Assembly: GCA_021734475.1 (NCBI GenBank)
Contig: JAIPIU010000001.1
Coordinates: 1 to 64,000 of the forward strand
Reading direction: 5' to 3'
DNA: 64,000 nucleotides
Origin: Candidatus Altimarinota bacterium
Lineage (GTDB): Bacteria; Patescibacteriota; Gracilibacteria; Absconditabacterales; Absconditicoccaceae
Both the position numbers and the translations under genes were made by a program. Below the pieces are notes generated by a model. That model was not told where the DNA came from and ran no database searches. It saw only the letters and a program-made list of their open reading frames with translations. Positions within the stretch are counted from its first letter, which is position 1; every line of letters begins with the position of its first letter. Of the stretch, positions 1-64,000 are shown one piece after another.

Positions 1-3000
1 CATTGATAAATAGTGGGAGCAGAAGCTAATACTTCTATCAGTCAACTAGATATAGAATAATTTCATATAATTAAATCAGTAGCTGATATTTGCATTGTTC
101 GAGGAGCTTTTCAAGCTGAATCATTACAAGACCGTTTAGTTCCAGCAGAAGTATTCAAGAAATTACCTGTCATTGTAAAAGCAGAATAAGTTTGAGCATG
201 ATTTCAAAGATCAAGATTATCACCATATATACAAGATCCTGTTACAGCAGTTATTTCTAAATTCAAACAAGCTATTCATACTCATCATACACAATTACCA
301 CCTCAAATTATATAATCAATACTATCATTAGTTTGAACATCAGCAACATTATCTCCATCTTCATCAAATTCAGCATAAACAGTTTTGGTTCAAGTTCAGT
401 TAGAAAGAGTTCGAGCTTTAGAAGTGCTATAAGTTTCTCGACTAGACCATCAAGAAGGAGTATCGTTAGCGAATCTCATTTGACTAGCAGAAGGGGTGGT
501 AGATATATTTAAAGTTACAGATTGAGAAGTAGTAGAGGTAGCATCATTATTGATAACAAAAGATCAAGTAAATGATCATCATCACTGACCAGGAGGAAGA
601 GTGATAGCAAAATCAGTAAAATGGTTTGTAGTAAACTCTGCATAAGGTTCTCATAATATATTAACTACTGTATAGTTGCCATGTAGAGTCCAAGAAGATC
701 AATTATCTTCAGAATAATAAACATCCACAGTATCTCAAGCATCAGCATCAGGGGCGGGTATTCTAAGAGTTGCATTTAAGTCATTATTGGATTGATCTTT
801 TATTGATATAGTTCAGTTTGTTCAATCTCAAATTCTGATCACAGATTTAATATTATCAAGATTAGAAATAGCTGATTTATCTAGAAATATAGGTTTATTT
901 AATATTCATGTAAATCCATTTCCTCATTTTTTTAATATTGTTCACTGTGGCAGAGATACTTCTATAATATCATTAGCTGATTTCAAAACCGTAGGTATTA
1001 ATAATTTTCATAAACTATTTGCGAAACTAATTCTTTTTTTTCAAACAACAGTATCTGCGCTTATCGATCTCAAAGCTCAATTTCATTTAGTATATCATCA
1101 GTTTGTGAATTCATTTTCTATAGTATTAGAAACTTCACTATTAGGTACCGGTATATAATCTACAGCGACCCCATTCTCTTCTATTATAAGTACGTTGAGA
1201 TAACTATTTCTTCGATTAATTTCATCATAAGCTCTGTAACTAAAATTAATTGTTCAGCTACTACTAGGACTTACATTGCTAATAATTACTTCATTCCCAG
1301 TGTTTTGAAATGTTTGTAATACTACAGATTGTCATCATATTGTATATATTGTTTTTGAATATTCAGGATAGGCTTCTACTTTACTACTATTTCAATAAAA
1401 TTTAAAATTATATGTTTTATTTGGATCAAGTCATCAAGCCATCAATTCTACCTCAGGGAATCAAGAAACTGTAGAGTATTTACCATAACCACGTAGATTC
1501 TTATATATTCTTGCATCAGGATAAATACCAGAGTCATCATTAGTTATAGCTCATGTAACATTTTTATCTTGTCATCTTTTTATTGTCTCTATATACAATG
1601 ATGTTTGATTTCAATTTGAATCATAAAGACTTGTATTTGATAGTCATATTACTAGTCAGACATTTAATTCATTCCAGACTCAAGCATTAAAAGAATTATA
1701 ACCAAAATCTAATTGCCAAGTTTTACTACTTGCTCATACTATTGTAGTAAAACTAAATCAATAATTTGATCATAAAGTATTAGAATTCGAGTCCATAGCT
1801 CATGATAATATAGTAATAGTATATTCTTCATTATTTAAAAAATTATCATGCATTATATAAAGTTTATTTCATATCCATTGATATCGTTTAGATCATGGAT
1901 TAGGAGATATTTGTAGATTATTTTCTACAGAAGTCTGATTCATTGCTTTACTAAATTCTATTACGATATCGTCATCTATACCTATATTAGAGCTATTATT
2001 AGATGGGTTCACTGACAATATAAAATCACTCAAAGTTACAGCAAATTTACTATAATAATAACCAGTAAATTCCAAATATTTTTGTCAATTTATTAACTCC
2101 ACCAAGTCAGTCTTATAAAAGTTTCGAGTAGATCAATTATCGTCAGAATAATACACCTTCAAGCTCTCTCAATTATTTACATTTGATACAGGTATCCTAT
2201 ATGTTAAAGTCATATAAGCATTCGAACTATTTTTAAAATTTACAATTTCAGCTGAAGATCAAAAACTAATTGCAGAAATTACATTATTTAAATTTATGCT
2301 ATTTGTTTCTATTGATTCAGGTATATTTATTGTTGAACTATAGTTAGTTCAGTTAGTTTTTTTTACTAGTGTTCAAGCTGGTATCTGGACCTCTATTCTA
2401 TTATTTATTCAAGAAGATTGCATTACAACAGGGGCTAATATTTGACCAAAACTATCTCTTGTACTTATATTTTTATTACCAATAGCAAAACCAGCTATAT
2501 TACCTTTTATACTTCATGTTCAATCATTATATCAATTACTAATCAAAGTTGATTTCATAACACTTTCTGACGAATTCGGTAAATATATAATAGAAGCTCA
2601 TTCTATTTGTGTTGTAATTGAATATGTATCTGATTGTAATCAAATCTTCAAAGTAGTAGAAATAGTAGTTCATCAATAAATACTAGCATCCATGTTTATA
2701 TAAAATTGATCGCCATTTCATCATGTTCAAGAAGTTCATATATTTTGTCAATTTTTATATAAAGCACCTCCACCACTTAAATAGATTACATTAGCTAATC
2801 ATGGACTCATTCAAGTTAATATAATTGTATCTGAATTATAATTTTCTCATAATTCAGCATCTAAATCTGATCATAAATCAAAATTATCAGGATTTTTATC
2901 ATTCAAAAAATATTCTCCCATTTCTATATTTATCAATCAGTTATTTTTATTCTCAGAATGATATGTAAAATCTCAATTATCATAAGATATATCAGATATA

Positions 3001-4151
3001 TTAGCATTTGTTCATGTAATCAACAATGATAATGCCTGTCTTCTTAAGTCATCAGGAACATTTGAATTATCTATATTTATAATAAGCTGATTTCAACTTA
3101 TAATAGTATCTAATTCAGTTGATTGTTTTGTTTCTACATATTCATATACCTCTTGTGATCATGCTACCCAAAAATCATCAGCTCATGATTTTCAGTGATT
3201 AGTTTCTATATAATCCATAAAATATTTTCGAAAACCAAACCACATAGATCACGCTATATTCCCAGTAAATATAATTCAATGTGTTCAAGAATGTCTCCAT
3301 AGTTTTGCATTAGACCCAGCACTAGCCAAAGCTAATGAATTAATTTCATCATCTAATTGTCACGTTGTTAATCAATCACTTGTAATATATTTTCTGTACA
3401 TTTTTAATTGATAGAGATCTACATTATTAAAAACATTTAATCAGGTTACTCACATTGTATATCGCGTTTGTTGTCAAGCCATAGATTTGTATCAAAGATC
3501 CCAAGCTGGTTGAACATATCATGTATCTGAAGCAGGCACAATAAAATGAGTTAATTTTGCTCAACTAACTCATATATTATCTCTAAAGTATTCATCATTT
3601 TTTAATATTTCATAAGAATAGTCCATTCCAGTATATCATGGAGGATCATCAGGATAAGTAAACATTGCTCCAGTTTCAGGATATGTTTCATGTCTCAAAG
3701 AATGATTTAAAACATCCCATCATTCAAGATAAGTTTCCTTTAACTGAGGCCAAGTTATATAGCTTGGTGTATTTATATGTAAATCACCAAATGTAGTTCT
3801 TCCTAATGATACCCAGGCATATGCTCATTTAAAGGCTACATCATTACCAGCACCATCAGTATAATACATTCATGGTGCTATAAAATTTGTATTCTCTCAT
3901 ATTACTTGTCATCATGCTAAATATCTATAAACAGGACTATATCAGTCATCCATTCAATCATCATAAGTAAATGAATATGCTACATTTTTATTATATTTCA
4001 AAGGTGCTTTTATTACTGTTCAAGTGCTTATATTACTATCAAAAGTTACAGTAATGGTTTTTGTTTGGGCATTAGTATAGATTAAGCTAAAAAAACAAAA
4101 AATTAAAATAGATAATAAAGACTTAAAAAAAACTTTAGATATAGAACTCAT
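1..4151 (-). CDS. Large secreted NodB-like polysaccharide deacetylase with Ig-like domains (C-terminus beyond window)
   Basis: The frame is open from the ATG at 4151 to base 1 when TGA is read as Gly, giving at least 1383 residues with the C-terminus outside the window. A signal peptide covers about residues 1-30 (basic start, long hydrophobic run, ending near NAQT). Residues 61-66 read FTYDDG and 149-154 read NHSLRH, matching the Asp-Asp and HxxxxH metal-binding motifs of NodB-fold deacetylases, so the N-terminal ~200 residues probably deacetylate a glycan at the cell surface. From about residue 700 there is an SbsA/Big_5-type Ig domain (DIVIEFSKAMNQTSV), followed by further beta-rich Ser/Thr/Asn segments. 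I infer a surface protein carrying a deacetylase on a stalk. The substrate is unknown. A C-terminal anchor would lie outside the window; a sortase is encoded at 40.6 kb. Confidence 0.8.
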
Positions 4152-4309
4152 AAGATCTAAAATAATATATAAACACATATATTATAAAACTTATTTTTAA
4201 TTTGTCAAATATTTCGTGATAAAGTTATAGGTCAAATATTTAATCTTTGATTTTAATCAGATTTTATTTATAAAGTTTAAAACTATTTATTTTTTATCAT
4301 TATTAAAAA

Positions 4310-4687
4310 ATGAAACACAAATTTAATTTTTTAAGGTTATATTTTCTTTTAATTTCTTTGGTGTGAATTGTAGGTTTAGTAGTAGCTTATGGAATAGCTT
4401 TACAAACATTTTTATCACAAAAAATAATCACAGATCAAGAATACATACAGTGATCTTACATGAACTATGAAATTACTAGATGTGAAGAGCCCAAATATGT
4501 ATGAGAAATCTCACAAGAGAAAACTCCACAAGAAATAGAGCAGTGTAAAGAAAAAGCAACAGAGAATGTGATATTACAAAGAAATTATAATAACAAAGAA
4601 AGTACTATTTCATGATTATTACGATGAACATTATTTTTGATACTTTTTGCTATACATTTTCCATTTTTTCTTCGCAAAGAAAAATAG
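4310..4687 (+). CDS. Small two-TM hypothetical membrane protein
   Basis: This is a 125-residue protein when TGA is read as Gly, with several in-frame TGAs. It has an N-terminal hydrophobic helix (about 10-35), a polar Glu/Lys-rich middle with two Cys (about 40-95) and a second hydrophobic helix near the C-terminus (about 102-118). The arrangement suggests an inner-membrane protein with a short extracytoplasmic loop. It is convergent with uvrB, and the two stop codons are only a few bases apart. I do not recognise the family. Confidence 0.65.
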
Positions 4688-4693
4688 AATAAT

Positions 4694-6244
4694 TTATTCG
4701 CCAGCAAATACTTCTTCAATCCCATCTTTCAATCTGTATTTTTCCATAAACTCATCTAAATGAGGTTTCTTTTTTAGTAATTTATCTAAACTATCTACTA
4801 GTAATTTGTAGTTTCAAGATTTTGGATATACATAAGTGATAGGATCAAGTAAACCTGTAGGTCTGATAAGTTGTTCTATAACTTTATCTGAGACTTTTAG
4901 TTCATATTCCGCTGGTGTTGCAGAAAGGAATATAGTTTTTGCATCTAAATGTTTTTTAAATAAATCACAATTTTCTTCATATCATAAGTCTTTCTTCAAT
5001 TCTTCATAAGTTTTTCCAAGTGCGTCATTTTTTAATTCTAACCTATCGTTTATTACATCTAATTGTTTTTTTGTTTTGACCCCTGATCGTTTCCAATTAA
5101 GCTTATTTTCAAGTTCGGAAAAATTTATTGGTCTATGGTCTATCGCAGATGGTAGTCTAAATCCATGTTTTATTAAGTTTACTTTCCTTGCTCTGTCTCC
5201 ACTGGGCATGGCTTGTAGCTGTGGAATAGTCATATGTGATTCATCCACTACAACCAAAAAATCATCCGGAAAGTAATCAAAAAGTGTGTTTGTTGGCTGC
5301 CCAGGTGTTCTAGCATCAAAATAGAGAGAATAATTTTCTATACCATTCACAAATCAGGTTTCTCTCATCATCCTAATATCATATTCTACTCTTTTTTTTA
5401 TCCTTTCTGCTTCTACTAGCATTCATTTTTTCTTAAATTCTTTCACTCTAGCTTCCTTTTCTTTATCCATTTGTCCAAAAATCTTTTCCAAATCAGATAC
5501 ATCTTGAAGAAATTGAGTAGCTGGTCGTACGACTATTTTATCTACTTTTCATTTAAATTCATATGTTAGTGAATCTCTAAGCTCTATAAGCTCAAGTTCT
5601 TCTTCATTGAAATATAATCTGTATAAAAATTTTTCTGTACTAGAGAAAATATCTATCATCTCTCATTTTACATCAAACATACCATGTTCAATTTTACCAT
5701 GAACTGGTTTATACTGCATATGTAGAAGCTGTTTTTTTAAGTCTTTGAATTTATATTCAGTATTGATTTTTAGTTGAAGACAATTCTCTTCAAAAAATCT
5801 TTTTTGTCATAGACCATAGAGAGCTGAAACAGATGCAACTACTATCACATCTTTTCTACTAAGCAGAGAAGCCATAGTTGCAAGTCTATACATTTCTATC
5901 TCTTGATTTATTGTTGCTTCTTTTTCTATATACAATCATTGTGCTGGTAGATAAGATTCAGGTTGGTAATAATCAAAATATGATACAAAATAATGTACTG
6001 CATTGTTTGGGAAAAAATATTTAAATTCAGTCGCTAATTGAGCTGCTAGCGTTTTATTGTGCGATATTACAAGTGTTGGTTTCTGTATGTGTTGGATAAT
6101 ATTTGCAATAGTAAAAGTCTTACCAGTTCAGGTAGCTCATAGTAGGGTTAGTTTATCTTTTCATTTTTCAAAAGCTGCCTTGATCTCTTTAATAGCTTTT
6201 GGTTGGTCTCCAGCAGGGGAGTATGATGATTTTAAGTCAAACAA
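4694..6244 (-). CDS. uvrB: UvrB-like excision nuclease subunit lacking the second helicase half
   Basis: UvrB is the damage-verifying, helicase-fold subunit of UvrABC nucleotide excision repair. The start ([17 protein letters not shown]), Walker A (GATGTGKT, two glycines as TGA), the beta-hairpin region ([13 protein letters not shown]), the DESH box, and the late motifs [13 protein letters not shown] and IRPTGLLDP are all present. The start is TTG at 6244, because no ATG lies between an upstream TAA and the conserved N-terminus. The protein is 516 residues against the usual ~660-670. It stops about 50 residues after IRPTGLLDP, so helicase motifs IV-VI and the C-terminal UVR motif are missing. 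The gene on the other strand abuts the stop, so the missing part is not simply in another frame downstream. It may be a specialised or degenerate UvrB. Confidence 0.88.
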
Positions 6245-6397
6245 AATAATTTAAAATTTATAATTTAAAATTTATAATTTCAGTTTATCTTTTAATTAAA
6301 TTATTTTCAATTCCAACGAGAAATTTTCATTTGAAAACTCATAATTAATTCATATAATAAAAAAGATATATGTCAAATTAAACAAAAACATAAATTT

Positions 6398-6874
6398 ATG
6401 AGGAAAAAATTTTGCGTTTATACCAAAGATGGGGAGTTATTAAATGAATTTGAAATTAGTTTCTTTCAGCGTAATAGCGATGAATTGCAATTGGATCAAG
6501 AATCTTTCTATAGAAAATATTCAGGTAAAATTCCAGATAAAAATGTAGAAATGAGGTTAGATGAGTCAGCTCCATTTACTTTTCCGACTCTAGTTGATTC
6601 AAAAATCCATATTCATTTGGGTAAAGACATGGAATGGTATATTTGTTACCCTCCGAAGATTAATTCAATGGAAGAAGCTATTACTCTTGCAAAAAATTGG
6701 GCTATATTAACTATATTTCATTTGAAATACAATGTAGATCCCAATATTCTTGAAGCTTTTGGAAGTTGGATTTTAGAAAAAGTAGGAACTGGTAAAAAAG
6801 AACTTAGTCCATTTCTTGAAATTCCATTATGGATTGAACATGAATGGCCCAAATGGAGAATCGAGATTATTTAA
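6398..6874 (+). CDS. Hypothetical protein, TGA-free gene
   Basis: The gene encodes 158 residues with no in-frame TGA; all six glycines are GGN. The predicted protein is soluble and rich in aromatic residues (several Trp), with a C-terminal stretch rich in Trp, Pro and Glu. No signal peptide or membrane helix is seen, and I do not recognise a family. A strong intrinsic terminator follows 23 bases after the stop. The absence of TGA and the private terminator place it with the other TGA-free genes of the window, suggesting later acquisition or a distinct constraint. Confidence 0.7.
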   Translation: MRKKFCVYTKDGELLNEFEISFFQRNSDELQLDQESFYRKYSGKIPDKNVEMRLDESAPFTFPTLVDSKIHIHLGKDMEWYICYPPKINSMEEAITLAKNWAILTIFHLKYNVDPNILEAFGSWILEKVGTGKKELSPFLEIPLWIEHEWPKWRIEII

Positions 6875-6897
6875 TCTCTATATCTCAAAAAAAAATT

Positions 6898-6934
6898 AAT
6901 TGTCGATCTGTTTTCAGATTCGACAATTTTTTTA
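6898..6934 (+). terminator. Intrinsic terminator after the 6398-6874 gene
   Basis: A GC-containing stem with arms AATTGTCGA and TCGACAATT, extended by TCTG/CAGA around a TTTT loop, is followed by a run of seven T on the plus strand. Confidence 0.85.
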
Positions 6935-6972
6935 CTTGGATTTAATTAGTAAAACTATAAAAGATACTCAAT

Positions 6973-7046
6973 CAGGGTGTAGTTCAGATGGCTAGAATGC
7001 AAGGCTGGGGGTCTTGAGGTCGTGGGTTCGAGTCCCACCACTCTGA
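6973..7046 (+). tRNA. tRNA-Pro (anticodon GGG)
   Basis: A full cloverleaf can be drawn. The acceptor arms are CAGGGTG and CACTCTG with one G-T wobble. The anticodon stem is CAAGG/TCTTG with loop CTGGGGG, giving anticodon GGG for proline codons CCC and CCU, with G37 as usual in tRNA-Pro. The T-arm is GTGGG-TTCGAGT-CCCAC. The discriminator base is A and CCA is not encoded. No other tRNA was recognised in the window, so the tRNA-Gly(UCA) needed to read TGA must lie elsewhere. Confidence 0.93.
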
Positions 7047-7068
7047 ATTTAATTTATTTATACAAACT

Positions 7069-7917
7069 ATGGAAAATGTAATTATAGTAGATCAGATTTC
7101 TTTGGATCAAAAAATTCAAAAAATGATTAATGATTGAAAGAATAAACTTCATGTGGTTTCAGATTTTGATAAAACCATGACCAAAGCATTTGTAGGTTGA
7201 AAATATAGGTCATCTCTCCTTGCAGTCCTTCGTGATGAAAAATATCTCACGCCTGATTACTCAGCCAAAGCACAAGCGCTTTTTGATCATTATCATCCAA
7301 TGGAAATAGATCCTAATATTTCTATACAAGAAAAAAAACTGTTGATGATGGAGTGGTGGACTAAACATTTTGAATTACTTTTAAATTCATGATTAAACAA
7401 AAAAGATGTTCAAAAAGCTGTTCAGTCTACTAGTATTGAATTTAGGGATTATCTTACAAATATATTAGATATGCTTGATATACATCAAATACCTCTTATT
7501 ATACTTTCTGCATCATGACTATGATATGATGGTATACATCGATATTTAAAAAGCATAAAAAAACTTTATGAAAATACATATATATTGTCCAATACATTTC
7601 AGCGAGATCGAGATGGTAATGCTGTGGATATCCATCAGCCAATTATACATTCTTTCAATAAAGAAGAATCTCTTATAGAAAACTCACCATTTTATGGTAA
7701 AATCAAAAATAGAAATAATATTATATTGCTCTGAGATTCTCCATGAGATTCTTATATGGCACATGATTCTGATAATAAAACTATAATTAAAATCTGATTT
7801 TTAAATGATAATATCGATCAGAACTTAGAATTATTCAAAAAACACTTTGATATATTGATAACAGGGGATTGATCTATGAAATATGTTTATGATTTACTTA
7901 GAAATATTATAAAATAA
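7069..7917 (+). CDS. UMPH-1 / cN-III-type pyrimidine 5'-nucleotidase
   Basis: This 282-residue protein of the HAD superfamily resembles the eukaryotic cytosolic 5'-nucleotidase III family (UMPH-1), which dephosphorylates UMP, CMP or 7-methyl-GMP. The HAD nucleophile motif is DFDKTMT near residue 38, followed by a typical cap segment (YSAKAQALFDHYHPMEID). Motif II is ILSASG, and the late acidic motif is LLGDSPGDS, with glycines encoded by TGA. Length matches the family (about 290). It starts 22 bases after the tRNA, suggesting co-transcription. The family is mainly known from eukaryotes, so its presence in a bacterium points to old lateral transfer or a patchy bacterial branch. Confidence 0.85.
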
Positions 7918-7923
7918 TCTAAC

Positions 7924-7951
7924 TTGACATTTATATTAAAATAATTATAAA
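7924..7951 (+). promoter_or_regulatory. Sigma-70-type promoter for the 7976 gene
   Basis: TTGACA at 7924 and TATAAA at 7946 are separated by 16 bases and lie just upstream of the ATG at 7976. The same TTGACA plus TATAAA pattern recurs ahead of other TGA-free genes and RNA genes of this window. Confidence 0.6.
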
Positions 7952-7975
7952 ATAAAAAACAAAAACTCAAAAAAA

Positions 7976-8428
7976 ATGAAAAACTTATTTAAAAACATTT
8001 CAAATCTATTTGTTGTCATATCTATAATTATCCAAAGAATTGACAGTAAAAAACTATTTGCTTTACTAGGTAAATGGTTACTTATTCTTGTGGGAATTAC
8101 GGCCTTTGTTTTGTTTACTGTAGTGGTTGGTAAATGGATAGGAGATCAGGCTTGGATAATCTTTTTGTTGGATATTGTATTCTGTTTACTACTTTATTTG
8201 TTTTTAAAACAGGGTAGGTCTCATATCTATGCATTTTTATCCCCTAAACATCTAAGGATAATAGTTGCTTTGGGTTCTATAGCTATACTTGATTTAATTA
8301 TTTTACTAGCTGCTACTGTATCTTTATTTGATGTCTTATTTGTCAGACTAAATCTAATTTTGTTTGCTTTTATAGTATTGGGGACGATACATTTCAGTCT
8401 AAAAAAACAGACTAGATCTTATAGTTAA
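7976..8428 (+). CDS. Multi-spanning hypothetical membrane protein, TGA-free
   Basis: The gene encodes 150 residues with about four hydrophobic helices (around 35-55, 60-76, 92-112 and 118-138). All seven glycines are GGN and there is no in-frame TGA. It has its own TTGACA/TATAAA promoter and lies directly before a second small membrane protein at 8453, with one terminator after both. This two-gene transcription unit is shut off from the TGA-rich nucleotidase upstream. Family not recognised. Confidence 0.7.
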   Translation: MKNLFKNISNLFVVISIIIQRIDSKKLFALLGKWLLILVGITAFVLFTVVVGKWIGDQAWIIFLLDIVFCLLLYLFLKQGRSHIYAFLSPKHLRIIVALGSIAILDLIILLAATVSLFDVLFVRLNLILFAFIVLGTIHFSLKKQTRSYS

Positions 8429-8452
8429 CGTAAAACAAAAAACACAAGAAAT

Positions 8453-8626
8453 ATGTTCTGGGACGATAAAGATGATTCGGAAAGTTGGCAAATATTCAAA
8501 AATTTTACTTTTTTGGATATGCCATTTAATAACAAAGATAGAGATGAAGTTTTTAATAGTCCTGTCTTTGGTATAATAATGGTTCTTGTGATTATCGGCG
8601 TTATTTTATTCGCTATATTTGCATAA
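8453..8626 (+). CDS. 57-residue tail-anchored-like membrane protein, TGA-free
   Basis: The ATG at 8453 lies 24 bases after the preceding stop. The product has an acidic, aromatic N-terminal half (MFWDDKDDSESW) and a single C-terminal hydrophobic helix (about 36-57). Both glycines are GGN. It is followed by a strong terminator at 8642-8668 and is probably co-transcribed with the 7976 gene. Function unknown. Confidence 0.6.
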   Translation: MFWDDKDDSESWQIFKNFTFLDMPFNNKDRDEVFNSPVFGIIMVLVIIGVILFAIFA

Positions 8627-8641
8627 ACTATTGTTTAATTT

Positions 8642-8668
8642 ACTCCTGTTTTTAACGGGAGTTTTTTT
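8642..8668 (+). terminator. Intrinsic terminator after the 7976-8626 unit
   Basis: Arms ACTCCTG and CGGGAGT form a seven-pair stem (one G-T) with a short loop, followed by seven T. Confidence 0.85.
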
Positions 8669-8742
8669 ATATTCAAAAAAAATGCCACAAATATGCTAGA
8701 TGTTAGACATGTCTACGGAATGTTTTTTCACTAACATAGTAA

Positions 8743-8881
8743 GGAACGGTCGCGACCGTTCTACAGTGTATTTCTATTTTTTAATCAACTTCCGTTTTTT
8801 ATGGAAGTTTTTTTATTTTCGGACGAATATTATTCGTCCCTATTTTAATTCATCCAAAAAAGGAATGGTCGTGACCATTCC
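8743..8881. repeat. Cluster of dispersed palindromes (GGAAYGGTCRYGACCRTTCC family)
   Basis: Three palindromes lie in the gene-free stretch 8627-8945. GGAACGGTCGCGACCGTTCT is at 8743-8762, GGACGAATATTATTCGTCC at 8821-8839, and GGAATGGTCGTGACCATTCC at 8862-8881 followed by TTACGA. The first and third are variants of the palindrome at 43281-43300, which has the same TTACGA flank. These are GC-rich islands in an AT-rich background, as expected for a dispersed intergenic repeat family. Confidence 0.8.
8788..8815 (+). terminator. Second intrinsic terminator in the 8.6-8.9 kb gap
   Basis: Arms ACTTCC and GGAAGT around a short loop are followed by seven T. It lies more than 100 bases after the terminator that closes the upstream operon, with no gene between, so it may end a short untranslated transcript or be a remnant. 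Confidence 0.7.
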
Positions 8882-8945
8882 TTACGAAAATATATTTTTA
8901 TACAAATTCCTAATTCCAAATTACCAATTGCCAATAAACCAGCTA

Positions 8946-9575
8946 CTACTTATACTTCTCTTTCAATCTCTTTATTGTTTCAGCTTTTTTCTTTGCTCTT
9001 TCAGCTTCTTTTTCAGCTTTGATTTCTTCTTTAGTTTTTTTTACTTCTTCTTTTTTTTCTTCTACTGTCATTTCAACTTCTTTTTTAGCTTTTGGATCCA
9101 CTTCAGCTTCTACATGGACTATAAGTTCTTTTTTAATATCTTTGTACATAAAAGGTACATTGAAAGTTCATATCTGAGTTATTTTCTTTTTTAATCTAAA
9201 TAGATGAGATTCTATTTCCACACCATAGATTTCTTTTAATTTTTCAGCTATATCGTTTTCATCTACTTTTGCGTATAAGGTATTATCTTTGTTTGCTTTT
9301 CTAATTATTTTTATTCATTCATCGTTTTGTATTTTCATAAACAAATCTTCAAGATTAGTAGCCTTCTTTTTTCTAGCTTCTTCTGCAGCTTTCATTTTAC
9401 CAGCAAAATTATGTCTATTTTGTAGATCAGCTAATACGGCCATTTGTTTTGGGAATAAAATATTTCTAGCATAAATAGGTTTTACTTTTACTATTTCATA
9501 TTTTTCTCCAAGATGTTTGTCTGATTCAAGTAAGATTACATCTATCGTTTTGTTTTCTGCTTTTCTCCTGGGCAT
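8946..9575 (-). CDS. rplI: 50S ribosomal protein L9 with long charged C-terminal tail
   Basis: L9 is a two-domain protein bridging the L1 stalk region of the large subunit. The N-terminal domain is clear: DVILLESDKHLG, then the signature ARNILFPKQMA near residue 40, then the connecting Lys/Ala-rich helix and a C-terminal domain. In-frame TGAs lie at the domain boundaries. ATG 9575 is chosen, with a GTG one codon earlier as an alternative. The protein is 209 residues against about 150 in most bacteria. The extra ~55 residues form a Lys/Glu-rich helix (VEEKKEEVKKTKEEIKAEKE and onward), probably a coiled coil. Confidence 0.9.
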
Positions 9576-9664
9576 CACAAAAAATTATTATCTAAAAAAA
9601 ATAGCGATATTTACCTATAATGAATTAAAATCTGATTTCAAATGAAAATATATTAGTTTATTAG

Positions 9665-9730
9665 TAACTAGGAATTAGTTTATTGGAAATTAGCTAAATT
9701 ACCGATTCCAAATTCCAAATTTCCAGTTCA
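9665..9730. repeat. Intergenic repeat related to the inverted repeat at 49.5 kb
   Basis: The stretch contains AACTAGGAATTAGTTTATT and GATTCCAAATTCCAAATTTCC. The same word set occurs at 49534-49606, and a partial copy lies at about 8905-8940. The 9576-9795 gap holds no gene that I can see. Confidence 0.55.
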
Positions 9731-9795
9731 AAAAATTCCTTGATAAATAAGCCAAAAACTGTAATAAAAATCTGATTTATATTATTTTTTCAAAA

Positions 9796-10275
9796 ATGAA
9801 AATTAAAAAAAATCTTACTCTCAAAATTATACTTTGAATAATAGTGCTTTTTATTTGAGTTATACTATTTCCCCAAGACATACATCATTGAGAAAATCCT
9901 CAACTTTGTTATAAATCTAATTTTCGAACTAATAATTGTTATGACCTAGAAATAGCAGATACTCCAGAGCTCAGAACTCAATGATTGATGAATCGTGAAT
10001 CACTATGAGAGAAAAGTTGAATAATTTTTCTATTTGATAGTTTAGATATACATAAATTTCGAATGAAAAATACCTTGATACCGTTGGATATGATACGATT
10101 AGACGAAAATTTTGAAATTATTGATATAGTACAAGCACAGCCATGTAAACAAGAAATTTGTCCTGTCTTTTGACCAGAATTACCATCAAATTATGTCTTA
10201 GAGTTAAACTTATGAGAATCATCCAAAATCTGACTAAAAATATGATCTAAATTTAAAAAATACGGTAATCGATAA
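9796..10275 (+). CDS. DUF192 (COG1430) family secreted protein
   Basis: The 159-residue protein has an N-terminal hydrophobic helix (about 8-24) acting as signal or anchor. The DUF192 core follows: ADTPELRTQGLMNRESLGE, then GIIFLFDSLDIHKFRMKNT, then IPLDMIRLDENFEIIDI, and the late segment YVLELNLGES. Most glycines are TGA. DUF192 is a small beta-barrel of unknown biochemical role, widespread in bacteria and archaea. The gene lies 18 bases upstream of a DUF3750 gene in the same direction. Confidence 0.88.
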
Positions 10276-10293
10276 TTTTAATAAATTTTTAAA

Positions 10294-10767
10294 ATGCTGG
10301 AATCTCTAATTCAAAAATCAAAACAAGATTGAAAATATCATTTTTTTGTATTATATTGTTGGGCACTATTTCCTGTAAACTTTGCCAAACATTTTTGGAT
10401 AGTAATTATATATGAGTGAGAGATATATCGTTTGGAAGTTTGTCATTTCAAAAATAGAAAAAATCCAGAATTATGATACATTCATTTGAATTTAGTTAAA
10501 CCACGATCTTGATTAAAAAAATATTTACGGAAAACTAAAAAATATAGAAAACCTTATTTAGCATATCATATTTCATGATCAAAAAAATCTTTGGCATATA
10601 AAATTTCGCATTTTATAAAACTTAATTATAAAGATTATAAATATACTCAGAAGTACAATTTATTTATTTGACCAAATTGTAATACTTTTGTTCAATATAT
10701 GTTAAATAGATTTCCAGAAATTAAATTTAAATTACCACGAAACGCTTTTGGTGAAAATTATAATTAA
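10294..10767 (+). CDS. DUF3750-like protein
   Basis: The 157-residue protein resembles DUF3750 by the segment LFIGPNCNTFVQYMLNRFPE, which matches the family's GPNSNTF core, followed by a terminal LPRNAFGENY. It begins with an amphipathic, aromatic N-terminus (HFFVLYCWALFPVNFAKHFW). The conserved Asn-Thr-Phe motif suggests a possible hydrolase-like active site, but the family has no established activity. It probably shares a transcript with the DUF192 gene. Confidence 0.7.
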
Positions 10768-10774
10768 AAAAAAA

Positions 10775-10857
10775 CTGTCATCTCGACCCTAGTGGAGAGA
10801 TCTCTTTAAATTATCCAAAGAGATTTCTCGATTCACTTTGTTTACTCGAAATGACAG
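10775..10857. repeat. Imperfect palindrome (CTGTCATCTCGACC ... CGAAATGACAG)
   Basis: CTGTCAT and ATGACAG form the outer arms, with inner arms GAGAGATCTCTTT and AAAGAGATTTCTCG. It is GC-richer than its surroundings and sits between two convergent genes, so it may also act as a bidirectional terminator. Confidence 0.75.
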
Positions 10858-10888
10858 TAATAATAAGGTTATTTGATTAAGTTATTTT

Positions 10889-11662
10889 TTATTTAACTTC
10901 ATAAACTATTTGTAAATATACAGTTACTTCACTTTGTCCAGGAGAAACTATTTCACTATTCATTTCTGCTCATCACATTCACATAGCAGAATCAGCTTTT
11001 GCATATTCCAAATAAGGATATGGTCAAGGAAAATTACTTACTTCATTATCTGTAATCATAGTGGGTTTACCTAGTTGTAGATTTCATAATTTCGCTAATT
11101 GTTCAGCTTTTGCTTTAGCATTTTCAAATGCTTTTTCGCGAGCTTCTTCTACTGCCTTATCTTTTTCTTTCAGTATAAAGTATGTGTTATTTATATTTAT
11201 TCATCCTACATCAGCTAATTGATTTATTATGCTAGCTCATTTTTCAGCGTATCATTCTCCACTAACTTCTATTTCCAAGCTTTGTTCTGCTCTATATCAG
11301 ATTAATTTTCTTTGTGAATTAGACCAGTCATATTCAGTATATACATTGATAGAGTTAGTTTTTACATTTTCTTTTTTAATTTCATTATTTGCCAAAATTT
11401 CTTTTATTTTCAAAATTTTAGTTTCCATTAGAGTTTGAGCTTCTTTGGTAGTTTTACCTATCTCTGATATCATAGCATTTATCACAAAAGTATCAGAGCT
11501 AGTATAGGCTTTTCATTCTCCATTCACAGAAATTGTGTTTGTGATTCATTGTTGACTAGGAAGTTGATTTTTGTAAGGGACTTTCATCTGATATCCCATA
11601 AATATAAAAGCTCCAACAATTACAGCTACGGCAATCATAAACCACATTTGTTCTTTTTTCAT
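10889..11662 (-). CDS. SIMPL-domain (DUF541) secreted protein
   Basis: The 257-residue protein has an N-terminal hydrophobic anchor (about 5-23) and a SIMPL/DUF541 domain: NTISVNGEGKAYTSSDTFVI, a helical middle (AQTLMETKILKIKEILANN), NSINVYTEYDW, then the alpha segment AREKAFENAKAKAEQLAKL. This is an oligomeric periplasmic or surface domain, known in bacterial BP26-type antigens. Gly codons include many TGA. It ends a long minus-strand run of genes beginning near 21.4 kb. Confidence 0.88.
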
Positions 11663-11800
11663 GAAAATATAATTATAAAAAATAAAATACTGATTATTAG
11701 ACGAATAAATTATAAATAAATTTTAATAACATACAATATTAATTATTTATATAATATATTTAAATATGTAGTGTAATAAATGTTTTCAAAGCACAATTAT

Positions 11801-12331
11801 TTAATTTTTTTGTTTTATATTTTTTTTATTTCTTCTAATATAGTGTCTATAATAACCTATAATTCCACTTATTAAAAAAACTCATTCTGCAATAATTCCC
11901 ATTGGTGATAAAATTATAGCATTATACAGAATTATTATTGATGTACCGCCCATCATAAATTTTCTCATTAGTTTGTTGTTTTCTTGAAAGTTTCAAATAA
12001 TAAATATTATTAATCATATATATATAATGAAATCTATAGGGTTTTTGTATGTAAAAAATAATGAAATTGTATTTAGTGCAATGAATATAAATAGATATTT
12101 CTTATCTGTTGTAAAATAGCATGTAATAAATCTTAAAACTGAAATAAAAACTATAACGCCAGCAGCGGTCTGATTTAATAAAAAATAATGTGTACTTATT
12201 AAACTAGCTGAAACAATTAAACATAGAAAAGTATATTCACGTTTTTTATATTGTAAACTCAAAAAATCAAATCACATTGCAACTAACATTGCAATTTGTG
12301 AGATCATAAATGGAATCGTTAAGTCAAACAT
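11801..12331 (-). CDS. YgjV-like inner membrane protein
   Basis: The 176-residue, almost wholly hydrophobic protein has about five or six helices. The start MFDLTIPFMISQIAMLVAMG followed by LSLQYKKRE and later FLLNQTAAGVIVFIS resembles the Imp-YgjV family of small bacterial membrane proteins. TGA codons read as Gly at several helix positions. It lies 64 bases downstream of the 7TM-transglutaminase-like gene, but nothing else ties it to that system. Confidence 0.65.
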
Positions 12332-12395
12332 CAAATAAGAATAAAATAAATTTCCATATTCGTTTAGTTTCAAATATCTGATTTTGAATTATAAT

Positions 12396-13931
12396 TTATT
12401 CTTCTTCTATTTCACTATCTCCTTCTTTTTGTAATAGAGGTATAAAACGTATATACTCCAATACTTGTAATCCTGTAAATCTTCACACAAATATATTTAG
12501 TATAAAAATTATTACTATAAATTCTGGATATGATAAAAGAATTTGTTTTAACCCTTCTCGGCTCAATATCCCATAAACCACACTAGATACCAATATAAAC
12601 TCTACAAATGATATCAACCAAGCTTTGCTATGTATTTTAAATCATTCATAGAATACTTTGTCCGCGACTACAATCAAAAATATAATCGGAAATATAACCA
12701 AACTATTATTAAATACTGCAAAATCAATCAGATTTGTTCATAATATTTTATCTAGACCAAGTACTACAACTATTAGTAAAAAATATAACACAATCAAAAC
12801 TGTCATTTTTGCGCTATACAATAAGTAGACCCTTTTGGTAAATATTCTGGTCAATAGAACTGCTAAAAATGCTATTACAAATAGTATTATACTAAACCTA
12901 GTTCAAAATACAGCCATAGAAGTTGCAAAAAATATAGGACTATATATACCAAATACGCTAAATCATATTACTTGTCTAAAAAAGCTAACAAGCAATGCTG
13001 CTAATCATAAAGCCAAAAATAGACTTATCAAATTTATTGGGAATCAATTATATATTAGGTTGTCTACCAAATATGATACTAAATAATATTTTGGTACTTG
13101 AGAAAAATCTAGAGAAAATGTTCTAATATATGGCTCTTGCAAAACATCACTACCAAAAGATATACTAGAAAAAAAATTTAGAAAATTTTCACTACCAAGA
13201 ACATACACTTGAGATATTCATAGTATTTTTACATATTTAGCTAATATTCTTTTTAAGAAGTTTTTATTTAAAGTACTTAAAACAAAGATTTGTTTATTAC
13301 TCAGGTCTAATTGTTGATTATTTCATAATTTACCCCATACACCAAAAATTTGATCGAAAAACTTACTTTTGACTATAATTATATCAGAATTTTTTATATC
13401 CAATGTATTTTCAGATAATTTTGTCACAATATCTTCTTCTCAAATAATTTTTTTATCTGAGATAAATGACTTAGTAAATAGTATTCAATTTTTTTCAAAA
13501 TTTTCTTCAAAACCAAGTTCCAATTCTTTTATTTCATCTCATATATATATTATAGCTTTGGGATATGATTTTATATTTTTTTCAATACTAAAATAGCATT
13601 TATCTTGATCAGAAAATTCTGCCCTGATTAGATATTCTGATTGTTCTTCAAAAGTGTATGAAAGATTATTATTACTTTCATTCAATAATGTCTTTCAATT
13701 TTTGATTACTTTAAATTTTATATTCTTACTATCAAAAACATTATCTCCACCAGAGAGAATTATTTTATATTCTAGTACTTTATCTATTCTTACTTTTGAT
13801 GGCCCAAATATCTCATATTTTTTTTCACATATATCTCCAGCTTCATGAATATCTTGAGCACCAACAAAAAATATTCAACTAAACAAAAGTAAAAAAGAAA
13901 ATATAACTATCTTTAAATAACTTTTTTTCAT
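12396..13931 (-). CDS. Inactive-transglutaminase-like protein with 7TM domain (7TM_transglut family)
   Basis: The 511-residue protein has a signal peptide (about 1-25), an extracytoplasmic domain of ~250 residues without an obvious Cys-His-Asp triad, and a C-terminal block of about seven helices from residue ~295. The first helices carry the family signature LAALLVSFFRQVIGFSVFGIY. In other bacteria, as I recall, this family is encoded beside RimK-like ATP-grasp ligases. Here it follows two ATP-grasp genes and two DUF1704 genes in the same run. I infer a membrane receptor or exporter for a peptide or peptide tag made by the ligases. Confidence 0.85.
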
Positions 13932-13992
13932 TTCAAAAAATAATCTAAAACACAGACTTTATAATAAAATATCAATAAAAATAAACTGAAAA

Positions 13993-15609
13993 TTATTTAG
14001 TCTGATTTTCTTTTATCAATTGTACTATTTCCAATAATATTTTCATTTGTTTGTAGTTAAGTTTATGCTCTGAAGCCAAAAATCTTATATCATCAATATT
14101 GCTAATATTATTTCATAATAATTTTTCATAAATAATTTTTCATAAAGCAAACGGCAAAATAACATCTCATTTATCTATATCAAATCACTCGATTAATTTA
14201 TCAGCATTTGTAATTTCGTTTTTTCATAATTTTGATATATAAAATTTATAGATATCTGCTTGTAATTTTTTCCTATCTTCTATACTATTTTTATCCAAAC
14301 TATTAATATACAATACAACATCAGCTAATCATCTTCGATATACAACATCTTTTCTATTTGCTCATGGTAGATCGAAACTATGAAATCTTTTTATTCTCAT
14401 TACTCTATCATTAGCTTTTTTTGCATAATCTACATCTCAAAGCATTTTATAATATATTTCTAGTATTTTTTTTGATTCTTCTCCATTATAATTTTCTCCA
14501 ATAAATGTAGAAATATGATGGATAGTAGGTTCATTAATATTTAAATTTTCCATTTTCTCTGTTGCTAACTTTTCATTCAAAACAGCAACTCATTCTTGTA
14601 ATTCCAAATATGTATCAGTTTTTATATTCAGGGTTTTTTTATTGTTTTTATTTGTAAGTATATGTGTAGATATTTCATGATCAATAAGCTCACAAATTCT
14701 TTTTATAGATAAATTTTTATATGACTCAGGAATACTTATTTTGTTTTCTCATGCAGATATGCTAGATACTTTTGGATCTATCGTTATTTTCATTGTATCT
14801 TTCAATCAATTATCTTCTAGTATCTTTTCTCTCATTTTTTCGTCAATACTTCATGGTATATAAATTATATCATTTTCTTCTGATACAGTATCTCTATTGT
14901 TATCTATTATAACTAGTTTATTCTTTATGTTATATATATCAAAAACTTTTTTCAATATTTGACAAAATCACATTGAATCAATTTTTTCTGATTGTTCTTC
15001 ACTATTTTTTTTATTTTCAATGATATTCCTTTCAGAAAATTTATTCAAAAATCATTCAAAAATCTGGTTTTCTTCGGGGTTTAATTTATCAACATTATTT
15101 TTATGTAAATTATCAAGGTAGGTCATTATAATTTTTTTTTCTTTTATTTGATCAGAAATTTTTGGTCAGTATATCATAGTTTCTAGTTTTTCTATTTTTT
15201 GTAGTCTTTCATTTTTTTCTGCGATAGATAATCTATATCATCATTTTTCTGCTTCTATAAAAACAGATTCTTTTAATAAAATTATTTTTAATATATTAGA
15301 ATTTATTATTTGTAATAGTGTCTTTTTTTGAGTTTCATTAAATGATTCTTCATTTATCAAATCTATTTTTAATCTTTTAAATTGATTTTCAAAGTGTTCC
15401 AAGAATATTTGTGCATTTTCTATATCTTGTTTAGAGACCTCTTTAATATTTTCATTAAAAAATTTTGTAGATATATTATTATCACTTTCTCAAGCTTTTT
15501 TGTAACTTAATATTCAGGCTAAAGCAGATCAAATTGGCTCTTTTATTTCTTCAATTTTTTTACTAAATAGCATAAAATTTCTTTTTTGAAGTGATGATTC
15601 TTTTTCCAT
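13993..15609 (-). CDS. Stand-alone DUF1704 putative metallopeptidase
   Basis: The 538-residue protein is mostly helical. At residues 311-316 it reads HEISTH, an HExxxH zinc motif, followed about 33 residues later by LELQEGVAVLNE, the QEGLA-type motif that defines DUF1704. The eukaryotic relatives MATCAP and TMCP are carboxypeptidases that remove the terminal tyrosine of tubulin using HExxxH, so a carboxypeptidase-like activity is plausible. The first ~250 residues are a charged helical extension I do not recognise. The next gene upstream is the GNAT, and the gene downstream is the 7TM protein, with gaps of about 60 bases. Confidence 0.8.
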
Positions 15610-15673
15610 AATAAAAATAATATCTAAATACAGATATTATAGATATAAATTAATATTTGTCAAATAAAGTAAC

Positions 15674-16123
15674 TTAATCTAAAGTCTTTTCTAGATATTT
15701 ATCTTCTCTGGTTTTAAATCCATGTTTTATATAAAAGCTTAATGCATATTTAGATGATTTTAGATGTATCTTGTTTGATCATAAACTTTTGGCTTCTTTT
15801 TCAAATGCCTTTAGTAAGCGTTTTCATATTCATTTATTATGAAAATTTGAGTCTACATATAAATTAGTTATTTTATTTTTCATTCATCTTATAATTCAAA
15901 CTACTTTATCTCAATCTTTGGCTATTATAAATATTTTGGAATTTTTTTTAAAATATTTCAATGTTTCATTATAATTATACATCTTTCAATATAATTCTTC
16001 ATATTTTTTAATTAATTTATTAGATGAATCATTTTTGTTACAATCACAAAATGTTTTATAAATTAGATTTATTATTTTTTTAATTTGTTTTTCGTTTTCT
16101 ATATTTACTTTTTCTATAATCAT
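15674..16123 (-). CDS. GNAT-family N-acetyltransferase
   Basis: The 149-residue protein has the GNAT acetyl-CoA site: NLYVDSNFHNKGIGKRLLKA (motif A with R/Q-x-x-G-x-G/A form), preceded by a beta-strand VVGIIRGMKNKI and followed by YALSFYIKHGFK, the usual C-terminal beta bulge. Length matches the family. It sits between a RimK-like ligase and a DUF1704 peptidase, so its substrate may be the same peptide or amino group, for instance acetylating a terminal amine. This role is inferred from context only. Confidence 0.85.
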
Positions 16124-16168
16124 TTTAGATAATAAGCCATAATATTAATATCACAAGATTACCAAATA

Positions 16169-17050
16169 TTATTTGAATCATAGCATAAAATCAATAACTT
16201 TTCATGCTACGTTTATATTAGTACAAAGTTCAAATCATTCAAATCAAGGGTTTCTATTTATTTCTAATATATAAAAATTATTCTTATCTATTATAATATC
16301 TATTCATACATAATCTATATTTAATCTTTTTACTAGAATATCTAATTCTTTTTTTATAGAATTTTTTAATTTATATTTTTCTACTTTACCTCACTTAGAG
16401 AAATTATTTACTATATTATTATTTTGTCATGATCTCATCATTGATCATATATATTTACCTCATATATATAATATTCTTACATCTCAATTATTGGGAATAT
16501 ATTTTTGAAATACAAAATTATTTACTTCTAAATATTTAAACATTTCTATCAATTCTTTCTCATTATTTATTTTTTCTATTCATGTTCATTTAGATCAATC
16601 AATTGGCTTTATTATAATAGGATACTGTATATATTCCAAATTATACAATAATTCTTCTTTAGTTTCGAAATAAAAAGTAGGATTAATTAATCTTTTTGTA
16701 TATTTAGATAGTGTAAGATATTGTACTATCTTATTAGAAATTAAATAATTATCTTTCAAAAAATTTTTATTAGTAAAAAAGATATCGTTTTCATAAAAAT
16801 ATTTCAATAATAGATCATGTATTTTTATTTCTCTTACATCGTATAATTGTGGTCTTCCAGATCTTACAATAGCTGATTTAAAAGATATTTTTTTATTTTT
16901 AGATGAAAAATATATATCTTTTCATTTTATTGTAAAAGATATGTCTCTATAGTTAAAAATTTCTACTTTTATTTTTCTTTTTTTTGCTTCTTCTTCAAAT
17001 CTAATAATTGAACGTGATGTTTTATTGGATGTTAAAACTATTAATTTCAT
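16169..17050 (-). CDS. RimK-like ATP-grasp ligase
   Basis: The 293-residue protein has the RimK architecture: N-terminal pre-ATP-grasp domain with SAIVRSGRPQLYD, the ATP-grasp lid lysine strand YPIIIKPIDGSKGTGI, FVFQKYIP, RILYIGGKYIGSMMR, and the metal-binding strand NFYILEINRNPGFEGFE. RimK-type enzymes join amino acids, often glutamate, to a peptide or protein end. Only three bases separate it from the stop of the upstream ATP-grasp-DUF1704 gene, so the two are almost certainly co-translated. I infer that it extends a peptide while the fused DUF1704 trims it. Confidence 0.88.
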
Positions 17051-17053
17051 TTT

Positions 17054-19486
17054 TTATTTAATAAAATCTAAATCTTCTACTTTTAATTTACCTTTATACA
17101 ACTTATTTTCGTTTCATCATTTTTCTATCCAATCTTTAATTTTTAAATATCATTCTAAATATAGCTTATCTTTGTAAAATACAGTTCATGAACTTATAAT
17201 TGATGTATTTTCTATTCATCTTTTTATCCTAATTACTCACTTAAATATCTTTTCTATATTTCGTCATTGATCCAAAACAAACTTTGCTATATCAAATAAT
17301 TTTGAAAAATTATATTTTTCTCATTCATTAATCAAAAAGTATTCCTTATTCATTCATATTTTATCATAATTTTCAGGCAGATATTTCATAGAATTATATA
17401 TTGCTAATCATTCTTCATCTTTGAGATAATAGCCAGTCCCACTTTTGAATATTTCTCGACCAGATCTCATTCAGTTTATATGTCTGAGTAGGTGAGTATC
17501 TATTTCATGAGCCAATATAGATGATAATTCTTTTTCTCTAAATATTCATACTTTTGAAACATTTATTTTGATATCTTTTCACATAGAGACAGATATTCTA
17601 GATCCAGCTCTACTAGTAAAATTTATATCCACTCAATATATTTTTTTATCTATTAAGTATTTTTCAATAAAATTTTGAACTTGATTCATACTTAATTTTT
17701 CTCACAGAACATCCATATTATTTTCAGTATCAAAAATTTTTTCTTTGGATTTTTTTACAAGCTCATTATCTATTTTACCAAATAGTTCTTGATTATACTT
17801 TAGTATATTGTCATAGTCTTGGTGTTTATATGATATCACCAAATTTAATTTAGATTCAATTTCTTTTAATTTTTCTACAAATAAATCTTTGAATCAACTT
17901 TTGATTTCATCATTTTCCAAATTTTTTTTAATTTTATCCATTTCAGTCTTAATAGTTTCTATTCTTTCGTTATTAGGCCAGTTATAAACAAAATTAGGAT
18001 TATATTTTCATTTATTAAAAACAAAATTATCTAGTTCATTAAAATAATTTTTTGGTCTAAGTATAGGAGATAAACTTAGTCTTTTGCTTAATTTTTCTAT
18101 TCTAGTATCTATATCTTTCAGAGTTTCTTTTTCTTTTTGTATCAACATTTTTTCATTTACTATGTTTACACTATCAAAAGTTTTATGTATAGGTTTGAGT
18201 AGGTAATTACTAGCTGTTTTGGATCATAATATTATTTTTTTATCATTTATATCTTCTAGAGGTAAAAGTTTTATGTCTCTGAGTACTATATCGTTCTCTT
18301 TTAGATCTAGGGTCGCTTTTTTCTTTTTACTACTTATCTCATCGCATATAATAGGGGAAGCATAATTTCATTTTTTATTTAGATCTACTTCTACTACTAC
18401 TTCTTGTTTTTCATCTCTATCTTCATCTATTTTGATTTTTAGATATCCATATTGAGATAAAAAAAGAATTTTAGAAGAACTAATTATGTCCTTAGAAAAA
18501 AGAGTTTTTGCTATTTCTACTCATTTTTCAGGATCTCATATTTTCAAATCAGATATTTTATCCAAAAACTTTCAAAGTCTGATCCCTGCTATATTTTGTA
18601 CTTCTAGTCAAGCTCTAGCATTTATTTCCAATATCTTTGGTCAATCATTTGTTATTACTCGATCCAGTGCCAAATATCATAAATTTACGAAATATTGTAT
18701 CTTGGATGATAAAAACAAAATATCATCTCGATATGGAATCTTTTTATCCCAAAATTCTTTATATTTACCGGGAAATTTACTTCTTCTAATTTTTCATTTA
18801 TATGACATAGAGCTAATTCTTCATGTTCATATATTTATACCAAATCCAATTCATCCCATAGCTAGATTAGCTTTACCGCCAGAATCTTTTGTGGGCATTC
18901 TAATCATAGCGGCTACAGGCACTAGATTAAAAACTATTATTCTAATATCTGCTAGACCATATTCACAAAATTCTTTGAATCATTCTCATCATACCAATTT
19001 TTCTTCTACTATTATTCTATCGTTTCACATAGTCATAGAAAATTTCCCATCCAAAATATCTATCAAATATCTTCTAAGTTGAATATCATTTACTACGTCA
19101 TCTCATATCTGATATAGATGATTGAAATTATGCTTATTATCTATTCAATTCAAAAAATTAGAAATTTTTTTCAAAACTCATGTTTTTTTATTTATTTTAT
19201 TTTCATCTTCTCCCAGAAATTTTACTACTAATATTCATTGTCACTTGCTTCATCTATTGGGCTTAATTACAAACTTTTTTTTAGCCAAATTTCCAAAATC
19301 AAAATCGAAAAGCTCTTTACGATCTTTTATTACACCATAAGTTTGTGCTAGTGGAATTCATCTTTCAGCCAAAAAATTCTTAGTCTGCAACTTATTATTA
19401 GCTAAGCGTATAGATTTTTTATTATTAAATTTTTTGATATACAACAGATTTCTTGCATTGTTTCAAAGTATCCCAAAATCAAACAT
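17054..19486 (-). CDS. ATP-grasp ligase fused to DUF1704 metallopeptidase
   Basis: The 810-residue protein has two enzymatic parts. Residues ~25-330 form an alpha-L-glutamate-ligase-like ATP-grasp (ATPgrasp_ST type): FVIKPNRGSKGQGILVVKF, EFCEYGLADIRIIVFN, MIRMPTKDSGGKANLA, and KILEINARAGLEVQNIAG. A linker follows (~430-600, partly coiled coil). The C-terminal part carries AHEIDTHLLRHIN with HExxxH at 660-665, and later YLKDEEGLAIYNS, the DUF1704 signature. The fusion joins a peptide-bond-forming enzyme to a predicted peptide-bond-cleaving one. Many glycines, including those in the ATP-binding loop, are TGA. It is the first gene of the run downstream of typA. Confidence 0.87.
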
Positions 19487-19556
19487 ATTCAGTAGATATT
19501 ATAAATACAAAACAAAATCTAAGTTTTTGATCAAATATTTCAATTGAATATATATT

Positions 19557-21353
19557 CTATAATTTTCCTTCTTTTTTCGCTAATGTTCTAGCGCTCGCAG
19601 TTAGATATTTTTTTCTCATTCTTATACTTTTGGGTGTTATTTCTATTATCTCATCCAATCATATATATTCCAGAGCATCTTCCAATGATATGTGGATGAT
19701 AGGATCTATACGCATAGCTTCATCATTTCCAGAGTTTCTTACGTTATTTTGTTGTTTATTTATAGTCAGATTTATTATCAAGTCTCATCATTTCAAATGT
19801 TCTCATACTACCATCCCTTCATAAATCATCTGAGCAGGATCGATAAATATAGGACCACGATCTTGCAGCTTGAATATACTATACATCATTGCTTGTCATG
19901 TATTACCAGATATCATAGATCAGACTTGTCTTTTGGGTATTAGTCATTTATATTCTCAGTAGTGGGAAAATGATGAATACATTATTCACTCTCATTTAGT
20001 TAGTAATATAAATTCTCATCTAAATCCCAGCAATCATCTTGTTGGTATCTCAAATTCTATAGTAGTTAGTCCATTTTCAGATTTCATAGTTTGCATTGTT
20101 CATTTACGTTTAGCTATTCTTTCTATTATACTTCCAGCTAAATCATCATTTATACTTATTACAAGCTGTTCTATTGGTTCTACTTTATTTCAATTTTCTT
20201 CTCTAAAAATTACTTGTGGTGCTCATACTTGCAATTCTCGTCATTCTCTACGTATACTTTCTATCAACACTCATAAATGCAATTCTCCTCTTCATGATAC
20301 TATAAATTTTCAATCATCCATATCCAATTTCAATCACACATTAGTTTCCAACTCTTTCATCAATCTTTCTTGCATATTTCTGGTAGTCATATATTTTCAT
20401 TCTTTACCAGCAAAAGGGGAGTCATTAACCATAAATTCCATGCGTAATGTTGGCTCATCTATTGTTATACTTGGCAGTGCTTGTACATCTCACACTCAAA
20501 CAGTCTCTCATACAAATATATCTGATATTCATGCAATAGTAATTATATCACCACATTTTGCTTCTGCTTTTTCTATTCTCTGAAGCCCCAGTGTTGTAAA
20601 TATTCTACCTATTTTTCAATTTCTTTTTTTTCAGTCATTAGAAATAATACTGACTTGTTGTCATGTTTTTGCTGTTCACTCATAGACGCGTCATATACCC
20701 AATCTTCACATATAGTCGTCGTAAGCTAGATTCATTACTTGCATACGAAAGGGTTTATCTGAATAGTTTGGAGCCTCAGGAACATGTTTCATAATTACAT
20801 CAAAAAGAGCTTTCATATCATTTGTTTTTTCATCCAAATTATTCATAGCATATCAACCCTTTGCACTAGTATAAACTATAGGAAAATTAGCTTGTTCATC
20901 ACTAGCTCACAGTAATATAAAAAGATCAAAAAGCATATTAATTACTTCTGATGCTCTAGCAGTAGGTTTATCTATTTTGTTAATAGCTACTATTGGTTTT
21001 AGACCCAATTCCAAAGATTTCTTTAGTACAAACTTAGTCTGAGGCATAGGTCATTCATAAGCATCTACAACAAGAAGTACACAGTCTACCATACGCAACA
21101 CACGTTCCACTTCACTACCAAAATCTGCATGTCATGGAGTATCTACTATGTTTATAGTATTTCATTCATATTCGATTGCAGTATTTTTAGAATAGATTGT
21201 TATACCCCTTTCACGTTCTTGATCATTACTATCCATTACAAGATCTTTGTCGTCCATTTTTTTTAATGTTCCAGATTGTTTCAGAAGTTGATCTACCAAA
21301 CTAGTTTTACCATGATCTACATGAGCTATAATAGCTATATTTCTAATACTCAT
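19557..21353 (-). CDS. typA: Ribosome-associated GTPase TypA/BipA
   Basis: The 598-residue translational GTPase has the N-terminal G domain: [19 protein letters not shown] (G1), [11 protein letters not shown] (G2), [16 protein letters not shown] (G3), NKIDKPTAR (G4) and TSAKGG (G5). Domains II-V follow, with GRGELHLGVLIE and the BipA-specific C-terminus ([34 protein letters not shown]). It acts on the ribosome in assembly and stress adaptation. ATG 21353 is preferred, with TTG 21359 as an alternative. A structured RNA with its own promoter and terminator-like end lies directly upstream, so expression may be attenuated. Confidence 0.95.
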
Positions 21354-21370
21354 TTTCAAAAATTATGCAT

Positions 21371-21526
21371 AAAAAAAATAAAGCCCAATGGCTTGTTACA
21401 TTCAACCGCCAAAAAAACAAGTAAAACGCAGTTTTTTTGGATGATTGAAGTATACCGATGACTTTAGAAGCTTTGATTTAAAGCGTAGAGAATAAATTGA
21501 AGATTTCTAAAGCAATCGCGTGTAAT
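21371..21526 (-). ncRNA. Structured RNA or attenuator leader upstream of typA
   Basis: On the minus strand the region folds into three hairpins in order: CTTTAGAA with TTCTAAAG (about 21510-21455), CCAAAAAAAC with GTTTTTTTGG (about 21441-21411), and AGCC-ATTG-GGCT at 21393-21382 followed by a T-rich run to 21371. A TTGAAA/TATAAA promoter lies just upstream. The typA ATG starts 18 bases past the T-run. It is either an independent small RNA or a leader with a conditional terminator. No known riboswitch consensus was recognised. Confidence 0.5.
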
Positions 21527-21532
21527 AAAAAC

Positions 21533-21561
21533 TTTATATATCTACAAAGTATTATTTTCAA
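21533..21561 (-). promoter_or_regulatory. Sigma-70-type promoter for the typA leader RNA
   Basis: On the minus strand TTGAAA (21561-21556) and TATAAA (21538-21533) are separated by exactly 17 bases. Confidence 0.55.
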
Positions 21562-21680
21562 TTGAAATATACTGAATTCCTAGAAAATTACAAGATAGCT
21601 TTGTTAACAATCTTATTTCAATTGAATTTAGAATCTATAAATATAAAAAAACAATTGATTCTTAATTTTTAATATAATAA

Positions 21681-23150
21681 ATGAAATTAAAGTTATACAA
21701 CACCCTCACTCGTACAAAAGAAGAATTTATTCCATTGATGGAAGATTCAGCTTATCAATGACCCAAAAAAGATTTTGTGGGGATATATTCATGTTGACCC
21801 ACGGTCTATTCTATGCCACATTTTGGTAATGTTAGAGCTTCCTTTACTGCCGATCTGATTAGAAATACTATCCAATATATTCTGTGATACAAAACTATAT
21901 CAGTTATGAATTTTACAGATGTCTGACATCTAGCAGGGGATAGTGATGATGGTGAAGAAAAAATGGAAAAAGCTGCTCGTCAAGAGTGACTTACAGCACG
22001 AGATTTAGCAAAAAAATATGAAGAAGTTTTTATTAAATTTTTCAAAGATCTCAATATTGATCCATTTACCATTATGCCAAGGGCAACCGAACATATCCAA
22101 GAACAGATAGATCTTGTGAAATCTTTGGAATCTAAATGATATACTTATGTCATAGATTGAGATTGAGTTTATATGGATACATCCAAAATACCTGACTATG
22201 GTAAATTACTTTGACCAAATTACAAAAAAGCTCTAGGGTGAATCAAATGATGAGAAAGAGTAGATCTAAAAGGTAAAAAAAATCTGACAGATTTTGCTCT
22301 ATGGAAATTTCATATATGAGACGGTAAAAGAGATATGGAACGAGAATCTCCACGATGAGTATGATTTCCTTGACGGCATGCTGAATGTAGCGCTATGTCT
22401 AGTAAATATTTATGAGATCAATTTGATATTCATCACTGATGATATGACCTGATCCCTGTCCATCATACCAATGAGATAGCTCAATCTGAATGTTCAACTT
22501 GATTGCATCCACGAGTAAAATATCGAATTCACAATCAGTTTGTTTTGATGAATTGAAAAAAAATGGCAAAATCTGATTGAAACACAGTATCTCCATTTGA
22601 GGTTATTGATAAGTGATATAGTTATTTGGATATGAGATATTTTTTCTTTACTACTCATTATAGTAGCTTCTTTGATTTTACTCGAGATAGTATCCAACAG
22701 GCCCAAAACACAAGAAAAAATTTAATCAAAAAATTATCACAACTAGAAAAAAATTATTTATTCGAAGATATCCAATCATTTAACTTAATAGAAAATAAAT
22801 TAAATACTGAAATATGAAAAAAATTTCGAACTGAAACAATGGAAGCTATATGTGATGATATCAATACACCCCAAGTGATAGCCACTATCAATTCTTATCT
22901 ATCTAATGTTAATAATGAAATAATCAGTATTATATATCGACTAGAAAATAAATTTCTAAAAGTATGACTCTTTGATTCTATTGTTGAAGAAAAAATAGAA
23001 ATACCATCTGAAATTATTGATCTTGCAAAGCAACGTCTACAAGCCAAAAAAGACAAAAATTTCACACTTGCAGATGAATTTAGAAATAAAATTCAAGATG
23101 TGTGATATCAAATCAAAGATACTCCAGATTGATTTGAAATTTTCAAATAA
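21681..23150 (+). CDS. cysS: Cysteinyl-tRNA synthetase
   Basis: The 489-residue class I synthetase charges tRNA-Cys. It shows the zinc and substrate motif YSCGPTVYSMPHFGNVRA, where the HIGH signature is HFGN, then NFTDVGHLAGDSDDGEEKM, the zinc-ligand region GRHAECSAMSSKYLG, HHGGYDLIPVHHTNEIAQSE, and KMAKSDGN as the KMSKS loop. Glycines in these motifs are often TGA. The C-terminal helical domain ends at FEIFK. Length and motif order match the family. It is divergent from typA. Confidence 0.95.
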
Positions 23151-23155
23151 AAAAA

Positions 23156-23178
23156 GCCCGTCGCAATAAACAACGGGC
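23156..23178 (-). terminator. Intrinsic terminator for the 24280/23198 pair
   Basis: Arms GCCCGT and ACGGGC form a strong hairpin, followed on the minus strand by seven T. The T-run reaches into the cysS stop on the other strand, so the convergent ends are packed tightly. Confidence 0.85.
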
Positions 23179-23197
23179 GGCAATTGTTATGATAGAA

Positions 23198-24268
23198 TTA
23201 GAAATTCGAAGTCACGTCCATTGCTGGATAAGTGTCCTTCAAATACGATTTGATAGCTGTGTACCAGGCATGTCTCCTTTTTTGTAACCCATAAGCGTTA
23301 TTTAGAGCTTCGGGTAATTTTATAAGTAACTTGCCATTCATATCAGGATTGGAGTGAACTCCAGCTTCCTGCATAGCTTTTGATCTATAATTAGACCAAT
23401 TTTTCTGGATAAAAGAATTATAAGCTTCATCATCTATTTTGTACGCTGATAAATCAGGCATATTTTCCATCATGTCAGATTCGATTACAACTGATGGATT
23501 ATTAAATTCCTTCATTTTATCCACAATAAAGTGAATTTGTGAAAGAACTGCTGAATTATCGAGTTCTTTGGGAACTTGACTCAAGAAATCATGAGCTTGT
23601 TTTTCAATATTCTTGATTTCATTAGCATTTATTTTTTCCCATAGCCTCCATCCAGGGATTGGATTATATCCGATAGAAAATACATAGATAGTACTTTTCT
23701 TATCAGGATCATTCAACCAATCTAAATCTGAATTAGATAAATAGTCAGAGAATTTGAAATTACCATTAACATAACCTTCGGTTACATCCACAGCCACAGC
23801 AAAAGCTCTGAAAGGAGTAGTCGTACATGTTTGACTATAAAGCCCAATTTTTTCCATCAGTTCCTCTTTTTTACTATTTTGGAAATAAAAGAACCTGTCT
23901 TGGGTTTGCATACCCAATATAGTATCTCTAATTTCAAAACTTTCCCAGAAGTTCTCATTACCATTTTCCACAAAGAATTCAACATTGACCGAAGTCCCTG
24001 CTTTTACAAGTTGTGCAATTTGGTCAGATAAATCAGCTGGTACAGCTTCTATTGTTCCATCAATAAGAGAGGAGTGAAATGAGAATGATTGACTACCGCC
24101 ATCGTTTTTAGCAAACCACGTTGGTGCCATCAAAAGCATTACAATTAATATGCCTAGACCCACAACTGCAAGAGAAATATAACCGAAAGTTCTTTTTAAA
24201 TTTCCATTCGATACTTTTTTACTCTTTTTGTTATTGGTGTTTTCTGTGAAAATACTTCTTTGTTTCAT
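23198..24268 (-). CDS. Hypothetical single-TM extracytoplasmic protein, TGA-free
   Basis: The 356-residue protein has a basic cytoplasmic N-terminus, one hydrophobic helix at about 28-48 and a soluble domain of ~300 residues. All 18 glycines are GGN, none TGA. The start is preceded by a purine-rich AAAGGGGGGCG, a possible strong ribosome binding site, which is unusual here. It lies 11 bases after the 24280 gene stop, so the two form an operon. A strong terminator follows. The domain (TPFRAFAVAVDVTEGYVNG and later regions) is not one I recognise. Confidence 0.7.
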   Translation of the reverse strand: MKQRSIFTENTNNKKSKKVSNGNLKRTFGYISLAVVGLGILIVMLLMAPTWFAKNDGGSQSFSFHSSLIDGTIEAVPADLSDQIAQLVKAGTSVNVEFFVENGNENFWESFEIRDTILGMQTQDRFFYFQNSKKEELMEKIGLYSQTCTTTPFRAFAVAVDVTEGYVNGNFKFSDYLSNSDLDWLNDPDKKSTIYVFSIGYNPIPGWRLWEKINANEIKNIEKQAHDFLSQVPKELDNSAVLSQIHFIVDKMKEFNNPSVVIESDMMENMPDLSAYKIDDEAYNSFIQKNWSNYRSKAMQEAGVHSNPDMNGKLLIKLPEALNNAYGLQKRRHAWYTAIKSYLKDTYPAMDVTSNF

Positions 24269-24279
24269 AACGCCCCCCT

Positions 24280-25590
24280 TTAGTTAATTGATTTAACAGA
24301 TATTTTGAAAAGATCTCCGGATAATTTAAACTCTCCACTCTCATTTCCAGTTGGAGATGGATACATTGCTTCCACCATTACTGGATTTGGAATATCCTTT
24401 TCAAACTTAGATTTAACAGAAATCTGATTCAATCTGTTAAGTTCGTTATAAAATGTAGTAATATCACCAGAACATTCATTATAAGCTTTTTTGTACTTCT
24501 CCAGTGCAACAGCATAGTTCCCTGCTTTAGCAGTAATCAAAGCAAAGTCTGATTGGTAATCATCTTTTGCTTCATCTAATTCTTTCTGAGTTTTACTAAG
24601 AATTTCTGAAATTTCTTTTTCAAGATTTTCCATTTCTTCGTCAGCATCTTCAGATTTTAATATTGCATCTCTTCTTGAAACTACATTATTTATTTCACTC
24701 TGGATTTGATTGGGTAAACCAGTTTGGTCTCTCCTTCTATATTCCAAAGCGAAAATAATAAAGTTAACAATCAGCGCTACAATCAAAAGTAGTAGTTGAC
24801 TCCATATGGCACCTTCACCATACAACTCAGGTGTTGCTATGATAGGTATTAGTCTGATAAAACTCAAAATAGTACCCATACCAAGCCAAAACCAAGCCCA
24901 AACATTATTTCTATCCAACTCCCATTCACCTTTATCTAAATTAAAATAAATACTTCCTTCATTGTGAGGTAATATTTCTTCGTAAGGTTTCAAGAAGTTT
25001 GGCAATACTGTTGCCGGATCATCTTGGATAAGAGCTTGCATCGCACCATTTTCTTTCATTCGCTGGTTTGCGAGATCGATTTCTTTGTATAGTCTTCGAT
25101 TGATCGCAAAGGCAGGAGCCGCCATAGCATAGAAAATAGCAGCCAAAATAGCCGCTAACATTAGCATTCCAGTTACTTGAATTGACTGGTTACTAGCAAA
25201 AATTATAACACCACCAATAAGGTAGTCCAGTAATGCGACAGCAACTGCACCGATTAACAAACTCCAACTTCTCATAGGATTGGTATGAACCAATACCATA
25301 TCAGCTTCTTTTACGCCAAGCCTTTCTCTGACAGCATTTACAGCATCATTGGCTTTTTGTAATTTTACATTACTTGCTAGGATATCATTAATATTCTTTT
25401 GAAGGGCTGATATTGCTTTATTAGCCTCATCTTTCAGACTACCAATAATACCTTTTGCGGTATCATTCAACTTTTTAACTTCCGATATAAAATCGGATTT
25501 TTGGACATTTCCCAAGAGGGCAACCAAATTTTTGTATATAGAATCAAATTTGGCCCATCCATTAATTTTTTTCAATTCGTCTACGTTCAT
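24280..25590 (-). CDS. Hypothetical four-TM protein with coiled-coil regions, TGA-free
   Basis: The 436-residue protein has an N-terminal helical, coiled-coil-like segment (to ~90), two hydrophobic helices at about 109-132 and 138-163, a loop, two more at about 232-254 and 264-285, then a long Glu/Lys-rich coiled coil (about 297-345) and a soluble tail. All ~22 glycines are GGN. It has a TTGACA/TATAAC promoter and is translationally linked to the 23198 gene. Family not recognised. Codon use contrasts sharply with cysS next door, which uses TGA freely. Confidence 0.7.
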   Translation of the reverse strand: MNVDELKKINGWAKFDSIYKNLVALLGNVQKSDFISEVKKLNDTAKGIIGSLKDEANKAISALQKNINDILASNVKLQKANDAVNAVRERLGVKEADMVLVHTNPMRSWSLLIGAVAVALLDYLIGGVIIFASNQSIQVTGMLMLAAILAAIFYAMAAPAFAINRRLYKEIDLANQRMKENGAMQALIQDDPATVLPNFLKPYEEILPHNEGSIYFNLDKGEWELDRNNVWAWFWLGMGTILSFIRLIPIIATPELYGEGAIWSQLLLLIVALIVNFIIFALEYRRRDQTGLPNQIQSEINNVVSRRDAILKSEDADEEMENLEKEISEILSKTQKELDEAKDDYQSDFALITAKAGNYAVALEKYKKAYNECSGDITTFYNELNRLNQISVKSKFEKDIPNPVMVEAMYPSPTGNESGEFKLSGDLFKISVKSIN

Positions 25591-25650
25591 TATTTTTGTT
25601 TTTAATTTGTTTTACATAATTTTAAAGATCTAATTCATCATAACAAACTT

Positions 25651-25678
25651 GTTATAAATATTCAGACATAAATGTCAA
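25651..25678 (-). promoter_or_regulatory. Sigma-70-type promoter of the 24280/23198 operon
   Basis: On the minus strand TTGACA (25678-25673) and TATAAC (25656-25651) are spaced 16 bases apart, about 60 bases upstream of the ATG at 25590. Confidence 0.6.
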
Positions 25679-25721
25679 CTGTAAATAATATATAAATATA
25701 CTAATGTCTATTATTACTAAA

Positions 25722-26090
25722 CTAAAAAAAGTGAACCAGTAAAAACCAGCTCACTATATGTTTTCAACCTACTAGATCATCCAAAATACATTTCATCGAA
25801 TTAGCTAATCTACCAAGAATAGCAAATACAATAAGAATAATTGATATAATCATAAGTGGATAAGAGTGTACCAATAATAAATGAAAACAAAGAAAAACAA
25901 TTCCAATAAACAGCATCAGTTTTGCTATATCTTTTTTTAGTTCTTCTTTATTCATTTCCTTTATATCTTCATCTTTGACTTTGTCATTTGTTCTGATTAT
26001 AAATATAATTTCAAAAATCAGTCCAAATGTATTCATCCATATCAAGGTACTAATATACCTATAATTGTTATAAATTTTTTCCCAGTCCAT
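25722..26090 (-). CDS. Small membrane protein; ends at TGA (25764) or reads on to TAG (25722)
   Basis: The ATG is at 26090. The body has three hydrophobic helices (about 12-33, 56-72 and 75-93), and its four glycines are all GGN. After DDLVG comes a TGA at 25766-25764. As a stop it gives 108 residues; as Gly the frame runs 14 codons further to TAG, straight through the terminator hairpin at 25731-25754. The hairpin position suggests that the original gene ended at the TGA. This looks like a gene from a standard-code donor whose stop has lost its meaning. The coordinates given are those of the read-through form. Confidence 0.6.
25731..25754 (-). terminator. Intrinsic terminator overlapping the read-through tail of the 26090 gene
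   Basis: On the minus strand GTGAGCTGGT pairs with ACTGGTTCAC (with wobbles) around a T loop, followed by seven T. On the plus strand the pairing is poorer. Confidence 0.7.
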
Positions 26091-26114
26091 ATCTATTTGT
26101 TTTTATTTTTACGA

Positions 26115-26142
26115 AATATAGATAAATTTTTATAAAAGTCAA
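26115..26142 (-). promoter_or_regulatory. Sigma-70-type promoter of the 26090 gene
   Basis: TTGACT (26142-26137) and TATATT (26120-26115) on the minus strand are 16 bases apart, just upstream of the ATG. Confidence 0.5.
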
Positions 26143-26146
26143 TAAA

Positions 26147-26177
26147 AATCCCTAGGTAAATCTTAGGGATTTTTTTA
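26147..26177 (-). terminator. Bidirectional terminator after the 26205-27425 genes
   Basis: Arms AATCCCTA and TAGGGATT are flanked by an A-run on one side and a T-run on the other, so the hairpin can end transcription in both directions. The upstream minus-strand gene ends at 26205. Confidence 0.75.
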
Positions 26178-26204
26178 ATACGGAAAATCTAGTATATTTA
26201 TAAA

Positions 26205-26909
26205 TTATTCTCCAGGGATGCATCCATTCATTAGATTTTTTGATAATCTATAGTTTTCTTTGATATCTTTTATAAATTCTTTTACAGTTCATTTTACTCA
26301 CAATCATTCATAATTATTTCAGACTTTTCAATTTTTTTCTTTTGCCCACACAATTCATTTATAATTAAATTCTCAACTTTCTACTACGCTTATAAATTTA
26401 ATTAGATTATCTGGTTTATCTAAGTTTTTAAAATCAATTTTAATATCAGAATTTTGTGGTTTAAATTCCAATAAAACTCATCTAGAAAGAATTTTTTTGA
26501 ATTCTTTTATTTTATCTTCTTTATTTTTTTCAATTCATTTCTCATCCATATTTGTGAAGATTTTTTTAATAGGATAAGTTTCTTTATCTTTTTGATTTTC
26601 AAAATCATTTAGTATCAATACCAATTTATTATTAGCTAGTCACTTATCTTTCATATCTTCCAAAAGTTTTGATAATGATCAAATAGATTTCATATTATCT
26701 TTTATTTTAATTAGATTTTTCTTTTGGCTAGATGTAAGATTATCTATATTAAAAAATTCTACAATATTTTTGTCTAATTTATCCTTTATTTCTCCAAACT
26801 TTTCTTCATCTTTTTTATTCCATTTTTCTATATTTTTTTTAAGATCTTTTAAATCTTTTCCAAATTCATCAAGGAAATATAAATCTTCATTAATTTCTAA
26901 ATTAGCCAT
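26205..26909 (-). CDS. Charged coiled-coil hypothetical protein
   Basis: The 234-residue cytoplasmic protein is very rich in Lys, Glu, Asp and Asn. Residues 15-110 look like a long helix or coiled coil (DLKDLKKNIEKWNKKDEE). A more globular C-terminus (about 150-234) includes FISVVESGEFNYKGIVWAKE and ends CIPGE. In-frame TGAs are used as Gly. It lies 18 bases downstream of another Lys/Asn-rich protein gene and the M23-like gene upstream of that, possibly as one operon. No family recognised. Confidence 0.65.
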
Positions 26910-26927
26910 ATTTACAAATATTAAATA

Positions 26928-27425
26928 TTAAAAATTTATTTTTCTATTTATTACTTCTTTTATTGCCTCATGAAATCATAGAATTTCAGATTTATAGTTA
27001 TTTATTTTATTTTGATTAGGATTGTTTTTACCATATTCTTTAATTAAATTTTTTGTAGAATAATCATATAAATAAGAAGTTTGTTTATAATCAAATATTT
27101 CTTTTTTACTTGATATATCTTTCAATACATTTTCTTCTTTTCATTTACTACTTTTTACATAATTCAAAAGAAGTTTATGAAAGTCTAATATATCATTCCA
27201 TAGTTCCAAATCATTTTCTTTTACGATATTATATTTTTCCATATCCAAAGTTTCTCGTCATTTGAATTTTTTAAAATCTTTCAATATTTCATTATACTCA
27301 TTTAGTTTTTTATCAGGATCTTCTAGATTATTTAATTTGTTATTTATGATATCTTTTTTAATTTCTTCAAAATTATTATTAAATCATAGTTTATCATTTA
27401 AGCTTTTTATTTCAAAATTTTCCAT
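26928..27425 (-). CDS. Lys/Asn-rich helical hypothetical protein
   Basis: The 165-residue protein has no signal or membrane helix and is dominated by charged helices (NLEDPDKKLNEYNEILKDF). The ATG at 27425 lies 23 bases after the stop of the M23-like gene, and the next gene starts 18 bases downstream. The three may act together, but no function is evident. Confidence 0.6.
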
Positions 27426-27448
27426 ATTTATAATTTATATTATATAAA

Positions 27449-29371
27449 CTATTTTTTAATTACTTGTGTAGATCCACTCATTATTTTAGCTTTTTCTTCA
27501 TCGTCCCATTTGTTTGGATTTTGTCATGTTCTAAATGGGTAGTCTTCTGGTACATAATATCATTTGATCTGACTCAAACATTTCAAAACATTTGTTTGTC
27601 GATTGATAGGACTAGATGCATAGATTTTTCCATCTTCATTACCATATCTGGATAATTGTTTAATCGTATGATAGTTTCATAAATAGCTATTATTCAATGT
27701 CAAAGGTATCATTCTAGCTCATGCAAAAGCTGATCAATATCATATTCTATCTCATCTATCATTATTTCATACATTTCATATATTATTTGATGTTGATAGA
27801 TATTTTCATAATGTACTTTCAGCAAATGCTATACATATTACAACATCTCTATCTATATTTGTGTTTTTTACTGCATCTTCCCAGAATGCTAGTTCCCTAT
27901 ATACTCATACTCAGTATCTAGTTAAAAAGTCATCTGCTCTTTCCAGTTTTGTATCTCCAGAGGCAAATTTCAAATTAGTGATATCTATTGGTCTAGCATA
28001 TTTATCATTCAAAAATTTTATACGATATTCATCTGGTAAAATATTTTTACTACCCACGACACTTAGATCAAGCTCTCTTAGTGGGTCAATAGCTATTCAA
28101 TTTTTAAATAAATAGAAAGTTAGATTTGGTCAATTAGACACAAATCCAGCTCATTTAGTGCCTGGTTCTCATCAGCTATATCATATTAATTGTCCTCTTT
28201 TTATTACATCTCATTCTTTTATATCAATTTTATTTAGATACATATATACAGATATATATCATCTCATATGAGCTACCATTACTCGATTTATTCCAAATCA
28301 ATCTGTATCAGATACATGATATACAACTCCATCACGTGTTGAATAGACGGGAGTGAATTGGTCAGCTTTCAAAGATATTCATCGTCATGGTACTCAATAT
28401 TTTTCTTGTATTTCTTCATCTCCAAAATAATTTTCAATATTATATACAGGATAAATTGGTCGAGCAACTGGAGCCGTCTCTTTTTCTGACTCATCTTCTG
28501 TTTTATTAAATTCTTTTAATTTATCGTCTATATCAAAAGAAGCTTTATATTTTTTTCTAGCTATATCATCCACAAAAGTCATAATAGCATCGTGAACATC
28601 TTTTCTGCTAGTCAAAACTTTATTTATAGTTCAATTCAATTCTTGTCTATTTTTATATAAATCAATAAATTTTACCAAATAATTTTTTTTCTGTTGTAGT
28701 TTATCTAGTTGGTTTTCATAATCTTTGATTTCATCTTTTGCTTTTATTTTCATTTGATTTAATTTTCTGATTTTTTCCAAATTCATATCTTGATCATCAT
28801 CCAAATTTCACATTAAATCATTAAACTGCAACAACATCGATTTAACTAAACTTTCTCAAACTAATGTACGTGGAATATTATCTGACTTGGCTAATAATTT
28901 TATATCATCTATAGTATCTGTCTGATTATTATAAATTTCATTATCCATTTTATATATAAAATTAGTGAATTGTTCTATATATTCTTTGGTATATCACATT
29001 CAATCTCTAGTAGTTTTTAGATCTTCTGCAGATGATAAGATCTGTTTTTTATATACAGATATTTTTTTCAACATACTAGAAACCTTGTTTGTTGTTTGAT
29101 TGATATCGCTTATTACACGGACTATTTCATTTCTTGTTTCCCTATATTTATCGCTAATTTCCATATTTTCACCATGTCTTTCCATATTATCTAGTTCATA
29201 TAGTTGTTTTGTTATACTATCTACACTTTCTTGTAGATCATCGATATTTTTTACTGCTCATTTTACATCAAAATCTTCAAAATCTTCCTGTGATTGGTAA
29301 GATTCTTGAGCATTTACAAAACAGAATGTAAATAAACCAACAATAATTAAATAAAATCAGATTTTCTTCAT
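27449..29371 (-). CDS. Secreted coiled-coil protein with degenerate M23 domain and lysozyme-like C-terminus
   Basis: The 640-residue protein has a signal peptide (about 1-21), a long coiled coil (about 35-290), an M23/LytM-type beta domain (about 340-440) and a C-terminal helical domain (about 480-620). The M23 zinc motifs are degenerate: the usual HxxxD position reads GRGISLKAD, and the HxH position reads GPNLTFYLF, without the metal-binding histidines. The order resembles EnvC/NlpD-type activators, which regulate amidases rather than cut peptidoglycan. The C-terminal domain (VVICIAFAESTLGKYLS) recalls a goose-lysozyme or transglycosylase fold with a possible catalytic Glu. I infer a cell-division or wall-remodelling factor. 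Confidence 0.75.
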
Positions 29372-29498
29372 TTTATACGATTATCACATAGATAAAATTC
29401 CATATAACAATTTTACTCCAAAATTTAATATTTAAAAGTTTCTGAGCACCAAAATCAAAATACGAGTTGACATTTTTATATAAATTTATCAATAATAA

Positions 29499-29525
29499 AA
29501 GGTATGCCTCAAACAGACATACCTT
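29499..29525 (-). terminator. Intrinsic terminator after the 29534 gene
   Basis: AAGGTATG pairs with CATACCTT; on the minus strand the stem is followed by TTTTATTATT. Confidence 0.75.
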
Positions 29526-29533
29526 GGTAGATA

Positions 29534-29941
29534 TTATTTTTCTTCCCAGAATCCTTTAAAAATCCTTAAACCTTTGATTTCTAAATTAAATTGAGCTCTA
29601 CAAATACTGCAAGTTACAGACCATCCTTTTTTTTCCATATCCCAATCAAAATCAGTATCTTTTCTACAATCAGGACAATGGTCATGCATAATCAGCTGAA
29701 CTTCTCCAAGTTTAAGTATTTCAGCATTCTCCAATAAGACTGAATTATATTGTCCTTTCTTTCTCCTTAGTTTTTTTACTAACTCTGAAATTAGATAAAT
29801 AAATCCAATCAAAGCCAATAATCCAAGGGGAATAATCCAAGTAACAAATAATCCCCATTTACCAGTTTCCAAAAATTCTGATGAACAGGCCGACAAAATA
29901 ATAGTCAAGCACAGAAATAAAGCAAAATAAACTCTTTTCAT
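29534..29941 (-). CDS. Lipoprotein-like membrane protein with zinc ribbon, TGA-free
   Basis: The 135-residue protein starts with a lipoprotein-type signal (lipobox LSAC, Cys19), followed by a second hydrophobic helix (about 32-52), a basic patch and a C-terminal four-Cys segment with CPDC and CSIC pairs about 25 residues apart, typical of a zinc ribbon. All nine glycines are GGN. A single promoter-terminator unit is likely. If the first helix is instead a TM segment, the ribbon would be cytoplasmic. Function unknown. Confidence 0.7.
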   Translation of the reverse strand: MKRVYFALFLCLTIILSACSSEFLETGKWGLFVTWIIPLGLLALIGFIYLISELVKKLRRKKGQYNSVLLENAEILKLGEVQLIMHDHCPDCRKDTDFDWDMEKKGWSVTCSICRAQFNLEIKGLRIFKGFWEEK

Positions 29942-29999
29942 ATATTTAAATTTTTATTGTTGACTTATTTATATATTATGATATATAAGAAAAGTTATT

Positions 30000-30452
30000 C
30001 TATTTTCAATATCTTTTTCTCATTTTATCAGCTATTTTTAAATATTGTTTATCATCAAAAAATATACGATTTTCAGAATCTTCATCACTCATTACATATA
30101 CAGTATGATCTGGTATCAAGTGAAAATGTAGATGATTAACAGATTTTCATATTTTTTGTTTAGATAGACCATCTCTCAATAACAAAGAAATATTTTTATG
30201 GTCTTTGTGTAGTTTTACATCTCGTTTATCTATTAGATTATGCATTTGAATTAATTCTTTATGTGTTAGTGCTTTTAATAGGCATACATGTCTTTTGGGT
30301 ACTATCAAAATATGATCTTTTGTGTATGGAGAACGAGCTGGTATTACATAAAAATATTTTTTCTCTTCCAACATATTTTCTTTTTTTTCATTACAAAAAG
30401 GACAAAAATGTTTCTTTTCAAATTTTTTTACTACATCTATATATCTAACCAT
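30000..30452 (-). CDS. HIT-family hydrolase
   Basis: The 150-residue histidine-triad protein has an N-terminal CPFC pair (HFCPFCNEKKEN), the strands YFYVIPARSPYTKDHILIVPK and the catalytic triad HLHFHLIP near residue 116. HIT enzymes hydrolyse dinucleoside polyphosphates or AMP-linked compounds. The start is ATG 30452. In-frame TGAs are read as Gly, and translation stops at TAG 30000. No functional link to the neighbours is evident. Confidence 0.9.
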
Positions 30453-30521
30453 CAATTAAATTTTAAATATAAAAAAAAATTATAGTTAGAAATGTTTATT
30501 TTGTCAAAAGATAAATATTTT

Positions 30522-32996
30522 CTATTTATCATATCCAATTTCTAAAACTTTATCCCAAATTTCCATGTCTTGAATCTGTTGGCTATGAGTTACTACAAAA
30601 AATTTCATATTTCTAGATTTTACAAAATCTTCTATCATATCAGCAACTTTTCATACAGTATCTACATCTAGATTATTTATAGTTTCATCCAAGAATAAGA
30701 TAGGGGAGCGTATATAGCTAGATATGGCAAGCATCCACACAAGTTTTAAAATAATTTTTTGTCATCAACTTAAACTTTTTACATCTCTTTCTCATTTTTC
30801 ATCCAATATTTTAATTTCAAGTTCCAGTTTATCAGAACTAGTTTTGATTAGATCAAAACTAACTTGATAGTCTACGCTTTGATTTAGATATACATTTACT
30901 ATTTCATTTAATATTGGTAGATTATCCTGTAAAACCAATAATAATAGCTCTTTGGATAATATGAGATATAGATTATTTAATATTTTTTCTTCTTCTTTTA
31001 GCCCTTTTACTAATATTTGATTTCTTTTAAAATCTTCTATTAAATTATCTATATCACGATAAATATTTTTCATTTCAGTATTATTTCTTTCAATAGTTTT
31101 TATTTTTTCGATATTCAAATTATTTACTTGTTTATCTATACTTATTAGATCTTTATCAATATCTTCAATTTTAATTTTTATTTCTTTTTCCTTGTTTTCT
31201 ATATTAGCTAGATGTAATTTGTTTTTTTCTATTTGTAATTCAAAATCTTTCAATTTATTGTAATCTGATTCCAAATCTAATATTTCTTTATCTATACTTT
31301 TAATTTTTATTTCATTGTTTTGATATTGATTATTGATTATTTCTATATTCTTATAATCAACTTTTTCTAGAAATTCTTTTATGATTTTTATATCTTCTTC
31401 AATTTTTTTTACCAATACGTGTTTTTTTTCAGAATTTTTTAAATTTTCATTTAGTTCAACGATTTTTTTATCTATATTTTCATTTTTTATTTTCTCTTCT
31501 ATTTCGATTTTTTCTTTTTCTATCTTTAATTTTTGTTCTTCTAGACTATCAAAACTTTTTTTATTTATTATCTTTATAAAAGGACAATTAGATCAAATTT
31601 TCTCACATTCAAATTTTTCTTGTTCCTGTATATTTTTGTTAAAATCAGTTAGTCTTTGATTTATTTTTAGATATTGTTCATCATAAAGTTTCTTTTTTTC
31701 ATTTAAGTTTTTTATCTCTGTATTTATTTTATCTTCAAAATTTTTAATTTCCAATAGTATATTCTTTTTTTCTCCATCCAGAGATCTTCATTTATTGATA
31801 ATATCTCTTACAAACAAATAGAAACTATTCATATTTTTATTTTCTAATTCATTATCTATTAACTCTTTATTATTACTACAAAAATTTTCAAAAGTTCATA
31901 CATTTATACCTTTTTCCAAATCCAATTGATTATCCAATAATATTTTTTTTTCTTCTTTTTTTCTCTTTATTTTGTTTGGATCTATAGATTTTATTTTATC
32001 TTCTATATTTTTCATTTCTATTTCAGTATTCTTTTTGTCCGATTCTATATTTTTAAAATTATTTTCATTCTCAGTTTTAGATTTCAAAAACTGATCTTTC
32101 TTGTTTATTAAGTTTTGATAAAAAGATTTTTGGGTTTCAATTTTTTCATCCAATTTATTATTTAATTCTTTTGGGAAATCAGATATAGAAAATTCGTTGA
32201 TATTTATTTTTTCTTGTATCCTTTCTATTTCATCAAAAAAATCTTCATATTCTTTTGTATCAAATCATTCCAGATTTTCTTCTCTAATTTTTTGAAATAA
32301 TCATATATAATCTTCCAAAAATTTTCTAAGTTTAAAATTGTGATTTGTGCTATCTTCATTAGCTTTTATTTTTGCTACTACATCTCTTTTTTTTTCTGCA
32401 ACTTCATCTTTTGCTTCATCTATACCGATTAATCTAAATATGTTTTTTAGTACATTCAATCTTTCGCTTGGTAGCATTTCAAAAATATTATCAGTGTCTT
32501 GCATCAAAAACACAGTACTCAAAAATACTTCTTTTGGTTCCAAAAAACTATTTAAATGTAATTGTAAATCAGTTTCATTTTTAAACTTTATCTCTTCTAA
32601 ATTATATTTTCCGCTATCTTTCAATAAATCTTGAATATCTATATCATTCGTCAATAAATCATCATTTATTCTTTCCAAAATTTCCAATCCATCAACTTTA
32701 AACAATACTGATTGACAACTATCTTTATTCTTTCATTTTAATAAATTTCTTACTATCAAATATTTTTCTCATTCAAAATCAAAAAGAATTTTTATAAATC
32801 AGTCTTTACTATTTATATTCAATAGGTTTCTAGTAGAATGTTTATACAAAGCATACATAGGCCCATCAAAAAACAAAAAACTTTTACCAGTTCCTATAGG
32901 TGCTTTTATTAAATATTTTCAATTATCAAAAAAAACACTGATTAATTTATCCTTAAATGGTCATATATTTTTGTATGAAATTGCTATTAAATCCAC
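30522..32996 (-). CDS. Rad50/SbcC-like SMC-family ATPase
   Basis: The 824-residue protein has ATPase halves at both ends and a long coiled coil between. The N-terminus carries Walker A KAPIGTGKS and the Q-loop region FLMQDTDNIFEML. The C-terminus has the ABC signature SLSGGQK, Walker B PILFLDETINNLD and the switch VVTHSQQ. A Cys pair near the middle (CEKIGSNCPF, about residue 465) sits where Rad50 has its zinc hook, but with a non-canonical spacing. GTG 32996 is the chosen start, since no ATG lies after the upstream TAA. Rad50/SbcC tethers and processes DNA ends with the SbcD/Mre11 nuclease, which is not seen in this window. Confidence 0.85.
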
Positions 32997-33161
32997 TATT
33001 GAAATTATAAATTATAAAAACACAAGATATAAATTAAGGTAATGAGTTTTTTTTTCAAGATATTATCCTAAATAATTATATTTGACTTTATTTATAAAAT
33101 ATATAGGATAAAATTATCCGAAATAAAAAACCAATATAAATTCCAAACAAAAAACTATTTT

Positions 33162-33488
33162 ATGGAAAAGACTTATACCAAAGTTACCTTTAAACCACTT
33201 TCAGGTGGTCGTTATCGCTGTAACCAAACAGGAGTTGTACTTAAAAAAACCAAGACACAGAGTTACAAAAGAATGTTACTCAACGCAGGTAAAGTACCAG
33301 AAAAAGAAAAAATCTACAACTATCGTAATAGTGTTAATAAAGGATCTAGAATATCTTGTCCTCAATGTCATAGTAGTATCCGGATTTCAAATTCTTCTGG
33401 GATATATAGATGTTCCAATGATCATAGAGTAAACGTTACGAATGTTGTCGAAAAACAAAGACAGAGTTTTGGTTTCTCTTGGTGGTAA
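33162..33488 (+). CDS. Small zinc-ribbon protein, TGA-free
   Basis: The 108-residue basic protein has a first Cys region (RYRCNQTG) and a C-terminal CPQC ... RCSNDH arrangement consistent with a zinc ribbon. All seven glycines are GGN. It lies alone between two minus-strand genes, with a strong terminator immediately after. The high Arg/Lys content suggests nucleic-acid binding, which is an inference only. Confidence 0.7.
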   Translation: MEKTYTKVTFKPLSGGRYRCNQTGVVLKKTKTQSYKRMLLNAGKVPEKEKIYNYRNSVNKGSRISCPQCHSSIRISNSSGIYRCSNDHRVNVTNVVEKQRQSFGFSWW

Positions 33489-33497
33489 GAAAATAAT

Positions 33498-33531
33498 AAT
33501 TCTTTGGATTTTTATCCAAAGAATTTTTTTT
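33498..33531 (+). terminator. Intrinsic terminator after the zinc-ribbon gene
   Basis: AATTCTTTGG pairs with CCAAAGAATT around ATTTTTAT, followed by eight T that overlap the stop codon of the convergent gene. Confidence 0.85.
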
Positions 33532-33766
33532 ATTCTTTTTTACTCTTTTTAACTTTTTTCTTTATTTTTTGATACAATTCTTCAGATACAAGTCTAGCTC
33601 ATATCAGTATCAAAATTACTCAATTTACAAAAGGGTTGATAATATTCAATGCTCATACAATAATCAAAAAACCACCCAAAATATATCTTATACTTTTGGG
33701 TAATTTCATTAATTTTTCATAATTTTTTTTCAAGAAGTTATAGATTATGATTAGATATTTTTTCAT
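33530..33766 (-). CDS. Small two-helix membrane protein
   Basis: The 78-residue protein has two adjacent hydrophobic helices (about 25-40 and 43-58) and a strongly basic C-terminal tail (KIKKKVKKSKKE). Several glycines are TGA. It lies 11 bases downstream of the enolase stop and may be co-transcribed with it. It resembles small PGPGW-type transmembrane proteins only in size and charge. Confidence 0.6.
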
Positions 33767-33777
33767 CTTTTAGAAAA

Positions 33778-35040
<1,263 letters not shown>

Positions 35041-35088
35041 TTTTATTTTTTGATATAATAAAAAACAACAAATCTCTTTATATTATTT

Positions 35089-36093
35089 CTAATTATTATT
35101 ACCATAAATTTTATCTACTCATCAATATACTATACTTGATAGCTCATTAATTGTAGATACTAACTGATCTCGGTCATATCATCTAGTCATGATACATAAT
35201 ATATATGGATGCTGTGGATAGTAAATTATTCCACAATCATGTAATTGCTTTTGTTCAATTCCATCTGCTCACATTATGCCCCTTTCACCAAATTTATGAG
35301 CTAATTTAATATTATTTGGTATTCATGCTTTCAATCAATCATCAAAACTAACTTGACTAAGTAATTTTAATGCTCTTTGAGAGTTCTCCAAATTTAAATA
35401 AGAAGAATTAAATAATATTCTAAAAAATCCCGCATAATCTTTTACTCTAATATTATTATCAAAACTTCAGTTATTGAAGTCAGGGAAATTTGATCATATA
35501 TCAATAAAAACCCTTTTATAATCGTCTAGTGGCATCATTTTTTCAAGTTCTATAGATGCTCTATTGTCTGAATATCTTATCATGTATTCGATCATTTCTC
35601 ATACAGTATATTCTTTATTATGTTTCAATAATTTTGTTGGTGGAATATTTTGTTTAAACTCTTTTTCTTCAGGATTTCCTTCAAAAAGTTTTTTTTGATC
35701 TAATACAAAAGGATCATTTTCAGACTTTTTAAAATAAGCTAACATTAGTGGTACTTTCATTAGACTAGCAGGAGAAAATTGTTCATCTTCATTTATACCT
35801 ATCCAACTACCGTTAGATAAATTTCTGTAATACAAAGAAATATGGTCAGTATCATTATTAATAAGTTTTGCTCAAACATAGTTTTTTAAATCATTTTCTA
35901 TATCTAGTGATTTATTATTCATTATTCACTGCAACTCATCATACTTTAGTGCTGGATTAATAAAATCCTCATTATTATTATTATTATTATTATTATTTCA
36001 CTTCAATAAAAAATACAAAATCAAAACAACAATTACAGCTAATACAACTCGAATTGTTTTTTTCTTTAGATATCAATTTATAGAAATTTTCAT
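35089..36093 (-). CDS. Class-A beta-lactamase-like serine hydrolase
   Basis: The 334-residue membrane-anchored protein has an N-terminal helix (about 13-30), an Asn-rich linker encoded by a triplet repeat, and a serine hydrolase domain. The motifs are SPASLMK (SxxK), YSDN (SDN) and HKFGERG at the KTG position. This matches the PF13354-type beta-lactamase-like family, which includes penicillin-binding and unrelated esterase-like members. The third motif deviates from KTG, so beta-lactam hydrolysis cannot be assumed. It is preceded 8 bases upstream by gpmI. Confidence 0.8.
35971..35998. repeat. ATT trinucleotide microsatellite within the serine hydrolase gene
   Basis: About nine ATT units encode a run of Asn between the membrane anchor and the catalytic domain. 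The linker length is likely variable between strains through slippage. Confidence 0.85.
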
Positions 36094-36101
36094 TGTTTTT
36101 C

Positions 36102-37625
36102 TTAAGAAATTAAACTTTTTCAGCTCATCTCTTTGGGTATATCAATTCACATAATTTCTAATACTGTAGGTGCAATATCAGCCAATCATCACTTATCTTT
36201 AATTTTCTGATTTTCTCATTTAACTACATATCGGCACGGAACTTTATTCGTCGTATGTGCAGTTTTAGGATCAATATCAGTTCACATTTCTTCACAATTT
36301 CCGTGATCTGCAGTTATCAATAGTTCAAAGTTATTTTGTGAGCAAAAGCTTATAATCTTTTGTATCAATTCATCAAGCTTTTCTATAGCTATTTTAGTCG
36401 CATTCAAAATTCAAGTATGACCTACCATATCTCAATTTGCAAAATTAATTACAACAAAATCATATCAATTAGCATTTTTTTCAAATTGATTATAAATTTC
36501 TTGAGCAGACATTTCTGGTTTTAAATCGTATGTTGCGACTTTACTACTAGGAACCAAAATGTCTCTTTCTCAGTCATAGACTATCTGTTGTCATCAATTA
36601 AAAAATTTAGTTACATGTGCATATTTTTCAGTCTCAGCTATATGTAGTTGTCTAAATTCATTGTTTGATATTATTTCTCATAATGTGTTTTTGATTATAT
36701 CATCTTTAATAAAAAAATAGCCATCATAATCAGAATAATATTTTGTCATAGTAACAAAATATATATTTTTGAAATTTTTTGTAATAAAATGGAAATTTGT
36801 ATTTGATTCTTTCGAATCAATTGAATGCATAAAAGCTCGAGCTATCTGTCTAGATCTATCAGATCTAAAATTTAAAAAGAATATACTATCTCAATTTGCT
36901 ATTTTTTCTCATTCTACAAAACTTACAGGTTCTATAAATTCATCCATAATAGGAATCTCGCTTTCATAACATTTTCTGATAAATTCACTTGGAGAGTCAC
37001 TAGTTTGACGAACTCCAAAAACTATTTCATCATATGCTTTTTGTGTTCTTTCTCGATTATTGTCTCTATCCATAGCATAATATCTTCATGAAAAAGTTGC
37101 TATTTTTACATTAGGATATTCTTCTAAGTATTTTTCAAAGTCTACCATCAAATCAAATGCTGAGTCAGGAGCTAAATCTCTTCCATCTCCAAATAAGTGT
37201 AAATAAACTTCAATATCCTGGGGTATTATTTTTAGTAATTTTTTTAAATGACTATCAGAACCATGTACTCATCATGGTCCAAATATTTGTAATATATGTA
37301 AATTAGATCAATTATTTTTACAATTTTCTATTCATTTCTTATATTCTTTTAGTTTTTCAAACTCTCCAGAATCAAACATATCATCTATTTTTACTATACT
37401 CTGTTTTATGATTCTTCCAGATCATATAGTCATGTGTCATATTTCAGAGCTTCATATTTGTTTATCAGGTACTCAAACATAATGACCATGAGCTCCAAGT
37501 TTGGAATAATATGATGAAAATAGTTTATCGAAAGTAGGTGTATTTGCTTTTATTATAGCATTCTCATCGATCTTTTTTTCATTGATTCCAAATCAATCTA
37601 ATATTACTAGTACCGCTTTATTCAT
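36102..37625 (-). CDS. gpmI: 2,3-bisphosphoglycerate-independent phosphoglycerate mutase
   Basis: The 507-residue alkaline-phosphatase-fold enzyme interconverts 3- and 2-phosphoglycerate. It shows LVILDGFGI, the nucleophile region DKQIGSSEIGHMTIGSGR, FGPGGVHGSDSH, GRYYAMDRDNNRERT, FLNFRSDRSRQI and the metal motif LLITADHGNCEEM. Length (~510) is normal. It sits next to the serine hydrolase and near eno. Confidence 0.95.
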
Positions 37626-37649
37626 AATTTAAAACTAAAATACTAAAAT

Positions 37650-38093
37650 CTAATTTCCAACTAGTATATTACTGTTAATAAGTGTTTTTTCAATCTTTCT
37701 TTTACCATTATATTCAAAATGATGTTTTGTTATTTCTTTTTTAATTGAATTATTACTTATAGCTTCATTATTTCATATATAAAATCATATATGTTTATGT
37801 CAATTTTTCTCTTCCCATACCAAGATACTTCCCATATCAATATTTTTTCATTTATATTCTTTTCGTCAATTTTTTTTCATATCTTCGATTGTCCCATCTA
37901 CTGTACAATGGACAGCTTCTATCAAGTTAAAAATCTTTAAAATACTACTTACAAAATATGCGCATGAATCTTCTCAATTTTTTAAAATATCTACAATATT
38001 TCAATCTATATCAAAAAAATTATTTCTAAACATTTTCGTTCAGACACTATTTTCTATCATAGACATATAACTTTTTATCAAATTTATTTCCAT
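37650..38093 (-). CDS. NlpC/P60- or CHAP-like cysteine hydrolase (tentative)
   Basis: The 147-residue protein has a Cys in EDSCAYFVSSILK and a His in GHKHIGFYIGN with the right spacing for a papain-like NlpC/P60 or CHAP peptidase (Cys on a helix, His on a following beta strand). GSILVWEEK fits the strand before the His. No signal peptide is visible, so it may act inside the cell or be exported by other means. The stop codon of the FkbM gene overlaps its ATG by one base (TAATG), so the two are translationally coupled. Confidence 0.6.
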
Positions 38094-38731
38094 TATTTAC
38101 GAGCAAAAATATATCAAACTTTGTCTGTATAAATACTAGGCATTATATCCAGATTTTTATAATTATTTTTTAACTTATCAATTATTAGATCAAACTTATT
38201 TTCAAAATTCCTGTCCAAAATATGGTATTCAATACATAAATTTTCAATCATATCCAAATGTTTTTCTCCTAGACTCTGTATTACATCAAATTCACTTCAT
38301 TCTATATCCATTTTTACCAGATGTATTTTATCAAATTTTCTATCATCTATATAATCATCCAATCTTTTTATAATTATTTTACTTATAGTTCATTCTGGAT
38401 TCAAAAATGTTTGATTAAAAATACTGCTTTGCATGTTCTTTTCTTGATTTACAAAAAAATTATGAAATCAATTTTTGTTCATGATAGCACTATTATTCCA
38501 ATATATATTTTCATATCTAAGTCTGTTTTTTGCTTCATCCAAAAAATCTTTCACCGGTTCAAAAAAATGAATCAATAAATCCTGGTTCAATCACAGACAG
38601 TATTCGGTAAAATATCATACATGTCATCCTATATCAAAAATTATTTTTGAATTTTTTATAATCTCATCCAAAAACCCATATTCTCTATTCTCAAATATTT
38701 CATATCTTAGTGCTTTATTATATTTTTCCAT
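38093..38731 (-). CDS. FkbM-family methyltransferase
   Basis: The 212-residue protein has a Rossmann SAM-binding start (IIFDIGGHVGYFTEYCL), an acidic second strand (IHFFEPVKDFLDE), SIFNQTFLNPEGT, and the FkbM signature LVKMDIEGSEFDVIQ with IEYH further on. FkbM enzymes O-methylate sugars or small molecules, often in envelope or exopolysaccharide pathways. It overlaps the upstream gene by 14 bases and the downstream gene by one base, so the three are tightly coupled. Confidence 0.85.
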
Positions 38732-39164
38732 TATTTTTTAATAGATCAGATAAATTTATTTCAGTTTTTTTTACTATATCTTTTATCTCTGGATCATTAA
38801 TTATTTGTTCAAAAATAAATTCATTTCATCTTCCCATACTTCATCAAAATACTCCCACAGCTTGTTTTCGTATATTTTCATTATTTTTATATTTGAAAAT
38901 ATATATTTTTATTCATCTATGTTCTGAAAATCTAAGCATATTTTGGATAAATTTTGGAAGTTTATTTTTTTCTTTTTCATTCAAAAATATTTTATCTTCT
39001 TTTATATTAATAAACAAAATATCCCCAATCTCTTTATTTACAAGTAATTTTATTTTAACTATTATTTCTTCTTCACTTTCAAAACTTGTAGAACTTTCTT
39101 GAAAATCTGTATAGTTCATTAAATTTTTATAATCAGGATTGATATATCTATTCAAGTCTTCCAT
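38718..39164 (-). CDS. Hypothetical protein upstream of the FkbM gene
   Basis: The 148-residue acidic protein has alternating helix and strand segments (EEEIIVKIKLLVNKEIGDIL) and a glycine cluster VFGGSMGRGNEF. It overlaps the FkbM start by 14 bases in another frame. No family recognised. Confidence 0.6.
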
Positions 39165-39293
39165 TTAGATTCTTAATTTCTAAATCTCATTAAATTATAA
39201 GACATTTAGCTTGAAATTCAAATTCAAATACCTATATTAAATCTTCAAAAAACAAAATGTCAAATAAAAGATAGGAAATAGGAGATCTTTAAA

Positions 39294-40433
39294 ATGGATA
39301 ACAAATTACAAACTTTTAAAAATTTACTTGATCATTCACAGGACGGTTTCTTCTGTACTGATCACACTGGTAATATGATTTATTGGAATTCTGCTATGGA
39401 ACTTATTTCAGAGATTCCAAAATCAAATATTGTCGGTCAGAATGTCAAAAATATAAGGGAATTCTTAAATTTTCAGATAGATCCCAAATATGATTTTGAT
39501 GCAGCAATTGCTAATCTTCCCAATTTTTTTAAGACCGGTGAAATTAAATTTTTGAAAGGTCTTATTGAAATGGATTTTATTACTCCTCATGGAGTAAATA
39601 AAAAATTGGAGTTATCTCTATCTCCTTTGGTTCTTGAAAATAATTCATACGGTTTAGTAGCTAGTTTTAGAGATATTACGAGTTACTATATTTTACTCCA
39701 AGAAAAGGAATTTCTTATTGAGGAGTTAAATGAAGTAAATAAGACAAAAGACAAATTTTTTTCAATTATTGCTCATGATCTAAAAACTCCATTGAATGCA
39801 ATCATCGGATTTTCAGAGTTAATTAGCAGTGATGGATTTTCATTGGAAGAAATAATGGGGTTTGCTAGTCAAGTTAATAAATCTGCTTATTCTTTACTAG
39901 ATTTGTTGAATAATTTACTAGAATGGAGTATGTTCCAAACCGGTAAAATAAAAACTAGTCCAGAGTTTTTTGATTTAGATTTGATTATAAAAAATCAAAT
40001 ATCAATCTGCTCACATAGTATAGAAAATAAAGGTATATTTTTAACTCACAGGCCTGGTATTTTGACCAATGTATTTGCTGATCATAATATGATATCTACT
40101 GTTGTCAGAAATCTGATTACAAATGCTATCAAATTTACAAAACCTATAGAGGGTAAAATTATTGTATCTAGCAGAATTCATGAGAAAACTATTGAAGTTT
40201 GTATATCCGATAATGGAATAGGAATGTCAGATGATATTATTTCAAAATTATTCCAGATCGGTGAAGATAGTATAAAAAGAGATGGAACAAGCCAAGAAAA
40301 GAGTTCTGGTCTTGGATTGATTCTATGCAAAGAATTTATCGAACAAAATGGAGGTAAAATTTGGGTAGAGAGTCTAGGAGAGAATAAGGGCTCTTCATTT
40401 TATTTTACAGTCCCAAGGATACCAAATTATTAA
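39294..40433 (+). CDS. PAS-domain sensor histidine kinase, TGA-free, orphan
   Basis: The 379-residue soluble kinase has an N-terminal PAS domain (about 1-130: DGFFCTDHTGNMIYWN), a HisKA dimerisation helix with the phosphoacceptor His161 in IIAHDLKTPLNAIIGFSEL, and a HATPase domain with N box NLITNAIKFT, G1 DNGIGM, and G2 SSGLGLILCKEF. All 24 glycines are GGN. A clear Shine-Dalgarno AGGAGAT precedes the ATG. No transmembrane helix is present and no response regulator lies nearby. The strong terminator and lack of TGA suggest acquisition from a standard-code bacterium. Confidence 0.92.
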   Translation: MDNKLQTFKNLLDHSQDGFFCTDHTGNMIYWNSAMELISEIPKSNIVGQNVKNIREFLNFQIDPKYDFDAAIANLPNFFKTGEIKFLKGLIEMDFITPHGVNKKLELSLSPLVLENNSYGLVASFRDITSYYILLQEKEFLIEELNEVNKTKDKFFSIIAHDLKTPLNAIIGFSELISSDGFSLEEIMGFASQVNKSAYSLLDLLNNLLEWSMFQTGKIKTSPEFFDLDLIIKNQISICSHSIENKGIFLTHRPGILTNVFADHNMISTVVRNLITNAIKFTKPIEGKIIVSSRIHEKTIEVCISDNGIGMSDDIISKLFQIGEDSIKRDGTSQEKSSGLGLILCKEFIEQNGGKIWVESLGENKGSSFYFTVPRIPNY

Positions 40434-40440
40434 AAACATT

Positions 40441-40469
40441 AATCCCAAGTTTTTCTCGGGATTTTTTTA
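40441..40469 (+). terminator. Intrinsic terminator after the histidine kinase
   Basis: AATCCC pairs with GGGATT, extended by AG/CT around TTTTT, followed by seven T. Confidence 0.8.
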
Positions 40470-40581
40470 TAATTTCAAAAATGTCAAATATATATTAAAA
40501 TCAAAATTAGATTTTTTTTGTTTTATTTTCAATTACTCTTATAATAGATATGTATCTTTAATCATATATTTTGGATTATAA

Positions 40582-41436
40582 ATGAATATTAGATTGGAAC
40601 ACTTAGAAAGATTAAAATCAGATACTAAGCCCAAACATCATCAAACTACATGAATATTCAAAGAAATTAAAACTTTGATAGTAATTTTTGCTGTAGTTTT
40701 TGTATGAATGTTGATTTTTACAAATATAAATTTATTTGCAAATAGTTTAAGTGCTAGCCTAGATTTAGATTCATCCAAAGATATCCATAATATTGATTAC
40801 AAAAATTCACAACAGGATAATTCAATATCTACAGTTATCCAAAACAAAGAAGCAAAATTACAAGAAATACAAAATCTGATTGATAAATATAGTGAAAATA
40901 CCTATATAGCACCATCTATATCGCCGTCTATAGAAAGTATTTTGCAAGAAAAAATCAAAAGATATGATTTTAAATTCAATACTTTACCTCCTACTAATAG
41001 GTTGATAATCAAATCATTGAATATAGATATTCCACTTGTAGATAGTCAATATCAAGATGCAAAAGATTTTACTATTCAAAATTTTGATAAAGAACTTATG
41101 AATGGGGTAGTGAAATATCCTACAACACCAGCTCCATGAGAATGATGAAATACATTAGTTTTTGGTCATACATCTCAAGAGCGACGACAAAAAAATTCAT
41201 ATTGAACTGTGTTTTCTCAGATACCAAACCTTACAAACTGAGACAAAGTACAAGTTGTATGGGAATGAAATCTTTATGAATACAAAGTAGTAGATAAAAC
41301 AATAGTGCTTCCCAAAAAGGTGAACGAAGAATTTCTAAAGTATAATCAGATGTGAAATTATCTTACACTTATGTGATGTTATCCACTTGGTAGAACAGAT
41401 AAAAGAATTATGATAATGGCAGAAAAAATTAACTAA
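40582..41436 (+). CDS. Sortase-family transpeptidase
   Basis: The 284-residue protein has a cytoplasmic N-terminus, one hydrophobic helix (about 33-52), a coiled linker and a C-terminal sortase domain. The catalytic His is in NTLVFGHTS (His196). The Cys is in LTLMGCYPLGRTDKR (Cys266, Arg271), where the Gly before Cys is TGA. Sortases join surface proteins to the cell wall or to pilin subunits. The window also has a large secreted protein (1-4151) whose C-terminus is unseen. The order His-Cys-Arg and the beta-barrel strands IKSLNIDIPLVDS fit the family. Confidence 0.88.
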
Positions 41437-41448
41437 CTATCGATTAGA

Positions 41449-41476
41449 TTGACTTAGCTTATAAAATACATATAAA
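41449..41476 (+). promoter_or_regulatory. Sigma-70-type promoter for the 41503 small gene
   Basis: TTGACT at 41449 and TATAAA at 41471 are 16 bases apart, 27 bases before the ATG. Confidence 0.55.
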
Positions 41477-41502
41477 ATATAAGTAAACAAAAAAATATAA
41501 AT

Positions 41503-41679
41503 ATGACGACTTTTGATTTAGATTTGGTAATTCAGGCTTCAAGATGTATTGAACAGGAAGAAGGAGTTAGTGAAAGATTGAGATTTGATCTCAAAAAAAT
41601 ACAATCCAAAAAGGATTCTATCAATACAGAAGATGTATGTGTGATTCAAAAGTACAATGAAATTGTTGAACAATATTAG
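41503..41679 (+). CDS. Small 58-residue hypothetical protein
   Basis: The short acidic protein (MTTFDLDLVIQASRC start) is helical, with a single GGN glycine and no TGA. A promoter and a strong terminator flank it, giving it a self-contained transcription unit like the other TGA-free genes. Function unknown. Confidence 0.6.
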   Translation: MTTFDLDLVIQASRCIEQEEGVSERLRFDLKKIQSKKDSINTEDVCVIQKYNEIVEQY

Positions 41680-41687
41680 TTCAATTT

Positions 41688-41717
41688 ATCCTGGATTTTT
41701 ATCCAGGATTTTTTTTA
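41688..41717 (+). terminator. Intrinsic terminator after the 41503 gene
   Basis: ATCCTGGAT and ATCCAGGAT arms with a TTTT loop are followed by a T-run. The stem closely resembles the one at 33498. Confidence 0.85.
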
Positions 41718-41819
41718 TTAAATTTGCTTTATATATAGCTTTACTATGTATTTACGATAATCTCTTTTATCATTGAAAAATTTATAATTTGGGATATAAG
41801 TACAACACAAAATTCACCT

Positions 41820-41902
41820 GTCATTCCGGCGCCATTTTTGCGGCCGGAATCTTAGAGTAAGAAAAGGTAGATTCCGGTTGCAGTGAATAACACCGGAATG
41901 AC
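41820..41902. repeat. Dispersed repeat of GTCATTCCGGCG family
   Basis: GTCATTCCGG and CCGGAATGAC form the outer arms, with inner arms GGCCGGAATCT and AGATTCCGGTTGCA. Copies or fragments are at 45907-46025 and 43191-43260. The repeats are GC-rich within an AT-rich genome. Confidence 0.85.
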
Positions 41903-41947
41903 GAGTAAAAATTAATTCGCAATTTTTTAATCCTTAATAGTTTAATC

Positions 41948-43186
41948 ATGTCCTTATACGAATCAGTACAAAACCAAATCAAAGAATCTTTCGTATTTAT
42001 ATCAAACGAATATAGCGACGATTTATTACAAAGAGTTTTACGACCAGATAGAGTGATGGAATTTCATATCCCAGTAAAAATGGATGATGGAACTACCAAA
42101 GTTTTTGCAGCTTATAGATCACAACATAATAATGCTAAGTGACCTTATAAATGATGACTCAGATTTCATCAAAATGTTTCCAAAGATGAGGTAATGTCTC
42201 TATCTGCTTGGATGAGTCTAAAAACTTCAGTAGTTGGTATTCCACTTTGATGATGAAAATGATGAATTATAGTAGATCCAAAACTTTTATCCAAATGAGA
42301 ACTTGAAAGATTATCTAGATGATTTGCAGCTAAACTTACTCCATTTATATGAAAAGAAGTGGATGTACCAGCTCCAGATGTAAATACAACTTGAGAAATT
42401 ATGGCATGGATGGTAGATGAATATTCCAAATTAGTATGAGTATGGACTCCATGAGTGATTACATGAAAACCACTTTCTATCTGATGAAGTCAGTGAAGAG
42501 AAAAAGCTACATCATTATGATGATGTTTCACTATCGATGAATATTTCAAAAATTCAGGTCAATCTTTAGCTTGAAAAACTATTGCTATCCAATGAGCATG
42601 AAATGTATGATTAAATTTTGCTACACTTATAGTTCACAATTACTGAGCAAAAGTGGTTGCTATATCAGATTCTAGATGATGAATATACAACCCAGATTGA
42701 TTAGATGTAGATCAAATAGAAAAATTAAAATCTGAAAATAAATCAGTTTCTGAATATTCCAATGCTAGCCAGATTTCAAATGATGATTTACTTTTATTGA
42801 ATGTAGATATATTAGTACCTTCCGCACTTGAACAAGTAATACATGCAGACAATGCTGATAAAATTCAAGCAAAAGTTATTCTTGAACTTGCAAATGGTCC
42901 AGTGACTCCCCAAGCAGACAAAATTTTAACATCAAAAAATATTCCAGTATTACCTGATGTTTTAGCAAATGCTTGATGAGTGACAGTAAGCTATTTTGAA
43001 CAAGTACAAAACAATACAAATTACTATCGACCAGAATCAGAAGTAAATGAAAAACTAGAAGCTATTATGAGGCCAGCAACTTTGGCTGCTATACAGACAG
43101 CAGAAAAGTATAATACAACACTTAGAAATTGAGCATATATAGTTAGTCTTAGAAGAATCTTGGAAGCAATGAAAGTTAGGGGATAG
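41948..43186 (+). CDS. Glutamate dehydrogenase
   Basis: The 412-residue enzyme reversibly deaminates glutamate to 2-oxoglutarate with NAD(P). It shows the substrate-binding segment KGPYKGGLRFHQNVSKDEV, LKTSVVGIPLGGGKGGI with the catalytic Lys region, VPAPDVNTTGEIMAWMVDEY, the Rossmann motif IQGAGNVGLNFA, and LELANGPVTPQADKIL. Length (~410-420) is typical of hexameric GDHs. Most glycines are TGA, including several in the catalytic loop. Flanking repeats separate it from its neighbours. Confidence 0.95.
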
Positions 43187-43190
43187 TCTT

Positions 43191-43300
43191 GTCATTCCGT
43201 CACTTGTCCTTTGCGAAGTCAAAGGGTTATTTTCGCCTAGGCGAATGCAGCCGGAATCTATTATAAATTAGGATATGTAGGGAACGGTCGCGACCGTTCC
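43191..43300. repeat. Composite of two dispersed repeats
   Basis: A partial GTCATTCCG ... GCCGGAATCTA element (43191-43260) is followed by the perfect palindrome GGAACGGTCGCGACCGTTCC (43281-43300) with TTACGA flank. The whole gap 43187-43771 carries no convincing gene. Confidence 0.75.
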
Positions 43301-43343
43301 TTACGAGTATGTAGGTGGATTATTACGGTCCGTTTTTCTTTAA

Positions 43344-43658
43344 TTAAATACTGCTATTGCTATTTACCATCATATCTTTATAATACATATACAAAAGTAA
43401 GGTAAAATATCTTACTTCAAGATAAAAATTTTTTCGAGAACTGTTTTTGGAATTCACATGAGTTAAACCTGTGTAACATACAAAACAACGGTCTATCCAA
43501 TGGGATAGTTTGTCTTCTTGTATATTATATTCGTTATCTTGTGTGGATTTTTTTTGTAAGAGTATATATCTTCGACGGACAGTAAGAATATTCGTATAAT
43601 AAGCCATAGAATAATTATGAAAGTGTATAACTTCGACGAACTGCAAGAACATTAGCAT
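43344..43658 (-). CDS. Doubtful 104-residue open frame
   Basis: The frame from ATG 43658 to TAA 43344 has no TGA, few glycines and no domain I recognise. Its DNA contains two similar segments about 65 bases apart (TTCTTGCAGTTCGTCGAAG and TTCTTACTGTCCGTCGAAG), suggesting a degenerated duplicated element rather than a normal gene. It may be a pseudogene or chance reading frame between repeats. Confidence 0.25.
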   Translation of the reverse strand: MLMFLQFVEVIHFHNYSMAYYTNILTVRRRYILLQKKSTQDNEYNIQEDKLSHWIDRCFVCYTGLTHVNSKNSSRKNFYLEVRYFTLLLYMYYKDMMVNSNSSI

Positions 43659-43771
43659 AAAATTATAATCATTTGATTATAGCAAATACAAGAGACAAAG
43701 AAAAATTTTTCAAAAAAAATAGGGTATAAATTCGACTTATACCTTAATTTTTACGATAGATTTTTTAATAA

Positions 43772-44326
43772 TTATTTAACTTCTCTAACGTCTACCAAGT
43801 CACCAGGCGTTACATCTGTATCATATCACATTTGATGATTCCACAATATCATTACCAAATTTGTCATCCTTTCTGGAGTATACAATTCTTTTCTAAATAG
43901 AATGCCAAACTTACTTACATGCATATCTATATTTCATTGATCTATAATAATATTACTTACATATCATATATCAGGGTCTACAATAAATTTTCTATTATCT
44001 AATTTTATAAATAATTTTTCTGGAGAATTAGTAATTTCTCAATCTATATTTTTCCATTTATCTCCAAAAGGTTTTGGTCGCATATCTAATTTTTGTGGGA
44101 ATTTTTTTTGATCAATTTTTTCTTTACTAGATTCTGGATATTTAATAACTATAGGAAAATCTTTAAAAGATTTTAAGCTCAATATAGATTTTTTAATAGA
44201 TTCTATTTCTATTTCATTTCATTTCATAAGTTCATTTTTGAGTGCATCTAGTTTGATTTTTGTTTTCTTCTCTTTTTCTTGTTCTTTCTGTTGGTCTATA
44301 TTATCTTTTGTTCAAAAAACTTCCAT
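43772..44326 (-). CDS. Hypothetical cytoplasmic protein upstream of nothing recognised
   Basis: The 184-residue protein has a charged coiled-coil-like N-terminus (DNIDQQKEQEKEKKTKIKLD) and a C-terminal domain with KLFIKLDNRKFIVDPDIGYV and a late MILWNHQMGYD segment. It lies 27 bases downstream of the proS stop and is probably co-transcribed with it. Family not recognised. Confidence 0.6.
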
Positions 44327-44353
44327 TGAGCTTAAATAAATAAACTAAATTTT

Positions 44354-45868
<1,515 letters not shown>

Positions 45869-45906
45869 CTATTTTATTAATTTTTAAATATGATTTCTTT
45901 TTTTAT

Positions 45907-46025
45907 GTCATTCCGGCGAGATTTTTTTGCAGCCGGAATCTAAAAATTACTATTAATAATTATTCGTTCAAGATTCCGGTTGCATCCCACACCAAATTGG
46001 TGTTGGGAAATAACACCGGAATGAC
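45907..46025. repeat. Second full copy of the GTCATTCCGGCG repeat
   Basis: The outer arms are GTCATTCCGG and CCGGAATGAC; inner arms are GCAGCCGGAATCT and AGATTCCGGTTGCA, with an extra hairpin CACCAAATTGGTG. The structure parallels 41820-41902. Confidence 0.85.
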
Positions 46026-46090
46026 AACGTTAGTTTAATATAATAAAAAAAAGTCGGATTTCACTACAAAATTTATTCTTTATTTTTTTT

Positions 46091-46134
46091 GTCATTGCGA
46101 GGAATTTTATTTTGTTGATGACAAAGCAATCTTT
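46091..46134. repeat. Half copy of the GTCATTGCGAGG ... GCAATCTT repeat
   Basis: GTCATTGCGAGGAAT and AAAGCAATCTT match the two parts of the element at 47595-47660 and of the sequence embedded in alaS at 59787-59820. Confidence 0.7.
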
Positions 46135-46190
46135 TAGTTTACTAGTCATTACCTATTATTTTACCTATATAAAAAATCTTTTAAAAAGAC

Positions 46191-46218
46191 TTGACATTTG
46201 ATATCAAATAATTATAAA
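46191..46218 (+). promoter_or_regulatory. Promoter of the ~1 kb structured RNA
   Basis: TTGACA at 46191 and TATAAA at 46213 are 16 bases apart. The preceding AAAAGACTTG word is shared with the promoters of the two small RNAs downstream. Confidence 0.7.
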
Positions 46219-46224
46219 ATATAT

Positions 46225-47258
46225 CGCCATCAAGAGATGACCTTCAGCCACCACGATCCCCAGTGAGCCTGACAGTAATGGGAAAAAATCTTATATCTTT
46301 GGTAAACCGGCATTAAAAACATGATGCACATGAAACGAGCACCGCCTACACAGACAAAAAAATCGCACAACTGAAAAAAATTCCCGGCCGCCCAATTCTA
46401 GTTCATCAAACCGCGCAATATTTAGAAATTAATTCTGCGGTATTGGCTAGCGATACGGGCAATAAATCAAAAAAAATCGGTGGGACATCCGTACACAAAA
46501 AAACTAAAAACGGCCATGAAGAACCGAAAAAAAAGCCGCCCTTCAAAAGGTTACGGCTAGCAGGATGAAAAACCTGTAAAAAAAGAAAAATATAAACTAC
46601 CAAAAATTCCGGATTATGAAAAACCCGAAAACATCCGGTAAGCCAGCCTTCTTTGTTGGTTTCACCTAGCAGGATAGAACTTTAGTAAAATACTTTCTAA
46701 ATAATATCCTGAAAAAAAATCAAAAATATCCTCCGGTCATGATCGCCATCCGCAACCATAAGCATAAAAAACCATAGCGGAAATGGCACCCGGCAAGCAC
46801 GAGCATCAGTAATTAGGTTCCCGAACTCGAAACGAGCTGAAAAATAGACTGATCAGCTCAGTAAATAATAGGGAACATCGCAGCATCCGTGCAATATATT
46901 CCGGAGGAAAATCCCGGCCCGCCCAACGCAGTGGTGGCCCGGATCAGGGACAAAGCAGTCCCAAAAAAAGAAGGCCCTAGGCAAGTCTTCGCTCACAAGC
47001 AACAAAAGAACATTCGATTCTTTTGTGTGGGTATTAGTCCTATAAAAAGGAAGAACTAAGGGGACTTCCAAGTCAGAGAGACAATCGAGCTCAATGGCTT
47101 ACCGGTAATTCAATCCGGCCTCCAGTCAGGTAGCGAATCTTGCAATAAGAGTGCACATTATTAAGTAAGATTCACCTGGCGAATAAACCGGAGCGTTTTT
47201 GCTCCTCGAAAGCCCAAATTGGGTGCCCCGCGACGAATAAGTCTGCGGGGTTTTTTTT
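46225..47258 (+). ncRNA. Large (~1 kb) GC-rich structured RNA of unknown family
   Basis: The region has a promoter, a strong terminator (CCCCGC/GCGGGG, 47226-47250, then eight T) and no long reading frame on either strand under TGA = Gly. It is much richer in GC than its surroundings, with GC-rich stems separated by A-rich loops, as seen in structured RNAs of AT-rich genomes. Visible stems include GAGCTG/CAGCTC (46834-46859), ACAAAAGAA/TTCTTTTGT (about 47001-47025), CAGGT-GAATCTT with AAGATTC-ACCTG (about 47126-47178), GAGC/GCTC (about 47190-47204) and CCCAAATTGGG. The words GGCTAGCAGGAT and CCTAGCAGGATA recur at ~46555 and ~46666. I could not match it to rRNA, RNase P, tmRNA, SRP, or group I/II introns. 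Confidence 0.7.
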
Positions 47259-47300
47259 ATTTTTCAAAAGACTTGATTTTTATTTTTAAAATAATATATA

Positions 47301-47404
47301 AATGATAGCAAGCTAATTGAACGTAATGTATGGATGCTTGCAAACGATGTAATTATTAACTAATTTAAAAACTGAGTCCCCAGTTTATCGGGGACTCTTT
47401 TTTC
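47301..47404 (+). ncRNA. Small RNA 1 of a homologous tandem pair
   Basis: The promoter is TTGATT (47273)/TATATA (47295). The RNA has a first hairpin with arms GCAAGC and GCTTGC and a terminal terminator GAGTCCCC/GGGGACTC followed by six T. No reading frame is evident. The unit starts immediately after the terminator of the large RNA. Confidence 0.7.
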
Positions 47405-47440
47405 GAAAAGACTTGTTTTTTATCTAAAAAGTAATAATAA

Positions 47441-47537
47441 GATGTTGCAAGCTAAGTTATTGATTAGTGATCCGCTTGCTCGTTGAATAACCGTTATTAA
47501 TTAATCTAGGAGTCTCAGTTTATCGGGACTCCTTTTT
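47441..47537 (+). ncRNA. Small RNA 2 of a homologous tandem pair
   Basis: The promoter is TTGTTT (47413)/TAATAA (47435). It shares with RNA 1 the hairpin GCAAGC/GCTTGC, the segment TTATTAA-TTAAT and the loop word CAGTTTATCGGG inside the terminator (GGAGTC/GACTCC, then seven T). The two units are diverged duplicates, which implies retained function. Confidence 0.7.
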
Positions 47538-47594
47538 TTATTTTCAAAAAAGCATTTGCAGAATAGTTTTGAAATATTATAAACTCAAACGACT

Positions 47595-47660
47595 GTCATC
47601 GCGAGCAAGGCGTGGCGATCTTAATTAAGATTGCTTCGTTATTTCATTCCTCGCAATGAC
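47595..47660. repeat. GTCATCGCGAGC ... CCTCGCAATGAC dispersed repeat
   Basis: Outer arms GTCATCGCGAG and CTCGCAATGAC, inner arms GATCTTAATTAAGATTG. A related half copy is at 46091 and an in-frame copy is inside alaS. Confidence 0.8.
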
Positions 47661-47708
47661 GAGTATTGTTAATTATGAATTATTAATTTTTAATTTTTAA
47701 TTTAGTAA

Positions 47709-49529
47709 ATGTGTTGAATATTCGCATATAAATGATCCAAAACAGATGCACAAAAAATACTCTTACATTGACTACAAAGATTAGAATATCGTGGTTATGA
47801 TTCAGCATGATTGTTTGTTTGAAATAATGATTGAACAAATCAGCTTATCAGATCAGTAGGTAAAGTATCTTCTCTTGTAGAAAAAACAAATAAAGAAATC
47901 AAAAAATCTGATTTTACTTTTTGAATTGCTCATACTCGTCGAGCAACACATGGATGAATTACAGAAAATAATTCACATCCACATCATAATATGAATAAGG
48001 ATTTCTACTTGGTTCATAATGGAATCATAGAAAATTATCATAAACTCAAACAAGATTTGATTGTTAAATGATATAAATTTTATTGAGAGACAGATAGTGA
48101 AGTGGTGGCTAATTTATTACAAGAATACGATACTGGAAATTTTTTGACAACAGTAGAAAAAATACTTTCTTTGATTAGATGAGCTTATGCATTAGTTATT
48201 GTTTCTTCCAAATATCCATGAGAGATGATAGCTGTGAGACTGTGAAGTCCTTTAGTTTTTGCATATAGTCAATCTTGAGATTTTTATTTTTCTTCTGATC
48301 AACAGGCATTAGCTTGATACGCTAATAAACTTATTTATTTGGACGATTGAGATTTGGTTTATATAAAAAGTAATGATTATGAAATCAAATCATGATGAAT
48401 ACAGATATCTAGAGAGATAGAAAATATGGATATAGAATCACTTGAAGTATCCAAGTGAGATTTTAAACACTTTATGATCAAAGAAGTACGAGAACAGCCA
48501 AATATTATTAGAAGAATATTCAAATGAAGAGTAGATTTTTTAAATTATTCAATGAATGCTGAAGCATTTCATGGTATGCAAAATGAAGATTTCAAAAAAA
48601 TAGTTTTTGTGGGATGTTGAACTTCATATAATTCATGATTACTATGAGCTTATCGAATCCAAAATTTAGTATGAATATCTGCAGATTGTGAAATAGCTAG
48701 TGAGTATGAATACAAAAATATCCATGTTGATGATCAGACTTTATTTGTTTTTATTTCTCAGTCATGAGAGACAGCTGATAGTATAGAAGTTTTGAAATTA
48801 TTAAAAAACAGAGGAGCTCATACATTCTGAATTGTTAATGTTGTTTGATCAACTATTTCACGTCTTACTGATTATTGATTATTTACTAGAGCATGAGCTG
48901 AAATTTGAGTAGCATCTACCAAGGCTTTTACCGCACAGATTACTTCGATATTACTTCTTGCATTATTCCTTTGAAAAAAAAGATGACTAAGCAAAGCTAA
49001 ATATGATAAAATTATGACAGAGCTTAGTAAGGTACCAATCATGATAGAAGATATATTGGAGCAGAGTAGTAATATACGCCAAATAGCAGAAATATTTTCA
49101 AAACACAAAGATTTCTTTTTTCTAGGTAGACATTATCAGGTTCCAATAGCTCGTGAATCATCACTTAAACTCAAGGAAATTTCATATCTTCATTCAGAGT
49201 TTTATCCTAGTGGAGAACTTAAACATTGACCATTAGCATTGATAGACAAAAATATTCCATCAATATTATTTGCTCCCGATGATTTATTATTTGAAAAAAA
49301 TGTTTCCTCTATCCAAGAAATCAAAGCAAGAGATTGAATAGTTCTAACCATATCAGACAAAGAAATACAAAACTCTGACTATAATATCAAAATCAACCAA
49401 ACTGTAGATGAAATTTATCCATTTCTAACAGCTGTTGTATGACAATTATTAGCATATCATATAGCAGATATTTTGTGAAAAGATATAGATAAACCTAGAA
49501 ATTTAGCAAAAAGTGTTACTGTGAAATAG
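47709..49529 (+). CDS. glmS: Glucosamine-6-phosphate synthase (glutamine amidotransferase)
   Basis: The 606-residue enzyme makes glucosamine-6-phosphate from fructose-6-phosphate and glutamine, the first step towards UDP-GlcNAc. It starts MCGIF with catalytic Cys2 and a TGA-coded Gly3. It shows [38 protein letters not shown] and GETDSEVV in the amidotransferase half. The SIS half shows [62 protein letters not shown] and the C-terminal [12 protein letters not shown]. Most Gly codons are TGA. The length is normal. Confidence 0.96.
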
Positions 49530-49533
49530 ATCT

Positions 49534-49599
49534 AGGAAATTGGAATCTGTTTACGGGGAACTAGGAATTTGTTTATTAGTTTTCAGATTCCAATTTCCT
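49534..49599. repeat. Perfect 16-bp inverted repeat after glmS
   Basis: AGGAAATTGGAATCTG (49534-49549) is matched exactly by its reverse complement at 49584-49599. It may terminate glmS and the convergent gene, and is related to the repeat at 9665-9730. Confidence 0.8.
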
Positions 49600-49601
49600 G
49601 T

Positions 49602-50744
49602 TTAGTTCCATAGATTGGCTATCATATCTCGGATAGATCATTTTTCTATTAAGATTTCATTTTCTGGTATATCTTTATTCAATGTTTCTATAATACGAAG
49701 TATAGATGGTTGATCTTTTTCAAAATATCAGTCCATAAAATCTTCAAATGAAATATCTCGATGTTTACAAGATTGTTGAGTATATAATCACTCCAAATAT
49801 CAATCCATACAAGGTCTAAGTTGTACTTCACATTGATGATCTATAAATCAGTTTTTGTATTTATAAGCTTTTACAAATTGTCAGTTTAATACAATTTCTC
49901 ACCATGGAGCAATACAGTTTGGTTTAATCATAGATTTTTGATCTACTTCTTTTTCATCATTCATAATTGAATTATTTACATCATTGTTTCGTAGTGTGTC
50001 TGGTAAACTAACTCCATCTATTTTTCCATCGGTATCAAAAGTTTCTCGTTTGTTGATAGGAACGCTATCGTCAGGTTGAATTAGAGGGTCAATTATCTTT
50101 TCATTATACAAAACAACAGTTTCTTTTGTATACTCGTATGGTAAATCAGTTTTACATGCTTTTTGGCTAAAAGTTCATCAAAGAATTCAGTCATTACAAA
50201 CTCTTCTTTGTATATTACAAATATCTGGCACATCTTTTCTTTGTTGATATGCCAATACAGATTCTCCATGTTCCATTAGTTTTCATCGAGGTGATTTACA
50301 TCATTTTTTTTCTTCTAAGTCTTTCTTATTATCTATATCTTTATCGAAATCTTTATTTACTGTTGGATTTTTATTTTCTATTTTACTAGTATCTCATGTA
50401 TTAATTGTATCTCAAGTCATAGTTCCAGAATTTATTTGAGCAACAAATTCATCATCAAATAAATAATCTCGTTTATTATCAGCACCATGTTCCAATAGAT
50501 CTTTATTTATATCATGTATTTCTCATACATTATCTATAAACATAAATTTTATTTCATTATTTTGTACTCATATATCACTTTTTTTTACATAATCTACTGC
50601 TGAAAAATAAATATTAATTACAAAAAGAATACACAAAACAGCAAATAATCAAACCAATATATTATACATGGTTTTCATAGAAAAAACTTTTTTTCTATTT
50701 ATATAGAAATGATGTTTAGATTTTTTTCTACTCTTTCTTGGCAT
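49602..50744 (-). CDS. Membrane-anchored protein with two Cys-rich repeats
   Basis: The 380-residue protein has a basic N-terminus, one hydrophobic helix (about 26-48) and an extracytoplasmic region of ~330 residues. Two copies of a Cys-rich module occur (about 150-200 and 275-325) with the pattern C ... AY ... C..Q.R.C.DG.L.G.(F/Y)(S/T)Q..CK (for example NIQRRVCNDGILGGTFSQKACK split across the module and VQLRPCMDGYLEGLYTQQSCK in the second). Four Cys per module suggest two disulfides. The spacer is rich in Asp, Asn and Thr. Probably a surface protein of unknown role. Confidence 0.75.
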
Positions 50745-50870
50745 TATATATAGACAAAAAGTAAATATATGTTTTCATTATAATTAGATTTTACTTATAT
50801 GCAATATTTTATTATCTATTAGGATTTATAATTTAGAACTCAGTAAATGTTAAAATTTTAATAAAAATTA

Positions 50871-51251
50871 TTATAAATTATTATCAATAAATTTTTTCAA
50901 TTCAGATAAATCTTTTTGATCTTTGTTGTAATGATATGTATTTATTCATACAGATATTGCACTTTGAACAGCGTCTGTATTATGTTCAAAATATATAACA
51001 TTATTTTTATCCAGTTTAAAATATTCAAGCATAGTTTCATAATATTTCGGATCTATTTTATCAGGATTGTGTTTAAGTGTAAAAATTTCATACGGCAGTC
51101 ACGTTAATCATAATGTGATCATCTGTTCATCATTGGCATTTGTTAAAATAATTTTGGTATTTGTATAAGTATCCAAAAGTTTTTTCATATCATCAAAGAT
51201 TCATTCTTTGGTAACAAAAGTATTTCGAGCATCTACCAATATTGTTTTCAT
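50871..51251 (-). CDS. HAD-superfamily hydrolase-like protein
   Basis: The 126-residue protein has a HAD-type core: first strand MKTILVDARNTFVT (with Asp7 in place of the usual DxDxT pair), KIILTNAND as motif II, KHNPDKIDPKYYETML with a possible motif III Lys, and VIYFEHNTDAVQSAISVG as motif IV. The second Asp of motif I is absent, so catalysis is uncertain. It lies 27 bases downstream of mnmA. Confidence 0.7.
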
Positions 51252-51278
51252 ATGGTCGTGATTAAATAATAAAATATA

Positions 51279-52742
51279 TTAATTAATTATTCAGTTTCAC
51301 AAACATTCATCTTTATTATAAGCAACTATTATTTGTCACGGTGCAATAGCCCACTGTTTTTCTTTAAAATTCACGGTCATCAAGTCTGACTTTATAGACT
51401 TTGGACTTTGGACTTTCGACTTAAGCGTAGCTTCTTTCGGCTCTTGTCTATATCTTATCTTTGCCTGTATGTCCAATGGTAATTTATATTCTTCTCCAAT
51501 TCGATGCCAATTACTTACATTAATTATTTTTTGATTTAATAATTCAGATCATCTAGGTCAAACATATATAATATTTTTTTTAACATCTATTTTGCTTACA
51601 TATAAATCTGGTAATAAATTTAGTCCACGTCTTTGTCCTATTGTATAAAACCAAGCACCATCATGTTCTCATATTTTTTTTCAATCCATATTTATTATAT
51701 CTCATTTTTTGTGTGGTAATTTTTGTTCAAGAAATTTTTTAATTGGAATATTTCAAACAAAACATAAACCCTGACTATCTTTACGTTCAGCATTTGGTAA
51801 TCATATTTCTTTTGCTATTTTTCTTACTTCTTTTTTTCATAAATCTCATATTGGAAAAATAGATTTACTCAATTGAAATTGATTTAATCAGCTCAAAAAA
51901 TAGCTTTGATCTTTATTGTAATCTACTCATCTATACAGTCTATAAATATTAGTCTCCCTTATTAAGGGAGATATAGAGGGTTCTTTATTTTTAATAATTT
52001 TACAAACTTCATCAAAATTTTCGAAAATTTCTGTATTAGTAAATCTAATCACTTCAAATCAATATGATTCTAATTTTTTTGTTCTATCTTTATCATATTG
52101 TATTTCTTCATCAGACCGGTGAGTATCTCAATCAATCTCTATTATTAGTTTTAGTTTATTACAAAAAAAATCTACAATATACTCATCAATTGGTTTTTGT
52201 TTTAAAAACTTATATTCAGCATCTTTCAAAAATTCATACCATAATTTTTTTTCTGCTTTTGTTTGATTATTTCTAAGTTTTCTAGCTTTTTCTTTTAAAG
52301 AAAGATTATAATAAATATATTTTCAACCCCCTTCGTCCCCCTTACAAATGGGGATATTAGCTTTAAAAATGCGCGCATAATGTCCAGTAGCAATACCATC
52401 AAATCACATTTCTAATGCTTTATTCAAAAACACATCAAATTTTATTAAATTATTGCAAAACACATCAGGATTTGGAGTAATTCATTTTTTATATCCATCA
52501 TATATATAGTTAATTATTTTTTCATTATATTCTTTTATCAAATCAAAAGAAATGATTTCTATTCACAAAAATTTAGCAACTCTGATTGCTTCCTGAGCAT
52601 CTTGATATGTACTACAGTTTCATGAATCTGAGATATAATTTTTCATAAATCATGCTACTACATCATATCATTTTTGTTTTAACAAATAAGCTGCTACAGC
52701 AGAATCTACTCATCAACTTAGTCATACTAAAACTCTCTTCAT
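51279..52742 (-). CDS. mnmA: tRNA-uridine 2-sulfurtransferase MnmA with in-frame DUF559 insertion
   Basis: MnmA puts the 2-thio group on wobble U34 of Lys, Glu and Gln tRNAs. The PP-loop is [17 protein letters not shown] with both loop glycines as TGA. The two catalytic Cys are in [12 protein letters not shown] and [10 protein letters not shown]. Other family motifs are [28 protein letters not shown] and GQRRGLN. The protein is 487 residues against the usual ~360. About 140 extra residues (126-266) sit between ATGHYARI and RGVDYNKDQ and form a DUF559 nuclease domain. A second short insertion ([14 protein letters not shown], 51381-51437) lies near the C-terminus. Both are in frame, so the gene remains open. 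Confidence 0.92.
51945..52370 (-). mobile_element. DUF559 (Vsr-like endonuclease) element inserted in frame in mnmA
   Basis: Within mnmA, residues about 126-266 read as a DUF559 domain: [51 protein letters not shown] and [20 protein letters not shown]. These are the Vsr-like PD-(D/E)xK residues of DUF559. The edges carry short repeat-like DNA: CCCCCTTCGTCCCCCTTAC on one side and CTCCCTTATTAAGGGAG on the other. Such flanks are typical around stand-alone DUF559 genes, so I infer that a mobile element landed in mnmA and kept the frame. Confidence 0.8.
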
Positions 52743-52899
52743 CCAAAAGAAATTTATAAAATAATTCGAGAAAAATCTCAAAAAGATTTTTCCGATGTTT
52801 TTATCTATAGGAATTGTTTTGAAATTCCTATATGGTAAAAAACTAATCACTTATAAAAATTATTTTTATTTAAACAAGTCTGATTTTATATTAGATGTT

Positions 52900-53049
52900 T
52901 TAAATAATTTGATTTTCATCTTCATTTAGTCATTCTATATCCTCATAAAATGAGAATAGTTCATGTAATTGAAACGATATTTTATCTCTGATATCTTCTA
53001 CAGGACTCAATCATCCTTCAAATAATTCAATTGAAATATCTTCTTTCAT
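52900..53049 (-). CDS. 49-residue acidic small protein
   Basis: The short acidic protein starts MKEDISIELFEGG and ends NEDENQII, with two TGA-coded glycines, so its coding nature depends on code 25. It lies upstream of mnmA on the same strand, about 158 bases away. The function is unknown. Confidence 0.5.
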
Positions 53050-53188
53050 GAAACAATATATTATATAAACAAATAATATTATATTTAAAATAATCCAATT
53101 GTCAAATATTATAAGATTACTATCAAAAACTAATATATTATAGTTTATTTATTGTAAATTTGATAATTATTTTTATTGTAAAATAAAA

Positions 53189-53216
53189 AAGTACCCTACG
53201 CAATGGTAAGATACTT
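53189..53216 (-). terminator. Intrinsic terminator after the H1-like gene
   Basis: On the minus strand AAGTATCTTACC pairs with GTAGGGTACTT (some wobbles), followed by T-rich DNA. Confidence 0.65.
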
Positions 53217-53236
53217 TTAATTTTTTTTTGTTTTTA

Positions 53237-53443
53237 CTACTTTTTTTTAGCAGCAACTTTTTTAACTGGTTTTTTAGCAGCAACTTTTTTAACTACTTTT
53301 TTTACAGCCTTTTTTACCACTTTTTTAGCAGCAACTTTTTTAACTGGTTTTTTAGCAGCAACTTTTTTAACTACTTTTTTTACAGCCTTTTTAACTACTT
53401 TTTTAGCAGCAACTTTTTTAACCGGCTTTTTTTTAACTACCAT
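53237..53443 (-). CDS. Histone H1-like basic repeat protein
   Basis: The 68-residue protein is composed almost entirely of Lys, Val, Ala and Pro (KKPVKKVAAKKVVKKAVKK). A 26-residue unit (78 bp) is repeated about two and a half times, with the DNA copies nearly identical. Such AAKK/PVKK repeats are typical of bacterial H1-like (Hc1/AlgP-type) chromatin proteins that bind DNA non-specifically. There is no glycine, so the code cannot be tested here. Copy number is likely unstable through recombination. Confidence 0.8.
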   Translation of the reverse strand: MVVKKKPVKKVAAKKVVKKAVKKVVKKVAAKKPVKKVAAKKVVKKAVKKVVKKVAAKKPVKKVAAKKK

Positions 53444-53735
53444 TTATTTTATTTAAGAAGAAATAAAAGGAACACAATAAAAATAAATTTATAAATATTT
53501 TATATAGAAAATTTAATCCATGAAATCTTAGTTATTAACTACAATTTCTATAATCATAAAAAAATAATATAAATATCATACAATTTGTTTAAGTAATTTT
53601 CAAAAAAAATCAAGTGTTTTTTTGCTAATTCTGACCTAGTATATTTAATGATTATAATAAAATATAAAATAAAAATTTTTATAAAAAAATATCTCAAAAA
53701 TAATATTGAGATATAGTAATTGTAAACTAGTATAA
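53444..53735. other. Gene-free AT-rich stretch between H1-like and CoA-binding genes
   Basis: This 292-base segment is extremely AT-rich and contains no reading frame or hairpin that I can support. It probably holds the promoter of the H1-like gene. Confidence 0.4.
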
Positions 53736-54137
53736 TTAAATGCTGTTTTTTTTATTTTTTTGAATCATAATACAAGAATTTATTACAAATTTTATATTAT
53801 TTTTTTTACAAAATCAAATTGCTTTTTTACTTTCACTTCATGGTTGCATCCATACTTGCTGTATTAAGGCTTCTAATCTAGTATTATTAATTATTTTTAT
53901 TTCCTCCAAAATTTTTTCTGTAACTTTTGGTGGTACAACAAAAATTACAAAATCAATTTTTTTTTCATAATTTGATAAATTTTTATAACATTTTTTTCAT
54001 AAAATTTTTTCTTCATTGGGATTTATAGGTATTACCTTGTATCATGCAGATAATAAATCTTCAAAAACTTTGTATCAATATTTATTTTTATCATTACTTG
54101 CTCATACTACAGCATAAGTAAAATTTTTATCGATCAT
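53736..54137 (-). CDS. CoA-binding domain protein (YccU-like)
   Basis: The 133-residue Rossmann-fold protein has YAVVGASNDKNKYGYKVFED, GYKVIPINPNEEKILG, DFVIFVVPPKVTEKILEEI, QVWMQPGSESK and a final CIMI near the C-terminus. These match the small CoA-binding protein family (COG1832). Its substrate is unknown. It lies 23 bases downstream of the helicase gene and is probably co-transcribed. Confidence 0.88.
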
Positions 54138-54160
54138 TTTTTAAAGAAAAATATAAATAC

Positions 54161-56449
54161 CTATTCTATTACTTCCAAAAATCTACATTCAATTTTTCTT
54201 ACTCCAAATTTAGGATTATGAAATTTCACTATAGCTAATCCTTTCCAAATTTCCAAAACATATCATGTACCAAATAATTTATGTTTGACTATGTTTCATT
54301 CATCTACATCATAAGTTTTTTCACTAGATCATCCACTACTTAGATCATATTTTTTTAATAATTCCATAGGGATTTCATCTAGAAATCTACTTGGTGGGTT
54401 CATTTTTGTTTGTCATCGAGTCATTCTACTATTTGCATGAGACAGAAACAAAACGTCTTTTGCTCTAGTCACAGCTACATACATAAGTCTTCTTTCTTCT
54501 TCCAATAAATGTGATTCCATCATACTGTTTGCTAATGGAAAAATATTGTCTTCCAGTCATGTTACAAAAACCATTGGAAATTCCAATCACTTACTAGAAT
54601 GAATAGTCATCAATTTTACAGCATCCAAATCTCATGATTCAGTTTCACTAACGTCACTCAATAGAGATACTTCTTCCATAAATTGTCTCAATGTATCTTC
54701 TCACTTTTCCACATATTTTTCTGCCATATTTATTATCTGTCATATATTTTCATATTTTTCATCTGCCTGTGTCTCTCATCATTCTTCTTTGATCAAATAG
54801 TCTCTATATTTTATTTTTTTTACACATGTCTCTATAAATTCTGACGGTCTACTTCATTCCAATATTTTTGTCAATTCCAAAATTAAATTTATAAAATCCT
54901 GAATTCAATTTTTTGCTTGAGGTGTAACTTTCAAATCTATTTGATCTTTACTTATCTTTTCCAAAATATCACTCAATCATAATCAATTGATTATCGCGTA
55001 ATCTTCAATCTTATCCAAAGTAGTTTTTCAGATTTTTCTATTGGGAATATTTAATATTCTTTTTAGAGAAAGATTGTCGCTTGGATTCAAAACATATTTC
55101 AAATACGCCAAAACATCTTTTATTTCTTTTCTTTCAAAAAACTTAAAAGCTCCATAAACTTTGTATGGTACTCATTCTTGTATAAATAGTTGTTCAAAAA
55201 TTCCAGATTGTGCATTGGTTCTATATAGTATCGCTACATTAGACCAGCCTTTTAATTTTCATCAGTCTTTTATTTTTTTGATCATATCTACTATATTAGC
55301 TGCTTCGTCAGTTTCACTTCAGTGAATCAAAATTGTTATCTTATCTCATCATTCTCTATTTGGGACAATTTCTTTTTTATATTGATTGATGTTGTTTTTG
55401 ATTATATGATTTCAAGCATGCACTATATTTGGACGTGAGCGATAATTGATTTGTAATTTAAACATCACTATATCAGGCCAATATTTTTTTACATTCAAAA
55501 AATTTTCCATCAAAGCTCATCTTCGACCATATATACTCTGAAAATCATCTCATATCATAGTTATATTTCATCATTTTCCACTCATCATTTTCATTAGTTC
55601 AAATTGTATCCAGTTTGTATCTTGTGCTTCATCTACCAAAATATAATCAAATTTATTTTCCCACTTATTCAAAACTTCTTCATTTTTTCTAAATAATAAA
55701 TAGGGGAGTAATAATAAATCATCAAAATCTAATACATTACTCTTTTCTAATTCTTTTTGATATTCTTCAAAAACTTTTCACATACTTTGATCGTAATCAG
55801 AATTTATATTTTTCAAAAATAGTTTTGCATCATTTCAATTATTCTTTTGATTTGATATAAATCATTTCACTTCATTTACTTTGAATATTTCTTGTAGGTT
55901 TAATCTTTTTAATATATCTCTTATCAATTGTTGAGACTCATTTGTATCTGCTATAGAAAAATTTTTATTATATTTCATTCAAAGTTTATCTATATCTTCT
56001 TTTAATATTTTCAAAAATATGCTATGAAAAGTTCATATTCGTTTCAAATCATTTATAGATTTCAAACTTTTTTTAGTTGCTACAGTTTGTGATTGATTCA
56101 TAGCATTCAAAAAATTATCAAGATCGTTTCACTTGTCATTCTGAGTTACAGGAGAAGAATCCAGGTTTTTTTCTATTTTGTTTCAATCTATATTTTTTTC
56201 ACTGATCTCATCAGAAATTTTAATGAGTCTCTCTCTCATTTCATTTGCTGCTTTATTTGTGAATGTTACGGCTAATATTCTATTAACACGAATGTTGTGT
56301 CACCATATTAGATTGGCAATTTTATAGGTTAAAACTCTAGTTTTTCAACTACCAGCTCATGCAATAATCAGACTAGGTGTATCTATATACAATGCTGCTT
56401 TAGTCTGTTCTTCATTTAATTGTGAAGCTATATATTCTTCGATATTCAT
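54161..56449 (-). CDS. UvrD/PcrA-type superfamily I DNA helicase
   Basis: The 762-residue 3'-5' helicase works in excision and mismatch repair. The motifs are in order: Q motif region LNEEQTKA, Walker A IAGAGSGKT (TGA-coded glycines), Ia [10 protein letters not shown], Ib [65 protein letters not shown] and [17 protein letters not shown]. The C-terminal segment [11 protein letters not shown] resembles the PcrA/UvrD tail that contacts RNA polymerase. Length matches the family. Confidence 0.93.
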
Positions 56450-56582
56450 AAATAATCTTTCAATTCTAAAAACAATATTCAAAAATCTGAATTACATAAT
56501 TTTGTATTTAATTCGTTTTCTGTTTCAATCGATAAAAAAAATATCATTTGATATTCTGACAAAAATATGTAATTTTTTGTCA

Positions 56583-56745
56583 CGCCCGTTTCGGGATGTT
56601 TTTTAGGAGAGCCATTGAAATTGGTGAATTAGGGGGTCTAATTGGTAAGTTTATATCTTCCGTGCCAGTCTGCCAACGTTTATACGGAGTTAGACCTTGT
56701 ACACATCGCCCTAATTTGAGAGATTTCAATCTCTCCTTTTTTTAT
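56583..56745 (+). ncRNA. Rod-shaped structured RNA with apical pseudoknot
   Basis: Nested helices form a rod: GGAGAG (56606)/CTCTCC (56731), ATTGAAAT/ATTTCAAT, AATTAGGG (56627)/CCCTAATT (56709) and GGTCTAA (56635)/TTAGACC (56690). Inside the apical region TTGG (56642) can pair with CCAA (56673) while TCCGT (56659) pairs with ACGGA (56684), a crossing arrangement that makes a pseudoknot. Seven T follow the rod. A short hairpin CCCGTTTCGGG precedes it. The rod with unpaired internal parts recalls 6S RNA, but I have no sequence match. Confidence 0.65.
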
Positions 56746-56765
56746 TAAAAAAAGTTTCCATATAT

Positions 56766-56793
56766 TTGACAAATAAAAATTTTAAAGTAAAAT
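56766..56793 (+). promoter_or_regulatory. Promoter for the 56819 gene
   Basis: TTGACA at 56766 and TAAAAT at 56788 are 16 bases apart, ahead of the ATG at 56819. Confidence 0.6.
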
Positions 56794-56818
56794 TATAGTA
56801 CAATCTTTAATTTATAAA

Positions 56819-57175
56819 ATGTCTTCCATGTCATGACTGACTGATACAAAGTATCAAAATATGGAACAGGAATTCAAAAACCTGGGTCATGAAGAGAAAA
56901 AACAAAAGATCATTAATATCATGGAATATATACAAGACAAAGTTGATTTTGCTTGAGGGATGAAAGATTTTATCTTATCATCTTGAGATATTAGTGATAC
57001 ATTTCTAGACAATATGTATCAGCTTATTATGAAAACAGCTGTAGATACAGCGCAAACACAAAGTGACCAAAAAGCCCAAAATATGTTGGACTATATACAA
57101 AATATGATTTTGGAGCATCAACAAATTGATGAAAAAGAACATCAAGAAGCTGACTGTCTTCTAGATCAGATTTAA
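56819..57175 (+). CDS. Helical acidic hypothetical protein
   Basis: The 118-residue protein is rich in Gln, Glu, Met and Asp and appears fully helical (EKKQKIINIMEYIQDKVDF). Its glycines are partly TGA. It ends 22 bases before the 57198 gene, in what looks like a two-gene operon with a promoter upstream and the bidirectional terminator at 58781 downstream. Family not recognised. Confidence 0.65.
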
Positions 57176-57197
57176 TTTTATTATTTAATTTATAAAA

Positions 57198-58754
57198 ATG
57201 GTTAATGTTCAAGAAAATTTAATTGATAACAAAGATTCCTTAGAAAAGAAATCAGGTACGTTATCAATAGAAGAAAAATGAAAATTAGAATGAATAAAAA
57301 ACAATAATGATGTAATAGAGAACGCTAGAAAGACAGAATTTGATATAAAATTAAAAAATTGAAAAGACGTAAAAATTACTGCAGAAACTTTAATAAAAGT
57401 TATAGCTAAATCAGTTTCTTTGGCAAAAGGAACAAACTACAAAGAAAAATTAGCAAATGCCGATATCAAGGTAAGTGTATGAGGCAAGATTGAAAAAATA
57501 GAAAATTCTCAATTATGACGATGATCAGAGTTAATGGCATTTCTACAAATTGCTGCATGATGAAATCTTAGTCCAGATTGAAAATTTGTAGCTAATACGG
57601 CATTAGCATTTAGTGCTTTATTAGATGAGCCAAAAACTCCAACAAAATCAAAAGAAACAAGTTCAACTAATTTCGAAAAAGTTAATTTAAATGAATTAAC
57701 TACACATAATTTTTATGCAGAATTTGCATCTTTATTCTGAGATAAAGTAGCTAATACTTACAAAAACACATATAAATTATTTAAATCTACAAATTGAACT
57801 TTCACATTTGTTAATAATCTTAATGGTAATATAACAATAAAATATACTTCTGAACATAGTAAAATTCAACAATCAATTTCTTTCAAGGCAAGTGCAATCC
57901 AAAAAGCAAATCTAAATATAGATAACCAAAAACTTCTAGAAACAGTAAAAACCAAAATTGACAATAATGAAGCTAAACTCAAAAAAGAAAATATGAAAGA
58001 ATCTATACTTATTGGTATAGAAGATGTAGAAGCAAAAGCATTTTCACCACTTATCCAAGAATATTTGGCTTCACAATGATGGATAACAGCTTGAGAAATA
58101 GATTTCCATAGTTGAATTCGAAGCTCTGGTATGGAAGTGAAATGAGACAAACTGCACATTACATATCCATGAAAAGGTAGTGGGTGAAAAAATTTAATAG
58201 TTGCTTATAAATTATCAGATATACAGACTAATAACCAATTTGATCAAGATAAATTTGTTAAATTAATTTCACAAAGATTAAATCCTCGATCAAAAGAACG
58301 AAAAAAATGAGTTTTGGAATCTGAATACAATAATCTAGCTAACAATAATATATCGTCTATCTCCAATTGAACTAGTATCTATTATTTTATAGGTAGATAT
58401 AATACTCTAAAATCAAATATAGATAAATATACAAACCAATGAGTATCTGTAGATGATAAAATAAAAAAATATATTCCTGTAAAATTAGAAGCACTAACAA
58501 ATCAAAAAAACTATTTAATAGCAAAAAATTGGATAGATGGTGATATAGAAGATTTTGAAGAAAGAAATAGTAAAAAGATGTCTAGAGCTGATATTTTAAA
58601 ATTATGAAAAGACATAGAGTCTAGAGTATCTTCTTTAGAGAAATGAACTTTATATTTAAAAACATCTAAGATAAATATAAAAGATGCATTTACTAAAGCT
58701 AATAAAACAGTAGATTATACTAAATATTTGAATAGATATAAAGCACTTTTATAG
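57198..58754 (+). CDS. Large hypothetical protein
   Basis: The 518-residue protein is Lys/Asn-rich and has no signal peptide. A segment around residues 305-345 (ASQGWITAGEIDFHSGIRSS, then LHITYPGKGSGGKN) looks like a compact beta domain, while the ends are helical. Numerous TGAs are read as Gly. It follows the 118-residue gene and ends at a shared bidirectional terminator. I do not recognise the family. Confidence 0.65.
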
Positions 58755-58780
58755 TATTGTAAAAACAAAAAATAAAAAAA

Positions 58781-58811
58781 GGCTAGCTCAACAAAGCTAG
58801 CTTTTATTTTA
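58781..58811. terminator. Bidirectional intrinsic terminator
   Basis: GGCTAGCT and AGCTAGCT arms are flanked by an A-run upstream and a T-run downstream, serving the convergent 57198 and 58809 genes. Confidence 0.75.
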
Positions 58812-59384
58812 ATTCCAAGAGTTAATAATCATCAAGATTTGATTATTAAGTGTATGTAATATTATACACATAATAAGCGGAATAATCTGAACATATTTAA
58901 ATATTTTTCTAGAATTTAGAAGAAATTTTAGATATGCAAATGATAATAATATTCCCATTCCTCCCTGTAATACTACATGTTGTAATTGTTCTATTAGTTC
59001 TGGTTTTGGTGAAAGTCCTATAATTATTCTGATATCACTATCCCATAATACATGTTCTAGTCCAAATAATATTTGTACATATACAATTGGAATTATAACC
59101 ATAATAATTAGTACGAAATTGGGCATAATTTTTATACGAGATAACAAAATCCATATTAGAGTGACTATTGTGAATGGCATAAACCGAAATAATAACTCTT
59201 CTCCAAGTGCTATGAATGGTTGTTTCCAAATCTCTAATAATAGTGCATCATTTTGCTCTATATAAACATTTCCCCAAAATATATTTCCCCATATTGTAGA
59301 CCACAGTATTCCAGATAAAAGAATCAGAAACATAAATATTCCAGGTGGGAATTTTTTCAAAAAATTTACAAAATTCTGTATCAT
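58809..59384 (-). CDS. CPBP-family intramembrane metalloprotease, TGA-free
   Basis: The 191-residue multi-spanning protein has the CPBP (CAAX-protease-like) motifs: EELLFRF (EExxxR), FGLEHVLW (FxxxH) and LHTLNNQ (HxxxN) on successive helices. These proteases cleave inside membranes, for example on lipidated peptides or regulators. All ten glycines are GGN with no internal TGA, in contrast with the adjacent alaS and 57198 genes. A terminator lies directly at its 3' end. Confidence 0.85.
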   Translation of the reverse strand: MIQNFVNFLKKFPPGIFMFLILLSGILWSTIWGNIFWGNVYIEQNDALLLEIWKQPFIALGEELLFRFMPFTIVTLIWILLSRIKIMPNFVLIIMVIIPIVYVQILFGLEHVLWDSDIRIIIGLSPKPELIEQLQHVVLQGGMGILLSFAYLKFLLNSRKIFKYVQIIPLIMCIILHTLNNQILMIINSWN

Positions 59385-59512
59385 ATTTTTCTTTTTATTT
59401 TTACCTAATATATATATTCTATATAATATGTCAATCTAATATTGTGACAATATCATTGTAAAATAAATATTTAAGTCTAATAGATAGTATTTCGTTTTCG
59501 AAATATTCCCCA

Positions 59513-59609
59513 GAGAGGATTTACTGTGTACCCTAAAATACGCCTAAAATAAGCCAATTCAAACAACTATCCTTGGCCCTATATTATACAGTAATTTCCT
59601 CTCTTTTTT
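59513..59609 (+). ncRNA. Short rod-shaped RNA with terminator, convergent to alaS
   Basis: GAGAGGA (59513) pairs with TCCTCTC (59597) and TTACTGTA with TACAGTAA, closing a loop of ~55 bases with a possible CCAA/TTGG helix inside. Six T follow at 59604-59609 and abut the alaS stop on the other strand. A small hairpin TTCG-TTTT-CGAA lies just before. The layout mirrors the RNA at 56583. Only structure supports this call. Confidence 0.5.
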
Positions 59610-61202
59610 CTATTTTACAAAATGTAGAAATACTCATTCATATTTTTTTACGTCTATTACTTCTACTTCTTCTCAATCATCCAAAACAATTCGACCATTA
59701 TCTCACATTTGTCATCCACTTTCTGCATAGAAAGGACTCTGATCAAAAACTAATATTCTTTGTCATCATATTTCGAAATCTTTGAGTAAGATTACCGCGT
59801 CATTTCATTTCTCGCAATTACTAATGTCATATCATATAAATTTTGTAGCTGATAATCATTTCACATATTTTCATCGATCAACATCAATTGTAAATTTATC
59901 TTTGGATCATTTACGAGATCTATCTTGCTGAGCTTCCATCTCTTTTGTAAATCAATCTTCATCTATTTCAAATCAATTATCTTTTGCTATTTCTTTGCTT
60001 AATTCCAATGGAAATCAGAATGTATCATAAAGCATAAAAGCATCTTTTCAATTTATTATTTTTGTTTTTTCAGATTTTTGTATTATCTCTTTCAAAAGCT
60101 TCTCTCATTTTTCTATAGTTTTTTGAAATTGCAAACATTCCTTGTTTATTATATCTGCTATCAGTTCTATGTTTTCTTTTAATCAAAAATTATTAGATAT
60201 ATTTACAAATATTCATTTTAAAAACAGATTAAAATCAGATTTATCTATATTTTTCAATGCCAATAAATTATAATACATCCTTCTGATTATTCTTCTGAGT
60301 ACATATCATCTTCATTCATTAGATGGAGAGATTCAATCTTTGACCATAAAAAATGAAGTTCTAATATGATCTGCTACTATTCTAAATCTTTTTTGATTTC
60401 AATCATATTTTTTATCTACAAATTTTTCTATATCTTTGATTATATAATCAAAAACATCAGTTTCATAAACTGAATCTTTATTCTGCAAAACTTTACACAT
60501 TCTTTCATATCACATTCATGTATCTACATTCTGATTTTCCAATTTAGTTAATTTACCACTATCATCACGATAGTATTCCATAAACACGTTATTCCATACT
60601 TCCAATCGATTATCTTCATCGTTTCATGGATTAGAGTTTTCTGGTGGATATTCATCGCTTCAAACTCGATAAAATATTTCACTATCAGGTCAACATGGTC
60701 ATACTGGACCAGGACTCCATCGATTATTTTCAGCAGGTAAATAAGCAATCCTATTTTCTGTTAAATATTTTTTTCGATATCATACACTTTCATCATCTCT
60801 AGGGGTATCTTGATCTCATTCAAAAACAGTTACAGCTAATTTTTGATGGTCAAATCACAAAACATCTACCAAAAATTCTCGACTCCAGTCTATTGCATCT
60901 TTTTTGAAATAGTCTCATAGTGATCGATTTCACATCATTTCAAAAATTGTAAGATGACTAGCATCTCATACTTCATCTATATCAACAGTACGTAGACATT
61001 TCTGTATATTAAAAAGTCTCTTTCATAACTCATGTTTTTTTCCACTTAGATAGGGGATTAACTGTTGCATTCATGCTATATTAAACATAGCTGTGCTTTC
61101 TTTTCATCAAATAATAGAGGCTTCTGTCAAATATTTATGATTTTTAGAAGTTCGGAATTCGTTCCACTGGGATCTAAGTTCTAGTCAAGATATTTTTTTC
61201 AT
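59610..61202 (-). CDS. alaS: Alanyl-tRNA synthetase lacking editing and C-Ala domains
   Basis: The 530-residue class II enzyme charges tRNA-Ala. It shows LRSQWNEF, the motif 1 region MFNIAGMQQLIPYLSG, LRTVDIDEVGDASHLTIFEM, GPCGPDSEIFY, LEVWNNVFMEYYRDDSGKL, GMGYERM (motif 3) and the tRNA-recognition region [28 protein letters not shown]. The end FYAESGGQMGDNGRIVL is normal for the beta domain, but the protein stops ~20 residues later (FLHFVK). The editing domain with its HxxxH and the C-Ala domain are missing (typical AlaRS ~870 residues). A surface loop (SNCEKGNDAVILL) is encoded by a copy of a dispersed repeat at 59787-59820. Confidence 0.92.
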
Positions 61203-61290
61203 CTACACAAATACAATTAAAACTATATTCCATTTCATCGGAACTAATTAAAAATATTTATTTGATAGTTATTTTCAAGTAATATAAAAA

Positions 61291-61310
61291 AACTCCGAAT
61301 ATTCGGAGTT
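61291..61310. terminator. Perfect-palindrome terminator between alaS and the 63376 gene
   Basis: AACTCCGAATATTCGGAGTT is fully self-complementary and flanked by A- and T-runs, so it can act in either direction. It lies just past the stop at 61334 of the minus-strand gene. Confidence 0.75.
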
Positions 61311-61333
61311 TTTTATCAAACTATTTATTGAAA

Positions 61334-63376
61334 TTATTCCATCTTAGGTAAAGTATTATTATTTTTGATATTATCTATAAATTCATATAGATTAACTTTA
61401 TTTACGCCATCATTTGAAAGCATATACAATTCAGGTCTATCTCATGTTCTTTCAGGGATATCAATATCTATTATTTTATTTCAATTTAAATCAAATGTGA
61501 TTCTAAACATATAATACAGACTATATTGTGAGCTATATGCATCATTTGTTTTCAATGGACGAGATTCATATATAGTGAAAGTTTGATTTGTTCTATCAAA
61601 CAGGTAAACATATTTTGATCATACTTTTGCTATTACTTTTACATCATTTGAATAGGAGCTTGTAGCTTTATCTCATCACATCAATGGAACTTCACGTATA
61701 CTAAGCCAAGTAGAAGCAGGATCTCTCCATAGTTGATTTAATTTTCAATTAGATCGCGCTAAAAAGGTCGAATCAATCGCAAAACTACTAAAATTACCAT
61801 ATCAGCTATTTACAGTAGATCAACTTGCTAAAGCTAGAGAATAATTTTGTCAATCTTGAAATATTGATTGAGATCATAAAGTATTACGATATCTAGTTAC
61901 AAACAAACCACCTATGCCCAAATTTTGAGGAAATACATATAAGTTTGCCTTACCATATACAGCTACTCATCATATACGAGCAGGAAATCAATCAGTAGAG
62001 CTTAACGGTTCTAAACCGGTTTTTGTAATTAAATAAATATTTCATTTATCAGTGAAACAGTATAATCAATTTCTGAGCAAACTAGATGAGCATCATTTCA
62101 TGTTTTCATCTTTCATATATTCTACCAATGTTCATCTTATACTATCATTTACAGCTCACATAATAGCAGATTTACTTCATGCTATCATCATATCTTTTTC
62201 TACAGATATAAACTGAGGAAGACCAAATTTACTATTTTCGATTGGACTAAAATTAAATATTTTAGTTTTTTTATTCATAGCAGGATCATCTAATTTAGCT
62301 AGATCTGTTAGATATATTATATTAAATCATGCATAGTAGTCAGCTTGTAATATTTTTCTGAGTTGTATTATATCTTCTACTCGTCTTCATTTAGTTTCTA
62401 GATGAGAAAGTTTTTGTAAAATTTCATTATATTTTATTCATTTTTGATCTGAAGTAGGATCCATAGATTTAAATAAATAAATATCTTTTTTGATATCATC
62501 TATGGTTACATCTATTACTGTCCCAGATTGAGTAGTAAATGTACTTCATTTTTGTTCTAATAGTTGAGACAATACACTATACAATAAAAATAGTACGATA
62601 AGTGCTAATATCAAAACAGTAATATGATATTTATTTGAAAAAAATACATCTTTTATTTTCATTAATTTAGAGTTCTTCAATGAGTTTTTGAAATTTTCAC
62701 CAATCGCTGATTTTTTTGGCATAGCTCAATGTATACGATAATAGGCCATAAATCATATATTTTCTTTTTGAATTCTAGTTAAAAGTAATTGTTCAATAAA
62801 ATCCAATAAATCGGATTGTTCATTATCAAGTATATCTTCTACCTCCTTTAGATCTTGATCATCCAATACATCAGATATTTTTGTTCATACATATATTATT
62901 TCATCATTTTTTTCTATATCTCATTCTACAAAATCAGAAAATAAATCTGATTTAGCTCTATTGTCTATACCATTGTGTAGAGAATAATATACTTTGTTGT
63001 CTCTAAATATCATAATCGTTAGATCTCAAATCATAGATGCCATAAAAATATTGTCTACTATAATTTGAATATATCATTTTATGAAAAATCTTTCTACATC
63101 ACGTACCTTATCTGCAAATAATCTTAGTTTAGTGTTTAATGCTTCTAATCCAGTTTCCAAACTAGATTTTATATCGTTTATATCATATATATCTTGGTTA
63201 CATAATTCTATAAGTTCTGCAAAAAAGTCTTGTACCAGATCTTTTTGAAAATCAAGAAACTTTGTTTCTTCAAACAAAATGTTTGATCTAATTTGTATCC
63301 CATTAGACAGACTTTCTTTGAAAGAAAGCAGATTTTCATTTTCAAAATAGTTAATTTTTTTTTCCTTTATTTGCAT
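61334..63376 (-). CDS. Single-TM two-part protein (cytoplasmic domain plus extracytoplasmic beta domain)
   Basis: One frame is open from ATG 63376 to TAA 61334 with TGA as Gly, giving 680 residues. Residues ~1-235 are cytoplasmic; they include DFFAELIELCN and GDLTIMIFRDNKVYYSLHNG, faintly like a PP2C-type phosphatase sheet. A hydrophobic helix at about 248-268 is followed by ~410 extracytoplasmic residues, rich in Ser, Thr, Tyr and Gly, with repeated strand pairs such as LYVFPQNLGIGGLFV. An internal ATG at 62662 before the helix could start a shorter form, but no stop separates the two parts. I infer an envelope sensor or structural protein of unknown family. Confidence 0.65.
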
Positions 63377-63511
63377 TACAGGCGTTGAAACAGTAAAATT
63401 TTATGAGTTATTAAGCAGTATATTGTTTGTTAGTCTATTTTAAATCAACAAACAATACATACAATAAATTATAAATAATAAATTTTTGTATTTGTCTATA
63501 AGTACAAATTT

Positions 63512-64000
63512 TTAACTCTTTTTCAATACCAAGTACCTAAAAACATATCAAAAACAGGACAAAGAATTGTATACCTTTACAAAATTTCTTTTGGGGTCGG
63601 TCAAAAGCCTCCATAACCACTCCAGTTTAGCCTTTCTAAATACCAAAGGAGCTCTCTTTTGTTCTCATGCCCAAAAATCAAATAATCATCAAGTATTTAT
63701 TACAAGTAGTCTATTTTCTTTTATAAATTGAATATTATCTGCTGTCCATAGTTCTTGTATTGGTATTTGAGGTGTAGATCTAGCTAATAACAAAATATTT
63801 ATTGTATCCATATAATCATTCAAAGAGTTTTTAGCTTTTTGTCGATTGAATTCACTAAATCAATTTTGAGCATATACTACATTATATCATTTGTATGTTA
63901 TATAGTCTTTAGCTTTTTCCAATAAATTATCATGTGTTCAATACATCAATAGACATATTTTTTGGTTACCAAATTTTGTTTTTATATAATCCAAAAAATA
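63512..64000 (-). CDS. WecG/TagA/CpsF-family glycosyltransferase (N-terminus beyond window)
   Basis: The frame is open to base 64000 and shows 162 residues of the C-terminal part. The family motifs are LLVINTGGLFDFWAGEQKRAP (shortened here as TGGLFDFWAG) and AKLEWLWRLLTDPKR, which are diagnostic for the WecG/TagA/CpsF transferases that add N-acetylmannosamine or a similar sugar to undecaprenyl-linked intermediates. Two TGAs encode the GG pair. It points to synthesis of a wall or surface polymer. Confidence 0.9.

Follow-up and report, generated by a model that had tools for sequence, protein, structure and literature searches.

A GC-rich noncoding gene between proS and glmS

The spacer between proS (minus strand, 44354-45868) and glmS (plus strand, 47709-49529) in this Gracilibacteria genome is 1.8 kb long and contains no conserved gene, which raises the question of what it encodes. 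We studied it within a window of 64,000 nucleotides (the whole stretch of DNA that was analysed) on contig C3 of the 1.17 Mb host genome (1,171,154 bases). A genetic code in which TGA means glycine is a trait of Gracilibacteria/Absconditabacteria, and this host uses it as well, proS and glmS being open under NCBI table 25 only. Most of the spacer is taken up by a segment of ~1,030 nt on the plus strand, running from a predicted start at 46225 to the T-run of a terminator at 47258. Its GC content is 43%, against a genome mean of 27%, and A is in excess over T (A-T skew +0.28). Among noncoding islands it is the only one of such length and bias in the genome (1,169,701 of 1,171,154 bases scanned).

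Upstream of the segment lies a sigma-70 type promoter, TTGACA-18-TAAAAT (46191-46220, plus strand), which matches the consensus at 11 of 12 positions and is conserved in the orthologue described below; an alternative reading with TATAAA at a spacing of 17 fits too. The segment ends in an intrinsic terminator (47225-47258, plus strand) with the stem 47225-47234/47241-47251 followed by T8. The terminator is only 49% identical between the two species, yet a strong hairpin is kept at the same place in the orthologue. No long open reading frame was found on the plus strand of 46225-47258, while the minus strand, read with table 25, has incidental open stretches of which the longest is ~130 codons. 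Relative to the orthologue, 14 of 21 indels are not multiples of three, and hence the gene is not coding. The preliminary description had proposed a GC-rich region that lacks a reading frame and is bounded by a promoter and a strong terminator, and each of these points holds. The segment thus has what is generally looked for in a noncoding RNA gene: promoter and terminator signals of its own, and no conserved reading frame.

Conservation in a second species of the genus

A BLAST search of 99 relatives located a syntenic orthologue of 708 nt in UBA6263 (G001; DJVF01000023.1), between the same two genes and with the same promoter. Within the genus, G001 is the second species in which the locus is assembled. 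In a third species (G002) the contig breaks off 280 nt upstream of proS, and the assembly lacks glmS, so that this genome is uninformative on presence or absence. The two RNAs share the conserved blocks 46605-46668, 46727-46911, and 47048-47181, which alternate with blocks that were gained or lost. Approximately 300 nt (46283-46604) are present here only and correspond to a 299-nt alignment gap in G001; ~78 nt inside 46945-47047 are likewise present here only, and an 81-nt block is present in G001 only. Identity in the core was 0.87-0.88, compared with 0.62-0.65 at the fourfold-degenerate sites of proS and glmS. Core identity above that of fourfold sites indicates that the core is under purifying selection, and, judged by sequence comparison, this selection is strong in both core domains. 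In a genome of 1.2 Mb, an RNA of 1 kb held under tighter constraint than synonymous sites must bring its host some benefit.

Several further elements were seen around the locus. Directly downstream of the RNA are two tandem small-RNA-like units (47259-47406 and 47407-47545) that share 72% identity. Each has a terminator of its own, a promoter-like AAAAGACTTGATTT...TATAA, and the element GCAAGC/GCTTGC; save for one terminator hairpin the units are absent from the sister species. Just before the orthologue, on its upstream side, G001 carries an insert of ~440 nt (L013, reverse complement 7526-7967), which has a separate terminator and a small open frame beginning MEKQYPVWIMVLLAMGVM. A short palindromic element, TCATTGCGAGGAA...GCAATCT, flanks the RNA at 46090-46165 and 47598-47665 and looks like a dispersed repeat. 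Farther downstream, an open reading frame at 51279-52850 (minus strand, code 25) reads by eye as a tRNA 2-thiouridylase-like protein with an apparent inserted segment resembling very-short-patch-repair proteins (DUF559-type).

Predicted fold and pair-preserving substitutions

Folding z-scores, taken against dinucleotide shuffles, were -6.1 for the whole RNA without its terminator, -8.2 for the core (46621-47181), and -3.4 for the orthologue, whereas the 5' part (46225-46620) showed no excess over shuffles, with a z-score of -0.7. The description of the locus as ~1 kb of structured RNA therefore fits the 3' two thirds only. When each RNA was folded separately and the structures were mapped by alignment, 54 pairs were in common, including the helix 46635-46645/47095-47105.

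The predicted architecture is depicted here from the outside inwards, all features lying on the plus strand. The 5' and 3' ends would pair in a proposed closing helix, P1, formed by CGCCA (46225-46229) and TGGCG (47177-47181), and would thereby close the molecule. Both strands are invariant, and in G001 the predicted P1 has p 0.85; in the window RNA a local hairpin competes with it. The extra 5' domain that is absent from the orthologue (46283-46604) is closed by TTTGGTA/TACCAAA (46298-46304/46598-46604, p 0.68) and is not significantly stable when folded alone. The long-range core helix has CCGGAT (46609-46614) and CCGGTAAGCCA (46635-46645) as 5' strands, spanning 46609-46645, and TGGCTTACCGG and ATCCGG as 3' strands, spanning 47095-47118. 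CCGGAT pairs with 47113-47118 (p 0.92) and CCGGTAAGCCA with 47095-47105 (p 0.97), the latter helix being predicted independently in G001. Together, 46609-46645/47095-47118 would gather a multi-branched core, with variable peripheral domains plugged in outside it. CTAGCAGGAT occurs twice in the RNA (46558-46577 and 46667-46711), heading the hairpins GCAGG/CCTGT and CAGGATA/TATCCTG.

Core domain A (46727-46911; 87% identity; covariance model R2) has the closing stem TCCTCCGG/CCGGAGGA and the helices 46745-46753/46777-46787, 46797-46801/46888-46892, 46817-46822/46871-46876, and 46834-46840/46853-46859, most of which are predicted independently in both species. Core domain B, the 3' domain (47048-47181; 88% identity; covariance model R1), includes a hairpin at 47135-47173 with the stem GAATCTTGC/GTAAGATTC and the upper stem AATAA/TTATT; its 9-nt loop folds in G001 too. 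This loop, GAGTGCACA (47149-47157), does not vary between the two species and includes GTGCAC (47151-47156), a hexamer that is complementary to itself. The helix CAGGT-GAATCTT/AAGATTC-ACCTG had been put forward as long-range in the preliminary description. It is real, but it is a local 52-nt hairpin (47127-47178), of which the orthologue keeps the inner arm GAATCTT/AAGATTC and, in part only, the outer arm CAGGT/ACCTG. The helix that is truly long-range is 46635-46645/47095-47105.

A check of base pairing in homologues had been called for, and it was carried out with the structure predicted from this genome alone, comprising 77 pairs in conserved blocks. Between the two species 14 pairs had changed; ten of these were still standard pairs, with six altered on both sides, and four were broken. 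Random placement of the substitutions breaks 15-17 pairs compared with the four observed (P<1/5000). In 14 control segments of proS and glmS coding sequence, 7-29 pairs were broken, with P mostly >0.1 and one segment at P=0.007. The long-range helix had pair-keeping changes at 46609, 46613, 46614, and 46643, and one break at 46611. Domain B was not significant when tested alone, because it is too conserved. Pair-preserving change is thus well above chance in what is a two-sequence test on the window RNA and one homologue, rather than a full covariation analysis. The predicted core helices are kept through compensatory changes, and the two sequences provide good evidence for the fold.

Proposed function and alternatives

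In our judgement the odds are somewhat in favour of 46225-47258 being an independent gene for a large structured noncoding RNA, most likely a trans-acting scaffold that dimerises through its palindromic loop. We infer the function, expression and oligomerisation of the RNA. Its role would be structural and exerted in trans: it would form the scaffold of a particle, which may or may not include protein, and two copies would kiss through the conserved loop GAGTGCACA to give a homodimer, possibly a higher oligomer. Symmetric palindromic kissing loops join the oligomers of OLE, GOLLD, and ROOL (PMC12286853), and the GTGCAC loop has the form to be expected of such a loop. It lends dimerisation weak support, since by our own estimate a 6-nt palindrome arises by chance in ~6% of 9-nt loops. 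A possible alternative partner for the loop hexamer is a conserved GTGCA within 46888-46898 of the same molecule.

The RNA could also work as a monomer inside a ribonucleoprotein, acting in trans by binding or sequestering proteins, as scaffold or sponge, and forgoing RNA-RNA self-assembly. The multi-hairpin architecture, the A-rich linkers, and the gain and loss of peripheral domains would suit such a role, and OLE, the best-studied RNA of this size class, functions as a ribonucleoprotein (PMC10898510, PMC9723947). However, no repeated protein-binding motif was evident in the RNA, short-motif repeats being barely above shuffles, and no conserved partner gene is linked to it besides the housekeeping neighbours proS and glmS. 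We regard the monomeric ribonucleoprotein as a serious but rather unlikely alternative.

The position of the RNA, on the same strand as glmS and directly upstream of it in both species, invites the reading that it is a giant 5' leader of that gene, riboswitch-like or an attenuator, by analogy with the glmS ribozyme. Between the two, however, lie the terminator at 47225-47258 and two more (47374-47397 and 47508-47533), and a promoter-like TTGCAG...TATAAA directly upstream of glmS (~47557-47586) is conserved in G001. The glmS ribozyme model (RF00234) had no match in the window. Since three terminators stand between the RNA and glmS, as does the conserved promoter-like element, a leader function is improbable.

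Still less probable is a known RNA (RNase P, tmRNA, a group I or II intron, OLE, ROOL, GOLLD, or HEARO) that has diverged so strongly as to fall below the sensitivity of Rfam. Bacteria of the candidate phyla have very diverged RNase P RNAs, for which lowered thresholds are needed (PMC8172020), and the host genome was therefore checked for this RNA. A full-length RNase P RNA gene (RF00010) is located elsewhere, at C3:280915-281255 with 95.9 bits, and a tmRNA gene (RF00023) at C8:10879-11340, which speaks against both identities. In the window, ARAGORN reported only tRNA-Pro. Rfam searches at gathering scores and at permissive settings (E<=10) gave nothing plausible for the RNA gene or its orthologue, and with permissive filters no Rfam family was found in the window at E<0.05. 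The covariance models of OLE (RF01071), ROOL, GOLLD, and HEARO matched neither in the window nor in the orthologue. The orthologue did show a weak match to a plastid group II intron (25.3 bits versus a cut-off of 43), carried mainly by unpaired letters; this match is not repeated in the window sequence, lies mid-molecule, and is without exons, all of which speaks against a group II intron. The earlier assignment to no known family is thereby borne out, as is the proposed size class, with ~1.0 kb here and 0.7 kb in the sister species. The RNA cannot be filed with OLE, ROOL, or GOLLD because their sequence-model tests fail, and the papers searched describe no such RNA from the candidate phyla radiation, Gracilibacteria included. 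It is a genuine large structured RNA and represents a new family of a known kind, the large bacterial noncoding RNAs.

That the segment is GC-rich foreign or decaying DNA without function is hardly credible: its detection in one genus only, the large indels, and the unstable 5' part would fit, but the core is conserved above fourfold sites, the promoter is conserved, the terminator hairpin survives sequence turnover, and substitutions preserve pairs.

Distribution of homologues

Covariance models of both core domains detected no homologue in 353 genomes of the class beyond the window genome and G001, and laxer filters applied to 39 genomes and to proS loci added none. A two-loop pattern searched in 257 Gb of genome contigs was found in UBA6263 only. 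Among viral contigs, motif scans of IMG/VR yielded no homologue that could be confirmed, and BLAST of phage (50,697 records) and plasmid collections gave no match. Weak hits at L018, L034, L038, L182, and L183 were at chance level, and the first three were unconvincing when aligned or read. Among other GC-rich islands up- or downstream of proS and glmS in relatives, those inspected were set aside, as they proved to be coding, a repeat of a short motif, or unremarkable.

A separate observation was made in a genome from another genus of the same family (G020, genus g19), where a ~580 nt A-rich noncoding stretch (L058:3158-3740) is bound by a promoter and a terminator. It has a GC content of 0.41 and a fold z-score of -3.3. 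Seen from proS, it lies on the same side as the window RNA, which makes it a candidate positional analogue. No sequence relation to the window RNA was detected by k-mer test, BLAST, or covariance model, and the stretch has no full-length homologue in the 98 relatives searched.

As far as the sequences indicate, the RNA is probably restricted to the genus and of the large 'ornate' type; it is probably a scaffold and may self-associate via its palindromic loop. More tentatively, and as a possibility we would not call likely, it may be the first representative of a new class of giant ornate RNAs in Gracilibacteria that read TGA as glycine, self-assembling through a symmetric GTGCAC kissing loop and either confined to one genus or evolving too fast for its homologues to be detected. 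The narrow distribution points to further RNAs of this sort, as yet unseen, in under-sampled lineages.

Comparison with known large RNAs

To our knowledge, very few bacterial RNAs outside rRNA are longer than 500 nt and have complex conserved folds, and their functions are mostly open. Like the window RNA, the glmS ribozyme/riboswitch (RF00234) precedes glmS and shares its strand. The window RNA differs in having no Rfam match to it and in being set apart from glmS by a separate promoter-like element and three terminators. The long abundant noncoding RNA of Lactobacillus salivarius (PMC5643018) is also a large bacterial RNA, reported from one species; it was found by RNA-seq, and its comparison with the window RNA was through the Rfam search alone.

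OLE (RF01071) is similar in being large (~600 nt), stand-alone, and structured, with a conserved core, and it dimerises via a symmetric palindromic kissing loop (PMC12286853), for which the window RNA has a candidate palindromic loop. OLE is further characterised by OLE-associated proteins (OapA and others), linked or encoded, and by a membrane ribonucleoprotein. In contrast to OLE, the window RNA belongs to another phylum, has neither an Rfam match nor sequence in common with it, and adjoins proS and glmS instead of OLE-associated genes. ROOL and GOLLD are associated with phages or prophages, whereas the window RNA has chromosomal housekeeping neighbours and no match in the 50,697 phage records; it also lacks an Rfam match to them, and its oligomerisation is putative. 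As homo-oligomeric ornate RNAs, ROOL, GOLLD, and OLE are marked by assembly into defined oligomers in the absence of protein, a trait to which only the conserved palindromic loop points in the window RNA. With ROOL and GOLLD, the window RNA shares its size range, the variable domains inserted round a conserved core, and, as a candidate, a palindromic loop.
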